Assembly (NCBI GenBank): GCA_018714445.1
Contig: DVNK01000032.1
Coordinates: 18,157-82,156, forward strand
DNA: 64,000 nt
Reading direction: 5' to 3'
Origin: Candidatus Fimadaptatus faecigallinarum
Lineage (GTDB): Bacteria; Bacillota; Clostridia; Christensenellales; Aristaeellaceae
This document shows positions 1 to 64,000 of the stretch, piece after piece. Positions within the stretch are counted from its first letter, which is position 1. Every line of letters starts with the position of its first letter. Under the pieces are notes generated by a model, which was given only the letters and a program-made list of their open reading frames with translations, was not told the DNA's origin and did no database searches. The position numbers were made by a program, and so were the translations under genes.

Positions 1-366
1 CGCGCGCCGGTAATGCATGAAGCCCTCTACGACCGGCGTCTCCAGCCTCAGGTCAGCTATCGGAAACGGATAGCCGGTCTGTCCCGCATAGCCGCGCTCG
101 GTGAGCGCCCGCGCCAGCAGCCCATCCGCGCCCGGCACGTCGCCCGCCAGTATCCGCCGCCGCATCTCGGGCAGCAGCTCGGATACGTCCGGCAGTTCGC
201 TTTGATAAGTCTCGCGCCAGCAGCGCGCATGGTTGAGCAGTATCTTCTCATGCACTGCGCCGCCGTATACCAACGCGCCAGTAAAGCCGTTGCCCAGCGG
301 CAGACCCTCGCGCCACTGACCACTCCACCAGGCGGCAGGCTGGCGCATCACAAGCGTATGTCTCAT
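1..366 (-). CDS. glycoside hydrolase family 95-like (alpha-L-fucosidase-type) N-terminus, truncated by window edge
   Basis: Reverse strand reads MRHTLVMRQPAAWWSGQWREGLPLGNGFTGALVYGGAVHEKILLNHARCW..., open to the window edge; W..LPLGNG..GA.V.GG..E.I.LN is the GH95 N-terminal signature; GGAGG upstream of ATG. Missing from the ORF track because it is partial. Confidence 0.75.
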   Translation of the reverse strand, partial: MRHTLVMRQPAAWWSGQWREGLPLGNGFTGALVYGGAVHEKILLNHARCWRETYQSELPDVSELLPEMRRRILAGDVPGADGLLARALTERGYAGQTGYPFPIADLRLETPVVEGFMHYRRA

Positions 367-678
367 ATTGTCCTCCCACGCACGTCGTTTGACAACTGGT
401 CGCCATACTCAGGATTACGACGCAGATTGCATTTTTCCTTTAGTCATGCGTCAACTCAGCGAATCCCCGCAATCTTTTCGCAAATTACATAAAACCTCAA
501 TTATTGCCAATGCTGATAGAAATTTGCGGCTGCCTGCAATCGGCCAAACCATACGCGTCACTGATTCGCCCTGCATGTCAGCCTATCAGCTCTGCAAGGC
601 AACCGCACCGCCACGCTCGCCCGCGTTATCTACCGGCGGCGCATAGGGTGCCTGCGGGCGTCATATCTGAAGATATAC

Positions 679-945
679 TTGCTTTGCATTTGTGCCACGC
701 CAGATGATACACTGCGATAGGCGGCATGGCTGCCGCACATGTCCTATCGCTAAACGCACCTGCTTTAGATTTGCGCCACGTAAGATGATATACTGTGACC
801 GGCGGCATGACTGCCGCACATGTCCTATCGCTAAGTGCACTTGATTTAGATTTGCGCCACGCAGGGTGATATACTGCGACCGGCGGTATGGCTGCCGCAC
901 ATGTCCTATCGCCAAACGCATCCGCTTTGGATTTGCCTGACGTCC
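679..945. repeat. intergenic tandem repeat, 81-bp unit, about 3.3 copies
   Basis: gtcctatcg at 741, 822 and 903; surrounding atttgcgccacg...ggcggcatg.ctgccgcacat conserved. Confidence 0.9.
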
Positions 946-1144
946 TTTGATTACTGAATCTCGCGACTGCGGCATGACTGAAACAAGCGCACCCAATGCA
1001 CCGGCGCTTGTTGCAATTCTTCACAGCGCCGCTGACATACACGTTCTCACGCCACGCATATACGCAAAAGCCGCCGCCTGCGATTGTGCAAGCGACGGCG
1101 TATCTACTTATTAATTTGCTCCAAACCTGTGGCCAAATGCCGGC

Positions 1145-3256
1145 TCAGTCCTCGCCGGGCGTCCACTCGCCCAGCTCGATCAGCACCAGCTGATGTATCC
1201 CCACCCGGGGCAGAGCCACACTGCTCTCGCGGCTGTACTCGCGCACCTCCAGCGATTCGCCATCCGGCGTGCGCGCCGACAGCACGCGTCCCAGCCACCC
1301 GCTGACCGTGAGCACGCCGGCCGGTATCTCAGGCGCATCGCCGTTGGTCTTTTCGGCCAGGTTGCTTAGCAGGTGCACTATCAGCGTATCGCCGCGCCGG
1401 TATGCCGCAAAAGACACGCTCTCGGGCGTGCCGGTCGTCAGGTGCAGCGCCGGTGCGGGCAACAGCTCGTCCACAATGCCCGCAAACAGCTGCCGGTTCA
1501 GATTCAGTCCGGCGTTGACGCCCTCGAACAGCTCGAACGCCGCGTACATCACCCGACCCGCGCCCACCTGATTGTCGACCAGCGCCGGGTACTCTTCGGC
1601 GTACTCGCTTGGCGGCGGGCACCACCAGTTGACCCAGGTGTGCTCGGTAAGCCCCACGCAAGGCGGCACTATGCGCCCACAGCCATGCCCGGTCGTGAGC
1701 CTGACCGCCTGCTGCACCCGCCCCAGCGGCGGCAGCGTGTCCGGCAGCAGCTTAAAGCAGCTCGATTCATCGCGCAGCAGGTACGCGCCGTAGTCCGCAT
1801 CGGCAAACTTCGCCAGCTTCATCACAAAGCGGCAGCCCAGCAGTTCAGCCAATGCCGAGTCCTGCCGCCGTGTGCCATCGGCCTCGTACATGCCGCATTC
1901 GCCGTCGGCCAGCACGCAGCCGCCCGCGGACACATACTCCTCCAACACGCGCTTGAGTTCATCGGATACATGGAACGCGCCGGCCAGTATTATCAGCTTG
2001 AACCCCGCAGCCGTCTCGCGCGTCAGCTCCTGCTCGGGCACCACGCGCCAGGCACACTTGGCCCAGTCGCACAGCTTCATCGCGCCCAGTATCGCCGACC
2101 GGTGCGCGTCGGCACGCTTGCAGCGGCCTATTGCGTTTACTATGACTTCATTGCCCGAGCGCGCGCGCGATGCCGCGTCGCTTTGCAATATCGCCACATC
2201 GGCCACGGGTTCGCGTTCGCCCAGGTACTGTTCAAACTCCTTTACGTCTGCAAACGCGCGCCCCACGCGCCGCGCCTCCTCGTGTTCGAGCGTGCCGTCG
2301 ACATGTTGCGAGCCGCTGTACAGGAACGCCCGGCAGCCGCCCGCGACGATCTGCGCCGCCGCCAGCCGGTATACCGCCTCGGGCCGATAGTTGTACACGT
2401 CCGATACGTCGCCCGGTCCCAACTGCGGATACTGGCCCCTCGCCGTGTCGCGCGAATAAATCGCCGACAGCCAGTTGCCCGCCCACGGCTCGGTGAACTG
2501 GTAATCCAGCATGTCGCGTATCCGCTTGGGATACAGCGCCGCAAAGTTGATCGTGACCTTTATTTCCGGGTCGATCGCCTTAACGGTGGATATAATTTCG
2601 GCCAGCATGTCGCGCGCGCAGTCTTCCAGGAACTCGTTGACATCCCGGCCATGTCCGCCAAAGTCGAATGCCGCAAACTCATCCTGGGGCTGCTCATCGC
2701 TTTCGGGCAATGGGTAGCCATACTTTCGCAGGAACTTCTTGCGGCACGCGTCGCAGTAACACAGCGTCTTGCCAAATATATCAAGGAACAGGCTGTCGGG
2801 ATGGTACCGGCTGACCACTTCGCTCAGCTGCGCCAGCACGTATTTGCGGTAACCGGTCTCGTAGCACGCCATGCCCCAGCGCGCCATGCGCCCGCGCAGG
2901 CTCACCGGCTGACCCCAACGGTCGCGTATAGCCCACTCGGGATGCAGCCTGGGCGCGAGCGTATCGTATTCCAGGCAGTAATACGCATTGAACTCTATGC
3001 CATTGCGGCGCAGTATGTCGCTGACCATGGCTATGTAGTCGGTATGCAGGCCCGGATGGCGCGTGCCCACGTCGGTGTTATAGTAGCTGTAACCCCAGTG
3101 ATCTTTGGTGTACACCATGAGGCTGGATATGTTGGCCGTGCGGTAGAACCGCTCATACTCGGCCGGATCGAGGTGCGTAAAGTCGACCACAGGCGGTGCG
3201 GGCGAGTGATGATCTATCAAATAGCCGCGATATGCGCTCTTGTACTTGTCGGACAT
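1145..3256 (-). CDS. putative glycosyl hydrolase / beta-galactosidase-trimerization-like protein
   Basis: 704-codon ORF from MSDKYKSAYRGYLIDHHSP with AAGGGGG upstream; TIM-barrel-like motifs (FLDIFGKTLCYCDACRKKF) and a C-terminal glutamine-amidotransferase-like trimerization region. Confidence 0.6.
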   Translation of the reverse strand: MSDKYKSAYRGYLIDHHSPAPPVVDFTHLDPAEYERFYRTANISSLMVYTKDHWGYSYYNTDVGTRHPGLHTDYIAMVSDILRRNGIEFNAYYCLEYDTLAPRLHPEWAIRDRWGQPVSLRGRMARWGMACYETGYRKYVLAQLSEVVSRYHPDSLFLDIFGKTLCYCDACRKKFLRKYGYPLPESDEQPQDEFAAFDFGGHGRDVNEFLEDCARDMLAEIISTVKAIDPEIKVTINFAALYPKRIRDMLDYQFTEPWAGNWLSAIYSRDTARGQYPQLGPGDVSDVYNYRPEAVYRLAAAQIVAGGCRAFLYSGSQHVDGTLEHEEARRVGRAFADVKEFEQYLGEREPVADVAILQSDAASRARSGNEVIVNAIGRCKRADAHRSAILGAMKLCDWAKCAWRVVPEQELTRETAAGFKLIILAGAFHVSDELKRVLEEYVSAGGCVLADGECGMYEADGTRRQDSALAELLGCRFVMKLAKFADADYGAYLLRDESSCFKLLPDTLPPLGRVQQAVRLTTGHGCGRIVPPCVGLTEHTWVNWWCPPPSEYAEEYPALVDNQVGAGRVMYAAFELFEGVNAGLNLNRQLFAGIVDELLPAPALHLTTGTPESVSFAAYRRGDTLIVHLLSNLAEKTNGDAPEIPAGVLTVSGWLGRVLSARTPDGESLEVREYSRESSVALPRVGIHQLVLIELGEWTPGED

Positions 3257-3432
3257 GCTCTGACCCCCTTGACGTTGGCTTAATATGCATATTATAATAT
3301 CACGTAAGCATGCACATGACAAGCCGTCGTTTGAACTATGTATGGCTTTGAGGAACACGCGTTATATCGCATACGTCCAAGTTAATATTAATGGAAATAC
3401 CAGGGGGAAATATGACGAGAGGAGATCTTATT

Positions 3433-4317
3433 ATGAAGAGGTTACTTTCGCTGCTGCTGACCGCAGCGCTGCTGGCGCTGGCGCTGCCCGTGCTGGCTGA
3501 CGGCGACGCGACCGACGCGCAGGGGAGCGCTGAAGTCGTGGGCGATGCGAACAGCACGTCGACCGACACCGACAGTCCTGCGACCGACGCCTCTACCGAC
3601 GCTGACAGTGCCGTCACTGATTCGGATGCTTCGAACGCAGGCGCAGCCATCACGCCCACGCCGCTGTCCGAGGCCAACGCCGACGACGCGACGCTGGTAA
3701 ATGCCGCGCGCGACGCCGTGGACCGGCTGTACACGCTGTTCTCTGACCCAAACTACGTGAATCTCTATACCTCCGGCAGCAACATATCCACGATGATTGC
3801 CGAGGCCATGGATCAGGACTACTCCGCGCCCGATTCGATAGTAGTCCTGAGCATGCCGCTGGACACGCTTGACGCCGTGATATCCATGATATTCAGCGCG
3901 GGCGACGCGCCGTACGACGCCCAGGACGCGCAGATGCGTCGCATTATGCGCCTGAAGATGTACAACATGCTGCCCTCGTTGCTCAACTCCAGAGCGGGCG
4001 CGGAGTGGCTGGCGGCGACGTCGGTCATGACGCTGGGCGATATACAGGTGCTGGACGGCGTATCGCCGCGCGTGGCGTACGTGATATTTGACTACGGCGC
4101 GGAGCGTCCGGCGGCAATAGTCGCAGCGCACATCGATGAGGAAGGACTGACCTCGCTGGCCACCACGCTGTGCAAGCTGCCCGATGAACTGCGCACGCCT
4201 CTGCTGATCGGTCAGATCGGGCAACTTCTGACCGGCATGACGTCTAACGCAACACAGGCGCTCGATGATGTCGAAGGCATAATGACGTGCAGCATCTATG
4301 CGCTCGACGAACAATGA
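3433..4317 (+). CDS. secreted protein of unknown function (paralog A)
   Basis: Signal peptide MKRLLSLLLTAALLALALPVLADG; GAGGAGA upstream; C-terminal half homologous to the next ORF. Confidence 0.75.
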   Translation: MKRLLSLLLTAALLALALPVLADGDATDAQGSAEVVGDANSTSTDTDSPATDASTDADSAVTDSDASNAGAAITPTPLSEANADDATLVNAARDAVDRLYTLFSDPNYVNLYTSGSNISTMIAEAMDQDYSAPDSIVVLSMPLDTLDAVISMIFSAGDAPYDAQDAQMRRIMRLKMYNMLPSLLNSRAGAEWLAATSVMTLGDIQVLDGVSPRVAYVIFDYGAERPAAIVAAHIDEEGLTSLATTLCKLPDELRTPLLIGQIGQLLTGMTSNATQALDDVEGIMTCSIYALDEQ

Positions 4318-4424
4318 ATATACGATTCGCGCGACGGGCACACATGGCGAAATGCCTGTGCGGCCCACGCGCCTTTTTTGTAATGGCACATGATTGCGAC
4401 ACTCTATCGGAAAGGATGCTGAGC

Positions 4425-5456
4425 ATGAAAAGAACGCTTCTGCTATTGCTGGCCATAGCGCTGATGGCGTTTACCTTGCCCGCGCTTGCCGGCGGCAACA
4501 CGACCGGCTCGGACACCGCGGCCACTGAGTCGGCCAATGCGGATACGGCGTCAGGCGCCGGCATGTCTTTAAGAGACATGGTCGGTTCGATAATCGATTC
4601 CGGACAGACCGCCGGTCAGGACACAGACGGTCAGACCGCGCAGGAGCACTCCGGCGGTGCGGCGTCGACCGACACAGGTGTATCGTCCGGCAGCATCTTC
4701 GACTCAATAATCGACTCCGGTCAGACCGCGCAGGAGCACTCCGGCGGGGCGGCGTCGACCGACGCAGGTGTATCATCCGGCAGCATCTTCGGCTATATAA
4801 TCGACTCCGGCAATGCCGCCAAGCTGATACCGCTGAGCCAGGCCACGCCCGACGATGCACGGTTAATTGAAATCGCGCGCAGCGTCTCGGACACCATGTT
4901 CAAAATATGCGCGCATGAGAGTTACATCGATATTTACACGTCCGACGATGATTTGAAAGCCATGATGGCCGACATGATACCCGCTGACGGCTGCGAGCCT
5001 GCATCCATAGCGGTATTGCGCATGTCCCCCGATAAGGCCGATTCGTTTATCAACATGCTGTTCACCATGACCGGCACGCAGTACAACGCCGACGAAGCCG
5101 GACTGCACCGGCTTATCATCATGAGTATACGCAATATGCTGCCCAATTCGATCATCATGCAGGCCGGCGCGGACTGGCAAGAGATATCCGCGATAGCGAA
5201 TTGCACCGACGTGCAGCAGCTGGACGGCATGGAGCCGGGCCTGGCATACGTGATATTCGACTATGGCGAGGACCTCCCGGCAGCGGTGGTCTCAGCCTGC
5301 ATTGACGAGGATGGCCTGGCTACGCTGGACGCGTCGCCGTGCATGCTGACTGCGTCGATGCGTGAGGCGCTGCTGAGCGGACAGCAGCCCAGCACGTTCG
5401 ATCAAGTCGGCGTTTTAATGGCGCTGATGTCCCAAACCGTCTACACTCCCGACTGA
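4425..5456 (+). CDS. secreted protein of unknown function (paralog B) with internal 30-aa repeat
   Basis: Signal peptide MKRTLLLLLAIALMAFTLPALAGG; shares YTS...LAYVIFDYG..LPAA.V.A.IDE.GL.TL with the upstream ORF. Confidence 0.75.
   Translation: MKRTLLLLLAIALMAFTLPALAGGNTTGSDTAATESANADTASGAGMSLRDMVGSIIDSGQTAGQDTDGQTAQEHSGGAASTDTGVSSGSIFDSIIDSGQTAQEHSGGAASTDAGVSSGSIFGYIIDSGNAAKLIPLSQATPDDARLIEIARSVSDTMFKICAHESYIDIYTSDDDLKAMMADMIPADGCEPASIAVLRMSPDKADSFINMLFTMTGTQYNADEAGLHRLIIMSIRNMLPNSIIMQAGADWQEISAIANCTDVQQLDGMEPGLAYVIFDYGEDLPAAVVSACIDEDGLATLDASPCMLTASMREALLSGQQPSTFDQVGVLMALMSQTVYTPD
4632..4811 (+). repeat. in-frame 90-bp tandem repeat, 2 copies
   Basis: cagaccgcgcaggagcactccggcgg at 4632 and 4722; QTAQEHSGGAASTD.GVSSGSIF..IIDSG. 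Confidence 0.9.
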
Positions 5457-5476
5457 CAGTAAACGGAGGCATACGC

Positions 5477-5986
5477 ATGGACATAGACCGCGCACACTGC
5501 TGTTGTTTCACCGGCCACCGGCCCGAAAAGCTGTTCCTGCCCGAGGCCGAACTCAAGGCGATGCTGGGCCACCAGATCGACGCAGCCATCGCCGACGGCT
5601 ACGACACGTTCATAAGCGGCATGGCGCGCGGCATAGACGTGTACGCCGCCGAAGAAGTGATGGCGCGCCTGGACAGGGACATAAAGCTGGTTTGCGTCTG
5701 TCCGTATCAGGACAGCTACATGAAGTTCGGAGCGCCCTGGCGCGAGCGCTGCGTCGCAATAGCAGCGCATGCCGCCATGCAGATAAGCGTATGCGACCAT
5801 TACATAAGCTCCTGCTTTTCAAAGCGCAACGCCTGGATGGTCAACAACAGTTCACGGCTGATAGCCGTATTCGACGGCACGCGCGGCGGCACGTACGGCA
5901 CGATAGCGCGCGCCGCCAAATGCGGGCTGGACGTGAGGATACTTATGCTGGATACGCGTCCGCGTGCGACATCGGACACCATATGA
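5477..5986 (+). CDS. SLOG / DUF1273 (YpsA-like) family protein
   Basis: CCFTGHRPEKLF...GYDTFISGMARGIDVYAAEEV...; GGAGG upstream. Confidence 0.8.
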   Translation: MDIDRAHCCCFTGHRPEKLFLPEAELKAMLGHQIDAAIADGYDTFISGMARGIDVYAAEEVMARLDRDIKLVCVCPYQDSYMKFGAPWRERCVAIAAHAAMQISVCDHYISSCFSKRNAWMVNNSSRLIAVFDGTRGGTYGTIARAAKCGLDVRILMLDTRPRATSDTI

Positions 5987-5994
5987 CCTGACCT

Positions 5995-6041
5995 AAACAG
6001 CCCGGCACGGCTCCCATGTAATGAGCTGCGCCGGGCTGTTT
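5995..6041 (+). terminator. rho-independent terminator-like hairpin
   Basis: AACAGCCCGGC...GCCGGGCTGTTT. Confidence 0.75.
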
Positions 6042-6233
6042 CTACCCAAAGCGCGAATCTGCGCCGCATCCGAAGGCATATTGGCTGTTATATAGTATCT
6101 ATACGCAAATCACAGGTCGAGGCTTGCATGCGCCGCATGGCGCTCGCAGGTTTGCTAACTGCGCATTGCACTTATTTAAAAAGAAGCACGGCCTCGCACG
6201 GTTTTGCGGCCGAGTTCTTTATCCATGCCAACA

Positions 6234-6270
6234 GTCCGGCGCGGCTCCCGTGTAAGGAACCGCGCCGGAC
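6234..6270 (-). terminator. hairpin, likely terminator of ROK operon
   Basis: gtccggcgcgg/ccgcgccggac 11-bp stem. Confidence 0.6.
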
Positions 6271-6307
6271 AATAATAATGCAATTTATTTTTATGCCATA
6301 TAAACCA

Positions 6308-7252
6308 TCAGCGCCCCAGCATCGCCGCGCCGATTATGCCCGCGTCGTTGCCCAGCACCGCCAGCTCTATGCGCGCATACGGCACTTCCTTGCAGAACAC
6401 ATTCTTGGCGACCTCCTCGCGCACCGCGTCGCGCAGGAACGGCCCCGCCGCCGATACGCCGCCGCCCAGCGCTATGACCTCCGGGTCGAGCACGTTTATT
6501 ATCGACACTATGCCCACCGCCAGGTAGTGCACATACTTGTGGAACACCTCCAGCGCGACCTCGTCGCCGGCTTTGGCCGCGTCCATCACGTGGCGCGCGG
6601 TGAGCTTGTCGGGATCGCCGCCACAGGCCACGGCTATCGCACTGTCGGGATGCTCGGCCATGGTCTCGCGGCCCATGCGTATCAGCGCCGTAGCGCTGGT
6701 GTAGCGCTCCCAGCAGCCGCGATTGCCGCAGGTGCACTCTATGCCGTCAGCCGCGATAATCATGTGACCCAGCTCGCTGCCTATGCCATGCGTGCCGGAG
6801 TATACCTGACCGTTTATCACAATGCCGCCGCCCACACCGGTGCCCAGCGTTATGAACACGCTGTTGGCCACGCCGCGCGACACGCCCGCCACGCTCTCCG
6901 CCAGTCCGGCCACCGTCGCGTCGTTGCCTATGTACACCGGCAGGTTGATCGACTTGTTCATCAGCTCGCGCAGCGGCACCTTGTGCCAGTACAGATTTGT
7001 GCAGAACTCTACTATGCCGTTGCTGGGATGGCATATGCCCGGCACGCCCACGCCTATCGCCTTTATATCCGATATAGCATGACCGGTCTCCTCCAGCAGG
7101 CGCCAGCAGAGCTTGGCCATGTCGGCTATGACCGCCTCGGCGCCGCGCTCCACTCCGGTGGGACTGGAACACTTGTGCAGTATCCTGCCCTCGTCGTCGA
7201 CCAGACCCACGGCTATGTTAGTTCCTCCCAGATCCACGCCAATATACAACAT
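6308..7252 (-). CDS. ROK family glucokinase-like protein
   Basis: MLYIGVDLGGTNIAVGLVD; GTGVGGGIVINGQ; CTCGNRGCWE zinc motif; AGGAGG upstream. Confidence 0.93.
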   Translation of the reverse strand: MLYIGVDLGGTNIAVGLVDDEGRILHKCSSPTGVERGAEAVIADMAKLCWRLLEETGHAISDIKAIGVGVPGICHPSNGIVEFCTNLYWHKVPLRELMNKSINLPVYIGNDATVAGLAESVAGVSRGVANSVFITLGTGVGGGIVINGQVYSGTHGIGSELGHMIIAADGIECTCGNRGCWERYTSATALIRMGRETMAEHPDSAIAVACGGDPDKLTARHVMDAAKAGDEVALEVFHKYVHYLAVGIVSIINVLDPEVIALGGGVSAAGPFLRDAVREEVAKNVFCKEVPYARIELAVLGNDAGIIGAAMLGR

Positions 7253-7297
7253 GCGCCCTTCCTCCTTCTCATGCACGTATATGACCCATTTTCCGGT

Positions 7298-8236
7298 TTA
7301 CTCGTCGTCGAACTCGTCGTCGCCGCCGCGCGCCATGCGGTTCATCAGCCGGTTGTCCAGCTCGCGCGCCGCGTTGTAGCCCTGCTGCTTGAGTCGGTAG
7401 TTGCGCGCCGCGACTTCCAGCACTATCGCCACATTGCGCCCCGGGCGTATCGGCAACTCCAGCAGCGGCACCTTGACGTCCAGCAGTTCTGTGAACTCCT
7501 CGGTCAGGCCCAGCCGGTCGTACTCCTTGTCCTTTTTCCACAGCTCCAGATTGACCACCATGTCTATCGACTTGGAGTGTATGACCGAGCCTATGCCATA
7601 CATAGCAGATATATCTATTATACCTATGCCGCGTATTTCCATGAAGTGGCGCACGACCTCGGGCGACTCGCCTATCAGGCGCCGGTCGGACACGCGCTTT
7701 ATATCGACCACATCGTCGGCGACCAACCGATGACCGCGCTTTACCAGCTCCAGTGCGGCCTCGCTCTTGCCCACGCCGCTCTCGCCGGTTATCATTATGC
7801 CCACGCCGTACACGTCCACCAGCACGCCATGGCGCGTTATGCGCGGCGCCAAGCGATTATTCAGGTAATTGGTCAGATTGAGCACCAGCCGGCTGGTCGG
7901 CAGCGACGACGAGAATATCCACACATCGCGCTCGCGCGCCAGCTTGAGCAGCTCCTGCGGACAGCGTATGCTGCGGCAGATTATCACGCACGGCGGGTCA
8001 TACGACATGAACCGCTTGAGCCGCTCGTACCGCAGCAGCGGTTCGAGCTGTTCCAGGTATGTCATTTCGACCTTGCCCAACACCTGCGGCCGCTCGTGCG
8101 GGAAGTAATCCCAGAACCCCGCCAGCTGCAGTCCGGGGCGATTGATGTCGCTGAATTCGATATTCAACCGCTTGTTTGAGCCGGCGTGTATCAGTTCCAG
8201 CTCGAGCGTCTTTTGTATGTCGGCGGCCACGATCAC
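7298..8236 (-). CDS. hprK: HPr kinase/phosphorylase
   Basis: Walker A GESGVGKSEAALELVKRGHRLVADDVV; MEIRGIGIIDI; GTG start. Confidence 0.95.
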   Translation of the reverse strand: MIVAADIQKTLELELIHAGSNKRLNIEFSDINRPGLQLAGFWDYFPHERPQVLGKVEMTYLEQLEPLLRYERLKRFMSYDPPCVIICRSIRCPQELLKLARERDVWIFSSSLPTSRLVLNLTNYLNNRLAPRITRHGVLVDVYGVGIMITGESGVGKSEAALELVKRGHRLVADDVVDIKRVSDRRLIGESPEVVRHFMEIRGIGIIDISAMYGIGSVIHSKSIDMVVNLELWKKDKEYDRLGLTEEFTELLDVKVPLLELPIRPGRNVAIVLEVAARNYRLKQQGYNAARELDNRLMNRMARGGDDEFDDE

Positions 8237-9051
8237 GCGATATCACCCCCGGCGGACGAAGTCATGCGCTCTATCAGCTGGGCAATGCCCTCGTCCTGAT
8301 TGGACGGACACACTATATCGGCCTGATCGCGCACATCCTGGCGCGCGTTGGCCACGACCACGCCCAGGCCCGCCAGCCGTATCATGCCCAGATCGTTGAG
8401 CCCATCGCCGCACGCCATGACCTCGTGAGGCTTTACCCCCACCATGCCGCACAGCCGCTCAAGCGCCGCGCCCTTGTTGGCGTCGGGATGGGTCAGCTCT
8501 ATGTACATGGGCTTGGATATCGCCACTTCCAGCCGCCCGGCAAAGTGCGCCTTTATCTCGGGCAGCAGTTCGCGCGTGCGCTCGGGCGTATTTATAACGA
8601 CTATCTTGGGCGACAGCTCGTCCACGCACTCGCTCAGCGGCCGACCGGTCTCCACGCCCTGCACGCCCGACACCCGCGCATAGTACCGGCTGAACTCGCA
8701 CTCCCGCTCAAAGAAATATCCCTTTTCGTCATACGACTGCGCGTACAGCCCCATGCGCTCAAACAACTCCAGCGCCTCGCGCGCCAGATCACGCGGTATG
8801 AAGGTGCGGTCCAGCGGCTCGCCGGTCACCGTATCCACTATCATCGCGCCATTGAGCGTCACCGCCGGCGCGCTCACGCCCAGCTGCTGCACATACCGGC
8901 GCATAGCCGAATACATGCGCCCCGATGCCAGCGCTATCGTCACGCCGCGCGCAGCCAGCGTCTGCAATGCCCGTTCGGTGCGCGCGCCTATCGTCTGGTC
9001 GTCGCGCAGCAGTGAGTCGTCCAGATCCGATATAAACAGCTTTATAGCCAC
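8233..9051 (-). CDS. Cof-type HAD-IIB family hydrolase
   Basis: KLFISDLDDSLLRDD; GDGLNDLGMI; GTG start with GGAGG; 4-bp overlap with hprK. Confidence 0.88.
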   Translation of the reverse strand: MAIKLFISDLDDSLLRDDQTIGARTERALQTLAARGVTIALASGRMYSAMRRYVQQLGVSAPAVTLNGAMIVDTVTGEPLDRTFIPRDLAREALELFERMGLYAQSYDEKGYFFERECEFSRYYARVSGVQGVETGRPLSECVDELSPKIVVINTPERTRELLPEIKAHFAGRLEVAISKPMYIELTHPDANKGAALERLCGMVGVKPHEVMACGDGLNDLGMIRLAGLGVVVANARQDVRDQADIVCPSNQDEGIAQLIERMTSSAGGDIA

Positions 9052-9130
9052 AAACAACCTCCAAATTGCTTCGCCTCGGCGTATTTTCAGCACAATTATA
9101 ATACATTCGGCCCGTTTTTTAAAGTACCGC

Positions 9131-9189
9131 GGTGAAAAAAATACCGTCCGCGCGCTGGCAGGGGGCGATGCGCTCCTCGGCGCGGACGG
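9131..9189 (-). terminator. rho-independent terminator of sulfatase gene
   Basis: Minus strand CCGTCCGCGC...GCGCGGACGGTATTTTTTT. Confidence 0.85.
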
Positions 9190-9252
9190 AATCTTTACAT
9201 TTATAGGCTCCAGTCACCAGCCCTGCGCCTTGATGCGGCGCGGACGGGGTAC

Positions 9253-10707
9253 TCAGGCGTCGGTCAGATCGCCCAGCCACGACTCGATGTGCCGCCCCAC
9301 GACCAGCCGGCCAGCCTGCACAAAGCCCTCGGGCCGGTCGGCCAGCTCGGATATCAGCGCGGCACGCAGTTCGGCAATGCGCGCTTCGTACTCCGGGTCG
9401 GCGATGGCGTTGTGGGTCTCGTCGGGATCGCGCTCCAGGTCGAAGTACTGCTCCTGACCCAGCGGCGAATCGGCCTGCGAGAACCATACGTACTTGTCGC
9501 GTGGCGTGACTATGAAGTGATTGCTGAGCGCGCCGTACGTGTGCTCACCATGTATGTAGTCGCGCGATATCGGCCGGCCGGCGCGCAGTTCGTCTGCAAG
9601 CGATACGCCCTCGACCGAGTCGGGCACAACGCCGCCGCCCAACTCGACCAGCGTCGGCAGCACGTCGCGCAGCTCAACCACGCTATGGCTGACCGCGCCG
9701 CGCCTGAGCCCCGGGCCGCTGACTATGAACGGTATACCGATGGAGCCACGGTAGGGCAGCGATTTGCGTATAAAGCAGTGGTCGCTGAGCATCTCGCCGT
9801 GATCGCTGATGAACATTATTATCGTGTCGTTCAGCGAGCCGTCGTCGGTGAGCGTCTGTATCAGCCGGCCTATCTGGTAGTCGATATGGGTTATGCACGC
9901 GTAGTAGCCCACGCGCTGCCAGTTGATCTGCTCCTGGTCGAGCGGGCCGTAGATATTGTTGAATTCACGGCCATGCGCGGCCAGCGCGGCGGCATCATCC
10001 CAGTCGCCTTTGAGCGGCGGAGCGAGCTTTTTGTCGCGGTACATGTCGAAGTAGACCTGGGGCGCATCATATGGCGCATGCGGGCGCACATACGACGTCA
10101 TCAGGAAGAACGGCTTGTCACGGTCGCGCCGGCGCAGGAAGTCTATTGAACGGTCGGTCGCCCAGTTGGTCGGATGCAGCCGCTCCTCATAGCACCACGG
10201 CCGCGCCACCCATGAATTGCACTCAAGGCCCGTGTCTATTACATCGGCCTGCGCGCCCAGTTCGCATTTCAAGAAGTGCATGTAGTCGTCGGCGAAGTAC
10301 TGATTCTCGCACAGCGGCACGTTGTGTCCGCGATATGAGTGCAGATAGCCGTCGTGCAGTTCCACGCTCATGAACCCCTGCAGCGAGCGCAGCGGATGCA
10401 CGTGCATCTTGCCCACGACCTGCGTCTGATAGCCCAGCCGCGTCAGCTCGCCGCCCAACGTGACCGGGTAGTCCCAGCGCACGCGGTCCTTGTAGCCCAC
10501 GCGCCCATGCGAGCGCGGGCTGAGCCCGGTCATCAGCGAGGCGCGCGCCGCAATGCAGCTCGGGCACGCGGTCACGGCATTGTCAAACAGCGTGCCGCGT
10601 GCGGCAAGCGTGTCCAGATATGGCGTCTTTACGTCGGGATGGCGCAGTCCCAGGCAGTCGCCGCGCATTTCGTCGGTCATTATCAGCAGTATGTTGGGTC
10701 TATTCAA
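9253..10707 (-). CDS. sulfatase family hydrolase (Cys-type)
   Basis: NRPNILLIMTDEMRGDCLG; CPSCIAARASLMTG carries the C-x-A-x-R formylglycine motif; TTG start 8 nt after GGAGG. Confidence 0.88.
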   Translation of the reverse strand: MNRPNILLIMTDEMRGDCLGLRHPDVKTPYLDTLAARGTLFDNAVTACPSCIAARASLMTGLSPRSHGRVGYKDRVRWDYPVTLGGELTRLGYQTQVVGKMHVHPLRSLQGFMSVELHDGYLHSYRGHNVPLCENQYFADDYMHFLKCELGAQADVIDTGLECNSWVARPWCYEERLHPTNWATDRSIDFLRRRDRDKPFFLMTSYVRPHAPYDAPQVYFDMYRDKKLAPPLKGDWDDAAALAAHGREFNNIYGPLDQEQINWQRVGYYACITHIDYQIGRLIQTLTDDGSLNDTIIMFISDHGEMLSDHCFIRKSLPYRGSIGIPFIVSGPGLRRGAVSHSVVELRDVLPTLVELGGGVVPDSVEGVSLADELRAGRPISRDYIHGEHTYGALSNHFIVTPRDKYVWFSQADSPLGQEQYFDLERDPDETHNAIADPEYEARIAELRAALISELADRPEGFVQAGRLVVGRHIESWLGDLTDA

Positions 10708-10891
10708 GCTCGTCACCTCCGCGCAAGTATTCGATAGTTCAATTATACCATACCGGCCGGAGATGCGCGAGAGGGTGCCGCCATTAACATGGCGGAAATG
10801 GCGCGCAATCCGCGCCAGCTCAGATGATATAATCTCCCCATCAACAACAGTGCGCCACTTGCGCGCTACAAGGAGGGATCGCAGCCAGACC

Positions 10892-11017
10892 ATGAATGCT
10901 CAATCCGCCGCCGGCAGCCGGAAACGCCTCGCAATCAGCTCTGATCCCCATGGTATGATGAGTCCACAATCAAGTCGTTCCCCTTTGGCAAACAACTTTA
11001 AGGAGGATAAACAATGA
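10892..11017 (+). CDS. possible small ORF (41 aa) translationally coupled to the downstream gene
   Basis: ATG 10892 after AGGAGGG (long spacing); stop TGA overlaps downstream ATG (ATGA). Confidence 0.3.
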   Translation: MNAQSAAGSRKRLAISSDPHGMMSPQSSRSPLANNFKEDKQ

Positions 11018-11421
11018 AGAAGAATCTGCTCAAGACGTTGGTATGCATGATACTGTGCGCCTGCATGATGAGTGCCGGCATGGCGCTCGCCGCTTCGGTC
11101 GAAGGCGACCTGATACGCTTCCTGCCGACCTACATAAAAATAGACGATGGCGACGTTACGGTCGAGGGCTATTTCGTCAATCTCAACGAGGACCACGCCG
11201 TCAAAAACTTCACCGACTTCGAGATGGTCGTATACATAGAAGACACCCAGATACTCGAGGGCGACTTTGGCGACATAAACGAGTTCACGATAGAGCCGCT
11301 GGGGCTGAAGTACCAGAGCTTCACGTTTGGCGGCTATGACTCGCTCGACGACGACGAGGTGATGTGCGACGACACCGTACATGTGCTGTTCGGCTGCGAC
11401 TTCACCAGCATAAAGCGGTGA
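11014..11421 (+). CDS. small secreted protein of unknown function
   Basis: AAGGAGG then MKKNLLKTLVCMILCACMMSAGMALAAS signal peptide; acidic beta-rich mature region. Confidence 0.7.
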   Translation: MKKNLLKTLVCMILCACMMSAGMALAASVEGDLIRFLPTYIKIDDGDVTVEGYFVNLNEDHAVKNFTDFEMVVYIEDTQILEGDFGDINEFTIEPLGLKYQSFTFGGYDSLDDDEVMCDDTVHVLFGCDFTSIKR

Positions 11422-11471
11422 GAGACTGAATTACCAGACCCACCCTAACGGCAAGCCGGGCCATAAAACTT

Positions 11472-11501
11472 GAGCGCGCGGAAATGATGCTCCGCGCGCT
11501 C
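11472..11501. terminator. strong hairpin between convergent genes
   Basis: GAGCGCGCGGA/TCCGCGCGCTC perfect 11-bp stem. Confidence 0.6.
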
Positions 11502-11516
11502 GCTGCGTTTATGCCA

Positions 11517-12236
11517 TCACATGTGGATCGTGGTGCCGATGTTTTCGCCATTGACTACGCGCACCAGATTGTGCGGGTCTTTCAGAGAGAATATGCGCAC
11601 CTGCGGTATCTTGCGCTCATGGCACAGCGTGAATGCGGTTATGTCCATCACGTGCAGCTGGCGCTGTATGACCTCGCCATACGATATGTCGATTATCGGC
11701 TTGGCGTCGGGGTTGACGTTGGGATCGGAGTCGAACAGCGTATCGACGGTCGTGCACTTGAGTATCGCGTCGGCATCGACCTCAGCCGCGCGCAGCGCCG
11801 CCGCCGAGTCGGTCGTAAAGTGCGGATTGCCGGTGCCCGCCGCGAATATTACGACGCGCCCCTTCTCCAGATGGCGCACCGCGCGCCCGCGTATGAACGG
11901 CTCGGCGATCTGACGCATCTCTATCGCAGTCTGCACTCGGGTGGGCATGCCGCGGCGCTCCAGCGCATCGCGCAGGCACAGCGCATTTATCACCGTGGCC
12001 AGCATGCCCATGTGATCGGCGGTCACGTCGTCCATGTCGGCGCCGAAACGGCCGCGCCAGATGTTGCCGCCGCCCACCACTATGCCGACCTGCACGCCTT
12101 CGTTTGCGACCTCGATAATCGCATTGGCGACGCCTTCGATGGCGTCCTTGTCGAACGCGCCATCGCGCGCGGCCTTATCGCCGGCAAGCGCCTCGCCGCT
12201 GAGTTTGATTATTATACGCTTGTAAATGGCACCCAT
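11517..12236 (-). CDS. pyrH: UMP kinase
   Basis: MGAIYKRIIIKLSGEALAGD; GGGNIWRGR; downstream of tsf. Confidence 0.96.
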   Translation of the reverse strand: MGAIYKRIIIKLSGEALAGDKAARDGAFDKDAIEGVANAIIEVANEGVQVGIVVGGGNIWRGRFGADMDDVTADHMGMLATVINALCLRDALERRGMPTRVQTAIEMRQIAEPFIRGRAVRHLEKGRVVIFAAGTGNPHFTTDSAAALRAAEVDADAILKCTTVDTLFDSDPNVNPDAKPIIDISYGEVIQRQLHVMDITAFTLCHERKIPQVRIFSLKDPHNLVRVVNGENIGTTIHM

Positions 12237-12283
12237 AAGCAGCCTCCTTAATCTATATCCGCGCGCCCCGCGCCGCACCCAAA

Positions 12284-12320
12284 AATAACCCGAAGGAAGC
12301 GGTGCTCCTCCGGGCTGAAT
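12284..12320 (-). terminator. terminator-like hairpin between tsf and pyrH
   Basis: Minus strand CCCGGAGGA...TCCTTCGGGTTATTTTT. Confidence 0.6.
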
Positions 12321-12328
12321 ATACGCGA

Positions 12329-13243
12329 TTACTTGCCTATCTGCTCGGCAACCTCGGCGGCCAGGTCGTTGACCTTCTTCTCGAGGCCGTCGCCCATCTT
12401 GTAGCGGGTGAACGCCACGATCTTGGTGCCGGGAGCCTTGGCGTTGATCATCTTTTCGACGCTCATGTCGGGATCCTTTACGAAGGGCTGCTCCATCAGG
12501 CAAACTTCCTGATAGAACTTGTTGATGCGGCCGGTGACCATCTTCTCGATGATCTTTTCGGGCTTGCCTTCGTTGCGGGCCTGAGCAATGAGTATCTCCT
12601 TTTCGTGCTCGAGGTGATCGGCACGAACCTGATCGCGAGTCACGTACTCGGCGGCCACAGGCGACGCGGCAGCTATCTGCAGCGCAACGTCATGCAGCAC
12701 TTCGTGCACGGTCTCGGTGTTTTCGCCGGTGGCCTTCAGCAGCACGCCGACCTTGCCGCCCATGTGTATGTACGACTCCACCAGGCCGCCCTCGGCCTCG
12801 TAGCGCACAAAGCGACGCACGGTCATCTTTTCGCCGATCTTGGCGACCTTGCCGGTTATCATCTCGCTGACGGTCTGGGTATCGTCGCCGGCGACCTTGC
12901 AATTGAGCAGCGCGTCGACGTCGGCGGGGTTGGACACGATTATCGTCTTGGCGATGGTTTCGACCAGTTCCTTGAAGTCGGGGGTGTTGGCGACGAAGTC
13001 GGTCTCGCAGTTGACCTCGACCATCGCGCCCACGCCGCACTTATTGCAGATGTAGGTGCCCACGACGCCCTCGGCGGCTATGCGGCTCTCCTTCTTGGCG
13101 GCGGCAGCCAGGCCCTTTTCACGCAGGTAGTCGACGGCCTTGGCCATGTCGCCCTCGGAATTGACCAGCGCCTTTTTGCAGTCCATCATGCCCGCGCCGG
13201 TGGACTCGCGCAGCTCTTTGACCATAGCAGCGGTAATGTTCAT
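12329..13243 (-). CDS. tsf: elongation factor Ts
   Basis: [44 protein letters not shown]. Confidence 0.97.
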
Positions 13244-13280
13244 TGGAAAAACCTCCATTCAGATAGCGTCGATACAAGTG

Positions 13281-13312
13281 ACGGCCGCCGCCAGTTGAGC
13301 CGCGGCGGCCGT
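13281..13312 (-). other. intergenic hairpin rpsB-tsf
   Basis: ACGGCCGCCGC/GCGGCGGCCGT perfect 11-bp stem, no U-run. Confidence 0.6.
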
Positions 13313-13324
13313 ATGGGTGATAGC

Positions 13325-14068
13325 TTATTCAGCGGCGGTCTCGGTCGCCTCTTCGGCGGCGGGAGCCTCTTCAGCGGCGTCCTGCTCGCCCTGACGGCCT
13401 TCGAGCACGGCGTCGGCCAGCTTGCCGGCGATCAGCTTTACGGCACGGATGGCGTCGTCGTTGCCGGGTATGACGTAGTCTATCTCATCGGGATCGCAGT
13501 TGGTGTCGACTATGCCGACTATCGGTATGCCCAGTATGCGGGCTTCGGTGACGGCGATGTGCTCCTTGCGCGGATCGACGACGAACAGCGCGCCCGGCAG
13601 TTCCTTCATGTTACGGATACCGCCCAGGTTCTTTTCGAGCTTCTCGCGCTCACCCTGCAGCTTTATGACTTCCTTCTTGGGCAGCACGTCGAAATCGCCG
13701 CGCTGTTCCATGGCGTCTATCTCATTGAGGCGCGCTATACGGGTGCGGATCGTGGGGAAGTTGGTCAGCATGCCGCCCAGCCAGCGATTGTTCACATAGA
13801 ACATGCCGCAGCGCTTGGCCTCGGACTCGATCGACTCCTGAGCCTGCTTCTTGGTGCCCACGAACAGTATGCTCTTGCCCGACAGCGCCACGTCGCGCAC
13901 GAACATGTACGCTTCGTCTATCTTGCGCACGGTCTTCTGCAGGTCGATTATGTAGATGCCGTTGCGCTCGGTGAATATGTACTGCGCCATCTTGGGGTTC
14001 CAGCGGCGGGTCTGATGACCGAAGTGCACGCCGGCTTCGAGCAATTGCTTCATGGAAATAACAGCCAT
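13325..14068 (-). CDS. rpsB: 30S ribosomal protein S2
   Basis: [27 protein letters not shown]...; GGAGG upstream. Confidence 0.97.
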
Positions 14069-14189
14069 TGGGTAAATCCTCCTTTTGTTTTGCCACCCTG
14101 ACGACCCCTTGTCGGGAGCACCGCTCATCGCGGCACATGCGCCCGACGCGCCGGCAGGTGTGTATTGGCGCTTTATGCGCACCTTAATG

Positions 14190-14218
14190 ATTATATCACA
14201 TCGTCCTACGCTTAACAA
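14190..14218 (-). promoter_or_regulatory. sigma-A-type promoter for rpsB-tsf-pyrH
   Basis: Minus strand TTGTTA-N17-TATAAT. Confidence 0.75.
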
Positions 14219-14305
14219 GGCGGCGCAAGGTTAAATTATACCGGTACGCATAACGCCCGGTCGCGCCGGCGCCGCGCCCACAGCGGCCTTAGCGCCGATG
14301 AACGG

Positions 14306-15466
14306 TCAGTTGGCGCTCTCGCCCGCCTCGCTGCCGCGGCCCAGGTACTTCTTCATATAGCACAGCACCGCCAGCCCCGATATCACAGCCGACACATAGA
14401 ACGTGCCCTGCCGCCCGAACCAGTTGATGCACATCGCTCCGCCCAGATTGCCTATGACCCGCGCCACGCCAAATCCCACCACGCCCAGCAGCATCTGGCC
14501 CGAGGCCTTCAGCTCGTCCGGCACGTGGTCGTTTACGTAATACGCCATCGTCACCGTCATGACTATGAATCCCCAGCCGTGGAACAGCTGCGTGGCCATG
14601 ACCGCGTAAACATTTGTGAGGCTACCCAGCAGCAGCCAGCGTATCGTGACCGACACGCCCGCGCTTATCAGCAGTTTGCCCGCGCCAAACCGCTTGTACA
14701 GCCGCCCCGACATCAGCAAAAACGGCACCTCGGCCAGCGACGATATCGTATAGCACAGCCCCAGCAGCGTCGAGTTCGCACCCTCAAGCTCGGTAAAGTG
14801 CAGGCCAAAATACGTGTAGAAATACCCCATCGATATCTGCAACGGCGTCACAAACCCCAGCAGCAGCAACAGTTCCTTCTGCTTGAACAGTTCGGTGAAC
14901 TTCATCTGCTGGCGGCCGCGCTCGCTCTGATGCCCGGCCACGTTGGGCAGCAGGAACGTCACCAGCGCCGCCACAATCAGCAGTCCGCCCGACATCCATA
15001 TCGACAGATCCCAGTTGTCGCCGATTATCGCGCCCGCCAGCGGCGATATCACCGCAAACGCAATCGTGCCTGCCATGCGCACCGGCCCAAACGGCGCGCC
15101 GTTTAACGCCTCCAGCACTATCGTGTCGTTCATAGGCTGCAGCGCCGTAAAGAAGAACGAGTACGCCAGCACCATGACCATAAGATACCAGAACGACGAG
15201 CTGATGAGATAGCTCAGCAGCAGCACCGCCGAACACAGATACATCAGCCTGAACACCGCGTTCTTGCTGTGCGCGCGATCGCCCAGCGTGCCCCATATCG
15301 GCTGCGCAATCAGCGATATCAGCGGCGGTGCGGCCATCAGTACGCCTATCTCAACGTCGTTTAGGCCCTTTGCGCCGAAGTACTTTGAAATGTAGTTCTG
15401 GTACACCCCCGTGACCGAGTAGTACGCGCCCATCGCGGCCGCAATCTTAATTGGGTATCTCATCAT
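14306..15466 (-). CDS. MFS transporter (LacY/NupG-like)
   Basis: 12-TM-like profile; MGAYYSVTGVYQNYISKYFGAKGLNDVEIGVLMAAPPLISLIAQPIWGTLGDR. Confidence 0.85.
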   Translation of the reverse strand: MMRYPIKIAAAMGAYYSVTGVYQNYISKYFGAKGLNDVEIGVLMAAPPLISLIAQPIWGTLGDRAHSKNAVFRLMYLCSAVLLLSYLISSSFWYLMVMVLAYSFFFTALQPMNDTIVLEALNGAPFGPVRMAGTIAFAVISPLAGAIIGDNWDLSIWMSGGLLIVAALVTFLLPNVAGHQSERGRQQMKFTELFKQKELLLLLGFVTPLQISMGYFYTYFGLHFTELEGANSTLLGLCYTISSLAEVPFLLMSGRLYKRFGAGKLLISAGVSVTIRWLLLGSLTNVYAVMATQLFHGWGFIVMTVTMAYYVNDHVPDELKASGQMLLGVVGFGVARVIGNLGGAMCINWFGRQGTFYVSAVISGLAVLCYMKKYLGRGSEAGESAN

Positions 15467-15805
15467 CCGCGCCTCCGCAAGCTAGTTATGTTGATTATTG
15501 TACCACGCCATGGCGCGTCGTAAAAGCGTTTGCGGGTTATCCTGAGAAATTTTTGCGCATTTTATGCCACTTATCTGAGCATTCGATGCGTCATTTGAGA
15601 CGCGCGCCGGCCAGGCAAGCGCTGCGCGCAATGCGTTCATAGTGGCCCCGCGCGGCGTCTTGCTGCGCCCTGTGCAATGCTCCGGCCCGCCGCGTTGCAA
15701 AAGCCCCCTGAATATGGTATAATTCATAAGTCAAGCGCCGGGCCGATACCCGGCGCGCAATACGCGTCCGGCGCACCGCGCCGGCGCAACGCAAGGAGAA
15801 TGTCA

Positions 15806-16672
15806 ATGATACCGGCGATATCCCGCACCGACAGCCTGCCCCGGCACGCGTTGAGATTGTGCGCGCTGGCCAGCGGTTCGCGCGGCAATTGCATATATGT
15901 GGGCTGCGGTCAGACCCATCTGCTGATAGACTGCGGCATTGCCCAGCGCAGCATATCGGCGGGTCTGGGCCGCGTGGGCGAATGGCTGGGCATACCGGTC
16001 GAGCCCGGCGCGCTCAGTGCGGTGCTGATAAGCCACGAGCACTCCGACCATATACTGTCCTGCGCGGGACTGGCGCTGCGGCACGACCTGCCGATATACG
16101 CCAGCGCACCCACGCTCAGCGCGATATGCCGCCGTCCGCGCGCCGATGCGATACCGCCGCGCAACCTGCGCGCAATCGAGCCCGGCCAGGACTTCTACAT
16201 AGGCGATATCGACATAACCCCGTTTAAGACGCCCCACGACGCGGCATGCTCGGTGGGCTACCGGCTGGACGCGGGCGCGGCGTCTATCGCCGTAGCCACC
16301 GACATAGGCAAGCTGTCCGACAGCTGGCTGGACGCGGTCGAAGGCGCACAGCTGGTGATGCTGGAAGCCAACCACGACGAGGCAATGCTGCGCGCGGGCG
16401 ACTATCCCGAAGCGCTAAAGCGCCGCATACTGTCCACGCGCGGCCATCTGAGCAACGCCGCCAGCGCTCAGGCCGCCGTACGGCTGGCGCGCTCCGGCAC
16501 GCGCGTCATACTGCTGAGCCACCTGTCCGAGCACAACAACACCCCGCAACTGGCATACGACACCGTATGCGCCGCACTGGAGAACGCCGGCATACTGCCC
16601 GGACGCGACGTGTTCGTAGGGCTGCTCGAGCAGAACCACGCAAGCGACGTATTCGAACTCGCGTGCGAATGA
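15806..16672 (+). CDS. MBL-fold metallohydrolase, WalJ/YycJ-like
   Basis: LRLCALASGSRGNCIYVGCGQTHLLIDCG; HEHSDH; AAGGAGA upstream. Confidence 0.88.
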   Translation: MIPAISRTDSLPRHALRLCALASGSRGNCIYVGCGQTHLLIDCGIAQRSISAGLGRVGEWLGIPVEPGALSAVLISHEHSDHILSCAGLALRHDLPIYASAPTLSAICRRPRADAIPPRNLRAIEPGQDFYIGDIDITPFKTPHDAACSVGYRLDAGAASIAVATDIGKLSDSWLDAVEGAQLVMLEANHDEAMLRAGDYPEALKRRILSTRGHLSNAASAQAAVRLARSGTRVILLSHLSEHNNTPQLAYDTVCAALENAGILPGRDVFVGLLEQNHASDVFELACE

Positions 16673-16696
16673 CGCGCGCAGACCTGGGAGGTGCAC

Positions 16697-17200
16697 ATGA
16701 ACGCGCTGATACTCTGCGTGGGATCGCTCAAAGAGAAGTACCTGAGCGACGCCGTGCGCGAATACATGAAGCGGCTGAGCCGCTATGGCACGTTTGAACT
16801 GCGCGAGGTGCCCGATCTCAAGCTCACCGGCGGCCGCTCGGGCGCCGACGACCACGCGGGCGGGCTCAGCGCGCTGGAGCGCGACCTGGTGCGCCGCGAG
16901 GGCGAGAGCCTGCTGCGCCAGATCCGCCCCGCCGACTTTGTCGTCGCGCTGGCGATAGACGGGCATCAGCCCTCGTCGCCCGAGCTGGCCGGGCTGTGCG
17001 GCCAATGGCGCATGAACGGCCGGCGCACCGTGCTGGTGATTGGCGGCTCGCTGGGCCTGAGCCCCGAGGTGCTCGCGCGCGCCGATTACAAGCTGTCGTT
17101 TTCACGGCTGACGTTCCCGCACCAGCTGATGCGCGTGGTGCTGCTGGAGCAGATATATCGCGCGATGACGATACTCGCCGGCGAGCGGTATCACAAATGA
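16697..17200 (+). CDS. rlmH: 23S rRNA (pseudouridine1915-N3)-methyltransferase
   Basis: MNALILCVGSLKEKYLSDAVREYMKRLSRYG...FVIGGSLGLSPEVL-type C-terminus; GGAGG upstream. Confidence 0.95.
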   Translation: MNALILCVGSLKEKYLSDAVREYMKRLSRYGTFELREVPDLKLTGGRSGADDHAGGLSALERDLVRREGESLLRQIRPADFVVALAIDGHQPSSPELAGLCGQWRMNGRRTVLVIGGSLGLSPEVLARADYKLSFSRLTFPHQLMRVVLLEQIYRAMTILAGERYHK

Positions 17201-17275
17201 CGCGCTGCTACCGGCTCAAGGTCGCAACGACCCGATTATGATACCGCCATCAGACCCCGTCACAGGAGGACGCAT

Positions 17276-18526
17276 ATGAGTCTTGAACAGTTGGGCGCGG
17301 ACAGGTTCTACGAGATGGACCGGCTCAGGTCGATAGCGTTTACAAGCGCGCTCGAAACCGTCAGGCCCGATATCGATCTCGAAGCCGCCAATCAGCAGGA
17401 ACTGTTGCGCGGCCGCGAGCGCTGGGGCATGATAGACGAGCAAACCGGCCGGCTGATGGGCCGCATGTTGCTCAGCGACTACCAGACGCGCGTGGGCGGG
17501 CGCTGGCTGAAGCTGGTCGGCATAAGCAGCGTGGCCACGCTGCCCGAATACCGGCGCATGGGCGTGATGCGCGAGGCGTTCAGGGGCGTGCTGCCGCGCA
17601 TGTACAGGCGGGGCGCGGCGCTGTCGGGGCTGTATCCGTTCTCGCACGCGTTCTACCGCAAGTTCGGCTACGAGGCGTTCGGCGGACAGAACGATGTGAG
17701 CGTAGGGCTTGAGCAGCTGCGCGCGTTCCCCAGGCCGGACGCGGTGCGCATGATAGACAGCGACGCCGATATGCTGGCCGCGCGCGCGATATACGAGCGC
17801 TTCGCCCAGACCCGCGACCTGGCAATGCGCCGCGAGCTGGACTATCAGTGGAAGCGCGAGGTCATGAGCGGCGATCCGTATAAAGACCTGACATACAAGT
17901 ACCTTATGCTGCGTAAAACCGCCTCGGGCGAGCTGGAGCCGTGCGCATACATATCGTTCAAACCCGAAAACAGATCCCCGAACACGCGCATAGCCAGCGC
18001 CCGCGAAGCCGCATACCTGGACGGCGACGCTTTCAGGCGACTGCTGGGGTTCATGTCCACGTTCTATCCCCATTACGAACGGCTGAACATGGCGCTGCCG
18101 GGCGACGTCAGGCTGGGCGCCATCTGCCAGGACTGCTACGACGTGGAGGACTCGATCAAGCACGGCTACATGCTGCGCGCAATAAACGCAAAGCTGCTGC
18201 TCGAATGCCAACCGGTCTCGCCGATAATGAGGCTGGCCGCTCAGGCGGGGCCGCTCAGCATGTCCATCGCGCTGGCCGACGAATTCATACCGCAAAACAC
18301 CGGCAGGTACGAGCTGACGCTCACGCCTGATGGACTTGAATGCGTTCAGGGCAGGTACGCAAGCGCCGATATCGAAGCGGATATACCGTCGTTTACACAG
18401 CTGGTCACCGGTTCGCTGTCGCTCGGTCAGGCCGGATACCGCGCCGGACTGCGCATAAACGTGGTCTCGCCGCTGGCGCAGGCGCTGTTCGCCGGCCGGG
18501 ATCAGTACATAGGCGACCATTATTGA
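17276..18526 (+). CDS. Eis-like GNAT family N-acetyltransferase (copy 1)
   Basis: GNAT motif VATLPEYRRMGVMREAFRGVLPRMYRRGAALSGLYPF; SCP2-like C-terminus; AGGAGG upstream. Confidence 0.85.
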   Translation: MSLEQLGADRFYEMDRLRSIAFTSALETVRPDIDLEAANQQELLRGRERWGMIDEQTGRLMGRMLLSDYQTRVGGRWLKLVGISSVATLPEYRRMGVMREAFRGVLPRMYRRGAALSGLYPFSHAFYRKFGYEAFGGQNDVSVGLEQLRAFPRPDAVRMIDSDADMLAARAIYERFAQTRDLAMRRELDYQWKREVMSGDPYKDLTYKYLMLRKTASGELEPCAYISFKPENRSPNTRIASAREAAYLDGDAFRRLLGFMSTFYPHYERLNMALPGDVRLGAICQDCYDVEDSIKHGYMLRAINAKLLLECQPVSPIMRLAAQAGPLSMSIALADEFIPQNTGRYELTLTPDGLECVQGRYASADIEADIPSFTQLVTGSLSLGQAGYRAGLRINVVSPLAQALFAGRDQYIGDHY

Positions 18527-18671
18527 GCCGGCGATAAGGCGCGGCTAACGTCAGAACATACATCCAATGCGTGGACAGACCGGCATATGCCCGACATGAA
18601 CTCGCGCGCATACGCGACGCCGCAGGCCCGTTGACCTGATGACCACTTAATTTCATCACAGGAGGAGACAG

Positions 18672-19922
18672 ATGAGACTCGAACAGTTAGGCGCCGACAG
18701 GTTTAACGAGATGAACCGGTTGGGTTCGATAGCGTTCACATACCCTATTTCCGATCCCGAGCAGAAGCCCGATCCCAATGACGCCCAACAGCAGGAACTG
18801 CTGCGCGGCCGCGAGCGCTGGGGCATGATAGACGAGGCCACCGGCCGGCTGATGGGCGGCATGCTGCTCATCGACTACCAGACGCGCGTGGGCGAGCACT
18901 GGGTAAAGCTGTCCGGCGTGGGTGGCGTGTCGACGTTGCCCGAATACCGGCGCGCGGGTGTGATACGCGAGGTGTTCCGCGCAGTGCTGCCGCACATGTA
19001 TGAAAAGGGCGCGGCGCTGTCGGGACTGTACCCGTTTTCACACGCGTTTTACCGCAAGTTCGGCTACGAGGTATACGGCGGACAGAACCGCGTAAGCGTG
19101 GGACTGGAGCAATTGCGCGCATTCACCGGGCCCGACGAGGTGCGCATGATAGAAAGTGAAGCCGACATGCTGGCCGCGCGCGCAATATACGAGCGCTTTG
19201 CCCAGACGCGCGACCTGGCGATGCGCCGCGAGCTGGACTATCAGTGGAAGAAGGAAGTCATGGACGGCGACCCGTATAAGGATCTGGCATACAAGTATCT
19301 GCTGCTGCGCAAAGACGCCAGGGGCGAACTGGAGCCGTGCGCGTACATATCGTTCAAGCCCGAGGATAACGGTTCCAATGGCCGCTTGGCCAGCGCCCGG
19401 GAAGCCGCATATGTCGACGGCGATGCGCTCCGGCGGCTGCTGGGGTTCATGTCGACGTTCTATCCGCACTACCGGCGGCTGCGCATGGCGTTGCCGGGCG
19501 ATGTAAACCTGGCCGCGTTGTGCCCGGACTGCTACGACGTGAGCGATTCAATCGACCACGGCTACATGCTGCGCGCGGTAAACGCCAAGCTGCTGCTCGA
19601 AAGCCAGCCGGTGACGCCGATAATGAAGCTGGCCGCGCAGGCAGGGGCGCTTGGCATGTCCATAGCGCTGACCGACGAGTTCATACCGCAGAACACCGGC
19701 AGGTACGAGCTGACGCTCACGCCAGAAGGCCTTGAGTGCGTTCAGACTGAATTCGCTCCCGCCGACATAGAGGTCGACATACAGACATTCACCCAGCTCG
19801 TGACCGGAGCGCTGTCGCTCCGCCAGGCCGGGTATCGCGCCGGACTGCGCATAAACACGGTCACACCGCTGGCCGAGGCGCTGTTCACCGGCCGGCCGCA
19901 ATACATAGCCGACCACTATTGA
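18672..19922 (+). CDS. Eis-like GNAT family N-acetyltransferase (copy 2)
   Basis: 416 aa, same length and closely similar throughout to copy 1. Confidence 0.85.
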   Translation: MRLEQLGADRFNEMNRLGSIAFTYPISDPEQKPDPNDAQQQELLRGRERWGMIDEATGRLMGGMLLIDYQTRVGEHWVKLSGVGGVSTLPEYRRAGVIREVFRAVLPHMYEKGAALSGLYPFSHAFYRKFGYEVYGGQNRVSVGLEQLRAFTGPDEVRMIESEADMLAARAIYERFAQTRDLAMRRELDYQWKKEVMDGDPYKDLAYKYLLLRKDARGELEPCAYISFKPEDNGSNGRLASAREAAYVDGDALRRLLGFMSTFYPHYRRLRMALPGDVNLAALCPDCYDVSDSIDHGYMLRAVNAKLLLESQPVTPIMKLAAQAGALGMSIALTDEFIPQNTGRYELTLTPEGLECVQTEFAPADIEVDIQTFTQLVTGALSLRQAGYRAGLRINTVTPLAEALFTGRPQYIADHY

Positions 19923-19971
19923 GCGCGTACGCGCGCGGTTGAACATATGCATATTTTGTAACTCACCGCGC

Positions 19972-20006
19972 TTGCGGCGGACTGCACGCACTGCAGTCCG
20001 CCGCAA
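19972..20006. terminator. 15-bp perfect hairpin, 5-nt loop
   Basis: ttgcggcggactgca-cgcac-tgcagtccgccgcaa. Confidence 0.55.
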
Positions 20007-20314
20007 CTCATATCGCCATCGCGCCGGCGTATAGACGCCGCCGGCCCCGGCATGCCCGGCGCGCCATGCTCCGGCAAAGCGCCACATCCAACAAACATCG
20101 TCCGCCGAATTATTATATGCGTCGTACAAATTGCGCAACGCAATAACAATTTTCTCAGGTCAAAAAAGTAACCCCCTGACGCCGCCGAAATTTAGCCAAA
20201 GCCATTGCGCCCCGGAGCGGGTTGCGCTATAATGATGGCGTAAATTGCGGCAGCCGCCGCTTCTGCCCCAAGCGTCCATACATAAACCGCGCCGCAAGGC
20301 GCAAGGAGTAGTGC

Positions 20315-21439
20315 ATGAAGCAGATCACACCGATACGCAAGCCCTGGGCCGGCACGATGACCGGCCGCGAACGCTTCAATCGCCAGATGCACTGGCGCAG
20401 CGTTGACCGTTGCTTTAACATGGAGTTCGGCTACTGGGACGAGAATTTCAAGGAATGGCCGCTGTTCTACGAAAACGGCATAACCAACAATGCCGAGGCG
20501 GACGTGTTTTTCGCGTTCGACCCGATACGCACGGTATATGGCCGCGTCTGGATATACCCGCCGTTCGAGAGCAAGATCATAGAGCGCCGCGGCGACAAAA
20601 ACATAATCCAGAACAGCGACGGCCTGATAGCTGAAGTGCCCGCCGATGGGCACGACACGATAGCGCACTTCCTGGCCTCGTCGGTCACGACGCCCGACGA
20701 CTGGAAGCGCGTCAAGGAGGAGCACTTCGACGTCAATCACCCCGACCGCGTGATCGACATAGCCGCGCTCAAGGCGCGCTATCCCGACGATCACGACTAC
20801 CCGCTGGGCGTGGACTGCGGCTCGATGATAGGCCGTGTGCGCGACCTGCTGACGTTTGAAGGGCTGTGCTACGCGTGCTACGACTACCCCGACATGGTCG
20901 AGGACATGGTCGAGACCAGCTGCCAGCTCGTAGAGCATGCGCTGGATCAGCTGCTGCCCAACTTCCAGTTCGACTACGCATCCGGCTGGGAGGATATCTG
21001 CTTTAAGAATGGCCCGATCGTGTCGGTGCCGTTCTTCCGCGACGTCGTAATGCCCCGCTATAAGCGCATACGCAAGAAGCTCGACCAGTACGGCATAGAC
21101 CTGTGGTACACCGACTGCGACGGCGACGTGCGCCCGATACTGCCGTATCTGCTCGAGGGCGGCATAAACTGCCTGTTCCCGTATGAGGTCAACTCGTGCG
21201 CGCATCCGGGCGAGCTGCTCGACCAGTATCAGGGGCAGCTGCGCATAATGGGCGGCGTCGACAAGATGCGCCTGGGCGAAGGCCCCGAAGCAATCAAGAA
21301 GTATCTCGAATCGCTCGAGAAGTATGTCGCGCGCGGCGGTTACATACCGTTCTGCGACCACCGCTGCCCGCCCAACGTCAAGCCCGAGGATTACCTGTAC
21401 TACCTCGATCTCAAGGAAAAGATGTTCGGCATGAAGTGA
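20315..21439 (+). CDS. uroporphyrinogen decarboxylase (URO-D)/corrinoid methyltransferase superfamily protein
   Basis: MTGRERFNRQMHWRSVDRCFNMEFGYWDE; C-terminal GGYIPFCDHRCPPNV; AAGGAG upstream. Confidence 0.75.
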   Translation: MKQITPIRKPWAGTMTGRERFNRQMHWRSVDRCFNMEFGYWDENFKEWPLFYENGITNNAEADVFFAFDPIRTVYGRVWIYPPFESKIIERRGDKNIIQNSDGLIAEVPADGHDTIAHFLASSVTTPDDWKRVKEEHFDVNHPDRVIDIAALKARYPDDHDYPLGVDCGSMIGRVRDLLTFEGLCYACYDYPDMVEDMVETSCQLVEHALDQLLPNFQFDYASGWEDICFKNGPIVSVPFFRDVVMPRYKRIRKKLDQYGIDLWYTDCDGDVRPILPYLLEGGINCLFPYEVNSCAHPGELLDQYQGQLRIMGGVDKMRLGEGPEAIKKYLESLEKYVARGGYIPFCDHRCPPNVKPEDYLYYLDLKEKMFGMK

Positions 21440-21442
21440 CAT

Positions 21443-21478
21443 AAAAGACCCGCTCTCGCTGAGGGAGCGGGCCTTTTG
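21443..21478 (+). terminator. rho-independent terminator
   Basis: ACCCGCTCTCgctgaGGGAGCGGGCCTTTT. Confidence 0.85.
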
Positions 21479-21499
21479 CCGTTCAGCGACATGTCATAC

Positions 21500-21940
21500 G
21501 GAGTCGCGTTGACGGATGCGTTGGTTTGACTTATCGTCAGTGGTGCCGCATTGCCGGACGCATCGGCATGCATTATCGTCAGTGGTGCTGTATTGCCGGA
21601 TGCATTGGCATTAATTATCGTTTTTGGCGTCGCATTGCCGGATGCATTGGTTTGCATTATCGTTTGTGGCGCCGCGTTGACGGATGCATTGGCTTGCATT
21701 ATCGTCAGTGGTGTCGCATTGCCAGATGCATTGGCTTGCATTATCGTTTGTGGCGTCGCGTTGCCGGACGCATTGGCTTGCATTATCGTTTGTGGCGTCG
21801 CATTGCCGGACGCATTGGCTTGCATTATCCTTTGTGGCGCCTCATTGCTGGATGCATTGGCATGCCTTGTCGTCAGTGGTGTCGCATTGACATATGCATC
21901 GGTTTGCCTTATATTCAGTGTCTCCGCCTGCCGAACACAT
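21500..21940. repeat. intergenic degenerate tandem repeat, 42-bp unit, about 10 copies
   Basis: gtcgcattgccggacgcattggcttgcattatcgtttgtg repeated with drift. Confidence 0.95.
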
Positions 21941-22121
21941 CGGCATGCCACATCGTAAGGCTCACCGGCTGCCGGACATTGACCGCGGCTATCTACCATG
22001 CGCCGCGTCCTGGCAAAACCGCGGTGTGCGTTTGGCGGCGTGATTACGCGTGGCTCGGGCGCATCCAAGAAACAGGCGCAACAGATGGCGGCACAGACTA
22101 CTTTGGTTTGGCGCGCATGCT

Positions 22122-22168
22122 CGCAAAAAGGCCCTCCCCGTTGCGGAATATCCGCAGCGAGGAGGGCC
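22122..22168 (-). terminator. rho-independent terminator of ABC transporter operon
   Basis: Minus strand GGCCCTCC...GGAGGGCCTTTTT. Confidence 0.85.
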
Positions 22169-22203
22169 ATGTCCGTATTTACATCACATACTTGCGATCA
22201 GAT

Positions 22204-23853
22204 TCAGCCGACGACCTCAACATAGCGGTCATAGGCGGCCTGCTCGATCTCAACGAGGCGATCCACGCCCATGTTCTGCAGGGTGCTGACAAAGTCGTCC
22301 CAACCCTCATCGACGCCAATTTCGCCGGTTATGAACTGCGCCTTGGCCTGCTTGATGTAGTTCTCTATATCAGTTTGCAGCGTAGCGCGCTCATTGGCTT
22401 CCTCAGCGGTGTAGGACAGTTTCGGGAAGCAGTCCACAGTCTGGATGCCATCCTGGCGCACGGCCAGCGCTACCAGCGCCGCCCAGCCGTATTCGGTCAG
22501 TATCTCGTCGCTGCCGACCACGTCCAGATCAGCGGTGAACAGCGCGCGGCGGTCATTGTTCCACTCGATGACGTTGAGCGTCTCGTTGAGGGTAGCGTAC
22601 TTATAGCGGGTCTCCTCACCGGAGGCGCAGCCTTCCAGCACGCGCATCTTGGGCACGTCGACGTCCAGCAGATCGTTGTGGTACCAGTCGAAGGTCTCGC
22701 CCTCGGCGCCAAAGGTGCCGGCCAGCTCGCCTTCATCGGTGTACATGTAGTCCATCATGCGTACCAGCGCTTCCTTATAGGGCGAAATGTCGTTTATCGC
22801 CACGCGGATAGCGGTGGACACGACGCTGGCCTTGCCGGCGGTGGGGGTCTCGTTGTACTCGGAGGTCAGACCGGCTATTCCGATGAAGTTCTTGTCATAG
22901 TCTATCGACTGCTGCGCAACGACGTAGGGAGCGGAGCCGCAGCCATAGAAGCCATAGCGGTCAGCCGATGCGCGCTCGGTTATCGTGTTGGCCTCGATTA
23001 CGTATGCTTCGGGCTCGATCAGGCCGTCGGCGAACGCGCTGGCCATCCACTTGAGGTATTCCTTGTAGGCATCGGTGGTGTTGGCCAGGTAGACCTTGCC
23101 ATCCGCGTCAGCCTGCAGTATGTACACGAACTCGGACGTATGTATGCCATACGCGCTCAGCAGCGGGCGCTCGACGGCCTCATAGCCGGCGGCATACAGG
23201 AACGGTATCTCATCGGTGGCATCGCCGTTGCCGTTGGCGTCCTGCTCCTTAAAGGCAGTCAGCACATCGTACAGCTCGTCCATCGTCTTGGGCACTTCCA
23301 GGCCCAGGTTGTCCAGCCACACGCCGTTTATGAACGTGCGCGAATAGCGGTCGGTCTCGTCCAGCGATATCTTGGCCAGGCCGTAGATGCCGCCGTCGGG
23401 CGCCGTCATGTAAGCCTCGGCTTCGGGATACTGCTCAAAGTAGGTGTTCATGTTGGGGGTCAGATCGCGGTACTTGTTGAAGTCGAGCAGATAGCCTTCG
23501 CTGCCCCACTCGTTGACGTCCAACGCGTTGAGGTTGGCCTGGCCGACGATATCGGGCAGTTCATCGGAGGCGACCATCAGCGTCATCTGCGTGGGCCAGT
23601 CATCAGAGTTATAGAAGTTGCAGGTGATGTTGATGCCCAGATCTTCGGCAAAGTTCTTTATCAATATGACATCCTGCCAGTTTTCCAGGCCCGAAGGCAT
23701 GGCGCCGGCCAGCGTCACATCGATGGTCTCGTCGCAGATCGGATAGCCCTCTTTGTTGTAGTAGCTCGCGTCGTCCGCGAAAGCCACCGCCGATGCGCTC
23801 AGCAGCATGGCTACTGCCAGCAGCAACGCCATCAGGTTCCGAACACGTTTCAT
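22204..23853 (-). CDS. ABC transporter extracellular substrate-binding protein (LplA-like)
   Basis: Signal peptide MKRVRNLMALLLAVAMLLSASAVAFADD; family-1 solute-binding features; adjacent permeases. Confidence 0.88.
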   Translation of the reverse strand: MKRVRNLMALLLAVAMLLSASAVAFADDASYYNKEGYPICDETIDVTLAGAMPSGLENWQDVILIKNFAEDLGINITCNFYNSDDWPTQMTLMVASDELPDIVGQANLNALDVNEWGSEGYLLDFNKYRDLTPNMNTYFEQYPEAEAYMTAPDGGIYGLAKISLDETDRYSRTFINGVWLDNLGLEVPKTMDELYDVLTAFKEQDANGNGDATDEIPFLYAAGYEAVERPLLSAYGIHTSEFVYILQADADGKVYLANTTDAYKEYLKWMASAFADGLIEPEAYVIEANTITERASADRYGFYGCGSAPYVVAQQSIDYDKNFIGIAGLTSEYNETPTAGKASVVSTAIRVAINDISPYKEALVRMMDYMYTDEGELAGTFGAEGETFDWYHNDLLDVDVPKMRVLEGCASGEETRYKYATLNETLNVIEWNNDRRALFTADLDVVGSDEILTEYGWAALVALAVRQDGIQTVDCFPKLSYTAEEANERATLQTDIENYIKQAKAQFITGEIGVDEGWDDFVSTLQNMGVDRLVEIEQAAYDRYVEVVG

Positions 23854-23913
23854 AAGATACAGACCTCCTTTTTTATTATATCGCGATGTCCTCTGGGAAC
23901 ATTGGATACCGCA

Positions 23914-24870
23914 TCAACCCTTAACTGCGCCTATCATGACGCCCTTTTCGAAGTACTTCTGAAGGAATGGGTATATCACGAGCATCGGCACTGTGGATAC
24001 GATTATCACGCAGTACTTTATCATGTTTGCGGTTTCGGCCTGTTTGACCAGCGCCATCATCTGCTCAGCCGAGAACGACTGACCGCTGTTCATGGCCTGC
24101 TGGGCAAACTGCGATTGAACCAGTATCTCGCGCAGGAACAGCTGCAGCGGGAACTTGGTCCGATCCTTGAGATAGATCATCTCGGTAAAGTACGAATTCC
24201 AGCGGCCCACGCCATAGTACAACGCCATAACGACCGTTATCGCCGACGACAGCGGCAGCACTATCCGCAGCAATATGCCAAAGTCATTGCAGCCGTCGAT
24301 GCGCGCGGCCTCCTGCAGTTCTATCGGGATGGTGGTAGCAAAGAACGTGCGCGCCACTATCAGGTTGTAAACCGACACCGCGCCGTTTATTATTATGAAC
24401 GCGCGATTGTCCAGCAGATTAAAGCTCTTTACGTTCAGATAGCCCGCTATCATACCGCCGTTTACGTACATCGTGATCATGAACACGGTCATTATTACCG
24501 CGCGGCCCTTCATATCGCGGCGCGACAGCGCATATGCGCATGGAAGCGTCACGCCCAGATTCACCAACGTGCCCACTATCGTATACAGCAGCGTATTCAG
24601 ATAACCGGTCCATATCTCCTGATATTGCAGTATATACTTGTATCCGTCCAGCCGCACGCCCACCGGCCAGAGCAGCATCTTGCCGGTAGACACCATCCGC
24701 GGGTCTGAAAACGACGCGCTCAGCACGAATATCATCGGATACAGCATCGATATCATCAGCACGGCCAGTATCACATATACGACCGTCACGAACACCTTGT
24801 CGCCCATTGTCATGCGCGCGCCCAGGCGCGGCTTTTTATTTACCTGTACTCCTTGGGCCATAATCGCCAT
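23914..24870 (-). CDS. carbohydrate ABC transporter permease (LplC-like)
   Basis: EAA-loop region ELQEAARIDGCNDFGILLRIVLPLS; multi-TM. Confidence 0.92.
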   Translation of the reverse strand: MAIMAQGVQVNKKPRLGARMTMGDKVFVTVVYVILAVLMISMLYPMIFVLSASFSDPRMVSTGKMLLWPVGVRLDGYKYILQYQEIWTGYLNTLLYTIVGTLVNLGVTLPCAYALSRRDMKGRAVIMTVFMITMYVNGGMIAGYLNVKSFNLLDNRAFIIINGAVSVYNLIVARTFFATTIPIELQEAARIDGCNDFGILLRIVLPLSSAITVVMALYYGVGRWNSYFTEMIYLKDRTKFPLQLFLREILVQSQFAQQAMNSGQSFSAEQMMALVKQAETANMIKYCVIIVSTVPMLVIYPFLQKYFEKGVMIGAVKG

Positions 24871-24885
24871 ACCTCCATTCGCGCG

Positions 24886-25830
24886 TCAGAACAGGCTGGT
24901 CTTGGTCAGCCACTTGGACATGCCGTTGGCCAGCAGCAGTATGCACGTGTTAACGACCGAGTTAAACACGTCCGTTGCCGCCGAAAACGAGAAATCCGCC
25001 TGCTGGAGACCCACCTTGTACACGTATGTGGATATGACTTCCGACGCACTGAGGTTGGTGTCGTTTTGCAGCAGGTACACCTTTTCGTAGCCCACGCTCA
25101 GCAGCGAGCCGAAGTTGAGTATCAACAGCACCATTATAGTTGGCACCAGCACCGGCAGATTTATATACCATATCTTCTGCAAACGGTTGGCGCCGTCTAT
25201 ATCGGCGGCCTCAAGCAGCGACTTATCCAGGCTGGACAGCGCGGCGAAGTAGATTATCGAGCCCCAGCCTACCTCCTGCCATACGCCGCTGAGCACGTAC
25301 ACCCACTTGAAATCGGCCGCTATGCCCAGGAAGTTTATCGATTCAAAGCCCAATTTGTTTAGCAGTATGTTGAATATGCCATGCGTTGGATTTGTGAATA
25401 TCACCAGCATGCCGCACATTACGACCGTCGATATGAAGTGCGGCGCATACGACACCGTCTGGAACGTCTTGCGGAACCGACCGCTGTTCACCTCGTTGAG
25501 CATCAATGCCAGTATTATAGGCATCGGGAAGCCCACGACCAGACTCAGCAGGCTCAGCGTCAGCGTGTTTTTGATTATAACCGGGAACCAATATGAACTG
25601 AACAGGCGCGTGAAATTGGCCATGCCCACCCACTCGCTGCCCAGTATGCCGCGCCGCATGCTGAAGTCCTTGAACGCGATTATTATGCCGTACATCGGTT
25701 TGTAGTGAAAGAGCAGGATATACAGCAGCGCGGGTATGACCATCACGTACAGCTGCCATGATGCGAACCGTTTGCGCAGCCTTGTGCCGCGCGATGCGCT
25801 GCTCAGGTTTGAGCCCGCCGTTTTTTGCAT
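24886..25830 (-). CDS. ABC transporter permease (LplB-like)
   Basis: LLEAADIDGANRLQKIWYINLPVLVP EAA loop; multi-TM. Confidence 0.92.
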   Translation of the reverse strand: MQKTAGSNLSSASRGTRLRKRFASWQLYVMVIPALLYILLFHYKPMYGIIIAFKDFSMRRGILGSEWVGMANFTRLFSSYWFPVIIKNTLTLSLLSLVVGFPMPIILALMLNEVNSGRFRKTFQTVSYAPHFISTVVMCGMLVIFTNPTHGIFNILLNKLGFESINFLGIAADFKWVYVLSGVWQEVGWGSIIYFAALSSLDKSLLEAADIDGANRLQKIWYINLPVLVPTIMVLLILNFGSLLSVGYEKVYLLQNDTNLSASEVISTYVYKVGLQQADFSFSAATDVFNSVVNTCILLLANGMSKWLTKTSLF

Positions 25831-26085
25831 ATCGATCACCCGTTTTCCTTTATTCTTAATTTTGTTGACCATAAGCATCGTAAAATGCATAGATATTATA
25901 CCCTCCCCCGCCATCTTGTTAACAGTTTTTTAAATCTCGATTAAACCAGCCGGTATAATAGCCATTTTTTATGTCGTTTAAGCGTATAATTGTATATATC
26001 GTATGTTCAGCATTTTCAATGCATGGTTTATGGCGCATTCCATCCACAATTCTTTTGGGCAACTTTGACACCATGAAAAGAAAAA

Positions 26086-26112
26086 GCGCAGGCCGCACAG
26101 TTGCGACCTGCG
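26086..26112 (-). terminator. rho-independent terminator of ddl
   Basis: Minus strand CGCAGGTCGCAACTGTGCGGCCTGCGCTTTTTCTTTT. Confidence 0.8.
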
Positions 26113-26169
26113 TTTATCAGATATGCGTTTAATTGTTACCTGTTTTTAATGCCTGCGCGTCAGCGGCGC

Positions 26170-27465
26170 TTACACGCCCGGTCTGCCGCCCAGCTTGCCC
26201 GAACCGCCGAGTTTGGCGCCGCCCAGCTTGCCGCCGCCGAGCTTGCCGCCCTTTGCGCCCTTCAAGCCGCCCTGCACGCTGCGCAGTATGCTGCTGTCGT
26301 ACGAGAACACTGAGCGATTCTTCTCCGCGTGCGCGGCGAATGCGTCCTCAATCATGCAGTCGAGCATGTCCTTGAAGCTGATGCCCAGCGGCTCCCAGAG
26401 GTAGAACGCCAGCGAGCCGGGAATAATATTTATCTCATTTATGTACAGGTCGTCGCCATCGAGCATGTAGTCGATGCGCACTACGCCCTTGCAGTCCATT
26501 GCGCGGTAGACCTGCTGCGTCATCTGGCGGATGCGCGCGGTGAGCTCGTCGCTAATCGGCGCGGGCACCTTGCGCGCCAGCGACTCCATGCCCTGGCCCT
26601 TGCCCGACTTGGAGCCGCGCAGGTACTTGTCGTCAAACGTCAAAAACTCCTCCCACGACGCCGGCATCTCGCACAGCGACGCGCGCACCTCGCCCTTTAT
26701 GCGCAGCGCTGAGCAGTTGATCTCGACCGGCTTTTCTATGCCGCGCTCGACCAGTATGCGCCTGTCGTACTCGACCGCGGTCTCGATGGCCTTTATCAGC
26801 GACTCGCGGTCGGTCGCGCGCGATATGCCTATGGACGAGCCCAGATTGGCCGGCTTTACGTACATCGGATACCGGCACGACGCCTCCACGCGCGCCAGCA
26901 CGCCCTCGCGGTTCTCCTGCCACTCGGCGCGGCTGAACCACATGCCGTCCACGACCGGCAGCCCGCACCCGCGGAAGAACTGCTTCATTGCGATCTTGTC
27001 CATGCCCAGCGCGCTGCCCAGCACGCCCGAGGACGTGTACGGCACATTGAACAGCTCCAGCAATCCCTGCAGCGTGCCGTCCTCGCCGTTCATGCCGTGC
27101 ATGACCGGCAGCACTACGTCGCACTTTTCGACGGTGTCCTCGCCCAGGTTCATGTTGCTCATCAGCACCTTTATCATGCCCTTAAAGCCATGCGGCGCGA
27201 TCGACGACACCGGCATAAGCGTCAGCTTGCCGTCGTCGCTCATCACCGGCGCGACATGGTTGACCAGTTGCGGCCTGAACGCGCTGTAAAACGCTATGTT
27301 GCGCAGCAGCTGGCCGGTATACCACTGGCCGTCGCGCGCGATGTACACCGGCACCACGTCGTACTCGTTCTTGTCCAGGTTGTCCATCGCCTGCAGCGCG
27401 GACACTATCGACACGTCATGCTCGCAAGTGCGGGAGCCATATATCACCGCAACCCTCAGCTTCAT
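26170..27465 (-). CDS. ddl: D-alanine--D-alanine ligase with Gly/Lys-rich C-terminal tail
   Basis: MKLRVAVIYGSRTCEHDVSIVSALQAM; GEDGTLQGLLELF.VPYTSSGVLGSALGMDK; EINIIPGS. Confidence 0.92.
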   Translation of the reverse strand: MKLRVAVIYGSRTCEHDVSIVSALQAMDNLDKNEYDVVPVYIARDGQWYTGQLLRNIAFYSAFRPQLVNHVAPVMSDDGKLTLMPVSSIAPHGFKGMIKVLMSNMNLGEDTVEKCDVVLPVMHGMNGEDGTLQGLLELFNVPYTSSGVLGSALGMDKIAMKQFFRGCGLPVVDGMWFSRAEWQENREGVLARVEASCRYPMYVKPANLGSSIGISRATDRESLIKAIETAVEYDRRILVERGIEKPVEINCSALRIKGEVRASLCEMPASWEEFLTFDDKYLRGSKSGKGQGMESLARKVPAPISDELTARIRQMTQQVYRAMDCKGVVRIDYMLDGDDLYINEINIIPGSLAFYLWEPLGISFKDMLDCMIEDAFAAHAEKNRSVFSYDSSILRSVQGGLKGAKGGKLGGGKLGGAKLGGSGKLGGRPGV

Positions 27466-27544
27466 ATCAAACCATCCTCCAAATTGCGTATCGCGGGCCG
27501 CCGCCCGCCGTCGCTGCCCGGCGCGCAACGCGCGCACAGCCGCG

Positions 27545-29128
27545 TCACTCGGCGTAGTTGTCGGGCAAATCGTTTTCAAACAGCGTCACGTCGGCGCCCA
27601 GCGCGCCCAGTATCGGCATCGCCGCGTCCAGACTGTCCACGACGAATATGTTCTTCTCGTTGAACCCGGCCTCGATCAGGCCCTTGCGGATAGGCTCCGA
27701 GCGCTTGCGCCCCAGCAGCACCGCCGCCTCGCACGCGCGCGCCATCTGCCGCCCGAACTCGCAGTTGAGCTCGTACTCGCGCTCGCCCAGCTCGACCATG
27801 CCCGGCGTCACCACGCACCTGAGCCCCTCAAACGACGCCAGCACGTCCATGGCCGCCGCCGCGCCCGCCGGGTTCGAGTTGAACGCGTCGTCTATCACTA
27901 TCTTGCCGGCCGCGCCGGGTATTATCTGGAGCCGGTGCGGCACGGGTTCGAGCTTGGATATGCCGCTGGCCAGCTGCTCCATCGTCACGCCCAGCCGGTG
28001 CGCCACCGCCGCCGACAGCGTTATGTTCTGTATGTTATGCCGGCCCAGCAGCCGCGTATGACACTCGACGCGTCCGCCGTCGTCGCACACCAGCGTGAAA
28101 CTCGAGCCCTCCGGCCCGACCGTAAGCCCTTCGGCGCGCATGTACATCTTGTCGCGCGTCAGGCCCGCGCGGTACTTTTCGCAACTCGCGCGCGCGTACA
28201 GCTTGTCGAGCCAGCCGCCGTCCGCCGCAAAGAACGCCTTGCCGTTTGCCGGCAGCGCTTCTATCAGCTCGTTCTTGGTCGCGGCCACGTTCTCTATCGA
28301 GCCGAATGTCTCCAGATGCTGCGGCCCTATCGACGTCATGACGCCTATCGTCGGATGCACCAGCTCGCACATCTCCTTTATGTCGCCCACGTGCCGCGCG
28401 CCCATCTCGGCCAGGAATATCTCATGCTCGGGCTTCAACTGCTCGCGGATTATGCGCGTCACACCCATCGGCGTATTGAAGCTCGACGGCGTAGCCAGCA
28501 CGTTATACTTCTCGTCCAGCAGCGTCTTGAGCGTGAACTTGGTGCTGGTCTTGCCGTAGCTGCCGGTTATGCCTATGCGTATCAGGTCGGGGCGCTCGGC
28601 CAACCGCCGCTGCGCATCCCGGAAAAAGCCGTTGTTTATGTGCTGCTCGCCGGGCTGCGCCGCATACGCGCCCGCCCATACCGCCAGCGGCATCAGCGCA
28701 TACGGCAGATATCCCACGCCCAGCAGCACGCATATCGCCGCCAGCAGCGCGAATACTCCGCCCAGATAGCCGTACAGCCGCTTGACCCGCGGCGTGAACG
28801 CCAGCGGCTTTTTCTGCGACTGCGCCGCCAGCGCCTTCATGTGCATAAACGACGTCAGCGCAAACACCGCCGCGATGCTCACCGCAGCGCCGCCCGCCGC
28901 CGCATCCGGCTGCCCGCGCATCAGCAGCCGCACCACTATGTCCAGCACGCTGAACAGCGCGCCCCCGCCGACATACGAAACCCAATGCCGCATCCCACGC
29001 GCCTTCAGCCAGCGCATGTAGCCGTCCAGCTGGTAGCTCTCCAGTTGCAGCATGTGCACAAAGTACCGCGCGCCCAGCATGCATCCCAGCATTATCAGCG
29101 CCCAGCATATCACACTTACCAACATCAA
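27545..29128 (-). CDS. murF: MurF-like Mur ligase with N-terminal membrane region
   Basis: GITGSYGKTSTK P-loop; AEMGARHVGDIKEMCELVHPTIGVMTSIGPQHLETFGS; hydrophobic N-terminal about 180 aa. Confidence 0.85.
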   Translation of the reverse strand: MMLVSVICWALIMLGCMLGARYFVHMLQLESYQLDGYMRWLKARGMRHWVSYVGGGALFSVLDIVVRLLMRGQPDAAAGGAAVSIAAVFALTSFMHMKALAAQSQKKPLAFTPRVKRLYGYLGGVFALLAAICVLLGVGYLPYALMPLAVWAGAYAAQPGEQHINNGFFRDAQRRLAERPDLIRIGITGSYGKTSTKFTLKTLLDEKYNVLATPSSFNTPMGVTRIIREQLKPEHEIFLAEMGARHVGDIKEMCELVHPTIGVMTSIGPQHLETFGSIENVAATKNELIEALPANGKAFFAADGGWLDKLYARASCEKYRAGLTRDKMYMRAEGLTVGPEGSSFTLVCDDGGRVECHTRLLGRHNIQNITLSAAVAHRLGVTMEQLASGISKLEPVPHRLQIIPGAAGKIVIDDAFNSNPAGAAAAMDVLASFEGLRCVVTPGMVELGEREYELNCEFGRQMARACEAAVLLGRKRSEPIRKGLIEAGFNEKNIFVVDSLDAAMPILGALGADVTLFENDLPDNYAE

Positions 29129-29280
29129 ATGCCCCCTCAGGCTCCGGCGCAGGCCATGGACGGCCCGCCCGCGTTATAGCGCGCTCCGCGCGCGGTGGTA
29201 TGTCGCATGAACCGGTTAAGCATACCACGCCGCGGCCGATTTGGCAAGCGTGCGCGCGTTAACGCGGCCTGGATGCCGCG

Positions 29281-30057
29281 TCAAACCTGTAAAAACTGCC
29301 GCACGACCGCCAGGAAGTTCGGATACCGCTCAAGATACGCAAAGTGCGTAGCGCCCGGCATCACGACCAGACCGGCATCGGGTATCTCCTTTTCCATCGT
29401 CTGGCCCATCCACAGCGGCGTGGCGGTGTCGTTCTCGCCCCAGAACAGCAGCGTCGACGCCTGGATCCGGGGCAGGCACCACTCCAGATCCTGATTTATC
29501 ACCTGCACGAACGTCTTGCGCATGTCGCCCGACAACGCCCGGTAGTCCGCCGAACCCAGCCTGGATTGCAGCGCGCTGGTCAGCTTGTCGGCGTTCTTGC
29601 CCAGCAGCTTTTGCACCGGCTTGCTTTCATAGCCCGCTTTGAGCGCGCTGAACACCGCCTGCTTGAGCTGCAATCCGCCCGAGCGCTTTGGCAGCAGCCC
29701 CGCGCAGCCCGTAAGCACCATCCGTCCCACGCGTTCGGGGTTCTCGGCCGCCAGCATCAGCGCCACCCGCCCGCCGAACGAATGCGCCACTATGTCCACG
29801 CGCTGCGCGCCTATCTCGTCCAGCAGCGCCACTATCTGCGCCTTGAACTCGTCCACATGCCACACTCCATCCGGCTCGGGGCTGCGCCCGTGACCCGGGA
29901 AGTCCACCGCTATCACCCGTGCCGCGCCCGGTATCGCGCTCAGGTCGCGCGTGAGCGGCTTGAAGCTGTCCATGTTGCCGCCCCAGCCGTGCATACACAG
30001 TATGTACTTGCCCTCTTTGCCGAATATCTCGTAGTTTATGCCGCACTCAGCTAACAT
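29281..30057 (-). CDS. alpha/beta fold hydrolase
   Basis: MHGWGGNMDSF; VAHSFGGRVALMLAAENPERV; GATHFAYLERYP. Confidence 0.88.
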   Translation of the reverse strand: MLAECGINYEIFGKEGKYILCMHGWGGNMDSFKPLTRDLSAIPGAARVIAVDFPGHGRSPEPDGVWHVDEFKAQIVALLDEIGAQRVDIVAHSFGGRVALMLAAENPERVGRMVLTGCAGLLPKRSGGLQLKQAVFSALKAGYESKPVQKLLGKNADKLTSALQSRLGSADYRALSGDMRKTFVQVINQDLEWCLPRIQASTLLFWGENDTATPLWMGQTMEKEIPDAGLVVMPGATHFAYLERYPNFLAVVRQFLQV

Positions 30058-30160
30058 CGCTACCTCCTGAAATACTGGGCCGCGCAGGCGCGTCGCACCC
30101 CGCCGCCGTCATTATGGGTCTTGTCATGCAATAAATCTTTTGTCCGCTCATGGCGCCGCC

Positions 30161-30360
30161 GCAGCGCCGACGCGTGCCCGGCGGGTAAGCGCCGGATTTA
30201 CGTGCATGAGCGTGTCGGGTTGCCATGCTGTACCTGAACCATCTAGGCCGGTCGCCGGTTGCAGCGCCGACGCGTGTCCGGCAGATAAGCGCCGGATTTG
30301 CGTGCATGAGCTTGTCGGGTTGCCACGCTGTGCCTGAACCCTCTCGGCCGGTCGCCGCCA
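30161..30360. repeat. intergenic tandem repeat, 100-bp unit, 2 copies
   Basis: gcagcgccgacgcgtg at 30161 and 30261. Confidence 0.85.
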
Positions 30361-30545
30361 CAGCGTGCTGCGCGCCGTCACCGTTTCACGCATTTTGCAT
30401 CATTACGTTCTCAGTCAATGCTCGCTCTATTTTGCAGCGCGCGTCGCACAGTAGATGCTTATTGTATTTTGCAGCGTAAATCGCACAGTAAGCATTTTTG
30501 CTATTTGCACCGTCAGTGTCCTTTGCCATTTCGCGTGGCGTGCCA

Positions 30546-30986
30546 TCAGTACTTGTCGCCCTTTACAAGCTTATATGAGCGCTTGCAATAGCCCAGCCGT
30601 TCATAAAACGCGTGCGCACCGGTGCGCGCAAACCCGCTGGTCAGCATTATGTGCTTTATGCCAGCCGCGCGCGCCGCATTCTCGACGTGCTCCATCAGCG
30701 CCCGACCAACGCCGCGCCTGCGCACGCCGGCGTCGACCGCCAACCCCAGTATCGTCACGTACTCGCCCGCAATCTCCAGCGCCAGCGCGCGTTGTGCGCT
30801 TATCACGCCTGCGACCGCGCCGCCTGCCAGCGCCACGCAGGTCATATAACCGCCGCGCGCGTTCATCTCGGCCAGCTTTGCGCGCACGATGTCCCCGGTC
30901 ATGTATTCATAGCCCAGCGCCTCACGGTATATCCGGGCTATCGCATCGGCGTCATACGGCGTCGCGTCGCGTATTTCAATATCCAT
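30546..30986 (-). CDS. GNAT family N-acetyltransferase
   Basis: MDIEIRDATPYDADAIARIYREALGYEY; VDAGVRRRGVGRALMEHVENAAR. Confidence 0.88.
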   Translation of the reverse strand: MDIEIRDATPYDADAIARIYREALGYEYMTGDIVRAKLAEMNARGGYMTCVALAGGAVAGVISAQRALALEIAGEYVTILGLAVDAGVRRRGVGRALMEHVENAARAAGIKHIMLTSGFARTGAHAFYERLGYCKRSYKLVKGDKY

Positions 30987-31002
30987 GTGTCTCCTCCCGC
31001 GC

Positions 31003-32451
31003 TCAGTCAAACACGCCTCTGAGCCGGCGCACGCCCTCGCGTATCTCCGCCGCGCTCAGCCGCGAAAATCCCAGCCGCATCGAATCGCGCCCCCGGCCGT
31101 CCGGGTAGAACACATCGCCCGGCACGTACATCACACCCGCTGCACGGGCCCTGTCCAGCCGCGCCCGCGCGTCCACGCCTCCGCGCAGCGTCACGAACAC
31201 CGAAAACCCGCCGTCCGTGCGGCGCCAGTCGGCTATGTCGCTGAAGTGCTCATCCAGCGCATCCAGCAGCGCCGCCATGCGCTCGCGATACAGCACCCGA
31301 CTGGCCTTGAGGTGCCGCTCCAGGCACCCGCGCCGCAGAAACTCATTGAGCGCCGCCTGTATCACTGTGGATGTGTGTATGTCCTGATTGAACTTCTCGT
31401 TGAGCAGGTAATGGTACAGCTCCCGCGGCGCGAGCACCCAGCCTATCCGCAGCCCCGGGAACAGCACCTTGGAAAAGCTGCCCGCGTATATCACGACTCC
31501 CGCCGGATCCATCGACTTGAGCGTGGGATAGCTCTCGCCGCGAAAGCGCAGTTCCTCATTGAAGCCATCCTCAAGTATCGGCACGCCGTGCCGCGCGCAC
31601 ACCCGGAGCACCTCGCGCCGACGCTCCAGCGACATGTTGATGCCGGTGGGGTTCTGGTAGGTCGGCACGCAGTACACCAGCGCCGGACGCTTTTTTAGTA
31701 TCTCGCGCTCCAGCCGTTCCGGATCCATGCCCTGCGCGTCCATGTCGACCGCGCCTATGTCGGCAATGCGGCTCTTGAGCACGCCTATCACGCCGTTGTA
31801 CGTGGGCGCTTCGACGAGCACGCGCGTGCCCTCGTCGACCAGCACTCTGGTGACCAGCTCCACGCCCTGGCGAAAGCCGTTCACTATAATCAATTCCTGA
31901 CCGTCGGTGTTTATGCCTTTGGCGCGCATGTCGCTCAACAGGTACTGGCGCAGCGGCTCATACCCGCGCGCATAGCCATAGTTGAGCAGCCGCCCGTCGT
32001 CGGCCGCCAGCACGTCGTTCATGACCTTGCGAAACGCCTGCACCGCAAACGTATTGTGATCGGGCGCAAGCGACGTGAACGATATCACGTCGCGCCCGCC
32101 GTGTTCAAGCGGAGCCTCGTCCTCGCGGTAGTGCGTAAACGCGCGCGCGGCGCGGCTGATGCGCGCGTCCCAGTCCAGCGCCGATTCGACCTGCGCGGGT
32201 CGAGCGCTCGCGCCGCTGACCACGAACGTGCCCTGGCCCGGCCGCACGCTGACCAGGCCCTCGTCGCGCAGGTATGCGTACGCCGCGTCCACGGTATTGC
32301 GGCTGACGTGCTCCAGCCGCGCCATGTCCCGCGCCGACGGCAGCTTGCCCGGCGGCAATTCGCCCGACAGTATCGCCCGCCGCAGCTTGTCGCGCAACAG
32401 CAGGTACAGCGGCTTGCCGCCCTCGCCGTCCGGCCCGAACAGTTGACTCAT
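31003..32451 (-). CDS. MocR/PdxR-type GntR regulator-aminotransferase fusion
   Basis: N-terminal GntR HTH LRRAILSGELPPGKLPSARDMARLEHVSRNTVDAAYAYLRDEG; C-terminal PLP domain YAGSFSKVLFPGLRIGW. Confidence 0.93.
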   Translation of the reverse strand: MSQLFGPDGEGGKPLYLLLRDKLRRAILSGELPPGKLPSARDMARLEHVSRNTVDAAYAYLRDEGLVSVRPGQGTFVVSGASARPAQVESALDWDARISRAARAFTHYREDEAPLEHGGRDVISFTSLAPDHNTFAVQAFRKVMNDVLAADDGRLLNYGYARGYEPLRQYLLSDMRAKGINTDGQELIIVNGFRQGVELVTRVLVDEGTRVLVEAPTYNGVIGVLKSRIADIGAVDMDAQGMDPERLEREILKKRPALVYCVPTYQNPTGINMSLERRREVLRVCARHGVPILEDGFNEELRFRGESYPTLKSMDPAGVVIYAGSFSKVLFPGLRIGWVLAPRELYHYLLNEKFNQDIHTSTVIQAALNEFLRRGCLERHLKASRVLYRERMAALLDALDEHFSDIADWRRTDGGFSVFVTLRGGVDARARLDRARAAGVMYVPGDVFYPDGRGRDSMRLGFSRLSAAEIREGVRRLRGVFD

Positions 32452-32767
32452 GCCGCACCTCCTCGCGATAGCGCCATTTGCGTCGTCTCGTTGCGCGCCG
32501 CCAGACGCAAACGCTCATGTCGTGCACGCAGGAGCGCCGCGTTTTAAAGCGCAATCAATCTGCGTGCGGCCGGAGCGTTGCCGGTCAACGGTCAAGTCCC
32601 ACGCGCATATTGCCGCGCGCGAGCCTGGCGCAACGCCGGCGTCAACGCCTCAGCCCGCACCGGCCTGCGCCGCGCACAACTTCACACTGCTATTTTATCC
32701 CATTTAGCGCAAATAATAAAGTGCCGCCGCGTCGCTTATTTTGCGATTCGGTGGCACCATTGATATA

Positions 32768-33295
32768 TGCCTGTTAAGTGCCGCGACTGGCGCGCCGTTA
32801 CAGACGTTTATGCGGCAGGTTTATGGCCGCAATGCCCGGTGCATTGAGCATGCCTTCCCGCCACGAAACCATGCGCGAATTGCCGTACGCTCCAGGCAGG
32901 CAGCATGTGCTCGAGTATCCGCGGCATCGCATCCAACCTACTTGCGCTTTCATTTGCGATAACAGCGGCGCGACCTGACTATTTATCGCGCGCCTGCCGC
33001 GCGGAGCAGATCGCAGCCCCGTACGCTATCATGCCTGTTAAGTGCCGCGACTGGCGCGCCGTTACAGACGTTATGCGGCAGGTTTATAGCCGCAATGCCC
33101 GGTGCATTTAGCATGCCGTTCCGCCACGAAACCACGCGCGAATTGCCGTACGCTCCAGGCAGGCGGCATGCGCTCGAGTATCCGCGGCATCGCATCCAAC
33201 CTACTTGCGCTTTCATCCGCGATAACGGCGGCGCGACCTGGCTATTTATCGCGCACCTGCCACACGGAGCAGATCGCAGCCCCGTCCGCTCTCAG
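32768..33295. repeat. intergenic tandem duplication, 264-bp unit, 2 copies
   Basis: tgcctgttaagtgccgcgactggcgcgccgttacagacg at 32768 and 33032; nearly identical throughout. Confidence 0.95.
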
Positions 33296-33431
33296 CAAGC
33301 GCGTTTACAAAATTTGAAGTTGCAGCGCCCATAACCGCATTTGCCCAAAGTCTAACTGACATTTGTTAGCCCAGCGCGTTTTGCGCCTGCGCAACGCTGA
33401 TTTATCTCCCGGCGCGCAAAACTGCGCCCGC

Positions 33432-33932
33432 TCACTCCTGCGTTTCGTCCGGCTCGTACACCAGAAACGGGTCGTCGTCGGGATGCGGCTCGGGCAGGCT
33501 CAGCGTCGTCATTATCAGCGCGTCCTCATGGTTGTCCTCGTAGTAGCGCTTGCGGTAACCCACGTCCACAAAGCCGTGCGCGCGATAGAGCCGCTGCGCG
33601 ATCTCGTTTGAGCGCCGCACCTCCAGCGTCATGAACGCCATGCCCGAGTCCGCCGCAAACTGCAGCATGTCACTGAGCAGTTGCGTGCCCAGCCCCTGAC
33701 CGCGCCAGCGCCGCGCTATCGCTATGTTGGTCACATGCGCCTCGTCGACCACGAACCACACCCCGCCATAACCCGCGACCTCGCCGTCGCGCTCTATGAC
33801 CAGGTAGCGCGCGCACTTGTTGCGCGTCAGCTCGTCTATGAACGACTGGCGCGACCACGGCGTCGCAAACGCCTCGTGCTCTATCGCCAGCACCGCGTCC
33901 AGATCGTCCAGCGTCATCAGCCGGCATGTCAT
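33432..33932 (-). CDS. rimI: ribosomal protein alanine N-acetyltransferase
   Basis: FATPWSRQSFIDEL; NIAIARRWRGQGLGTQLL; LEVRRSNEIAQRLYRAHGF.D.G.RKRYY. Confidence 0.94.
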   Translation of the reverse strand: MTCRLMTLDDLDAVLAIEHEAFATPWSRQSFIDELTRNKCARYLVIERDGEVAGYGGVWFVVDEAHVTNIAIARRWRGQGLGTQLLSDMLQFAADSGMAFMTLEVRRSNEIAQRLYRAHGFVDVGYRKRYYEDNHEDALIMTTLSLPEPHPDDDPFLVYEPDETQE

Positions 33933-34618
33933 ACCTTCAACCCCTTTGCCAGCCGCTCGCGCTCAGCCTGCGGTGCGCGCAGGTAAAGCGGCTTGAGCGT
34001 CAGATAGTCCACCGCGCGTTCGGGCGCACGCTGCGCCAGCGCGCACACCGCCGCCGCGCGCGGATAGTTCAGATGCCCCGGCGCAAACCGCGCATCCTCC
34101 CGCAGCGCACGTATCTTCTCGCGGCATGCGTCCGCTCCATCGCCCAGGAACATGACCTCGCCCGCCGGCAGCGCCGCCACAAACTCCTCAACCGGCGCAG
34201 CCACGTCGTCGGTCAGCCGCTCAAATCCCGCGCCGCCCCTGAACGCCGCCGCGTACACCTGACTGCGCCGCGCATCAAACATCGGCGCTATCACGCCGCC
34301 AAATCCCGCCGCGCCGTACGCCAGCGCTTCCAGCGCGTCCACGCCCAGCGCCCGCGCCCCGGTCGCATGCGCCAGCGCCTTGACCGTCGTCACGCCTATG
34401 CGCACGCCGGTAAACGAGCCCGGTCCCACCGTGCATGCGAATATCTCGATATCCGCCGCGCGCAGCCCGGCGCACTCCAGCGCATGCTGCACCATCGGCA
34501 GCACGGTCTGCGAATGCGTAAGGCCATGCCGGGCATTTTCCTCATGGGTGACTACGCCGTCCTGCATCAGCGCGACCGACGCGTATGGCCCGGATGTATC
34601 CATCGCCAGTATGTTCAT
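33929..34618 (-). CDS. tsaB: tRNA t6A biosynthesis protein TsaB
   Basis: MNILAMDTSGPYASVAL; GPGSFTGVRIGVTTVKALAHA. Confidence 0.95.
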   Translation of the reverse strand: MNILAMDTSGPYASVALMQDGVVTHEENARHGLTHSQTVLPMVQHALECAGLRAADIEIFACTVGPGSFTGVRIGVTTVKALAHATGARALGVDALEALAYGAAGFGGVIAPMFDARRSQVYAAAFRGGAGFERLTDDVAAPVEEFVAALPAGEVMFLGDGADACREKIRALREDARFAPGHLNYPRAAAVCALAQRAPERAVDYLTLKPLYLRAPQAERERLAKGLKV

Positions 34619-35112
34619 GCCTCATCCTCCCCCGGCGCGGCTATCGTTATGCGGCGCGCAAAGCCGTCGGCCAGTTCGCTCACGTTGTGGTCGCCGGATA
34701 CCGGCTGCTCGCCCGCCGGCACGTCGCTCATGCTCACGCGCTCCACGCACACTGTGTACGCGCCTTCCGGGTCCAGATCGGCGTTCTCGGGCCATTCTAT
34801 CGCAGCTATGCCATCGCCGCCTATGTATTCGTTTAAGCCGGTCTCAAACAGCTGCTCCGGGTCGTCCATGCGGTACAGGTCGAAGTGGTAGAAGTTGCAA
34901 GTCGGCCCTGAGTACTGCTGCATCGTCGTGAACGTCGGGCTGGTTATGTGGCTGGTTATGCCCAGCCCCCGCGCCAATCCCCGCGCAAACACCGACTTGC
35001 CTGCGCCCATGTCCCCGCGCAACAGCACTATGTCGCCCGCGCGCAATCTCGCGCCCAGCTCGCGCGCTATCTCCAGCGTGCGCGCCTCGTCCGTCGTATA
35101 GTATATCTGCAT
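34615..35112 (-). CDS. tsaE: tRNA t6A biosynthesis ATPase TsaE
   Basis: LLRGDMGAGKSVFARGLARGLGI; SPTFTTMQQY; FYHFDLYRM. Confidence 0.95.
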   Translation of the reverse strand: MQIYYTTDEARTLEIARELGARLRAGDIVLLRGDMGAGKSVFARGLARGLGITSHITSPTFTTMQQYSGPTCNFYHFDLYRMDDPEQLFETGLNEYIGGDGIAAIEWPENADLDPEGAYTVCVERVSMSDVPAGEQPVSGDHNVSELADGFARRITIAAPGEDEA

Positions 35113-35354
35113 ATTGCCTCTCTGTGGCGCGGCCTGCGCGCCTTGCGGTTTGTTTTATTCGATGATATTATACCCCACCCGCCGACCCCTGTAAAGGCGC
35201 GCAGTGTTACAGCATGGTTTGCCCTGCGGGCCGCGCCATGCGGCGACTGCCGGCTTAATGCCGCAATTTAATCGCATTGCCGGCCCATGCAAACACCGCC
35301 CGCATCACCGGCTCGCCGCCCAATATGACGCCTCATGCAGCTCCATCCCGGCAT

Positions 35355-35396
35355 AAAAAACCGGGCAGGCCGCGGCGCTTGCCACAACCTGCCCGA
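35355..35396 (-). terminator. rho-independent terminator of ribU
   Basis: Minus strand CGGGCAGG...CCTGCCCGGTTTTTT. Confidence 0.85.
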
Positions 35397-35409
35397 TATT
35401 ATTCTGCGC

Positions 35410-36036
35410 TTACCTGCCGCGGCGATCGTGCAGCAGCGGCGACAGCGGCTTATACAGTATGAACGTCACCAGCGCCAGCGCCAGGCCCTTGACCGCATTG
35501 AACGGTATCACGCCGTATATGAACAGCGTCGCCAGGCTGGTTATCGCCGGATTGTCGGCCATCGCGATTATGCCCTCCATGCCGGAGAACTTGGCATACA
35601 TCGGCAGCAGTATGTACTGGTTGGTGACCACCGACATCGCAACCATGAGCACCACGCCGATCAACATGCCTATCAGCGCCGAACGGCGATTGATACTCAC
35701 ATGGTTCTCACGCGCGGCGTTCTTCACGCGCGCACGCTGATATATCCACGCCGACGGCACCACCAGCGCCGCCGAACACAGGAAGTCGGCCAGTTCGCCT
35801 ATGCCCGCCGTCGTGCCCATCGGTATATGTACCAGCGCCTTTATAAGCAGCACTATCAAACCCTGCACCGGCCCCATCGCAAACCCCGCCAGCAACGCCG
35901 GCATCGTCGAAAAGTCCAGCTTCAACCACGGCAGGAACATCGGTATCTCGAATATCGGCATCCACAGTATTATCGATACCGCCGAAAGCATGGCTACGCG
36001 CACCATATAGCGCACCCTGGTGTCAACTTGCTGCAT
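35410..36036 (-). CDS. ribU: ECF transporter S component, riboflavin (RibU-like)
   Basis: MLSAVSIILWMPIFEIPMFLPWLKLDFSTMPALLAGFAMGPVQGLIVLLIK; preceded by FMN riboswitch. Confidence 0.9.
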   Translation of the reverse strand: MQQVDTRVRYMVRVAMLSAVSIILWMPIFEIPMFLPWLKLDFSTMPALLAGFAMGPVQGLIVLLIKALVHIPMGTTAGIGELADFLCSAALVVPSAWIYQRARVKNAARENHVSINRRSALIGMLIGVVLMVAMSVVTNQYILLPMYAKFSGMEGIIAMADNPAITSLATLFIYGVIPFNAVKGLALALVTFILYKPLSPLLHDRRGR

Positions 36037-36183
36037 AACTTGAGCAGCCCCCTTTCGCATATCGCCCTTGCGGGCAACCTGCGCGCGCCCGGCGATCGCG
36101 GGCCGCGCCCGAAACTCGGAGGCATACAAAAACACGCCCCCGATGCTTCTCAGAGGCGTGAAAAGACGGCAAACAAACTGCTG

Positions 36184-36382
36184 CTCTTCTCTCATCCAGA
36201 CTCACCGGACCACCTGTCCGATACACTGTCGGCTCCGGAATCGCCAGATTGCGCCTTGCTGCCGCGCGTTCCTTTATCGAACGCCGGGAGCCGGGTACGC
36301 ATACTGATCGCTGACCGGATCTGCGCGCATGCACGCTCGCGGGCTACACCGCCGGTGGGGCTTCGCACCCCGCCCTGAAGAT
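36184..36382 (-). ncRNA. FMN riboswitch (RFN element)
   Basis: Minus strand CTTCAGGGCGGGGTGCGAAGCCCCACCGGCGGT...GGACAGGTGGTCCGGTGAGTCTGGATGAGAGAAG. Confidence 0.96.
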
Positions 36383-36499
36383 CGCACTGGAACTCGTCGT
36401 TCCATCTACAATTATATGCATACCCCGCCTCAGCTGCAATGCATTGGCGTTATGAGCATGTAAATTTATTTTTACATGGCGTCATGCCACGCCGCCACG

Positions 36500-37315
36500 T
36501 CAACCCGCGTTTACCAAGTCTTCAAAGAGCTCGCGCACTATGCCCGGCATGACCTCGCCGCGCACGTACGCCCTGCGCCGTTCATCCGCCTCGGTATGCG
36601 CGTTCAGCAGCGAGCGGCCGGCGGCAGTATTGTCGGACACGCAGCTCAATGCCGCAATGGGCAGCCCGCACAGCTTGGCCGCGCGCAGTGCCGCCGCCAG
36701 CTCCATGTCCAGCCCGTTGCAGCCGCGCGCACGTATCGCATCGATATGGGCATACTGCGCAAACAGCGTGTCCGTGCAGAACGTGCGGCCCACATGCAGC
36801 CGCACGCCGCAGGCCCTGCAGTGGCGCGCGGCGATAGCATCGAGCCGGTCAAGCAATGCGGCGTCCGGAGTCATGCGCTCGCCAAACGCATCGAACGCCA
36901 GGTCTGCCGAGGCAATGTACCGGCTTGCGCCGTCACCGCATACCGTGCTGTGGGTCACGACCAGGTCGCCTATCGCCATGTCCGGATCCAGCGCGCCCAC
37001 CGAACTGACAAACAGCACCCGCTGGCAGCCCGTGAGCCCCAGCGCCAGCACCGCATCCAGCACGACCGGCGCACCATACCCCGCCATGACGTATGTCAGC
37101 CCGCAGTCCGGCAGATCGTACGCGCGCACCGAGTTCAGTCCGCGCCCCATAAGTTCGGCTCGGCCGAGCGCTCCAAACCTTTCGGGTGGCCAGCCGGGCG
37201 TGACTATCACACCGGCTCGGACGCGCGTGGCCTCCACGCCCAGCGTGCGTCGGCAGGCGGCTTCGGGCGCAGCGCCGTAGCGCCGCATAGCGGCTATAAG
37301 GTCGGCATACTGCAT
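36500..37315 (-). CDS. nucleoside phosphorylase (PNP/uridine phosphorylase superfamily)
   Basis: SVGALDPDMAIGDLVVTHSTVCGDGASRYI; GCNGLDMELAAALRAAKLCGLPIAAL.CVSDN. Confidence 0.85.
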   Translation of the reverse strand: MQYADLIAAMRRYGAAPEAACRRTLGVEATRVRAGVIVTPGWPPERFGALGRAELMGRGLNSVRAYDLPDCGLTYVMAGYGAPVVLDAVLALGLTGCQRVLFVSSVGALDPDMAIGDLVVTHSTVCGDGASRYIASADLAFDAFGERMTPDAALLDRLDAIAARHCRACGVRLHVGRTFCTDTLFAQYAHIDAIRARGCNGLDMELAAALRAAKLCGLPIAALSCVSDNTAAGRSLLNAHTEADERRRAYVRGEVMPGIVRELFEDLVNAG

Positions 37316-37589
37316 GTCGGATCCGCTCCTTCATTTATTACTGTCGAAATCCCGTGATGTCTCGTCTCAGGCAACGCCCGCGCAGCACAGGCAAAGTTTG
37401 AGCCCCTGCCGCAAGTCTCAGACCGCCTTCAACAGGTCAGGCAGCCGAATCGCGCGCTTATTGTAATTGCATGACTGATTTCTGCGTCAGGCACGCCACG
37501 GGCCGCATTTACCGTTGCCTAAGCGCGCCTATTAAATCATTCGGTTTGCAGTCGCGCTGCTGTGCGGGTTTGTCGTGCATTCAACGGGC

Positions 37590-37617
37590 TGGGCCCATGC
37601 CGCAAGGCATGGGCCCA
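37590..37617. terminator. 12-bp perfect hairpin
   Basis: TGGGCCCATGCC-GCAA-GGCATGGGCCCA. Confidence 0.5.
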
Positions 37618-37737
37618 TTTGGCGCGCATAGGCGCCGCTCGTATGATACTGCGCAGCCTGGCGCCGCATTGCCTGCGACGTCTCAACCGTCAAGCGCCGC
37701 GCATTCCAAACGCGTTCCCAAACGGCACGCCGCCGGC

Positions 37738-38892
37738 TCAGCGCTCAAACGCCACTTCGCCGTTCACGATAGAATGCGTCACATGCGAGCGCGCATCCAG
37801 CGGATGGCCATCGTACAGGCAGATGTCGGCGTCCTTGCCCGCCTCGAGCGAGCCCACGCGGTCAGCCAGACCTATCGCCTCTGCGGCATTGATCGTTATC
37901 GCCTTGAGCGCGCCCTCCTCGCTCAGGCCGTTGCGCACGCAGATGGCAGCCTCCACGGCCAGATACTGCTCGGGTATGACCGGCGAGTCGGTCATCAGCG
38001 CGAACTTCACGCCCGCCTGCTCGAACTTGGCCGGCGCTTCAAACGTCAGATTGCCCAACTCGATCTTGCTGCGGTCGGTGAACAGCGGGCCCAGCGTGAC
38101 CGGTATCTGCTCCTTGGCCAGCCGGTCGAGTATCAGATAGCCCTCCGTGCAGTGCTCAAGCGTCATGTTCAGGTTGAACTCGCGGCCCAGACGTATGGCC
38201 GTAAGTATGTCGTCGCTGCGGTGCGCGTGGCACTTGACCAGTATCTCGCGCTTCAACGCCTTGACCAGCACCTCGAGTCCCAGATCGCGGTCAGGCCGCT
38301 TGTCCGGGTCGGGATTGTCCATCTTGCGCATGTAATTCTGGGCCTTCACGAACGCCTCGCGTATCACCGACGCCGTGCCCATGCGCGTCATGGGCAGCTT
38401 GCCCTTGCTGCCATAGCAGCGCTTGGGATTTTCGCCGTACGCCATCTTTAGCGCCAGCGGTTCGCGGATTATCATGTCCTCAAGGTAGCTGCCCGCGGTC
38501 TTCATCGCCACGAACTGGCCACCTATCGCGTTGGCCGAACCGGGGCCGGTCGCAACCGTCGTAACGCCGCCCGCCAGCGCCTCGCTGAAGCACCGGTCGC
38601 GTGCGTACAGGCTGTCCAGCGCGCGCATCTGCGGCGTCACCGGATCGGTTATCTCATTGCCGTCCGAGCCCTCAAAGCCCATCGAGTCATCCCACATGCC
38701 TATGTGGCAGTGCGCGTCCACCAGGCCCGGCAGCGCGTACAGGCCCTTGGCATCTATCACACGCGCATCGGGCGCGCTCAGCGCGCTGTCCACGGCGACT
38801 ATGCGTCCCGCGTCTATCAGCACGTCGCCCTGCGGCAGGTACTGGCCCGCCATGGTGTACACCTTTGCGTTTTTGATGAGCAGCATTTGCAT
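37738..38892 (-). CDS. amidohydrolase family protein
   Basis: LLIKNAKVYTMAG; DAKGLYALPGLVDAHCHIGMW; C-terminal SLEAGKDADICLYDGHPLDARS. Confidence 0.9.
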   Translation of the reverse strand: MQMLLIKNAKVYTMAGQYLPQGDVLIDAGRIVAVDSALSAPDARVIDAKGLYALPGLVDAHCHIGMWDDSMGFEGSDGNEITDPVTPQMRALDSLYARDRCFSEALAGGVTTVATGPGSANAIGGQFVAMKTAGSYLEDMIIREPLALKMAYGENPKRCYGSKGKLPMTRMGTASVIREAFVKAQNYMRKMDNPDPDKRPDRDLGLEVLVKALKREILVKCHAHRSDDILTAIRLGREFNLNMTLEHCTEGYLILDRLAKEQIPVTLGPLFTDRSKIELGNLTFEAPAKFEQAGVKFALMTDSPVIPEQYLAVEAAICVRNGLSEEGALKAITINAAEAIGLADRVGSLEAGKDADICLYDGHPLDARSHVTHSIVNGEVAFER

Positions 38893-39079
38893 CCTCCTTC
38901 GCCGGGCGCGAGGCCCGCACCTTGTCGCAATGTAAACTTCCCATTGCATTTTAGCGCTTTTGGCGCGCGTTTGCAACATATTTCTTCAGCCACGGCGCCC
39001 GGGCCGACCGGCGCAAACCGCCCGCACGGCATCAGAATGCGCGCAGGTTGGCCATCTGCATATCGATGCAGCGCACGCG

Positions 39080-39385
39080 TCAGCCGTCGCCAAACAGCTC
39101 GCGCACCAGTTCACGCGCCTCGTCAAGCTGCTCGTACGGCACAAACACCCGCTGCCGCTCCAGGTTGTGCCCGACCTCCTGCGACAGCGCCGCCCCCAGC
39201 GCGCTGCGCGTCACGCACGGTATGCCGTTCTGGCCCAATACGTCCATCAGCATGCCCGCCCACATCGCCGGCCGCTCGTCCAGCAGGCAGAAGTCGCCCG
39301 GCCGTGGCGCGCGCAGTTTGCGCCGGTTGCAGCGCACGCACCGTTCGCCCTCCGTAAGCAACATGCAGTTCTCGCAGTAATTCAT
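39080..39385 (-). CDS. DUF2007-like protein with N-terminal zinc ribbon
   Basis: MNYCENCMLLTEGERCVRCNRRKLR; FCLLDERPAMWAGMLMDVLGQNGIPC..V.VPYEQLDEARELV. Confidence 0.65.
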   Translation of the reverse strand: MNYCENCMLLTEGERCVRCNRRKLRAPRPGDFCLLDERPAMWAGMLMDVLGQNGIPCVTRSALGAALSQEVGHNLERQRVFVPYEQLDEARELVRELFGDG

Positions 39386-39787
39386 ATGAATACTCCTTTC
39401 GCTCGCCCGGGCGCGAGGCCCGGCGCTGCAACGCATCGCCCGTGCGGCGGCCAAACGCGCCAGCGCCATTCAACAGATCAAATAACCTCAGCATCGCCCG
39501 ATAAGCCCAACGGCACTACGCTGCGCCAATGAGCTACGCAGCACCGGCTTCCAACTCAGCGGCACGCTCCGCTGATGCCACGGCCCGGTTCAACGCCGGT
39601 CCCCATGCCGCATATCCCGATTCGATCTGATGACGGCGCAGCCTCCGCCGATATTAAGCGTTATGCACTGACCATGCATATCGATACGCCCAACGCCCAA
39701 ACCGCGCCTCAGCCACGGCCAACTTCACCATACCGCCCAAAACGCAGCCGCGAGCCAGCCAGCGCCGGCCCGCGGTAGTATGTCGCA

Positions 39788-41074
39788 TCAGATATTCCAC
39801 TGTATCGCGCCCGAATGCCGTATATCCAGCACGGTGCAGCTGTGCGCGCCGAAAACGGCTTCCAGCTTGCGCGTGAACGTGGGCAGCATGTCGTTGGGCA
39901 CGAACGCAAGTATCGTGCCGGCAAAGCCGCCGCCATGTATGCGCCACGCGCCCTTGCCTTCCAGCATCCGGCGGCACATCTCCAGCGCCAGCGCCAGCGG
40001 CTCCTCGGTCTGGCCCGCGACGTACACGTTCTGCAGCAGTTTCCAGCTGCTCTCGCCCGAGGCGATTATCAGCCGGAAGAACTCGTTCAGATCGCCCTGC
40101 TTGAGCGCTTCGACCTGGCATTTGACGCGCTCGTTCTCGTCAAAGAAGTGCAGCGCGCGCAGTATCGCGCGATCGCTGACCTTGCCGCGCAGCTTGTCGA
40201 TGCCTTCCTCGACCTGCTCGGGCAGCACCTCGCGCAGCACGTTGCAGCCGAACTGCGCCGCGACCTGCTTCATCTCGATCGGTATCGCCGCGTACTCGCC
40301 GGTCAGGTCGGCGTGGTTGCCGCCCGCGCCCACGACTACCAGCGCATACCCGCGCGCCGCAAAGTCGAAGTCGACGTTCTCCACGCGCGGCGTGGACTTG
40401 CGGAAGTCTATCGTGACCAGTCCGCCCAGCGCGCTGGCCGCCTGATCCATCAGGCCCGAGGGCTTGCCAAAGTACACGTTCTCGGCATACTGCGAGATCT
40501 GCGCCAGCTCCAGGCCGGTCAGCTCGCCGCCGTTGTACATGCCGTTTAGTATGTCGGCCATCAGCACTTCAAACGCCGCAGACGACGACAGGCCCGAGCC
40601 CTTGAACACGCTCGAGGTCACTATCGCGTTGAAGCCGCCCACGCGCTTGCCCAGCTGCTTAAAGCGCGCCGCCACGCCGCGTATCAACGCCATGGACGTC
40701 TCCTTTTCGGACTCTACGGCGTCAAGCTTGTTGGTATCCACCACCAGCGCGCCGTTGTAGCCCTCGGAGTATACGGTGATTATGCCATTGGCCGTAGGCG
40801 CGGCTATCGCCACGGTGTCCAGGTTGACGCCCGCAGCCAGCACGCGGCCAGCCTGATGATCGGTGTGGTTGCCGCCTATCTCCGTGCGGCCCGGCGCCGA
40901 GAAGAAGCTCACGCCTTCCACCGTGCCGAACTCCTCACTGAATCGCTTGGCTATGCGGCTGTAACGCTCCATCTGGTACAGCAGCACGCCCTCGCGCTTG
41001 CCGTAAAGCTCCTGGAACTTGCCTGCGGCCTCATTGGACCTCAGGTACTTCAAGATATCAGGCAGATTATTCAT
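39788..41074 (-). CDS. galK: galactokinase
   Basis: FFSAPGRTEIGGNHTDHQAGRVLAAGVNLDT; FKGSGLSSSAAFEVLM; GGGFAGTILAFVP. Confidence 0.93.
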   Translation of the reverse strand: MNNLPDILKYLRSNEAAGKFQELYGKREGVLLYQMERYSRIAKRFSEEFGTVEGVSFFSAPGRTEIGGNHTDHQAGRVLAAGVNLDTVAIAAPTANGIITVYSEGYNGALVVDTNKLDAVESEKETSMALIRGVAARFKQLGKRVGGFNAIVTSSVFKGSGLSSSAAFEVLMADILNGMYNGGELTGLELAQISQYAENVYFGKPSGLMDQAASALGGLVTIDFRKSTPRVENVDFDFAARGYALVVVGAGGNHADLTGEYAAIPIEMKQVAAQFGCNVLREVLPEQVEEGIDKLRGKVSDRAILRALHFFDENERVKCQVEALKQGDLNEFFRLIIASGESSWKLLQNVYVAGQTEEPLALALEMCRRMLEGKGAWRIHGGGFAGTILAFVPNDMLPTFTRKLEAVFGAHSCTVLDIRHSGAIQWNI

Positions 41075-41254
41075 AGCAGTACATACTCTCCCATCCGTAA
41101 AATATGACTGGCCCTGCGCGCGCAATGTCGCGCGCCTGCGTCGCCGCTCCGCTCAGCTGCGGCAGTCGGCGCGTATACTTATTATTATTTTATACTACTC
41201 AAACCTGTTTTTCAAGCGCTTCTTACAAAAATCGCGTAAATAATCGCGAGCCAA

Positions 41255-42610
<1,356 letters not shown>

Positions 42611-42649
42611 TCACAGCGGCGCGGCCGGCAAGACCGCGCCGCATAAAAC

Positions 42650-43675
42650 CTACCTTATGAACATCGCGTCGCCAAACGAGAAGAACCGGTATTCGCGTTC
42701 TACCGCCTCGCGGTACACCGCCAGCGCATTCTCGCGTCCCATGAACGCCGATACCAGCATCAGCAGCGTAGAACCCGGCAGGTGGAAGTTGGTTATCAGC
42801 GCGTCCACCGCCTTGTAGTGGTAACCCGGGTATATGAATATGCTGGTGTCGCCCGCGCCCGCGTGAACTATGCCGTCCTCGGTGGCGGCGCTCTCCAGCG
42901 TGCGCACGCTGGTCGTGCCCACGCACACTATCCGCCGTCCGCGCGCCCGCGCCGCGTTAATGCGCGCGGCCGCATCCGGGGTCACCTCCCAGTGTTCGGT
43001 GTGCATCTCGTGATCCTCGATGTGCTCCTCCTTGACTGGGCGGAACGTGCCCAACCCCACATGCAGCAGTATCGGCACAATATCTATACCCTTGGCCGCT
43101 ATGCGCTCCAGCAGTTCGGGCGTGAAGTGCAGCCCCGCCGTGGGCGCGGCCGCCGAGCCGTCCTCGCGCGCATACACCGTCTGATAGCGCGTGGGGTCCT
43201 CCAGCTTTTCGTGTATGTACGGCGGCAGCGGCATCTCGCCCAGTGCGTCCAGCAGTTCCTCGAACACGCCCTCATACTCGAACCTGACCGTGCGCATGCC
43301 GCCCTCGTCTATCGACAGCACCTGCGCATGCAGCCGTCCGCCGCCAAACTCGAACCGCGTGCCCGGCTTGGCCCGCCGTCCCGGCCTGAGTATCACCTGC
43401 CAGGTGTCCATCGACAGCCGCTTGAGCAGCAAAAACTCTATCGGCCCGCCGGTGTCCTCGCGCACGCCATAAAGCCGCGCCGGTATTACACGCGTCTCGT
43501 TTATCACCAGCGCGTCGCCCGGCTCCAGGTACTCGATTATGTCCCGAAACACCCGGTGCTCGGGCGCGCCGCCCGTGCGCGAGCACACCATCAGCCGGCT
43601 GGAGTCGCGCGGCTCCACCGGCGTCTGCGCTATCAGCCGCTCGGGCAGATCGTATACAAAATCAGACGTATTCAC
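42650..43675 (-). CDS. queA: S-adenosylmethionine:tRNA ribosyltransferase-isomerase
   Basis: [68 protein letters not shown]. Confidence 0.97.
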
Positions 43676-43677
43676 AC

Positions 43678-44736
43678 TTACACCTCGTCGTCAAATTCAA
43701 ACCTGAGCTGTTCGACCGCCGGGCCATCCTCGCGCGGCATGGGCTGCTTCATGTGCTCGTACGCCGCCGGCGTAAGCACCCGCCCCCGCGGCGTGCGCAT
43801 CATAAAGCCCAGCTGCATCAGATACGGCTCGTACACGTCCTCGATCGTGCCGGCATCCTCGCCGGTCGACGCCGCCAGCGTGTCCAGTCCCACCGGCCCC
43901 CCGCCGAACTTCTTTATTATCGTCATCAGCATCGCGCGGTCGGTGCGATCCAGCCCCAGCTCGTCTATCTCCAGCAGGTTCAGCGCCTCGGCCGCCACCG
44001 CGCGCGTTATCACGCCGTCGCCGCGCACCTGCGCATAGTCCCGCACGCGCTTTATCAGCCGGTTGGCCACGCGCGGCGTGCCCCGCGAGCGCCGCGCTAT
44101 CTCCAGCGCGCCCTCGTCCTTGCAGTCGATCTTGAGTATGCGCGCCGAACGCGCCACTATCTGCGCCAGTTCCTCGGGCGTGTACAGCTCCAGCCTGAAC
44201 GATATGCCGAACCGGTCCCTGAGCGGCGAGGACAGCATGCCCGCCCGCGTCGTCGCGCCTATCAGCGTGAACTTGGGCAGATCCAGCCGCAGCGAGCGCG
44301 CCGACGGCCCCTTGCCTATCATTATGTCCAGCGCGAAGTCCTCCATCGCCGGGTACAGCACCTCCTCGACTGCGTGCGAGAGCCGGTGTATCTCGTCGAT
44401 GAACAGTATGTCGCCCTGATTGAGGTTGGTCAGTATGCTGGCCAGATCGCCCGGGCGCTCTATCGCCGGGCCTGAAGTGGTGCGTATGTTCTGGCCCATC
44501 TCGGACGCGATTATGCATGCCAGCGTCGTCTTACCCAGCCCGGGCGGGCCGTACAGCAGCAGGTGGTCCAGCGGTTCGCGCCGCTTGACCGCCGCCTGTA
44601 TGAACACGCTCAGCGACTCCTTGAGCCGCTTCTGGCCAAAGTAGTCGGCCAGCGCGCGCGGACGCAGCGTCAGCTCGCTCTCGTCCTCCTGCTCGCGCAT
44701 GGCCGTGGTAATAAGTCTGTCGTCATCCTGCCGCAT
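43678..44736 (-). CDS. ruvB: Holliday junction DNA helicase RuvB
   Basis: [66 protein letters not shown]. Confidence 0.97.
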
Positions 44737-44781
44737 AATACCTCCCCACCGCCGGGGCGCGCGCCCCGGACCGTCCATGCG

Positions 44782-45375
44782 CTAGCCGCGGTCCATCCCG
44801 CGCAGCGCCATAAGCACGAGCTTGTCCACGCTGTCGGCGCTGTCGGACACCGCCGCAATCGCGCGCTGCGCATCCTGCGCGCTGTAACCCAGCGCCATCA
44901 GCGCCTCTATCGCCTCGCCGACCGGGCCCGTGACCGCACTGGCCGGCAGCGCCGACGTTCCTTCAAGCGCCGCGTTGTCTATCTTCTCGCGCAGCTCAAG
45001 CACCACGCGCTGCGCGGTCTTTTTGCCCACGCCCGGCGCGCGCGATATCGCCGTCACGTCGCCGGTCACTATCGCCACCGACAGCTCGCGCACGCTCAGC
45101 GCCGACAGCATGTTCAGCGCCGTGCGCGGGCCTATGCCCGACACCGCGCGCAGCTTTTCGTACAGCGCCTTTTCCTCGCGCGTCGCGAAGCCGAACAGCT
45201 CCAGCGCATCCTCGCGCACGCTCAGCACCGTAAAGCACTTCATGCGCTCGCCCACGCGCGGCGCGGCGCTTATCGTCGTGCGCGAGCAGATCAGCTCGTA
45301 CCCTACTCCGCCGCAGTCTATCACCAGCGAGTCGGCTCCCTTTTCGGCCAGCACGCCGTCTATATGCGCATACAT
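44782..45375 (-). CDS. ruvA: Holliday junction DNA helicase RuvA
   Basis: VIDCGGVGYELICS; SGIGPRTALNMLSA; APGVGKKTAQRVVLELREKI. Confidence 0.96.
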   Translation of the reverse strand: MYAHIDGVLAEKGADSLVIDCGGVGYELICSRTTISAAPRVGERMKCFTVLSVREDALELFGFATREEKALYEKLRAVSGIGPRTALNMLSALSVRELSVAIVTGDVTAISRAPGVGKKTAQRVVLELREKIDNAALEGTSALPASAVTGPVGEAIEALMALGYSAQDAQRAIAAVSDSADSVDKLVLMALRGMDRG

Positions 45376-45639
45376 TGCGCGCCACCTCCCATGTCCGCCA
45401 TCGCGGGCATTCTGTCGAGATAATATTCATCAGCCTGGCACGCGCTACCGGTCGCATGGCGCGCCTGGACGGCCCGCTTTTGTGCGCCGCCGTTAAATCG
45501 CAATGGCACGGCGTGCGGCGATATTGCCGCCGTACATGCCAGGCCGCGCTCAACCTATACTTGCACGCCGCATCGCGCTGAACCGGCATAACCTGCGCGC
45601 TGAACCGCCGCGCTTTCGTTGCCATGCCGCGCGATGGTG

Positions 45640-46065
45640 AGCGCTGGCGGAAAGCTACGCGTTGACGTGCGGGATAGGCCGCACTGCACACTGGCGAGCG
45701 CTTAACCGCCCGATGCGCCGTCGCCCGGCATGGGATAGGCACCTTCGCGCGCTGGCGAACGCTGGCGGAAATCTACGCGTTGACGCGTGGGATAGGCTGC
45801 ACCGCACGCTGGCGAGCGCTTAACCGCCCGATGCGCCGTCGCCCGGCATGGGATGGGCACCTTCGCGCTCTGGCGAGCGCTGGCGGAAATCTACGCGTTG
45901 ACGTGCGGGATAGGCCGCACTGAACACTGGCGAGCGCTTAACCGCCCGATGCGCCGTCGCCCGGCATGGGATGGGCACCTTCGCGCGCTGGCGAACGCTG
46001 GCGGAAATCTACGCGTTGACGCGTGGGATAGGCTGCACCGCACGCTGGCAAGCGCCGCCCGCGAA
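45640..46065. repeat. intergenic tandem repeat, 118-bp unit, about 3.6 copies, with alternating A/B units
   Basis: ctggcggaaa at 45644, 45762, 45880 and 45998. Confidence 0.95.
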
Positions 46066-46110
46066 TTGCCCGTCGTCTATGCCGATGCCGGATGTCGGGC
46101 TCGAGCGCCG

Positions 46111-46605
46111 TCACTTGATGCGGTATATCGCGCGCGCCTGCCGCGAGTGCGCGTGACAGATCGCCACCGCCACCGCGTCGGCCGCGTCGTCCGGACGGAT
46201 TATCGCGTTCATGCCCGTCAGCATCTTTACCATCTGCTGTACCTGCGCCTTGTCGGCCTTGCCGTAGCCGGTCACGGCCAGCTTGATCTGCATCGGCGTA
46301 TATTCGTACAGTTCCTCGGTGCGCTGCGCCGCCGCCACCAGCGCCGCCCCACGCGCCGCGCCCACGTTCATCGCCGTGGTCACGTTGCGCGCAAAGAACA
46401 GCTCCTCAAACGCTATCTCATCGGGTCGGTACGTGTCTATCAGCTGGTTCATGCCCAAAAAAATAGAGCGCAGCCGCTGCGGCGTCGGCGACTTGGCCTG
46501 CGTCTCGATGCAGCCGTATTGCACCAGCTTTATCTTCTGCCGGTCAAAGTCTATAACTCCGTACCCCATCAGCGCCAGCCCGGGGTCCACTCCCAGTATC
46601 CTCAT
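46111..46605 (-). CDS. ruvC: crossover junction endodeoxyribonuclease RuvC
   Basis: MRILGVDPGLALMGYGVI; AFEELFFARNVTTAMNVGAARGAALVAAAQR. Confidence 0.96.
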   Translation of the reverse strand: MRILGVDPGLALMGYGVIDFDRQKIKLVQYGCIETQAKSPTPQRLRSIFLGMNQLIDTYRPDEIAFEELFFARNVTTAMNVGAARGAALVAAAQRTEELYEYTPMQIKLAVTGYGKADKAQVQQMVKMLTGMNAIIRPDDAADAVAVAICHAHSRQARAIYRIK

Positions 46606-46761
46606 ATGCCAATACCTGCCCATATTCTCATACTGTAATAATACAGCCCCGCGGCCCGCCATGTCAAGCTACCCGCACCCCTCAAACCCAAACGCCAAGT
46701 TGCTTTGCGGTAAATTTCCGCGCCCGTCCAAAAATATACATACAGTTTACACCAGAGCTAT

Positions 46762-46775
46762 TGTATTTTTATGCA
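46762..46775 (+). promoter_or_regulatory. candidate ArgR/AhrC operator upstream of argG
   Basis: TGTATTTTTATGCA, reverse complement TGCATAAAAATACA, 13/14 to the palindromic ARG box TGMATWWWWATKCA. Confidence 0.45.
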
Positions 46776-46856
46776 CGAAGTTGTATACTCTTTGTGTGCT
46801 GAGGGACACGCGACGCCGTAGGGCGCGCGCAAACATATAACTGGAGGTATATCACA

Positions 46857-48074
46857 ATGGCTAAGGAAAAGGTCGTGCTCGCGTATTCGGGCGGTCTGGA
46901 TACGACGATAATAATACCGTGGCTCAAGGAAAACTACGATTGCGAAGTCATCGCGGTGGCGGTGGACGTGGGTCAGGGCGAGGAACTCGCGCCGCTGAAC
47001 GAAAAGGCGATAAAGTCCGGCGCTAGCAAGATATACATAGAGGACGTGCGCGAGGAGTTCGTGACCGACTGCATCTGGCCCACGCTGCAGATGGGCGCGG
47101 TGTACGAGGGCGAATACCTGCTGGGCACCAGCTTTGCCCGGCCCGTGATAGCCAAGCGCCTCGTCGAGATTGCCAAAAAGGAAGGCGCCACGGCGATCTG
47201 CCACGGCGCAACCGGCAAGGGCAACGATCAGGTGCGCTTTGAGCTGACGATAAAGGCGCTCGCACCCCACATGAAGATAATCGCTCCCTGGCGCATATGG
47301 GACATTAAGACCCGCGAAGAGGAGATCGATTACGCCGAGGCGCGCGGTCTGGACGTGCCGGTCACCAAGAAGCGCCCCTACTCGATGGACCGCAACCTCT
47401 GGCACATCTCCCACGAGGGCGCCGACCTGGAGGATCCGTGGAACGAGCCGCCTGAGGATCTGTGCCTGATATGCAAGCGCCCCGAAGATGCCCCCGATAA
47501 GCCCGAATACGTCGAGATAGACTTCGAGCAGGGCATACCCAAGAAGATAAACGGCGTGGCCTATGGCCCGGTCGAGATAATCGAAAAGCTCAACGAGATC
47601 GGCGCGCGCAACGGCGTTGGCATAGCCGACCTGGTCGAGAACCGCCTGGTGGGCATGAAGAGCCGCGGCGTGTACGAGACCCCCGGCGGCACGATACTCT
47701 ACAAGGCCCACTCGATACTCGAATCGATAACCCTGGATCGCCAGACCGCGCACTACAAGGAGCAGATGGCCGTGCGCTTTGCCGAGCTGGTTTACGACGG
47801 CTGGTGGTACACCACGCTGCGCGAGTCGATGAGCGCGTTCGCGGCCAGCACCCAGAAGTACGTGACCGGTACCGTCAAGCTCAAGCTGTACAAGGGCAAC
47901 CTGATACCCGCGGGCGTCAAGTCCCCGTACACGCTCTACATGGAGCAGATAGCCACCTTCGGCGACTCCAAGGAGCTCTACGACCACAAGGACGCGGGCG
48001 GATTCATCAACCTGTTCGGCCTGCCGCTCAAGGTGGACGCCATGATGAAGGAACGCGCAGGCATAACCGACTGA
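46857..48074 (+). CDS. argG: argininosuccinate synthase
   Basis: [44 protein letters not shown] upstream. Confidence 0.97.
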
Positions 48075-48186
48075 AAGCCTTACATGTGAATACCCGGGCC
48101 GCGCGCGGCATTATTGGATATGCGGCGCGCGGCCCGTTTGTCGCATAAACTTACACACCGGCGCACTGCGCCGCGCAAAGGAGCGG

Positions 48187-49578
48187 ATGGCTATGAAGCT
48201 ATGGGGCGGCCGCTTTGAAAAGGCCACCGACGGCATGGTCGACGACTTCCACTCGTCGATATCGTTTGACAAGCGCCTGTACAGGCAGGACATACTCGGC
48301 TCGATAGCGCACGCGACGATGCTGGGCGAACAGGGCATAATACCCAAATCCGACGCCGATCTTATCGTCGAGGGCCTCAAGGGCATACTCGCCGACATAG
48401 AAGCCGGCAAAGTCACATTCGAGATCGACGCCGAAGACATACACATGAACGTCGAAAAGCTGCTGACCGAGCGCATAGGCGCGGCGGGCGGCCGCCTGCA
48501 CACCGGGCGCAGCCGCAATGACCAGGTCGCTCTCGACGTGCACATGTTCGTAAAAGACGCTATCATTAAAGTGCAGGCCGAACTGGAAGCGCTGCTCAAC
48601 ACGCTGCTCAACATTGCGCGCGCCAACCTGCACACCGTCATGCCCGGCTACACTCACCTGCAAAAGGCACAGCCGATAACGCTGGGTCATCACATGATGG
48701 CGTACTTCCAGATGTTCCGGCGCGACTGGCAGCGGCTGGAGGACCTGTTTGTGCGCGCGGATGTGATGCCGCTGGGCTCGGGCGCGCTGGCAGGCACGAC
48801 GTACCCGCTCGACCGGCAGCGCGTGGCCGAGCTGCTGGGCTTTGGCGCGATAAGCATGAACTCGCTGGACGGCGTGAGCGACCGCGACTTCATAATAGAG
48901 TACGCATCGGATGCGTCGATGACGATGATGCACCTGTCGCGGTTCTGCGAGGAGCTGATACTCTGGTCGAGCAACGAGTTCGGGTTCGTAGAGATGGACG
49001 ACGCGTTCTCGACCGGCTCGTCGATAATGCCCCAGAAGAAGAACCCCGACGTATGCGAACTGATACGCGGCAAGACCGGGCGCGTGTACGGCGATCTGAT
49101 GGGGCTGCTGGCGATGATGAAGAGCCTGCCGCTGGCCTACAACAAGGACATGCAGGAGGACAAGGAAGCGCTGTTTGACGCCCACGACACGGTGTACAAG
49201 TGCCTGATGGTGTTCACCGCGATGCTGGAGAGCGTGAAGTTCAACGCGGCTCGCATGGAGCGCGGCGCGGCTGGCGGCTTCACCAACGCCACCGACGCCG
49301 CCGACTACCTGGTCAAGAAGGGAATGCCGTTCCGCCAGGCACACGAGGTCGTGGGGCGGCTGGTGCTGGATTGCATAAAGCACGACAAGGCGCTGCTCGA
49401 CCTGTCGCTTAGCGAGCTCAAGCAGTACTCGGAGCTGTTCGACGAGGACGTGTACGAGGCGATATCGCTGCACGCGTGCGTCGACCTGCGCTCGACCGTG
49501 GGTGGACCGTCGCCCGACGCCGTCAGCGCCGCGATAGATGAGGGCGCTGCATGGCTGGATGCGCATAAGCACGGCTGA
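48187..49578 (+). CDS. argH: argininosuccinate lyase
   Basis: [60 protein letters not shown]. Confidence 0.97.
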
Positions 49579-49644
49579 TGGGCCTTGTCTGGCAGATATG
49601 GAGACGCCATAGTGCCCGCATGTTCTGATATATGGCATCGGTGG

Positions 49645-49870
49645 GCTGGCGCTCGGTAAAATGCTGAACTGGCACGCTTGGGTGATTTGGCCGTCTTTAT
49701 TGGATTGCGCTCGGCAAAACGCTGAGCTGGCGCGCATGTGCGGATTGGTCGTCTTTATCGCCTTGCGCTCGGTAAAATGCTGAGCTGACGCGCATGTGCG
49801 GATTGGTCGTCTTTATCGCCTTGCGCTCGGTAAAATTCAGAGCTGACGCGCATGGGTTAATAGACGCCCT
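49645..49870. repeat. intergenic tandem repeat, 58-bp unit, about 4 copies
   Basis: gctcggtaaaa/gctcggcaaaa at 49651, 49709, 49767 and 49825. Confidence 0.95.
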
Positions 49871-50264
49871 CACTCAGCAAGACGCTAAGCCTGCGCAATC
49901 TATGCACGTACAGGACTGATTGCGCGTTCGGATTCGGTCAGCATCCCGGCCCATGCCCCCGCGCTCGCATGCATGGCGCGCAGACTTGCTCCACTCCCCC
50001 GGCGCATATTCGATTAATAGTCGTGGATGAGTGTACATATCCGCGATAGATATGATATAATGTCCATGTACCCAGACGGGCGCGGTCGCTTAACGGGCGG
50101 CCGCGCTCGTCGGCTTATTTACGCATACGAGGAGGCTGAGACTGCATGCTTGATCCCATCACATGCGCCGCCTGAGCAAGGGCCGCGCAGCCATACTATG
50201 ATTAAATAGAAGTTGCTGAACAGGGCCTTTGCCGTTCCATATATAAGCATATAAGGAGCGCGAC

Positions 50265-50576
50265 ATGAGCTACAAGAAGGCAACGAACCTGCTGCCCGAC
50301 GAACTGCTGCGCAAAGTCCAACAGTACGTCGATGGCGAGCTGATATACATACCCCGGCTGGACGCCCACAGGCGCGACTGGGGGCAGGATACCTCCACAC
50401 GCCGCGAGCTGGCCGCGCGCAATGCGCTGATACTGGCCGACCACCGCGCCGGCATGAACACGCGGCAATTAGCCGAAAAGTACTTTCTCTCCGAAAAGAG
50501 CATTCAACGCATACTGCGGCAACTGCGGCGCTGCGCCGCTGACGACCCCGCAGACGGCGGCACGGGCATGGACTGA
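50265..50576 (+). CDS. CD3324-like small HTH protein
   Basis: MSYKKATNLLPDELLRKVQQYVDGELIYIPRLDAHRRDWG..TSTRRELAARN..IL.DHRAGMNTRQLAEKYFLSEKSIQRIL. Confidence 0.75.
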   Translation: MSYKKATNLLPDELLRKVQQYVDGELIYIPRLDAHRRDWGQDTSTRRELAARNALILADHRAGMNTRQLAEKYFLSEKSIQRILRQLRRCAADDPADGGTGMD

Positions 50577-50691
50577 GTTCCAGCCCGTGCTTTTTCATGT
50601 ATCATATTTAGTTTGTATCCGAATATTAGGTTGGACGCGCCGCCCGGCAATGGTACAATCGCCTAAAGTACACGGTAAGGCGGTGCGCCAT

Positions 50692-51243
50692 ATGGACGAA
50701 ATAATCTGGAATATAGATTGCGCCACGCTGCCCACGGTCACGCGGCACTGCAAAAAGTGCGGCAAACTGCGCGCATTCGAGTGCTCGGGCTGCTTCCGGG
50801 TCAACGCGCAGAAGCGGCTGATGGATGTGTGGCTGATATACAAGTGCCCCGAATGCGACGACACCTGGAACCTGCCGGTGCTCAGCCGCGTGTCGCCGCA
50901 GGCGGTCCCGGCAGCGTTGCTGGCGGGCTTCCACCGCAACGACGCGGCGCTGGCACGCAGGTACGCATTGGACGGCGAACTTATGCGGCGCAGTGGTGCC
51001 GCGCTTGACATGCCCGAGCTGCGCGTGACCGGCGTCACGCCGCCCGCAGGCCAGCGCGTCACAATGGCGCTGACGCCCGAATGCGCGCTGCCGGTGCGCG
51101 TGGCGGCCGTACTGCGCATGGGGCTGAGACTGAGCCGCAGCGAGTTTGAGCGCCTGGTCGCAGACGGCCGTATACGTGCTCACGGCGGCGACGTACTGCG
51201 CATGAAGCTGGGCAGTGGCGCACGCGTGGACGTCGAGTTATGA
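50692..51243 (+). CDS. DUF1062-like zinc-binding protein
   Basis: HCKKCGKLRAFECSGCFRVNAQKRLMDVWLIYKCPECDDTWN; S4-like C-terminus. Confidence 0.75.
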   Translation: MDEIIWNIDCATLPTVTRHCKKCGKLRAFECSGCFRVNAQKRLMDVWLIYKCPECDDTWNLPVLSRVSPQAVPAALLAGFHRNDAALARRYALDGELMRRSGAALDMPELRVTGVTPPAGQRVTMALTPECALPVRVAAVLRMGLRLSRSEFERLVADGRIRAHGGDVLRMKLGSGARVDVEL

Positions 51244-51266
51244 CAAGCGTGTCGGACTTGATACGG

Positions 51267-51800
51267 GGCGCCGGGCTTGGCAATATCGCCAGCTTTATCC
51301 ACAGCTCCAAGTTGCAAGTCAGATACGGCTTGCCGATCTAAGCCGTTTTAACTGATATGGATCGCCTGACCCAGCCATATCGCCGACTTTGTCCACAGCT
51401 CAAAGCTGCAAGTCAGATACGGCTTGCCGGTTTAAGCCGGTTTAGCTGTTATGGCGCCGGGCTTGGCAATATCGCCGGCTTTATCCACAGCTCCAAGCTG
51501 CAATTCAGATACGGCTTGCCGGGCTAAGCCGGTTTAACTGATATGGCGCCGGGCTTGGCAATATCGTTGGCTTCGTCCACAGCTCCAAGCTGCAAGTCAG
51601 ATACGGCTTGCCGATCTAAGCCGGTTTAACTGATATGGATCGCCTGACCCAGCCATATCGCCGACTTTATCCACAGCTCCAAGCTGCAATTCAGATACGG
51701 CTTGCCGGGCTAAGCCGGTTTAGCTGTTATGGCGCCGGGCTTGGCAATATCGCCGGCTTTATCCACAGCTCCAAGCTGCAAGTCAGATATGGCGTGCCCT
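51267..51800. repeat. intergenic tandem repeat, 91-94-bp unit, 6 copies, each with a DnaA-box-like sequence
   Basis: tccacagct at 51298, 51392, 51485, 51576, 51670 and 51762; preceded by TTA (exact TTATCCACA) in copies 1, 3, 5 and 6. Confidence 0.95.
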
Positions 51801-51917
51801 CCAAACCAAAATAAACGACATGAGCCGCCGGTAAAAACCGACGGCCCCAATATTAATATATCGCCGGCGACAGTCATATTTGCTCCATTGTGCGCCTATG
51901 ACTCTGCGCGTGCGCCA

Positions 51918-53609
51918 TCACTGCGCCTTGAGCGCACGCAACCGGCGCGCAATGTCGAAGTACTCTCGCTCCAGCTCCTCGCGCTGGTCAGCAGACAGTC
52001 CCTTGCCATTCAGCCGCGCGTCTATCGCGGCCATGCGCATCCGGAGCGTGTCCGCGCCCAGCTCGACCTGCTGGCGTGCGCGCTCGGCCTGTTCGTCCCG
52101 TATCGCGCGCTTTGCCTCGTAATCGGCCAGCGTGCCTTCAAACGCCGCCAGCGTACCGCCTTCAATTACCAACAGCCGCTGCGCTATGCCGCTCACAAAG
52201 CGCCGGTCATGGCTGACCATTAACAGCGTGCCCGCGTACTCGCTCAGCAGCTTCTCCAGCGCCTCCAGCGCAAACACGTCCAGATGGTTCGTCGGCTCGT
52301 CGAGTATCAGCAGATTGCTCTCGCTCAACAGCAGCCGCGCCAGCTCAACCTTGACCCGCTCGCCGCCCGACAGCACGCGCACAGGTTTAAATACGTCGTC
52401 CGCGCCCAGCATCAGGTTGCTGAGCACCGAACGCGCCACGCTCTGCGGCAATGCGCTGTCGGCCATGGCGTTTTCAAGCGCGGTCGCATCCATGTCCAGC
52501 GTGCGCTCGCTGAGCTGACTGAAGTAACCTATCTTCACGCCCGGACTGAGCCGCACGCCGGGCGCGCCGTCGACCAGTCGGCCTATCAGCGTAGTCTTGC
52601 CGCAGCCATTTGCCCCCATTAACGCGGTGCGACTGCCCGTGGGCAGCGCGAAGTTCACATCCCGCACCAGCACTCGTCCCGGCACGTCCAGCTTCAGATG
52701 CTTGACCTCCAGCGCGCGCCGGCTGACCACGCCGCCCGCCGCACCCAACTTCATGCTGACCGCGGGCAGATCACGCGGGCGCTCCTTGCGCTCAAGCTGA
52801 TCCAGTCGCGTGCGCATCGCCGACGCCGACTTGTGCAGCTTTTCCTCGACCTCGGTCGCACTGCGCTTGTGCAGGCGCGCCTCGGAGTTGCCCATGCGCG
52901 TGGGGAGTTTGGTGCGCCTGGCGCGACGCTCGCGGGCGTCTATCGCCTCGGACAGGCGGGCGCGTTCGCGCTGATAGCTGTCGTATTCGAACTGCTGGAA
53001 CTCGCGCCGGCGATGCTTTTCGGCCATGTAGTCGGAGTAATTGCCGGGATACATGGCAATGTGCGCATCCTCCAGCTCGGCTATCGACGTGCACAGCGCG
53101 TCCAGCAGCGCCCGATCATGGCTTATCAGCAGCAGCGCGCCGTCGAACGCCTTGAGCTGGCGCATCAGTTCGTCCACACCCTGTGCATCCAGGTCGGTCG
53201 TGGGCTCGTCGAGCATCAGCAGCCGCGGATGCTGAGCCAGTGCGCCGGTTATGCGGCGGCGCGTGCTCTCGCCGCCCGACAGCCCGCCATGCAGCGCGCC
53301 GGTCTTGAAGCGCGAGCTCAGCTCGCCCGCCGCAGCCAGGTCGACCTGTACGCCCTGCTCGTCCATAGCTGCAGCGTATTCCTCGCCGCTGCCGAACTGT
53401 GGCACCAGCGCTATCGGGCAGTTCACAGTCACATGACCCTGGTCAGGCGCGCGCCGGCCCGCCAATATGCCCATAAGCGTCGACTTGCCCGCGCCGTTTT
53501 CGCCGACCAGGCCTATCCGATCGCCATCGTATATCGTAAACTCGGGCACGTCCAGCACCCGTCTATCCGCAAAATCCTGTATTATCTCACTCGCCTGCAA
53601 AAGCAGCAT
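51918..53609 (-). CDS. ABC-F family ATP-binding protein (Lsa/Vga/Msr-like or translation-factor type)
   Basis: Two ABC domains: GLVGENGAGKSTLMGIL, GLSGGESTRRRITGALAQHPRLLMLDEPTTDLD, LMGANGCGKTTLIGRL, LSGGERVKVELARLLLSESNLLILDEPTNHLD; no TM segments. Confidence 0.92.
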   Translation of the reverse strand: MLLLQASEIIQDFADRRVLDVPEFTIYDGDRIGLVGENGAGKSTLMGILAGRRAPDQGHVTVNCPIALVPQFGSGEEYAAAMDEQGVQVDLAAAGELSSRFKTGALHGGLSGGESTRRRITGALAQHPRLLMLDEPTTDLDAQGVDELMRQLKAFDGALLLISHDRALLDALCTSIAELEDAHIAMYPGNYSDYMAEKHRRREFQQFEYDSYQRERARLSEAIDARERRARRTKLPTRMGNSEARLHKRSATEVEEKLHKSASAMRTRLDQLERKERPRDLPAVSMKLGAAGGVVSRRALEVKHLKLDVPGRVLVRDVNFALPTGSRTALMGANGCGKTTLIGRLVDGAPGVRLSPGVKIGYFSQLSERTLDMDATALENAMADSALPQSVARSVLSNLMLGADDVFKPVRVLSGGERVKVELARLLLSESNLLILDEPTNHLDVFALEALEKLLSEYAGTLLMVSHDRRFVSGIAQRLLVIEGGTLAAFEGTLADYEAKRAIRDEQAERARQQVELGADTLRMRMAAIDARLNGKGLSADQREELEREYFDIARRLRALKAQ

Positions 53610-53626
53610 AATAAAAACGCCTCTCT

Positions 53627-53712
53627 CCGCCTGCCGGAAAGACGCGCGCATACTGATCCCGCCCGAAGGCGCGGCTATTTCATGGCCAGCGCAAAGCGTC
53701 TTTCAGGCAGGA
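53627..53712 (-). other. long inverted repeat in ABC-F 5' leader
   Basis: cctgccggaaagacg / cgtctttcaggcagg, 14 of 15 pairs. Confidence 0.7.
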
Positions 53713-53799
53713 TAATCAGGTCGCCACCTGAACGGTGCGACCGCGCCGGCGACCAGACCCGCCGGCAAACCGCGCTGCGCGCGGCCATTATCCCAAACC

Positions 53800-53823
53800 T
53801 TACTTCTTCAACACTTTGCGCAA
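53800..53823 (-). CDS. candidate leader peptide MRKVLKK (TTG start) in the ABC-F leader
   Basis: Minus strand AAAGGA-cggtca-TTG CGC AAA GTG TTG AAG AAG TAA. Confidence 0.4.
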   Translation of the reverse strand: MRKVLKK

Positions 53824-53849
53824 TGACCGTCCTTTCTCAGTATGCGTAT

Positions 53850-53878
53850 ATGATATCAGCATCAGTCGGCTTTGTCAA
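53850..53878 (-). promoter_or_regulatory. sigma-A-type promoter of the ABC-F gene
   Basis: Minus strand TTGACA-N17-TATCAT. Confidence 0.85.
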
Positions 53879-54580
53879 GTGATTTTGTTGACATGACGGC
53901 CTGCAATTCCATGCGTCCTGTACCATGGCAGCATTGGCACATCATCCCCTGACAGCATCGCCGCATCGCGTTCGCCATTGCGGCTTAAACGTCGTGCAGG
54001 CGGCAACAGCCGTGCAAATGTGCGCCATCGCCCAGCGATACACAATCTGCTGCGGGCATTTGGTATGAATGGCAAGTTTGGGCCATGTGCCTGGCGCGCC
54101 GTTTGACGTATATGCTCAGGCACGCGGGCAGGGCTCGGGCACATGCCCGGCGCGCACATTGCGGTTTTCGGTCACACGCACAGCGGGTATTTGACGTGCG
54201 AACTCGGCCAGCGGCAGATCGCGGCCACGGCTCCCAGCTGCGCAGAGGCGTTCCGCACCATTCAGGCAATCAAAGCGACGAGCAATGCCGCCCTCCAGTG
54301 CATAAACGTTCAAGTCCAACCGCGCCGGATTATCATCCCATATAGTCGCAACAGCCGCGTTAGCACGCGTCAGCGTTTACCCGGTCGCGCAAGTTCACGG
54401 CCCTTTGCGGCGCGCCATAAGACAGATTTGAAAATAATTCCACATTTCCGACACCATTTCACATTTGCCCCACAAAATCTGCAACAAACGCCGCGCCAAA
54501 AGCGTTTATCAAGTGAACCGCGGATTACCGCTCCGCCGGCACGCAGCTTGCCGCGCAGCGCGGACTAGGAGCGTGATATT

Positions 54581-55126
54581 ATGTTCATATTGTTGAGTGT
54601 GTTTACGGCCGGACACACCGAACTGGATGTAGAGGCGCTGATCGACGCGCATTCAGGCGCGGTCAAGCGCTGCGCATATCTGTGCCTGCGCGACGAGCGC
54701 ATGGCCGAGGATGTATGCCAGGAGGTGTTCGTAAAGCTCTGGCAGTCCCCGCCGCGCGCCACTAATGAGGCCGGCATGCGCGCATGGTTGCTGCGCGTGA
54801 CGCTCAACGCATGCCGCAATATGCTGCGCACACCGTGGCATAGGCGCGTGCAGCACGGTCCGGACGAGGTATTCAACCAGCTTTCGGCCCAGGGGCCCAT
54901 GCCCGAGGCCGAAGCACTGCGCCGTGAGCGCGACGAGGCGCTCTATCAGGCCGTGATGGATCTGCCGCTCAAGTACCGCGAACCGATAATACTGCACTAC
55001 TACTTCGACGTCTCCCAGCGCGACACCGCGCGCATACTCGCCATAGGCGACAGCACACTGCGCACGCGCCTGCTGCGCGCACGCCTGCTGCTGCGTAAGG
55101 CGTTGGGCGAGGAAGTCGAACTCTAG
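54581..55126 (+). CDS. ECF-type RNA polymerase sigma factor
   Basis: Region 2 YLCLRDERMAEDVCQEVFVKLWQSP; region 4 LPLKYREPIILHYYFDVSQRDTARILAIGDSTLRTRLLRAR. Confidence 0.93.
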   Translation: MFILLSVFTAGHTELDVEALIDAHSGAVKRCAYLCLRDERMAEDVCQEVFVKLWQSPPRATNEAGMRAWLLRVTLNACRNMLRTPWHRRVQHGPDEVFNQLSAQGPMPEAEALRRERDEALYQAVMDLPLKYREPIILHYYFDVSQRDTARILAIGDSTLRTRLLRARLLLRKALGEEVEL

Positions 55127-55193
55127 CCGGCAGCAAGCCCAGACATACACCTATGCGCGCAGATCGCGCCTTCTGAAAGGCAGGTACTTTATC

Positions 55194-58145
55194 ATGAAAT
55201 ATTCGCTGAAGGATTTCAAGCGCGCCGCCGACCGCCATATAGGCAACATGGAGCCCAGCGCCGAGGGCCGCGCGCGACTGACCCGCCAGGTAAACCATAA
55301 ACCGTCGCCGATGAGTTGGCTGGGCTGGGCAGCGGTTGTTGCGGCGTGCCTGATAGTGGTGGCGCTGCTCAACCTGCCCGCGCCGCGCATGCACGACTCG
55401 CCCGACGACGGCCGGCCGCTCACCGGAGTTGTGCCGCTCGGCACCGAACGTCCGCTGGACACGCCCAGCCCCACGATGGCTGACGTCATGCCCACAGAGC
55501 TAGACCAATCGCTGAACACGCCCAACCCCACGATAGCTGACGTCATGCCCACGGGGCTAGACCTGTCGCTGAACACGCCCAGCCCCACGATGACTGACGC
55601 CATGCCCACAGAGCTAGACCAATCGCTGAACACGCCCAACCCCACGATAGCTGACGCCATGCCAACGGAGCTTGACCGGTCGCTGAACACGCCCAAACCT
55701 ACGATGGCTGACGCCATGCCAACAGACCTAGACCTGTCACTGAGCACGCCCAAACCTACGATGGCTGACGCCATGCCAACGGACCTAGACCAATCGCTGA
55801 GCACGCCCAACCCCACGCTTACGGCGATAATCACATCCGAGTCTTACGCATCGGCTTCGCCTTCCCCATCGCCAGCACCTGCTGCGACAAATTCCCCGTC
55901 GCCGTCGGCAACGCCCGCCGCGTCGCCTTCCGCCGCGCGCAGGCTGACTGCCCGCGACAGCGCGCTGCTGTGCAAGCGCGACGACGAATGCTTCGTTGGC
56001 TACGACCACGCGGGGCGCGCGTACATAATCAAAGACCTGCTGCAGGTATTCGACGAGAACTACTACGCTTACAGCGTGGATTTCAGCGACGAGTACTTCC
56101 TCACGCTTGAGGAAGTGCTGGCCACCGACGAGGGCCGCGCGTACTACGGCGTAGACAACCCTGACGACGTGACCAGCTACTTCTACCAGGCGCTCTGGCC
56201 GCGTCCCGAAGTCGTGACCTGGCTGCCCGACTGTTCGCCATCGAATTGGATAAGTTACTATACGGAACTGGACGTGGGCGTGGTGCAGTCGCTGCGGCAG
56301 CTGTCAAATGACGACATGTCCCGATTTGGGCTGGCAAGCGCCGACGGACTCATAACCCCGGCTGAATGCGTGGACATATTCGGCTTTACGACCGACGACG
56401 TAACCGTCGCGTCAGTGCCGGCGCTAGATGGATACAGCGCAAGCGCATATCGCAGTTATGGCGTGCTCAACGCGCGCGGCGAGTGGGTACGCCAGCCCGT
56501 GGCGGGCGAACTGGAAACGCTGTACGCCGACCTGGCCGGCAACGGCGGGAGCGTGCCGGTGTATTACATGCTGCGCACATACGCTGAGCTGGAGTTAAAG
56601 TACGATGAGGCAACCAGTGCAGAGTATATCGACTACGATTACGGCCCCACGCTCATAATGGATTTGTCGGGCAATGTGCTCATGACCGTGGATGAGTTCG
56701 GATACATGTTCATAAACACCCTGACCGACGCGCCAATACCGTACAAGGATATCGAGACCGGACTGTGGGGCTATGTCGACATGGACCTGAACATAGTCAT
56801 CCAGCCGCAGTACCTGAGCGCTCAGAACTTCGGCGGCGGACTGGCGGCGGTGAAGGTCGCCGTCGAGCCCAGCCCGGAAACCGGCAATTACAGCACGCTG
56901 TACGGCTTCATAGACGAGACCGGCGAACTGGTCATTGAGCCGCAGTACGCCCTTGTGATGAGCGGCTTTACCGATGAGGGCGGCAATGCCCGCGTATGGC
57001 TGCCCGATGACGACACCGTGCAACACACCATAGACCGCAATGGCAACGACGTGAGCAACCCGCTCTCGCTGACATGGCAGCGGCTGTTTGCGATGCGCGA
57101 GCGCGTGCCGCTCGTCCCGCGGCTCAGCACCTGGGCACTGCTGATGCTGCTGGCCATGACGATATCATGGAAACGGCTGCGCGGCTACCCGGATGGCTAC
57201 GGCGCTCAGAACAAGCGGATCAGCGCCGGCTTTGGGGGCTACATGGGCTTCATGTTGATGTACGCGGCGCTGGATGTCGGCATGCAGTCGGCACTGCCGG
57301 GGCTCATGCTGTTTAGCAGCGCGACCGGCTACGAGTGGACGGCATACGCGCTGGTCTTGGGTACGGCGGTACTGGGCGGCGCGATATACGGCTGGGCGGC
57401 GCGGGCGAGATGCCGCACGCGCATGGGGCTGGCGCTGTCCTGCCTGACGGCGGTGGCCTTGCCGGTCGCGGCGCGCTGGCTGATGGGCATGTGCACGCGC
57501 ATGGACATCGATGCAGCGCTGGCGTTGGCGCTGGGCATGGCTGCAGGCGCGCTGACAAGCGCCGAACGCGACGACGAACCGGTGAGCTTCAAGTACAGGC
57601 TTATATGCATGGCGCTGAGCGCAGCGCTGACTTTCGGCCCGCTTGCGCTCGACTCACAGGACCTGACGCCGCGCAGCTGGCCCGCGACTGCGGCGCTTGG
57701 CGAGGTCGAACTGACGCTGACTCCGCTCAGCGACCCGGCCAGTTTGGACTACGTGCGCGCCCGCGCCGACGACTCGTCGCTGGATGATGAGTATTTATCG
57801 ATGGTATACGGCGAGGACTGGCGCGACCAACTCGACGCGCTGCTAGCCGAGCCCGAGGGTTATGCGCTGCTCACACTGGACATACCGCTTTACAACCCCT
57901 ACCTGCGCGCGCAGAGCGTTGCCGCCTATGCCTACCTGACGCCCGATCCGGAAGCCGACGCGGCGTGTTCAAGCGCGTACCTCGAATCCGCATATGAGAT
58001 CATGGATTACGCCCCGCATGATCTCGCGCCGCTGACCAGTCAGACCGCTTCGGTCATGTACCTGGTGCGAGTCGGCGACACGCCGCTAGACGAGTGGCTT
58101 AACGGGCTGAAGGCGTGCTGCCGGATACAGGCAGGCGTATACTGA
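55194..58145 (+). CDS. large membrane protein: anti-sigma-like N-terminus, 19-aa repeats, WG repeats, C-terminal multi-TM region
   Basis: 983 aa directly downstream of the ECF sigma gene; single TM near residue 50; LWGYVDMDLNIVIQPQY and LYGFIDETGELVIEPQY WG repeats; hydrophobic C-terminal half. Confidence 0.75.
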   Translation: MKYSLKDFKRAADRHIGNMEPSAEGRARLTRQVNHKPSPMSWLGWAAVVAACLIVVALLNLPAPRMHDSPDDGRPLTGVVPLGTERPLDTPSPTMADVMPTELDQSLNTPNPTIADVMPTGLDLSLNTPSPTMTDAMPTELDQSLNTPNPTIADAMPTELDRSLNTPKPTMADAMPTDLDLSLSTPKPTMADAMPTDLDQSLSTPNPTLTAIITSESYASASPSPSPAPAATNSPSPSATPAASPSAARRLTARDSALLCKRDDECFVGYDHAGRAYIIKDLLQVFDENYYAYSVDFSDEYFLTLEEVLATDEGRAYYGVDNPDDVTSYFYQALWPRPEVVTWLPDCSPSNWISYYTELDVGVVQSLRQLSNDDMSRFGLASADGLITPAECVDIFGFTTDDVTVASVPALDGYSASAYRSYGVLNARGEWVRQPVAGELETLYADLAGNGGSVPVYYMLRTYAELELKYDEATSAEYIDYDYGPTLIMDLSGNVLMTVDEFGYMFINTLTDAPIPYKDIETGLWGYVDMDLNIVIQPQYLSAQNFGGGLAAVKVAVEPSPETGNYSTLYGFIDETGELVIEPQYALVMSGFTDEGGNARVWLPDDDTVQHTIDRNGNDVSNPLSLTWQRLFAMRERVPLVPRLSTWALLMLLAMTISWKRLRGYPDGYGAQNKRISAGFGGYMGFMLMYAALDVGMQSALPGLMLFSSATGYEWTAYALVLGTAVLGGAIYGWAARARCRTRMGLALSCLTAVALPVAARWLMGMCTRMDIDAALALALGMAAGALTSAERDDEPVSFKYRLICMALSAALTFGPLALDSQDLTPRSWPATAALGEVELTLTPLSDPASLDYVRARADDSSLDDEYLSMVYGEDWRDQLDALLAEPEGYALLTLDIPLYNPYLRAQSVAAYAYLTPDPEADAACSSAYLESAYEIMDYAPHDLAPLTSQTASVMYLVRVGDTPLDEWLNGLKACCRIQAGVY
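55470..55815 (+). repeat. in-frame 57-bp tandem repeat, 6 full copies plus a partial
   Basis: (N/S)TP.PT.AD.MPT.LD.SL units. Confidence 0.97.
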
Positions 58146-58439
58146 TGCAAACAATTCGGCGCTTCAACCAGTCGGCCGGGCGCCGCATGTCATTGACAAA
58201 GTATCCGCCCGTCAAGTCGGTTATCCGCGTAAGCGCCCAAACTGCTTTCACAGCCGAACGCTCCGCCAAGATTGGGGCGGCTTTGAGAGCTTGACCGGCA
58301 GCCCGCATCCTTGAGGCTGCCGGAGCCTATCTATAAACCCAATTGGCCGCAACCGGACGCATATAAGCGCGCGGCGCGACAACTCATGCAGTTGCCGCGC
58401 CGCGCGCTTCGCATATACGTTCAATTAATAAATTATGCC

Positions 58440-58853
58440 TTATCCGACCGCTATGACGCTGTCCATCACTTCGCCTTCTGATTGCTGCTGGCCGACCTGC
58501 GCGTCGCCGTCAGTCGTATCGTCGCTGCCGGCGTCCTCGCCGGTCATGTCACCGGCCATGTCGCCAGTCATATCCCCGGCCATGTCGCCGGTCATGTCAC
58601 CGGTCATATCACCGGATATGTCACCGGTCATGTCGCCAGTCATATTCCCGGACATATCCCCGGTCATGCCGCCATAACTCATGTCGCCGCCCAGCGCGTC
58701 ATCCGTCTGATCGGATACGCCCATGAGTTGCTTTACCATGTCGGGATTGCTTATCGCCACGCCATATATCATGACCACCAGCAATGCCAGCGCACATATG
58801 CCCAGCAGCGCCATGAAAAAGCCCGACGGCCCCCGCCGCGTAGAATTGTCCAT
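58440..58853 (-). CDS. single-TM protein with GDM(T/A) tetrapeptide repeats
   Basis: MDNSTRRGPSGFFMALLGICALALLVVMIYGVAISNPDMVKQLMG...GDMTGDMTGDMAGDMTGDMAGDMTG. Confidence 0.65.
   Translation of the reverse strand: MDNSTRRGPSGFFMALLGICALALLVVMIYGVAISNPDMVKQLMGVSDQTDDALGGDMSYGGMTGDMSGNMTGDMTGDISGDMTGDMTGDMAGDMTGDMAGDMTGEDAGSDDTTDGDAQVGQQQSEGEVMDSVIAVG
58525..58675 (-). repeat. in-frame 12-bp tandem repeat (GDMT/GDMA)
   Basis: Repeated catgtcaccggt/catgtcgccggt units. Confidence 0.9.
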
Positions 58854-59007
58854 GCGTCCATCCCCCCAATATGCTCTGCTTATTAAGACTCGGGCGCGCG
58901 CGGTTTTGTTGCGTTTTCGGAGCAAAATGCGCCCTGTACGCGCATATACTATAACGTAAATAAAAATGCCGGCGATTGGGCCGCCGGCTGAATGGAGGCA
59001 GATCGAT

Positions 59008-59292
59008 TTGGATTTCGCGGTTTTCGTAACCAGCCGCATGCTGGCGGTGGTACCGGCGCTGTGGTTTGTGGGCTGGCTGCTCAAGCAGTCAAAGCTGCCC
59101 AATGCGCTGATACCATTTGTGCTGGCGGCGCTGGGCGCGGTCGCCGGCGTGCTGATCGACGGGCCGTCGGCCAACAGCGTGGTGCAGGGCATACTGGCCG
59201 CTGCGGCTGCGGTGTTCGGGCACCAGGCGGTCAAGCAGGGCACGACCATAGTCGCGCGCCAGTCACACGACGAACCCGGTCCTGCGGCTTAG
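59008..59292 (+). CDS. phage-holin-family-like small membrane protein
   Basis: TTG start 9 nt after GGAGG; RMLAVVPALWFVGWLLKQSKLPNALIPFVLAALGAVAGVLIDGPSANSVVQGILAAAAAVFGHQAVKQG. Confidence 0.65.
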   Translation: MDFAVFVTSRMLAVVPALWFVGWLLKQSKLPNALIPFVLAALGAVAGVLIDGPSANSVVQGILAAAAAVFGHQAVKQGTTIVARQSHDEPGPAA

Positions 59293-59293
59293 G

Positions 59294-60262
59294 TCAGCTC
59301 ACCGTCTGTTCATACATACCCAGCACGGCCATGTCGGCGTCCACGCCTTCAAACCCGTCCACAGCGTACACCAGCAGCGTCAGCTTGCAGCCGGTGATCT
59401 CGGTATCGGATATCGCCGACACCAGGCTGATCTCGCGCGGCATGTCCAGGCCGGCCTGAGTATACGACACCGGGTCGCCGTCGGCCTCCCATATAACTTC
59501 GCCATTGGCGTTGGTCAGCAGCGCGTGTATCTTGATGTCGTACAGATCGGGCTGGTTGGTGTAGAGCAGGCTCAGGCAACCGGTCGTGGTGCCCGTAACC
59601 ATAAGCGCCGGCGCGCCGTTTAAGTTGGTCAGCGTGCCAAGCTGCACCGTGACGTCGTAAATGTCAAACACCTGCGGGTCCTGTATGACCACATTGCCCA
59701 GCGTACTGGGCAGCGTCGTGAGCGCCTTTACGGTTATGTCAGGGCGTTCGGCCACTGCCTCTTCGGACGTCACGCACACTGTACACGGTTTGAGGCCGCG
59801 GTTATACGCCACCAGCATGGTCTCCTGAGTAGCGTTGCGCATGCCCTGGCAGTTTTCGTCAAAGTGGAAAGACTCGCCATTTTCGGTATCCCATACCAGC
59901 GGGCCTTCATTGACCGTGGGCGCGGGCGTGGGTGCGACAGTGGGCGTCGCGGTAGGCGCAGGCGATTCGCTTGAATCCGCCAGCGTGCCATCGGCGTTGG
60001 TCACTGCGGGCGTGGCGCTGGCGTTTGCGCCCAGCGCGTCCAGTTCGGTCGTGCCCTGGTTGCGCACGCCCCACTTCATGACCGAACCGCATATCAGCAC
60101 CACGCACAGCGCCATTGCGGTGAGCAGCCACACTATGGGCTGCTTATATACGGGGCGCTTGACCACGTATCTTCTGCGCCTTCGATTGCCTTGATACGCC
60201 GGCCGCCACACTGACCCGTTTTTTTCCGAATCGCGGCCGCGATTATTGCGATAGTCCGACAT
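59294..60262 (-). CDS. single-TM exported protein with one H-x4-C...C-x2-C module
   Basis: TM WLLTAMALCVVLICGSVMKW; SFHFDENCQGMRNATQETMLVAYNRGLKPCTVC. Confidence 0.7.
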   Translation of the reverse strand: MSDYRNNRGRDSEKNGSVWRPAYQGNRRRRRYVVKRPVYKQPIVWLLTAMALCVVLICGSVMKWGVRNQGTTELDALGANASATPAVTNADGTLADSSESPAPTATPTVAPTPAPTVNEGPLVWDTENGESFHFDENCQGMRNATQETMLVAYNRGLKPCTVCVTSEEAVAERPDITVKALTTLPSTLGNVVIQDPQVFDIYDVTVQLGTLTNLNGAPALMVTGTTTGCLSLLYTNQPDLYDIKIHALLTNANGEVIWEADGDPVSYTQAGLDMPREISLVSAISDTEITGCKLTLLVYAVDGFEGVDADMAVLGMYEQTVS

Positions 60263-60579
60263 ACGGTTGCCTCCTTAACCACTGCATAGCTTGATTCCAT
60301 TATACTACATCGCAAGGTTTTTTTAAATGGTATCTTTGGCGTACCGCTTAAAAAACCGCAAAAATGCCTCAATTGGCCGCAGGACGCGCGCGCCTCGCGC
60401 AGGCCCCGCGCAAACTTGCGCACTGCGCCCTGAATGCGGCCCAGTAAGTACCCGGTTTGCCACAATGACGTCAAACCGATATGTTACAATCGACTTGCAA
60501 TAAAGTCCGGCTCAAGCGCCGGAACCCGACCGGCGGCGCATCCTGCCAGACGCCGCCCCCCTAGAAAAGAGGTGCCAAT

Positions 60580-61005
60580 ATGCATGACAGTCATGACGAT
60601 AATATAAAGAACGTCGCCGTATGCGTGACGGGACAGCGCGATTGCGGCCAGCTGATACGCGCCGGACGCGAGCTGGCCGACAGCACCGGCGGCGCGCTGG
60701 TGGTAATGAGCGCGCTGCCACGGCTCTACGGCCAGGACACCGCGCGCGTGCTGGAATACCTGTACGAGTGCAGCGCCCACGCAGGCGCACAGATGCTGGT
60801 GATGTACACCAACCGCCCATTCGAGGCGCTGACAGACGGCTTCAAAAAGCACGGCATTGGTCATGTGCTGCTGGGCGAACCGCGCCGGCGCAGTTCACAG
60901 ATGCGCACGCGGCTCAAGGGCGGCTATCCCGGAGCCAAATACTACGCGCTTGACCAGAGCGGCCACGCGTGCCAGACACAACAGCTGGCCGCCTGCGCAC
61001 TGTAG
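60580..61005 (+). CDS. universal-stress/KdpD-USP-like protein
   Basis: NVAVCVTGQRDCGQLIRAGRELADSTGGALVVMSALPR...; SD upstream. Confidence 0.5.
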   Translation: MHDSHDDNIKNVAVCVTGQRDCGQLIRAGRELADSTGGALVVMSALPRLYGQDTARVLEYLYECSAHAGAQMLVMYTNRPFEALTDGFKKHGIGHVLLGEPRRRSSQMRTRLKGGYPGAKYYALDQSGHACQTQQLAACAL

Positions 61006-61577
61006 CCGGCGCGTTGACATAGATTATTACATGCAAAGCTCCAAGGCGCGGCGCACGTCCCGGCATTCAGGGCGCGCGCCGCAAGTCGCTTTTGGTTGCG
61101 TTTTACGCCGGCCATATCCTGTTTCTTCCAATTTATATGCGCTTATTCCATACCTGCCGTATTCTTACAGCGCGGTCCGTCGGCTCATCTGAGTCGCCGG
61201 GCAGCTGGAGCGGCAGCGCGTCAAGGCCATATGCCATGGCGTGCTATACTTTGCCTTCGATGTCGCATGACTCGCCCGTACATGAGTGTGTGATTGAAAG
61301 CGTCATGCCGCGGTTTAGCATATCGCCGACCTGTCAAGCCACATTAATTGTATGCGCTTTAGTGTGAGATCACACAGCGACATGCCGCGACTGAACGTAA
61401 AGCCGTGCATGCGAAACCGCATTCGTGCGCAGATTGCAGCCGTCCGTACTTGCGCATTGACCGCGCTCACCTGGCCAATGCCCCGCCTGCGTGCGATGCC
61501 CATGACCCCGCCGCGTCAGTCCGCTGCCAGTTCAAGACACCTCACCGGCATGCCCCGCGCCCTCCATAGCAAAAGAA

Positions 61578-61602
61578 AAAGCCCGGACCATGTCCGAGCT
61601 AA
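61578..61602 (-). terminator. rho-independent terminator of tRNA operon
   Basis: Minus strand AGCTCGGACATGGTCCGGGCTTTTTC. Confidence 0.85.
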
Positions 61603-61605
61603 AAG

Positions 61606-61679
61606 TAGCGGCGGTGGGATTCGAACCTACGACACTCCGGGTATGAACCGAATGCTCTAGCCAACTGAGCTACGCCGCC
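61606..61679 (-). tRNA. tRNA-Met(CAT), elongator
   Basis: Minus strand GGCGGCGTAGCTCAGTTGGCTAGAGCATTCGGTTCATACCCGGAGTGTCGTAGGTTCGAATCCCACCGCCGCTA. Confidence 0.95.
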
Positions 61680-61683
61680 AAAG

Positions 61684-61757
61684 TTGCGGGGGAAGGATTT
61701 GAACCTTCGACCTCCGGGTTATGAGCCCGACGAGCTGCCAGACTGCTCTACCCCGCG
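61684..61757 (-). tRNA. tRNA-fMet(CAT), initiator
   Basis: Minus strand CGCGGGGTAGAGCAGTCTGGCAGCTCGTCGGGCTCATAACCCGGAGGTCGAAGGTTCAAATCCTTCCCCCGCAA; unpaired C1:A72 and GGG/CCC anticodon stem. Confidence 0.96.
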
Positions 61758-61785
61758 ATACTGCCGGTCTCCCGACGACTTTTTC

Positions 61786-61814
61786 AGTATACCACTTTCA
61801 GCCACCTTTGTCAA
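61786..61814 (-). promoter_or_regulatory. promoter of tRNA operon
   Basis: Minus strand TTGACA-N17-TATACT. Confidence 0.9.
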
Positions 61815-62102
61815 TAGGTTTTGCGAAATTTTTTTGCCGCGCACTGACTCACTTACTCTCTTGCCATTGTAACATTCTACACAAAAACGAAATACTTTCA
61901 AAATTTATTAAAAAACTCATTTAAAAGTGACTTTGTTTGTGGTATACTAGGTTAGCCGGTACATTGCCAGGCGCTTGCGCGGGCAGTGCAACTATTGGTC
62001 GGCGGCGGCTTACAAGCTACACATGCAATATGACAGGTGGATTTAACAGCCATTTTTCACGAGCTGTGAACAAAGGCGGGACTTCATTCGTCCCATAAAG
62101 AG

Positions 62103-62131
62103 TTGAACTTTTGTCCAAGAAGGTATATAAT
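62103..62131 (+). promoter_or_regulatory. sigma-A-type promoter
   Basis: TTGAAC-N17-TATAAT, about 105 bp upstream of the ATG at 62237. Confidence 0.75.
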
Positions 62132-62236
62132 GATGCTATGCTTGGACAGGTGTCCTGATACCAACCCCGACAAAGACAGATTATTGCGGGCGGAAGCCGC
62201 AGCCTGAATAATCCAAACAGTAAAGGAGCGTCCGAT

Positions 62237-63667
62237 ATGCGCACAACCGATAACTTTGACCACGATCCGCCGCGCAAGGCAGCCAGCGATTCGCGTGCCT
62301 CCAGTACCGCACGCAATCAGGCGCCGCGCCAGCCGGTGCGCCGCCCGCCCGTTCAGATGGATAATGACTCATATGATGACGATATCCGCTACGACGATGA
62401 GCTGGACGAGCAGCAGGATCAATACGACCCCGAATACGATGAATACGACGACTACGATGAACCCGCACCCTGGTATGACAGCTTCTGGTTCATCTGCGTT
62501 TGCCTTGTTATATGCCCGCCGTATGCGCTATACCGCATATGGAAGGATGAACGCTTTACCCTCACCAATCGCTGGTTGATATCCGCAATCGACGTGTGCT
62601 GGATGCTTATAATACTTATACTGCTGTTCAGCTCGCTGTTCGCACGCGACAACTCCTCCAGCGACGTAAACGGCGTCAACTCCGTGCCCACTTCGGGCAT
62701 AGATATTTCGATGCCCTCGGCCGATCCCAATGCGTCGGCGTCGACCAGCCCCAGCGGCTCGGCAGGCCCGCAGGTGACGCCTGATCCCAACGCGTCGCCC
62801 AGCGCCTCGTCCACTGCGCTGGCTGGCAATACCGTGGCTCAGCCCGGTCAGAGCGCTGCGCCCGGCACTACGTTACGTCCCAGCTCGACCAGCACGGCTT
62901 CGGCCACTACCAGACCCACTTCTACGACAAACTCGTCTCAGAAGGTCTGGTATACCTCGGGCGGCACCTACTACCACAGCACCAGCACCTGCGGCGGCAC
63001 CATGAGCGGAGCCAGCCAGCATACGCTGGCCGAGGCGGAAGCGGCTAACAAGAAGCGCTGCCCGTACTGCTATGACGGCGTGCCGCGCGGCGATTCGTCC
63101 TCCGGCTCGTCTTCGGGCTCGTCGACGACGCATACTACCGTCACCCGTACGGCGCGGCCCACTACTCGCCCCACCGCGCGCGTGACCCAGCGTCCGACCG
63201 CTAACGCTACTACCGTGGTGGTCACGCCTACGCCGCAGCCCACGCCCTCTTCGACTTCGCCGTACGCGGTCATGGTCTACTTCAACGTCAACGGCGAGTA
63301 CTACCACAGCATAAGCAACTGCCAGGGCATGAAGAATGCCGGCTACTACACGATAGGTCAGGCCATAGACGCCGGTAAGAAGCGCTGCCCGGTCTGCAAC
63401 GCGCCCGAGCCCGGCTCGACTGTGACGCCGTCGCCGTCGCCGGTACCCACGCCCACGCCGGTACCCACACCCATAATTCACATAGTCTGGTATCGTCCGG
63501 ACAGCCAGTGGTATCACGCGGTAAGCAATTGCCAGGGCATGGTAGGTGCAACCCGCCATACGCTGGGCGAGGCTATCGACGACAACAAGCCGCCGTGCCC
63601 GTACTGCCATCCGCCGACGGCTGACAGCATCTACGCCACGGCAACGCCGATGCCCACAGGTAACTGA
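62237..63667 (+). CDS. membrane protein with acidic cytoplasmic N-terminus and three extracellular H-x4-C...C-x2-C modules in Ser/Thr/Pro linkers
   Basis: YYHSTSTCGGTMSGASQHTLAEAEAANKKRCPYC; YYHSISNCQGMKNAGYYTIGQAIDAGKKRCPVC; WYHAVSNCQGMVGATRHTLGEAIDDNKPPCPYC. Confidence 0.8.
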   Translation: MRTTDNFDHDPPRKAASDSRASSTARNQAPRQPVRRPPVQMDNDSYDDDIRYDDELDEQQDQYDPEYDEYDDYDEPAPWYDSFWFICVCLVICPPYALYRIWKDERFTLTNRWLISAIDVCWMLIILILLFSSLFARDNSSSDVNGVNSVPTSGIDISMPSADPNASASTSPSGSAGPQVTPDPNASPSASSTALAGNTVAQPGQSAAPGTTLRPSSTSTASATTRPTSTTNSSQKVWYTSGGTYYHSTSTCGGTMSGASQHTLAEAEAANKKRCPYCYDGVPRGDSSSGSSSGSSTTHTTVTRTARPTTRPTARVTQRPTANATTVVVTPTPQPTPSSTSPYAVMVYFNVNGEYYHSISNCQGMKNAGYYTIGQAIDAGKKRCPVCNAPEPGSTVTPSPSPVPTPTPVPTPIIHIVWYRPDSQWYHAVSNCQGMVGATRHTLGEAIDDNKPPCPYCHPPTADSIYATATPMPTGN

Positions 63668-63674
63668 TAATCAT

Positions 63675-63700
63675 GAGCGGCTCCTGCATGGGAGCCGCTC
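63675..63700 (+). terminator. hairpin downstream of CDS
   Basis: GAGCGGCTCC...GGAGCCGCTC then ATTAAATTTATT. Confidence 0.7.
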
Positions 63701-64000
63701 ATTAAATTTATTCCCAAATGGCGGAGTTATGCCAATGAACTCGCCTGCAAATCAGGCGCTGTGGAGGCAAGCTTAAATGACTGCTGAAATTGTAAAAGTT
63801 AGCGTTTACATGCCGTTCGGCAGTTTAAATTCCCAGCAAGAGATATGTATTATGCTGTGGCTCCCTTGATAGGATTTGATACAATTTGGCGAAAGACAAG
63901 CGTCCGAACCACAAGGGGAATTTTTTCTCCCCCTTTTGGTTTTCCTGCATAGGGGGGAATTTCACCTCCTATATTAGTTTAAATCATTCATTGTAATACC

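Follow-up and report, generated by a model that had tools for sequence, protein, structure and literature searches.

A private tandem array with one DnaA-box-like site per unit in a minisatellite-rich bacterial genome

The window analyzed here is a stretch of 64,000 nucleotides (C9:18157-82156) from a genome, G000, of 2.62 Mb in 65 contigs. In this window, a DUF1062 gene (50587..51243, + strand; PF06353, 117 bits) and a gene for an ABC-F type ATPase (51918..53651, - strand; ABC_tran x2, ABC_tran_Xtn) converge on a gap of 674 bp that holds a tandem array. TRF placed the array at 51267..51798 (+ strand), with a period of 92, 5.7 copies and 84% matches, and described it also at a period of 278 with 1.9 copies and 94% matches, indicating a higher-order unit of 278 bp. 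The basic unit is 92-94 bp in length and occurs in six copies, and the spacers located 5' of the six boxes described below follow the order a-b-a-a-b-a, with type b including GATATGG..CCATATC. A first-pass annotation had proposed a six-unit array of about 93 bp, a trimeric higher-order repeat of about 278 bp, the same spacer order and a location between convergent DUF1062 and ABC-F genes, and all of these features were recovered. The array is noncoding, with no long ORF across it, and the ABC-F gene has a terminator-like hairpin (51822..51847, - strand; consensus match only), which lies between that gene and the array. The mononucleotide-shuffled window yielded no arrays at the same threshold. 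A query of the genome contig collection with the DUF1062 protein, aimed at orthologous loci, returned no match.

Each unit carries a single DnaA-box-like site, recognized by sequence match, and all six sites are on the + strand. Four have the form TTATCCACA (sites 1, 3, 5 and 6, at 51295..51303, 51481..51489, 51667..51675 and 51759..51767), while site 2 (51389..51397) is TTGTCCACA and site 4 (51573..51581) is TCGTCCACA. One box per unit in a uniform orientation had been noticed before, but at positions about 3 bp too far to the right. The boxes are separated by 94, 92, 92, 94 and 92 bp, or 8.8-9.0 turns at 10.5 bp per turn; the earlier estimate of about nine helical turns is thus close, but the boxes are not strictly in helical phase. 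As the six boxes represent one box multiplied by duplication rather than six independent events, their number alone is no evidence of selection.

The dnaA gene of this organism is located on contig C8, with dnaN adjoining, and its product has a canonical domain IV (FGGRDHTTVMHA); the closest named DnaA relatives are mainly from Clostridia and Bacilli, with 50-57% identity, which places the host in the Bacillota. The stretch of about 330 bp 5' of dnaA (oriC) contains TTTTCCACA, TTGTCCACA, CTATCCACA, TTATCCACA, ATATCCACA, CTGTCCACA and TCATCCACA. The genome-wide scan that the first-pass annotation had called for found TTATCCACA 36 times, compared with 4 times for the reversed word, a 9-fold excess. 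Because the boxes of the array take forms found in this dnaA-linked oriC, domain IV is canonical and TTATCCACA is so strongly overrepresented, the array should carry the form of box that this DnaA uses, which upholds the premise that the box suits this organism. DnaA binding to the array copies is plausible, and the array, like a DnaA-box cluster, groups several boxes of oriC form outside oriC.

Tandem arrays are abundant throughout this genome. A census of 860 kb (33% of the genome), with a period of at least 20 and a TRF score of at least 100, identified 146 arrays with a median period of 93 and a total coverage of 50 kb, which scales to approximately 440 arrays per genome, or about 170 per Mb. 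The units of the sampled arrays are nearly all private. A simple ORF caller classed 93 arrays as mostly noncoding and 45 as mostly coding, and the period is divisible by three in 38 of the 45 coding arrays, compared with 32 of the 93 noncoding ones, the latter being the third expected by chance. Arrays were found in 63% of the gaps of 500-800 bp and in 78% of longer gaps, and in 44% of convergent, 37% of codirectional and 14% of divergent gaps, a pattern that is expected of drifting DNA excluded from promoter regions. Since gaps above 500 bp are filled this often, and convergent gaps most often, an array in a convergent gap of 674 bp is expected. With head-to-tail units in noncoding DNA, and with a unit that is private to its locus and one among many in the genome, the window array is a minisatellite; others in the window lie, for example, at 680, 4628, 21503, 30161, 32767, 45628, 49649, 55453 and 58540. 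Array density was 13-21 per 100 kb in G000 versus 1 to 9.5 in sampled relatives of the family, and 50 kb of E. coli contained none. Loss of mismatch repair was considered as a cause of this richness and rejected, as the genome has a full-length mutS1. It also encodes an SbcC-like protein, which scores below the curated cut-off, as in most controls.

The near-consensus word YTRTCCACA occurs 104 times in the genome, compared with 26 times for the reversed word. Among the matches listed (100 of the 104, the other four lying on the last contigs), regularly spaced clusters occur at only three places, namely the window array and two arrays on contig C17, and these three hold 17 of the 104 boxes. At C17:22903-23360, a TTRTCCACA-like site recurs once per 64-65 bp (TRF period 128), and at C17:124057-124745 once per 135-bp unit (period 135); the regular box clusters within them extend over C17:22903-23299 and C17:124057-124739. 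The core common to all three is TTRTCCACA[AG]CT[CT], with RCTY following TTRTCCACA in nearly all copies. The shorter word TCCACARCTY, which was picked post hoc after the arrays had been inspected, has 34 copies in the genome, 16 of them within the three arrays, and in the sample no other word of its class with at most eight outside occurrences was present in three noncoding arrays. No clear homology beyond the core was detected between the window array and either C17 array, and common ancestry was rejected on the grounds that the alignment is limited to the box and a few adjacent bases; the two C17 arrays show at most a faint resemblance to each other, and the gene contexts of all three differ. 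A dispersed or mobile element was likewise rejected, given that the unit occurs once in the genome, is absent from the tested relatives and viral contigs, and that isolated TCCACARCTY sites have no further sequence in common. All three arrays agree in how their boxes are oriented to the GC skew; as a signal of replication direction this was discounted, because 25 of 31 boxes outside arrays (among the matches listed, on contigs whose skew is clear) are oriented likewise, which largely reflects strand composition. In addition, irregular, non-array clusters of DnaA-box-like sites, apparently intergenic and away from dnaA, were observed at C16:23424-23800 and C33:14107-14476, and these are closer to classical DnaA-box clusters than the window array is.

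How far three such arrays exceed chance was estimated in two ways. Words of equal intergenic frequency fell in a mean of 0.305 noncoding arrays per sample, or about 0.9 genome-wide, and the expectation without the oriC boxes is about 0.5 genome-wide, so that a single box-bearing array is unremarkable. The three arrays observed among the matches listed correspond to a nominal Poisson P of approximately 0.01 (0.5 expected) to 0.07 (0.9 expected), and a simple calculation based on the density of boxes and the length of the units predicted 1.4-2.6 arrays. Contigs C9 and C17 were chosen because they hold these arrays, which biases the box count in the sample, whereas the genome-wide box counts are free of this bias. 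The excess over chance is thus at most mild, and the test is post hoc.

Within the window array the conservation of the 9-mer box is average, as 56% of 9-column windows are conserved equally or better; its TCCACA core, which does not vary among the copies, falls within the best 22% of windows. In the C17 arrays, the 9-mer has window ranks of 0.09-0.40 and TCCACA has ranks of 0.11-0.14. Part of such conservation is built in, because box arrays were found through their repeated boxes. The unit of the window array has a single match in its own genome and is absent from 59 relatives, those listed including no second genome of this genus. Relatives were also scanned for sets of three boxes at regular spacing, using two period ranges in 120 genomes and one range in 308 genomes. 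Besides irregular oriC-type clusters or incidental matches, regular box arrays were found only in G009 and G081 (the matches from the 308 genomes having been inspected in part), and the reversed-word control, with a word several times rarer, gave none. The G009 array (contig C72, L105:12127-12915) consists of units of 175-207 bp, each with TTATCCACA and TTGTCCACA, in a genome poor in arrays (one in 94 kb), and G081 has two arrays with other box forms. Box arrays are therefore sporadic across the 120-308 related genomes and constitute neither a conserved locus nor a family trait; the conservation among relatives that would be expected of a DnaA-box cluster was not found for the window locus.

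Taken together, these observations are best explained if the array belongs to a large set of neutral minisatellites between genes and its box is a passenger, a reading that we consider probable. Several hundred intergenic minisatellites would have grown by repeated local tandem duplication, and in one of them the founder spacer piece would by chance have held a consensus DnaA box, which then multiplied along with the unit. DnaA is probably able to bind the copies, which would add six sites to the approximately 100 near-consensus sites of the genome, and the array would be neither built nor kept for replication control, with presumably little or no effect on the timing of initiation. The first-pass annotation had suggested a dedicated locus similar to datA or to the Bacillus clusters; the position of the array as one of about 440, the average conservation of its 9-mer, the absence of its unit from the 59 relatives and the sporadic occurrence of box arrays all speak against this suggestion, and the best fit is the alternative raised in the same annotation, namely that the repeat expanded for other reasons and took the box along as a passenger.

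An alternative hypothesis is that unrelated minisatellites are kept for the box in each unit and act as a DnaA sponge, sequestering the protein and restraining initiation in a manner comparable to the DnaA-box clusters of B. subtilis, with copy number as the tuning knob. The presence of the same extended box in three arrays of unrelated units, the match of their box forms to oriC, their share of the near-consensus boxes noted above and the G009 array, with two boxes per unit in a genome with few arrays, would all be consistent with such a role. Moreover, extra-origin clusters can matter for initiation in B. subtilis, in which the deletion of all six makes initiation early, an effect that is partly undone when one cluster is put back (PMC5295017). 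We nevertheless regard this hypothesis as doubtful, as chance is exceeded only mildly and in a post hoc comparison, the 9-mer in the window array shows no special conservation, the feature is not conserved in the family and the three arrays lie in different gene contexts. In addition, of the 269 DnaA sites of B. subtilis known in vitro, binding in vivo was seen at the eight strongest only (PMC4447404), so that most such sites stay unbound and binding alone is no proof of control. The more specific proposal, in which at least three unrelated arrays independently gained TTRTCCACARCTY once per unit and their fast-changing copy number sets the amount of DnaA held from oriC, appears unlikely to us. 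YabA was not found in the genome, which weakly suggests room for another brake, and our literature search yielded no example of DnaA titration tuned by repeat copy number.

Two other explanations dispense with selection on the box. The extended motif TTRTCCACARCTY might itself promote the birth or growth of arrays, if a bound protein or an obstacle to replication provoked local tandem duplication; the occurrence of one and the same 13-bp core in each unit of three unrelated arrays and the uniform box orientation relative to GC skew are compatible with this, but the orientation is largely accounted for by strand composition, almost all other arrays lack the motif, and most of its copies outside the three arrays sit in no array, which makes this explanation very unlikely. 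We consider it highly improbable that the array serves as an RNA or DNA structure, for instance as a sink for transcription between the convergent genes, with the box irrelevant. It is true that none of 100 dinucleotide shuffles folds as well as the + strand (z -3.0) and that a search for a + strand terminator behind the DUF1062 gene found none; however, tandem inverted repeats alone inflate fold scores, the - strand is weaker (z -1.9), the ABC-F gene has its own terminator-like hairpin ahead of the array, and arrays are common in codirectional gaps too. A structured RNA was rejected, as the array has no Rfam match and its fold z-scores are inflated by repetition. Elsewhere in the window, an FMN riboswitch was recognized at 36180-36386 (- strand; Rfam, 68.6 bits), which spans 207 bp against a model of 138 positions and contains a long insertion.

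On the sequence evidence, a replication-control role of the window array is thus possible but unproven, and a recurrent role is conceivable, given that the same extended box occurs in two unrelated arrays. Passenger boxes would call for caution, as motif clusters in minisatellite-rich genomes would arise by the copying of one chance site and should not be taken as regulatory clusters. If, instead, the three box arrays are under selection, they would represent a system that titrates DnaA and is tuned through the copy number of the repeats. Under either reading, the occurrence of a private minisatellite in most of the longer intergenic gaps of one bacterial genome merits study.

Among known systems, the DnaA-box clusters of B. 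subtilis are similar in that several near-consensus boxes are grouped outside oriC in a genome of the Bacillota (PMC5295017); they differ in being supported by deletion genetics, whereas the present DnaA-box-like sites lie in tandem copies of one unit, spaced at 92-94 bp, and are recognized by sequence. The datA locus of E. coli, which like the present array lies apart from oriC, holds five DnaA boxes within about 1 kb, a number similar to the six here (PMC5295017); it differs in that it requires IHF and promotes the hydrolysis of DnaA-ATP. A further comparison is with the prokaryotic satellites of Subirana and Messeguer (2019, PMC6749651), and it extends to the portions of that study considered here, which describe no units with one DnaA box each. 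In those portions, more than 4 satellites per Mb are reported for only 18 of 119 bacteria, whereas a rough re-implementation of the criterion gave approximately 95 per Mb in the G000 sample. Those satellites are likewise short, scattered arrays of long units that are private and unrelated, and the satellites of C. difficile are described there as unique and mutually unrelated.
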